From: Anaerolineae bacterium
GTDB taxonomy: Bacteria > Chloroflexota > Anaerolineae > Anaerolineales > Villigracilaceae
Length of the DNA: 7,501 bases
Assembly: GCA_017303735.1 (NCBI GenBank)
Contig: JAFLCF010000197.1
Location: 1 to 7,501, forward strand
Reading direction: 5' to 3'
Shown piece by piece: positions 1 through 7,501 of this stretch. Each line of letters begins with the position of its first letter. Position 1 is the stretch's first letter. Under the pieces are notes generated by a model that saw nothing but the letters and a program-made list of their open reading frames with translations, was not told where the DNA came from and made no database searches. A program made the translations under genes and the position numbers.

Positions 1-2
1 CC

Positions 3-131
3 AGCCAACAAAGCGTGCACCTGACGTGTGGGATTCTGCGGCATTTTCGAGCATTTTTCTGGCTTCGAGTTTTCTCTGCTCCCAAACAGAATCCACGCCC
101 GCCCACACGCAGGTAACGCAAGCCGTTAGCC
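3..131 (+). repeat. attC-like imperfect inverted repeat, copy 1
   Basis: This is a roughly 129-base inverted repeat with the layout of an integron attC site. The outer core is AGCCAAC (3-9) against GTTAGCC (125-131). The inner boxes are GCGT (13-16) with ACGC (116-119) and ACCTG (19-23) with CAGGT (110-114). GC on one arm faces a single A on the other, leaving an extrahelical base. The stem continues with CGTGTGGG (25-32) against CCCACACG (102-109), leaving A24 unpaired, and with GGATTCTG (31-38, sharing two bases with the previous arm) against CAGAATCC (87-94). The centre (39-86) differs from copies 2 and 3 but shares a ttttctggct block with them. The first gene starts 40 bases after it. The core differs from the classical GTTRRRY consensus at one position, so the attC assignment is inferred from architecture. 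An unrelated interspersed hairpin family is the alternative. Confidence 0.65.
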
Positions 132-171
132 CGTTCGTGCAAAACCATGTTTCGAATTCAGAAGGGATAAG

Positions 172-921
172 ATGAATACAAAAAAGTGGTGGTTGCTAGT
201 TTTTGCTGTGGCTTTGCTTCCATTAACTTCTTGCGGCAGGGTCTCAAGTGAGTCTGTTCCCACTCAACGAGTCCTGACACAAACGCCTTACCCTACTTAC
301 ACGCCGTATCCGACCAACACACCCTATCCCACATACACACCTTTCGTTCCCAGTTTTCCAACAACGCTTACCATTGATGAATTCCAAAAAACATTCGTAA
401 TTTACTTTCCTGGCAATTATGTTTTATCCAAAAGAGGCGAAACTTATAGCGGGGGCTCGCCTGCCGCTTATGATTTTGTTCAAGTGGGAGAGTTTCTGAA
501 ACCAGAACATCCCTACTTCAAATCACAACCACCATATTTCGATAGAATTCAGTTTCATACGTTAGAGTCCCTTCAATCCTTTTATGAATGGTGCGACCAA
601 CAAGCACTCCAACCATTAGGATTTCCCTGTTTCCAGAACGGCGACCCAGATCTTATCAACAAGTATCATGGGCAAAAGAAAGCCTTTGAAAACCGTGAAA
701 ATTACGAAGACTATACAATTCAAAAGTTTGGAGAGCGTTTTTATTTTACAAACGTAGTCGGTTGCGGAGGTGGATTTTGTGAATTCAGGGAATATACTAC
801 TTTCTTAGGTGACGTAAAAGTTGTAATCCTCATGTTACTCTATCCAAACCAGACCGAAGTGCAAAGCGAACTCAGTGACAAGTTGTTTTTGTCTTTTTAT
901 ATTGAGGAAGTTTCTGAATAA
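172..921 (+). CDS. Secreted lipoprotein with TPYPTx linker, function unknown
   Basis: A 249-residue protein of unrecognised function. A lysine-containing N-terminus, a hydrophobic stretch (residues 6-18) and the lipobox LTSC with Cys21 predict a type II signal peptide, so the mature protein is probably lipid-anchored and extracytoplasmic. Residues 38-58 are a Thr/Pro/Tyr linker of three TPYPTx hexads, a spacer style I associate with Anaerolineae surface lipoproteins. Residues from about 60 to 249 form one probable globular domain with four cysteines, including C198 and C203 in a Gly-rich CGGGFC motif that might form a disulfide. I recognise no catalytic motif. The ATG start is supported by GAAGGG at 161-166, five bases upstream. 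The gene begins 40 bases after attC-like copy 1 and stops 8 bases before copy 2, so it fills a predicted cassette. The coding call is confident; the role is unknown. Confidence 0.85.
   Translation: MNTKKWWLLVFAVALLPLTSCGRVSSESVPTQRVLTQTPYPTYTPYPTNTPYPTYTPFVPSFPTTLTIDEFQKTFVIYFPGNYVLSKRGETYSGGSPAAYDFVQVGEFLKPEHPYFKSQPPYFDRIQFHTLESLQSFYEWCDQQALQPLGFPCFQNGDPDLINKYHGQKKAFENRENYEDYTIQKFGERFYFTNVVGCGGGFCEFREYTTFLGDVKVVILMLLYPNQTEVQSELSDKLFLSFYIEEVSE
283..336 (+). repeat. Three 18-base in-frame tandem repeats encoding TPYPTx hexads
   Basis: Three consecutive 18-base units encode TPYPTY, TPYPTN and TPYPTY, and a partial unit (TPF) follows. The units differ at several third codon positions, so this is an old or selected protein repeat rather than a fresh slippage product. 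It makes an extended linker between the lipid-anchored Cys21 and the C-terminal domain of the lipoprotein. Confidence 0.85.
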
Positions 922-929
922 CAAAAACG

Positions 930-1061
930 GGCTAACAAAGCGTGCACCTGACGCTGGGGATTCTGCGCACATCCCAAGCAGTTTTCTACGCCTTATCATT
1001 TTTCTGGCTGGACGGCTTCGCCCGGTCCACGAGACGGGGCAGGTAACGCAATCCGTTCGGC
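930..1061 (+). repeat. attC-like imperfect inverted repeat, copy 2
   Basis: The outer core is GGCTAAC (930-936) and GTTCGGC (1055-1061). The inner boxes are GCGT (940-943) with ACGC (1046-1049) and ACCTG (946-950) with CAGGT (1040-1044), with the same GC-versus-A asymmetry as copy 1. The centre holds two hairpins: GGGAT (957-961) with ATCCC (971-975), and TGGAC (1009-1013) with GTCCA (1025-1029) around GGC-TTC-GCC. It matches copy 3 (2076-2207) at about 113 of 132 positions by hand count, without gaps. The lipoprotein gene stops 8 bases before it and the next gene starts 28 bases after it. Short open frames through this element are not credible genes, because the same GC-rich stems recur in non-homologous gene contexts. 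Confidence 0.7.
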
Positions 1062-2201
1062 GGCTTGGCAAAATAAAGGGAATATCATTATGAAAAATGA
1101 AAAATACTTCTATGAAAAAATAGTTTTTCTGCCCAAAATCCCACATTGGCTTTTTAGTGTTTTGTTAAGCGCTATTAGTTTTTATTTATCCCAAATTCTA
1201 GTAACAATCGACGGACAAAATTCTGATAATTTACTCATACCAAGAATACTTATTTCTGCCTATGCTTGCGTTGTCCCAGTTGTCTTAACGTGGGGGTTTT
1301 ACAATTTTCAAAAATCAGCCATTAAATTTATTGATTTTCTCCCCGAAAAAGACCATTTGGAATTCAGGCAATGGATAAGCACTAGAGCGCAAAGAATTTT
1401 TTCATTTCAATCTTGGTTAGTTAGGCTAGTTGTTTTTGCGGGGATGGTGGGAGCGTTATTCACAGTTTTCTATAATGGTTTTATTTTTTCAACAACTACA
1501 CTAAATTTAATTGCTGTTGCTGGAACAATTGTGACTTCATTTCTTGCTTGTCATGCCGCCTATATTTTAATTGACTTGATGGTTACAGCATATGACTTAA
1601 CGAATTGGCACTTCAAAATGCCCTTTTATCATTCTTCGCAACCAACAATATCAGAACTTTACAACTACTTTATGATAATAGTATTTTGGACGATAGTGGG
1701 TTACATTTTACTTGTTGGATCTATGTGGTTGATCCCTTCTCTTCAAACTCGATTTATTGGATGGATAACTATTGCAACATTTTATCCATTAGCATTATTT
1801 ATATGGACATTGCTCCAATTCCATGCCATCTTAGTTAATACTAAAAGACAAAACATGGAAATAATTGGAAAAGAGATTGAAATTGCATTATCGGAATTGC
1901 AAACAAGTAAGAAAAAAGAGTCTATTGAACGCTTGGAAAAATTAATGAGTGTTCAAGAGAACCTCAGAAAAATGAGCGAGTGGTCATTTTCTGTGCAAGG
2001 TTTTTTCACTTTTTTGTTATCATCTGGTTTGGCAATCGTACAAACAGTAATCTCAATATTGCGCCCGTAAAATGCGTCCAACACAGTATGCACCTGACGC
2101 TGGAGAGTCTGCGCACATCTCAAGCAGTTTTCTACGCCTTAGCTTTTTTCTGGCTGGACGGCTTCGCCCGGTCCACGAGGGAGGGCGGAAAATGCAAACC
2201 G
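1056..2201 (+). mobile_element. Predicted integron-type gene cassette 2 (membrane protein gene plus attC-like site)
   Basis: By the same G/TT junction rule this 1146-base unit is the second cassette. Its far core GTCCAAC (2076-2082) pairs with the core built from its own start (GTTCGGC, 1055-1061) at 6 of 7 positions counting one G-T wobble. It pairs with the core now beside it (GTTGGGC, 2201-2207) at 7 of 7 with one wobble. The circularisation signature is therefore much weaker than in cassette 1, and assignment rests mainly on gene-plus-repeat organisation. Confidence 0.45.
1090..2070 (+). CDS. Polytopic membrane protein with C-terminal coiled coil, function unknown
   Basis: A 326-residue integral membrane protein I cannot assign to a named family. 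Hydrophobic segments lie at about 19-37, 49-71, 108-130, 138-165, 193-215 and 222-246. A charged, probably coiled-coil stretch follows (about 250-297, rich in Lys and Glu), then a last hydrophobic segment at 300-323. There is no N-terminal signal peptide, ABC motif or transporter signature. The layout matches that of the next gene (2277-3479), including a His just before the fifth membrane segment (H181 here, H223 there), so the two may be distant relatives. AAAGGG at 1075-1080 lies nine bases before the ATG and supports the start. It is AT-rich compared with the downstream backbone genes, and it stops five bases before attC-like copy 3, as a cassette gene would. Confidence 0.85.
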   Translation: MKNEKYFYEKIVFLPKIPHWLFSVLLSAISFYLSQILVTIDGQNSDNLLIPRILISAYACVVPVVLTWGFYNFQKSAIKFIDFLPEKDHLEFRQWISTRAQRIFSFQSWLVRLVVFAGMVGALFTVFYNGFIFSTTTLNLIAVAGTIVTSFLACHAAYILIDLMVTAYDLTNWHFKMPFYHSSQPTISELYNYFMIIVFWTIVGYILLVGSMWLIPSLQTRFIGWITIATFYPLALFIWTLLQFHAILVNTKRQNMEIIGKEIEIALSELQTSKKKESIERLEKLMSVQENLRKMSEWSFSVQGFFTFLLSSGLAIVQTVISILRP

Positions 2202-2207
2202 TTGGGC
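2076..2207 (+). repeat. attC-like imperfect inverted repeat, copy 3
   Basis: The outer core is GTCCAAC (2076-2082) and GTTGGGC (2201-2207). This copy alone fits the classical RYYYAAC / GTTRRRY consensus on both sides. Compared with copy 2, GCGT has become GTAT (2086-2089) and its partner ACGC has become ATGC (2192-2195), so pairing is kept through one compensatory change and one G-T wobble. The small hairpin also keeps a pair by a double change (2104 A with 2120 T). The ACCTG box is intact (2092-2096), but its partner has decayed to CGGAA (2186-2190), with two mismatches and a wobble. The central TGGAC..GTCCA hairpin is identical to copy 2. The decayed box may make this the weakest recombination site of the three. 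Confidence 0.7.
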
Positions 2208-3479
2208 GTTTGTATTGCAAAATTATCTTTTCTCTTAATGCTTAAGTTTCTTGGTAAGTTCAAGATTGGAGAATAAGTGAACAAAAAATTTAAGGATAGA
2301 AATAATCAAAAACCAAAGCAACATCCAAAAGATGTTACAGAGATCGAATTGGTGTTGGATAATTTCAAAATAATCCAATCAAAACCTCTAAGGTTTTTAT
2401 TTAACAGTGCACTTATTTTAACAACGGTAATTGTCGTGTTTTTTATCTTCAATTCATGGTACACCAAAGCACCTGTTGAGGCTTTGTATGTTAGTGGCGG
2501 GATTGTGCTTATACTTTATCTATTACTCGCGAACGAATTATTTGAAAAATTTCCTCAAACAATTAAAATCTTGTGGAGAAGAAATTTACTTTGTCAATTT
2601 GACGAAAATTCTCTAAAAACAGGAATGCCGTCTCAAGAAGAATCTGTATTGAAGTTTCTCCAGGATACTCGAATATACGTAGATAGCAAAAATGGTATTT
2701 TTTGTGGTTTTGCGGGACTTTTCATCAGCGCATGGCTTGTTTGGTTGCTTGACCAAAATTGGATTTTAAATGCCCCTAGCTATATTGTTTCAATGCCAGC
2801 ACCATTAATAATCACGCTTTTTCTTAGGACGGCATTTATTTTTTCCTGCTTTATTTGTGGAATAGTTGCTTGGCATATTTTCAGCGTGGGGAAAACAATA
2901 TCCGCCCTAGGAAGAATTTTTAGGCTAGACATAAAAATCAACCATCCTGACGGCTGCGGAGGATTAAGCCCCATAGGAGATTTGTGTCTAAAACTAGTCT
3001 ATTGTGTTGCGCCTTTTCTAATACTTATTGGTGCATGGCTTATTTTCGTAAACATACTAGATATTAGTTATTTGCATATGCAATCAACTAACCTCAATAG
3101 CCTGATTTCTACTCTGCAAATATTGTTACTTCCCTTCACAATGTTGAGTTTTCTAATTTTCTTCTTTCCAATAATATCAATACGAAATTCAATGTTACAC
3201 GCTAAATCGTTACTAGATATTCAATTAGATGCCATTAGTCAAAAAATTCATTCAATCGAAATGGATCTATTAACGCAGGCAGACAGTTTACCAACTGATA
3301 GACGAATAATTCTTGAGGAAGATATTGATTTTCTCAAACGCTCATATGGTCGTTTTCAGCCTATCCCCACCTGGCCATTTAGATTTAGTCATCTATTTCG
3401 TCTTACGACATCTCAAATCATTCCCTTTATCGGAGTGACAACTTCACTTATGTCGTTTATTAAAGACATAACAAAATAA
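2202..3479 (+). mobile_element. Possible terminal cassette 3 without a 3' attC-like site
   Basis: This unit begins at the GTT core of copy 3 and carries one gene, but no fourth repeat follows. Between the stop codon and the terminator at 3589 I find neither the GCGTGCACCTG block nor a reverse complement of the core at 2201-2207. It may be the end of the array with the 3' site lost, or a chromosomal gene against which the array ends. The end coordinate is simply the gene's stop. Confidence 0.3.
2277..3479 (+). CDS. Polytopic membrane protein with HPDGCGGL motif, function unknown
   Basis: A 400-residue integral membrane protein. After a charged, Lys/Gln-rich cytoplasmic-type N-terminus (1-38) come hydrophobic segments at about 40-60, 68-86, 140-158, 178-202, 238-260 and 277-300. 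A charged helical stretch (about 305-358) follows, then a PIPTWPF motif (362-368) and a last hydrophobic segment (about 378-396). The motif HPDGCGGLSPIGD (223-235) precedes the fifth segment. I recall similar HPD-x-x-GGL motifs in uncharacterised bacterial membrane proteins but cannot name the family. The start is GTG, supported by GGAG at 2268-2271 five bases upstream; an in-frame TAA directly before the GTG rules out a longer protein. It is strongly AT-rich. It shares topology with the preceding cassette gene, suggesting a divergent pair. The His, Asp and Cys of the motif could bind a metal, which is speculation. Confidence 0.85.
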   Translation: MNKKFKDRNNQKPKQHPKDVTEIELVLDNFKIIQSKPLRFLFNSALILTTVIVVFFIFNSWYTKAPVEALYVSGGIVLILYLLLANELFEKFPQTIKILWRRNLLCQFDENSLKTGMPSQEESVLKFLQDTRIYVDSKNGIFCGFAGLFISAWLVWLLDQNWILNAPSYIVSMPAPLIITLFLRTAFIFSCFICGIVAWHIFSVGKTISALGRIFRLDIKINHPDGCGGLSPIGDLCLKLVYCVAPFLILIGAWLIFVNILDISYLHMQSTNLNSLISTLQILLLPFTMLSFLIFFFPIISIRNSMLHAKSLLDIQLDAISQKIHSIEMDLLTQADSLPTDRRIILEEDIDFLKRSYGRFQPIPTWPFRFSHLFRLTTSQIIPFIGVTTSLMSFIKDITK

Positions 3480-3588
3480 AATATTTAGTGTAATAATTTG
3501 GGTATTCGCTATAGTTCAAAGTGTGCGAAGTAGATTTCTCGAATTGGCTTTAACATCTTCTTTTAGTTTAACAAGCCTATCACAACAA

Positions 3589-3620
3589 AAAACGCCTCTT
3601 GCAAGGCGTTTTCTTTTTTA
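3589..3620. terminator. Two-way intrinsic terminator between the array and malQ
   Basis: A nine-pair stem is formed by AAAACGCCT (3589-3597) and AGGCGTTTT (3604-3612) with loop CTTGCA. On the + strand it is followed by a T-rich run to 3619. On the - strand it is followed by the complement of the A run at 3587-3592, so it can act both ways. It overlaps the region just after the malQ stop codon and lies about 110 bases after the last + strand gene. Its position suits insulation of the convergent storage operon and cassette array. Confidence 0.85.
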
Positions 3621-5123
3621 TCTCAAAGTCATCCAATTCAGTTCGCGCAGCCCAGCCGCCAGGTCTTCGCGGAAGTCCGCTTCAGACATGCGCCATTCCC
3701 AGTTTCCGCCAAGCCTGCTGGGAAAGTTCATGCGAGCCTCTCCGCCCAAGCCAAGCACATCTTGCATGGGAGCTACTGCAAATATCGCCACAGACTTCCA
3801 CACGGTGCGGATCAAGTCCCAGGCGAAATCATGTCCATCCACGCGGAGGTAGCGGCGGGCGAAATCTTTTTCCACATCAGGGGCGCTGGCGTACCAGCCC
3901 ATGGCAGTGTCATTATCATGCGTGCCTGTGTAAGCCACACAGTTCGGCACATAGTTATGCGGCAAAAATGGATTGTCGGGTCCGGTAAACGCGAACTGCA
4001 AGACCTTCATGCCGGGCAGGTCAAATGCGGCGAGCAGTTCGATTACATCAGGGGTGATGAGACCCAGGTCTTCAGCGACGATGGGCAACCCCGTGCCAGG
4101 GACGATGACACCATTCCCAAGATCGGCATCAATGGCGCGGAATAAGTCCGCGCCGGGACCGGGCACCCAATGACCATGCTCCGCAGTGGTATGCGTGGCA
4201 GGGATCTCATAATACCCCGCAAAGCCACGGAAGTGGTCAAAGCGCAAAATATCCACAGTCTGCAACACGGCGCGCACACGAGAAAGCCACCAGGCATAGC
4301 CATCTTTCTTGTGAATCTTCCAGTTATAGAGCGGGTTACCCCACAACTGTCCCGTTGTTGAGAAAAGATCCGGTGGAACGCCTGCTACAACAGTGGGATT
4401 CCCCCCCTCATCCAAATGGAAGAGTTTGGGGTTTGCCCACACATCCGCAGAGTCATACGCGACGAAGATGGGAATATCGCCCATGATCTGAATGCCTTTT
4501 TCATTGGCATACTTGCGCAGCTTGGTCCACTGGCGGAAGAAAAGGAATTGATAGAAGGAATACCGTTCGATCTCGACAGCCAATTCTTTTTTGGCTTTGT
4601 TCAACGCGGATTTTTTACGAGAGCGCAAGTCTGCACTCCAACCATTCCACGCACCGCCACCGTTGGCTTCTTTGAGCGCCATAAAAAGTGCAAAGTCATC
4701 GAGCCAGCTTGCGTTTTCGGCGCAGAAATAATTGAAGGCATCACGCAAGGGCTCGGGGTTGGTTTGGAAGCGCTGAAACGCTATCAGCAGAAGATCCAGC
4801 TTCTTCGGGATGAACAAGCCAAAGTCCACTTTTGAGGCGGGCAGTTCTTTTAATCCAGCAAGGTCTGCTTCAGTCACCAATCCATCTGCCAGCAAATCAT
4901 CGGGGCTGATCAGATAGGGATTCCCTGCGAAGGCAGAAAAACATTGATAGGGCGAGTCACCATAGCCCGTAGGACCAAGCGGCAGGATCTGCCAAATTTT
5001 ACAACCGGTCGATGCGAGCCAATCGACAAAACGATGGGCTTGCGGACCAATATCGCCAATGCCATACGAACCCGGCAAACTTGTGGGATGAAGAAGAATT
5101 CCTGAAGAACGTTTGAATGCCAT
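3618..5123 (-). CDS. malQ: 4-alpha-glucanotransferase (amylomaltase, GH77)
   Basis: This enzyme transfers segments of alpha-1,4-glucan between chains (disproportionation), releasing glucose, in cytoplasmic glycogen and maltodextrin metabolism. The 501-residue product shows family GH77 signatures throughout. It has the N-terminal SGILLHPTSLPG block (7-18) and LGPTGYGDSPYQ (49-60). It also has GDIPIFVAYDSADVWANP (215-232), the nucleophile Asp296 in RFDHFRG, the acid/base Glu351 in AEDLG and Asp403 in GTHDND. Length is usual for bacterial MalQ. I place the start at 5123 (MAFKRSSG), not at an in-frame ATG 45 bases earlier. AAGGTGA lies two bases upstream of the chosen ATG, the conserved domain begins there, and the longer version would start inside a strong intergenic hairpin. 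It is the last gene of a probable ppk2-glgA-malQ operon, 57 bases after glgA, and ends at a terminator. Confidence 0.95.
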   Translation of the reverse strand: MAFKRSSGILLHPTSLPGSYGIGDIGPQAHRFVDWLASTGCKIWQILPLGPTGYGDSPYQCFSAFAGNPYLISPDDLLADGLVTEADLAGLKELPASKVDFGLFIPKKLDLLLIAFQRFQTNPEPLRDAFNYFCAENASWLDDFALFMALKEANGGGAWNGWSADLRSRKKSALNKAKKELAVEIERYSFYQFLFFRQWTKLRKYANEKGIQIMGDIPIFVAYDSADVWANPKLFHLDEGGNPTVVAGVPPDLFSTTGQLWGNPLYNWKIHKKDGYAWWLSRVRAVLQTVDILRFDHFRGFAGYYEIPATHTTAEHGHWVPGPGADLFRAIDADLGNGVIVPGTGLPIVAEDLGLITPDVIELLAAFDLPGMKVLQFAFTGPDNPFLPHNYVPNCVAYTGTHDNDTAMGWYASAPDVEKDFARRYLRVDGHDFAWDLIRTVWKSVAIFAVAPMQDVLGLGGEARMNFPSRLGGNWEWRMSEADFREDLAAGLRELNWMTLR

Positions 5124-5141
5124 AGTCACCTTAATTTTATT

Positions 5142-5172
5142 GCTCGTGCAGAGGCTAAGCCCCTGCACGAGC
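5142..5172. promoter_or_regulatory. Strong intercistronic hairpin between glgA and malQ
   Basis: GCTCGTGCAG (5142-5151) and CTGCACGAGC (5163-5172) form a perfect ten-pair stem. A GGC/GCC inner stem follows after one mismatch, capped by a three-base loop. In the direction of the operon it is followed by AATAAAATTAA rather than a T run, so it is not an ordinary terminator for glgA. On the + strand it is followed by a T-rich stretch. It lies 18 bases before the malQ start on the - strand and could protect upstream mRNA or tune malQ expression; the role is inferred. Confidence 0.7.
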
Positions 5173-5180
5173 GAGTATTT

Positions 5181-6602
5181 TTATTTCACCAACGATTGAT
5201 AGAGTTTTAAATATTCACGCGCCGAGGCTTCCCATGAAAAATCTTTCGCCATACCATTGCGTTGCAGCGCTTCCCACTTCTCACGATTCGGCAAAACCTT
5301 CATCGCCGCCTTGATCGCGCTGACAAGCGACATATGATGCGATTTCTCAAAAACAAATCCGGTTTCATTTGGGATCACTGTATCTTTCAGCCCGCCCACC
5401 GAACGAACAATGGGAATACAACCATAACGCATCGCGATCATCTGCGCGAGACCACAAGGCTCATACCGCGACGGCATGAGGATCATATCAGCACCCGCAT
5501 AAATTTGACGGGCAAGTGCCGCATCGAATCTTAACTCGGCTTTGATCTTATCTGGGTAAAGAGTTTGCAACTCTCGAGCCGACTCTTCCAACTTGGGGTC
5601 GCCCGTACCAAGAATGACCGCCTGAAAATCAATGCGCTTCATATTCTTGAGCGCAGTGAAGGCAAGGTCTACGCCTTTTTGAACATCCATGCGCGAGATG
5701 ACAGCCAACAATGGAATATTCGGGTTGCGGGCAAGCCCGAGTTTTTCTTGCAATAGTTCTTTATTTTCAGCACGGCGCTTAAGCGTCGGCAAATTGAAAT
5801 TGACACTAATCGATTTATCGGTGGCAGGGTCGAAGGAGACAGTGTCGATGCCGTTCAAGATGCCGCTCAAAGTCTCTTTACGCACCCCTATGAATTCCTG
5901 CAGTCCACAACCAAATTCTTCGGTAAGGACTTCACCTGCATATCCCGGCGAGACGGCTACGATCGCATCAGACGCCCACAATCCCAGCGGCAACGGCAAG
6001 ACGCGTGCCCACTCGGGCAGGTCCGTTTGTGCAAGTTTAATTCCATAACTCTCGAGAATGGCAGAAACGTCTGCCCCCATGAAAGGCAGGTTGTGTAAGG
6101 AAAGTACACCTGCCACATGCTTGGAACCCGACTCCCAACGCTTGGTTAGGTTGATATATAAACTGAGCGCCGTGTGCCAGTCATTGGCATGGATCACATC
6201 GGGCTGCCAGTTGATATGCTTTGGTAATTCCATGGCTGCCAGCGAAAAGAACGCATATTTATCTGCATCTTTGGTCGCATCCAACGAATAGACCGAGCCA
6301 TTCGCACGGATGGGCTCTCCGCCAATGAAGTAAACCGGCATGCCATTCAAGGTAGTCTCAAAGGCTTCCACTGCCACTTCAGAATCGCCGCGTGGGATCG
6401 AAAATATCTCCACCGGGCGAAGATTCTCCGCTTTTACCGCCGGGTGATACGGCAACACCAGCCGCACATCCAGTTTTAGTTCTTCATTCGAAAGGGCGCG
6501 AAGTTCTCGCGGCAAAACCCCAGAAACATCCCCCAACCCGCCAACCTTGATAAATGGGTCGGCTTCGGCAGCGAGGAATAAGACATTAATTGTTCTAGAC
6601 AT
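5181..6602 (-). CDS. glgA: Glycogen synthase (GT5)
   Basis: Glycogen synthase adds glucose from a nucleotide sugar, usually ADP-glucose, to the non-reducing end of alpha-1,4-glucan chains in the cytoplasm. The 473-residue product is full length for GlgA and shows both GT-B halves. The N-terminal half has KVGGLGDV (19-26, the substrate-binding KxGGL motif), DVIHANDWHT (135-144) and LHNLPFMG (169-176). The hinge has GILNGID (247-253). The C-terminal half has ISRMDVQKG (302-310), then PSRYEPCGLAQMIAMRYG (377-394) with the conserved catalytic-region Glu381, and GGLKDTV (403-409). The C-terminal WEASAREYLKLY tail is typical. The ATG at 6602 is the only reasonable start before the KxGGL motif. Its ribosome site (AAGGTG near 6617-6622) is about 13 bases away, rather far, which may mean modest translation. 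It lies 28 bases after ppk2 and 57 before malQ, in one probable operon. Confidence 0.96.
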   Translation of the reverse strand: MSRTINVLFLAAEADPFIKVGGLGDVSGVLPRELRALSNEELKLDVRLVLPYHPAVKAENLRPVEIFSIPRGDSEVAVEAFETTLNGMPVYFIGGEPIRANGSVYSLDATKDADKYAFFSLAAMELPKHINWQPDVIHANDWHTALSLYINLTKRWESGSKHVAGVLSLHNLPFMGADVSAILESYGIKLAQTDLPEWARVLPLPLGLWASDAIVAVSPGYAGEVLTEEFGCGLQEFIGVRKETLSGILNGIDTVSFDPATDKSISVNFNLPTLKRRAENKELLQEKLGLARNPNIPLLAVISRMDVQKGVDLAFTALKNMKRIDFQAVILGTGDPKLEESARELQTLYPDKIKAELRFDAALARQIYAGADMILMPSRYEPCGLAQMIAMRYGCIPIVRSVGGLKDTVIPNETGFVFEKSHHMSLVSAIKAAMKVLPNREKWEALQRNGMAKDFSWEASAREYLKLYQSLVK

Positions 6603-6630
6603 AAGGGCTATTTTACACCTTTCGGAAGCC

Positions 6631-7434
6631 TTATTCGATCACAACCCCGCTCAGATCGTCCTTTGGTTTGAAGAATTTCATATTCAAGCCTTCCAAGGTC
6701 TCAACCAGCACTTTTGAGATCACCAGGTCACGATACCATTTGCGGTCCGCTGGCACTACAATCCAGGGTGCATGTTCGGTGCTGGTCTTGTTCAAGGCAT
6801 CTTCATAAGCTGCCTGATAGTCATCCCATAATTTGCGTTCGGCGAGGTCACCTACGCTGAACTTCCAATGCTTAGACGGGTCATCCAGCCGGGCTTGCAG
6901 GCGTTCTTTTTGCTCGCCTTTGCTGATATGCAGGAAAAACTTCAAAATGGTAGTGCCATTCTCTGCCAATAATTTTTCAAACGCATTGATCTGCTCATAA
7001 CGCTTTGACCAGACCTCTTTTGGCACATAGTTATGCACTCGCACCACCAGCACATCTTCGTAATGGCTGCGATTAAAGATGACCAACTCGCCGCTGGCTG
7101 GCGCAACTTTATGAACTCGCCATAAATAATCATGCGCCATTTCCTCAGCAGTCGGCACTTTGAAACTCGCCACCTTCACGCCCTGCGGGTTGACGCCGTC
7201 AAACACCCGCCGAATCGCACCGTCTTTGCCACCTGTATCCATGGCTTGCAAAACGACCAGCACTTTATGCTTCCCTTCGGCATAAAGCAGTTCCTGAAGT
7301 TCCTGCAGTTTTTCATTTAACTTGGCAATTTCTTTTAGCCCATCTTCCTTACCGCCCTTGAACTTGCCTGTATCCTGCGGGTCTATGTCTGCCAGTTTGA
7401 TCTTCTTACCAGGTTCAACAAAATGGTGTTTCAT
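6631..7434 (-). CDS. ppk2: Polyphosphate:nucleotide phosphotransferase, PPK2 family
   Basis: PPK2 enzymes move phosphate between inorganic polyphosphate and nucleotides, here probably making ADP or ATP in the cytoplasm. The 267-residue single-domain product has the Walker A motif DTGGKDG (66-72) followed by GVNPQG (80-85). It has a Walker B-type block ELVIFNRSHYEDV (116-128) and the lid region RLDDPSKHWKFSVGDLAER (182-200). A conserved C-terminal VPADRKWYRDLVISKVL block spans 227-243. The GVNPQG form and ~265-residue length resemble the PPK2 subgroup often called class III, whose characterised members act on both AMP and ADP; substrate choice here is inferred. The ATG at 7434 has a near-perfect ribosome site (GGAGG, 7439-7443) four bases upstream. 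It is the first gene of the ppk2-glgA-malQ run. Confidence 0.95.
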   Translation of the reverse strand: MKHHFVEPGKKIKLADIDPQDTGKFKGGKEDGLKEIAKLNEKLQELQELLYAEGKHKVLVVLQAMDTGGKDGAIRRVFDGVNPQGVKVASFKVPTAEEMAHDYLWRVHKVAPASGELVIFNRSHYEDVLVVRVHNYVPKEVWSKRYEQINAFEKLLAENGTTILKFFLHISKGEQKERLQARLDDPSKHWKFSVGDLAERKLWDDYQAAYEDALNKTSTEHAPWIVVPADRKWYRDLVISKVLVETLEGLNMKFFKPKDDLSGVVIE

Positions 7435-7438
7435 GAGA

Positions 7439-7443
7439 CCTCC
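7439..7443 (-). promoter_or_regulatory. Strong ribosome binding site of ppk2
   Basis: The - strand reads CGGAGGTCTCATG, with GGAGG four bases before the start codon. It is the strongest Shine-Dalgarno match in the window and fixes the ppk2 start. The same CGGAGG hexamer also occurs in the hairpin arm just upstream. Confidence 0.85.
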
Positions 7444-7453
7444 GGGATTTTAT

Positions 7454-7484
7454 AAAACCTCCGAGCGTATTCTCGGAGGTTTTT
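7454..7484. terminator. Terminator-like hairpin upstream of ppk2
   Basis: AAAACCTCCGAG (7454-7465) and CTCGGAGGTTTT (7472-7483) form a 12-pair stem with loop CGTATT. A T run follows on both strands (TTTTT to 7484 on +, TTTTAT on -). It can end a gene lying to the right of the window on the - strand, or act as a two-way terminator. Only about 20 bases separate it from the ppk2 start, leaving little room for a promoter. ppk2 may therefore depend on read-through, or on a promoter beyond the edge with this hairpin acting in the leader. Confidence 0.75.
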
Positions 7485-7501
7485 GATTGGGAGCCTGATG
7501 G

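Follow-up and report, generated by a model that had tools for sequence, protein, structure and literature searches.

In the present study, we analyzed a stretch of DNA of 7,501 bases (the window), which is very likely a whole contig and, judged from its sequence, in all probability contains the far end of an array of integron gene cassettes on a chromosome of Anaerolineales-like (Chloroflexota) type, the repeats in it being attC sites. The initial annotation, which described three repeats alternating with three same-strand genes and took the repeats for integron sites, was borne out on both points: AAC-to-GTT spans were located at 7–127, 934–1057, and 2080–2203 (121–124 nt, all on the plus strand), interleaved with plus-strand ORFs at 172–921, 1090–2070, and 2277–3479, and the attC identity is supported by junction complementarity in 188 neighboring pairs, covariation, the strand of the ORFs, and the presence of IntI and attI in relatives. 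The first base of the contig lies six before the AAC of copy 1. The features are as follows, the scores being those of the covariance model R1, in which all three copies are included.

1–134, plus strand: attC copy 1 with its R'' flank and 7 bases past GTT; AAC at 7–9, GTT at 125–127; intact; 126.5 bits
128–933, plus strand: cassette 1 body; 249-aa lipoprotein-like orphan gene at 172–921, no Pfam match
927–1064, plus strand: attC copy 2; AAC from 934, GTT to 1057; outer stem partly broken; 89.8 bits
1058–2079, plus strand: cassette 2 body; 326-aa membrane-protein-like orphan gene at 1090–2070
2073–2210, plus strand: attC copy 3; AAC from 2080, GTT to 2203; the most decayed copy and the last of the array, with mismatched pairs; 73.6 bits
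2277–3479, plus strand: ORF3; 400-aa membrane-protein-like product; in a cassette position, with no attC after it
3584–7501, minus strand: chromosomal flank with malQ (3618–5168), glgA (5181–6602), and ppk2 (6631–7434)

The ORFs start 45 (ORF1), 33 (ORF2), and 74 nt (ORF3) after the end of a GTT, and the distance from the end of the stop codon to the next AAC is 12 nt for ORF1 and 9 nt for ORF2, both stops falling a few bases short of the R'' box. A 20-base left motif drawn from the window copies occurred three times in the window and not at all in 200 shuffles. Copies 1 and 2 retained complete inner boxes of the kind described in the initial annotation, whereas those of copy 3 were disrupted; the outer stem was broken in copy 3 and in part in copy 2. 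The self-folding of the bottom strand held for copy 1 (z of -2.28 against shuffles, and -2.40 for the top strand), but not for copies 2 and 3, which folded no better than shuffles on either strand (z of -0.2 to 0.7). An R1 scan of the window found no fourth attC behind ORF3, the next match scoring 6.3 bits (E of approximately 1); therefore, ORF3 is not a complete cassette in the window.

The core consensus of attC is RYYYAAC/GTTRRRY, and the one-base departures from it in copies 1 and 2 match each other across cassette 1, the ends of which, GTTAGCCCGT (125–134) and ACGGGCTAAC (927–936), are exact reverse complements over 10 nt. The ends of cassette 2, from copy 2 to copy 3, match at 5 of 7 positions. 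Across the 188 neighboring pairs, the bases after GTT were complementary to those before the AAC of the next copy over a mean run of 6.30 nt; the within-copy run was 1.69 nt (271 copies), with 1.52 ± 0.14 nt in shuffled data and 2.01 nt as the largest of 1,000 shuffles. Complementary ends between neighbors point to attC because circular cassettes leave their ends in this state. By analogy with established integron biology, the bottom strand of attC would form a hairpin in which the R''-L'' arm carries unpaired bases, IntI would cut R' between the G and the TT of GTT, and cassettes would be excised as circles and reinserted at attI; IntI may also be able to act in trans. The longest ORF was on the array strand in 179 of 186 cassettes (opposite in 6, with no ORF in 1), and the median ORF share of a cassette was 0.87. 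The idea that 10-nt extended R arms represent a new feature was rejected, as runs of 5 to 9 nt also occur in arrays from the class to which the Methylococcales-labelled MAG G180 belongs (several loci, each counted on both strands), and a complementary stretch of 9–11 nt in attC has been reported (PMC2727003).

The covariance model was built from alignment A2, which comprises 44 sites from relatives and the 3 window copies (47 in total). A loose two-ended scan gave 281 sites, 235 of which were 119–125 nt long and had no more than 4 mismatches at either end; a diverse set, capped at 45, was taken from these. The AAC (R'') and GTT (R') cores were present in 47/47 aligned sites, which had been found by these cores. 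Helices with covariation were observed at alignment columns 1–3/129–131 and 7–27/105–123; 96.9% of stem positions were paired and 143 cells had double changes, a level reached in none of 500 shuffles. The alignment also contained extra unpaired bases on one arm, R''-L'', and the attC of four relatives, folded as the top strand only, gave z values of -3.5 to -4.5. The suggestion that the sites form a family of their own in a Chloroflexota lineage was supported: the model matched 42 of 151 genomes in the order of the Chloroflexota genome G015 vs 2 of 100 in the phylum of a Rhodococcus genome. Copy numbers per genome were 3 to 54 at E ≤ 0.001 (128 candidates scored in each). No match was found in Rfam at the gathering score, nor in sequenced plasmids for two attC variants by blastn at E ≤ 0.01.

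An IntI-type recombinase, which the initial annotation had suggested looking for in genomes carrying the repeat, scored above the TIGR02249 (NCBI) cut-off in 15 of 28 such genomes and in 0 of 14 control genomes; the search took 29 of 118 loci (28 genomes). The 13 genomes without IntI over the cut-off count against the integron reading, many of the MAGs searched being fragmentary. In the 11 loci with both elements inside the examined stretch, intI was head-to-head with the array, and the IntI of L120 aligned with V. cholerae IntI (2a3v) over residues 9–319 (E of 2e-91). Among the 151 genomes, attC and IntI co-occurred in 21 vs 15 expected (Fisher p of 0.02), and IntI was present in 11 of 15 genomes when R1 matches were restricted to E ≤ 1e-25 (p of 0.002). 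In a tree of IntI, for which 45 of 54 fetched loci had the required motif in an uninterrupted frame of 250 aa or longer, a single clade (SH-aLRT 99) was formed by those of 11 of the 12 attC genomes included (of the 15 with IntI; G012, G015, and G016 were left out) together with those of G113 and G150, both of which carry strong attC. Evidence to the contrary is provided by G023, G031, and G164, the IntI of which are outside the clade while the attC are of the same type with strong R1 matches, and by G045, in which the nearest attC is on the same strand as intI and the intI frame has a stop; the IntI of G051, G092, G111, G146, and G162, with weaker R1 matches, are also outside.

Next to intI, the attI crossover was predicted to the base from the first cassette at 15 of 18 loci (10/11 and 5/7), the exceptions being L153, L164, and L174, and the spacing in L175 was identical to that in L130. 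The attI carries a promoter-like TATAAT, and its palindromes may represent either an operator or repeats to which IntI binds. Where attI was found with no intI beside it, it headed a cassette array with a matching attI/cassette junction in 17 of 17 cases. Apparent IntI relics detected by tblastn near attI in L281, L290, and L323 were rejected because the starts of the query represented translated attI region upstream of the start codon.

Neither intI nor a match to the attI model was present in the 7,501-base window, which says little because the contig starts at an attC; the statement that no integrase was in view was correct for the window, but carries little weight. The lack of intI can be accounted for by the contig end or by membership in the class of attI-headed arrays without intI. 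A CALIN is defined by two or more attC separated by less than 4 kb with no intI near; the window contains 3 attC in 2.2 kb and the contig ends at copy 1. It is quite possible that the window array forms the tail end of a complete integron of the ordinary kind, with intI and attI to the left of the contig end, as the contig begins at an attC and the same attC type accompanies the standard head-to-head layout at the 11 intI loci; however, attI places without intI outnumber those linked to intI in the genomes examined (19 vs 9, from 33 rows that include 5 duplicates of others on the opposite strand), and, therefore, an intI-less array is at least as likely for the window.

With more reservation, the array may be regarded as a dead fossil with eroding sites, the integrase of which was lost long ago. 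From position 3584 rightwards, the window shares 84% DNA identity with its nearest relative, G011, and the similarity ends there; on the same side of malQ, G011 has only apparent attC relics recognized by eye, one of which was also a blastn match and none of which was detected by R1, and it has no IntI over the cut-off. The attC scores in the window fall from 126 to 90 to 74 bits toward the malQ end. The weakness of copies 2 and 3, together with the lack of an attC after ORF3, points to a decaying array tail; therefore, cassette 1 is likely the only cassette that is still mobile. Against a wholly dead array, copy 1 is intact, the ends of cassette 1 match perfectly, and G011 has two attI-headed arrays with intact junctions (L326 and L327).

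A tentative and rather less favored reading is that of a distributed integron, in which one chromosomal IntI would act in trans on several dispersed platforms, each consisting of a promoter and an attI next to a chromosomal gene and standing at the head of a separate cassette array, with the window array as one platform. It is weakened by the finding that 6 of the 17 intI-less attI-headed arrays are in genomes without detected IntI. If true, the intI-less arrays of Anaerolineales would be working outposts, not fossils. An ordinary REP- or MITE-like interspersed family lying between genes by chance is highly improbable: the repeats have many copies per genome, some solitary, and are common to different species, but such a family has no cause to match its neighbor across a gene and not within a copy, and the strand of the ORFs and the IntI and attI at array heads also oppose it. 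The lack of IntI from every carrier and of a link to gene ends, which the initial annotation had named as signs of such a family, was not observed in the relatives.

The system resembles the chromosomal integron of Vibrio cholerae (VCR attC, IntI) in its conserved long attC family, AAC/GTT cores, and homologous IntI, and in the unpaired spacer and two unpaired bases on the R''-L'' arm of the structure described in PMC2727003; it differs in phylum, attC sequence, and attI, and Chloroflexota arrays occupy several loci. The ilvD integron and CALINs of Xanthomonas (PMC12444791) share intI-less arrays at several loci besides one intI locus as well as platform decay, and their conserved positions were taken to support ancestral integron activity, unlike attG insertions; the available text of that study does not mention attI at array heads, whereas the 17 intI-less Chloroflexota arrays have attI with an exact junction. 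Integrons are already known in Chloroflexota, while the attC family of the window and its attI were not found in the literature searched. CALINs in MAGs and attI adjoining intI were described for archaeal and other MAG integrons (PMC9668308), in the available text of which Chloroflexota are merely named in a list of integron-bearing phyla. Taxon-specific covariance models based on attC conservation within a taxon covered 11 taxa (PMC8352920); Chloroflexota are not among them and the word is absent from the text. The sul4 module (PMC12772301), with integron integrase genes in all intact contexts and hosts including the Chloroflexota MAG DSWT01, represents a resistance module rather than a chromosomal array whose cassettes have an attC family of their own.

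By IntegronFinder 2, 93% of complete integrons were in Gammaproteobacteria (PMC9024848), the group from which integrons are mostly known; the order of G015 and the class of G180 have similar IntI shares. An unusually high share in the order was not supported, with IntI in 54 of 151 sampled genomes in the former vs 57 of 143 in the latter. R1 provides a means of tracing cassettes from a Chloroflexota source, and the attI-headed intI-less arrays make testable the old question of whether such arrays are mere fossils or receive cassettes in trans through an integrase located elsewhere in the genome.

Regarding the cargo, the scan covered 122 of 181 deduplicated cassette proteins and the 3 window proteins; Pfam and PADLOC returned nothing for the latter except one PADLOC match at E of 0.03. 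ORF2 (326 aa) has two homologues besides itself and was unrelated to ORF3 by BLASTP. The ORF3 family comprises 35 proteins including itself (33–100% identity), and ORF3 carries a conserved INHPDGCGGL motif; relatives of ORF3 in attC genomes amounted to 2 of 34 and were distant.

The three AAC..GTT repeats that the initial annotation had placed between same-strand genes were recovered as direct copies of a 121-124-base element, each of which was scored with R1, a covariance model of the attC family (integron recombination sites at cassette ends) built from 47 sites, these three included:

7-127, + strand: attC copy 1, AAC start, GTT end; 126.5 bits with R1
934-1057, + strand: attC copy 2, AAC start, GTT end; 89.8 bits with R1
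2080-2203, + strand: attC copy 3, AAC start, GTT end; 73.6 bits with R1

The elements alternate with ORFs of 249, 326, and 400 aa, all on the + strand, and a 20-base left motif occurs three times in the window and in none of 200 shuffles. The proposed bottom-strand folding held for copy 1, which beat shuffles on both strands, and not for copies 2 and 3, the folds of which were not above shuffles on either strand. R2, a model of attI (the insertion site heading an array), had no match anywhere in the window. At 7501 bases, the window is very likely an entire contig, as no contig listed for its own proteins is longer than 7501.

If a cassette was once circular, the bases after the GTT of one copy are expected to pair with those before the AAC of the next, and no pairing is expected between the two flanks of a single copy. 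The complementary run averaged 6.30 nt across 188 neighbouring pairs, against 1.69 nt inside 271 single copies and 1.52 ± 0.14 nt when partners were shuffled (maximum 2.01 in 1000 shuffles). The longest ORF was on the array strand in 179 of the 186 cassettes between neighbouring elements (opposite strand in six, none of 50 codons in one), with a median cassette length of 748 and a median ORF share of 0.87. Junction runs and ORF strand thus bear out the suggested integron-cassette organisation. In the window, the ends of cassette 1 match over 10 exact bases, GTT counted, and those of cassette 2 (copy 2 to copy 3) agree at 5/7.

The left motif was found in genome contigs at at least 118 loci, the majority labelled Anaerolineales, Anaerolineae, Chloroflexi or Chloroflexota and a minority being MAGs and isolates with other labels. 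When these loci and the window were scanned loosely for both element ends, 281 elements were obtained, 237 of which were 121-123 bases long; in variants, the inner stem sequence differs and pairing is retained. In the alignment of the 47 diverse sites, 96.9% of stem cells were paired and 143 had changed on both sides; none of 500 shuffles reached either value, and shifting the partner by 1-3 columns reduced pairing to 26-37%. An unpaired spacer separates the R and L parts, and the R''-side arm has two extra bases; read by eye, these are a bottom-strand T and G at a distance of 6 nt. The consulted part of PMC2727003 describes attC with an unpaired central spacer and 2-3 extrahelical bases, a conserved G with T 6 to 8 nt away. 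R arms longer than 7 nt were rejected as a novelty because the same source gives 9-11 complementary nt, and similar arms occur at several loci in arrays from the class of G180.

A search of related genomes with R1, an approach that had been put forward earlier, returned matches at E<=1e-8 in 42 of 151 genomes from the order of G015, a Chloroflexota genome; such genome counts are lower bounds, with 23 candidates scored per genome under strict filters. Two of 100 genomes from the phylum of G177 (labelled Rhodococcus) matched. Among ten extra genomes taken from pattern hits, most labelled otherwise, six matched at E<=1e-5 (G180-G185) and four did not (G176-G179). The motif was also present in MAGs labelled as other phyla (loci L019, L028, L033, L040, L055, L070, L073, L086, L090, L101, L102, and L114), either as mis-binned contigs or as transferred cassettes. 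Fifteen IMG/VR viral-collection contigs (L176-L190) carried the motif, with R1 matches in 15/15 and dense arrays in L184, L186, and L189 (sites about 200-850 bases apart); these may be either phage or mis-assigned host DNA.

An IntI-type recombinase, the integron integrase to be sought in repeat-bearing genomes, exceeded the NCBI curated cut-off (TIGR02249) in 15 of 28 element-bearing genomes, represented by 29 of the at least 118 loci, and in 0/14 controls; weaker tyrosine recombinases were present in all 28 and all 14. Residues 9-319 of the IntI at locus L120 align with that of V. cholerae (2a3v; E 2e-91). Across the order of G015, IntI passed the cut-off in 54/151 genomes and co-occurred with R1 in 21 (15 expected; Fisher p 0.02); of 15 genomes reaching E<=1e-25 with R1, 11 had IntI (p 0.002). 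In a tree of 45 IntI sequences, 11 of the 12 from attC genomes were in one clade (SH-aLRT 99), which also includes sequences from G113 and G150, both with strong R1 matches. Outside this clade were L119 (G023), L213 (G031), and L219 (G164) despite strong R1 matches, and G051, G092, G111, G146, and G162 with weaker ones; therefore, the attC type is common to more than one integrase branch. G015, which has the most attC matches (54), carries its intI (G015:C2:2318167-2319109) in two frames.

R1 sites were present in 11 of the 14 fetched stretches initially searched around intI, and at these 11 the nearest array was on the opposite strand to intI; an exception came from the 151-genome searches, in G045, where the intI frame has a stop. 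The predicted crossover, a single GTT whose next 6-7 bases complement the first attC's flank, was found at 10/11 loci, and its distance to the intI match end was 139 to 226 nt. In a second set, R1 sites occurred at 7 of 20 intI loci and five of the seven passed the junction test, at 168 to 653 nt; L175 is spaced identically to L130, of which it may be a near-copy. The test was missed at L153 (intI in two frames, first site degenerate), L164, and L174. By eye, eight of ten first-set attI have palindromes TTATACAG..CTGTATAA or variants flanking a CCCCAATTTGGGG-like stretch, and the same eight end in ..TAGTT; attI in other IntI branches have a different sequence. The palindromes, which have a TATAAT box on one side and the crossover on the other (e.g., L152 4918-5002), could be an operator or integrase-binding repeats.

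Of ten genomes, seven contained the palindrome pattern, at 19 places in total, and none contained its reversed control; two of the 19 places (L282 and L286) had no family attC within 9.5-10 kb. R2, built from 12 sequences, five of them from places without intI, detected 28 distinct places at E<=1e-5 in 13 of 34 genomes, 9 adjoining intI and 19 not, and none in 39 genomes from the phylum of G177. These 19 and G013:C12 (R2 E 8e-5) were inspected, and family attC were downstream in 17 of the 20:

L281, L283, L284, L285, L288-L290, L321-L327, L329-L331: 17 array-heading attI sites, no intI found alongside

At all 17, the bases that come after the attI GTT match the first attC's flank for 6-8 nt, a match that is independent of the model because R2 ends at GTT. 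L287 (at a contig end), L328, and L332 had no attC in reach. A tblastn search did not find intI in the stretches around the attI sites apart from intI; at L321, the contig ends only about 400 bases away. A TATAAT box precedes GTT by 89-148 nt at 14 of the 17 sites and at 9/9 sites linked to intI; in random 90-base stretches taken from the same loci, its frequency was 1.1%. Ten genes scanned nearby encode a Clp ATPase, two methyltransferases, a PrsW protease, a class IV aminotransferase, and LytR-type, phosphodiesterase, epimerase, EamA transporter, and CpXC proteins.

Two origins of these sites may both apply. At L283, a stretch near 4630-4686, upstream of attI, resembles the intI 5' end and is likely a relic, which speaks for intI loss there. 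Intra-genomic near-identity between intI-linked and other attI copies (96% over 127 nt in G113, 90% over 141 nt in G001) speaks for recent copying of a promoter-attI piece. Eleven of the 17 sites are in genomes with IntI over the cut-off elsewhere (four in G001, two in G020, and one each in G007, G013, G021, G024, and G113); IntI may act on such attI sites in trans. The remaining six are in G004 (three), G011 (two), and G010, in which IntI may be missing from the MAGs or truly absent. Cassettes of CALIN, attC clusters without intI, are mobilisable in trans according to passages of PMC12444791 and PMC9668308.

Integrons are already known in Chloroflexota: the parts consulted report intI in Chloroflexi (PMC2426708), IntI roughly 60% similar to those of Chloroflexi and other phyla (PMC9176274), the phylum in integron lists (PMC8618304, PMC9668308), and a Chloroflexota MAG with sul4 (PMC12772301), and an excerpt of PMC8352920 lists taxon-specific attC models for 11 taxa, Chloroflexota not among them. 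In the open-licence text consulted, neither this Anaerolineales attC family nor attI-headed arrays without intI were found described. The window alone adds one example to known integron arrays, and the wider system, with many promoter-attI sites away from intI, is a variation on known integrons.

The window also holds a chromosomal flank, malQ-glgA-ppk2, on the - strand. The MalQ encoded there shares 91% identity with that of G011 (record UWPOB_ANAER1) and 83% with those of G015, G016, and G018; along the flank, DNA similarity to G011 breaks off at window base 3584, and similarity to four other genomes at 3614-3619. On the same malQ side, G011 has two genes absent from the window, followed by stretches that, by eye, resemble attC relics:

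L245 near 12807-12720, 12005-11935, and 11405, - strand: attC-relic-like stretches

One is also a blastn match (window 1000-1043). R1 detects none of them, and at E<=0.01 had no match in 80.8 kb around the malQ flank of relatives; the last sites of the window's array also score low (89.8 and 73.6 bits vs 126.5). Because of these weak sites and the relic-like stretches, the window probably holds an old array end, the array having decayed at the same locus in a sister lineage.

The three window proteins had no Pfam match; known homologues beyond the protein itself number two for ORF2 and 34 for ORF3. ORF3 (2277-3479) belongs to an uncharacterised family of approximately 400-aa membrane-type proteins, and INHPDGCGGLxPIGDLCLKL is common to it and the four relatives read. 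Among the 25 commonest families listed for 125 cargo proteins (three from the window), the most frequent Pfam entries were DUF4145 (4), methyltransferase domains, and TIR domains (2), and PADLOC assigned mad2 (4) and DNA methyltransferases in the same 125.
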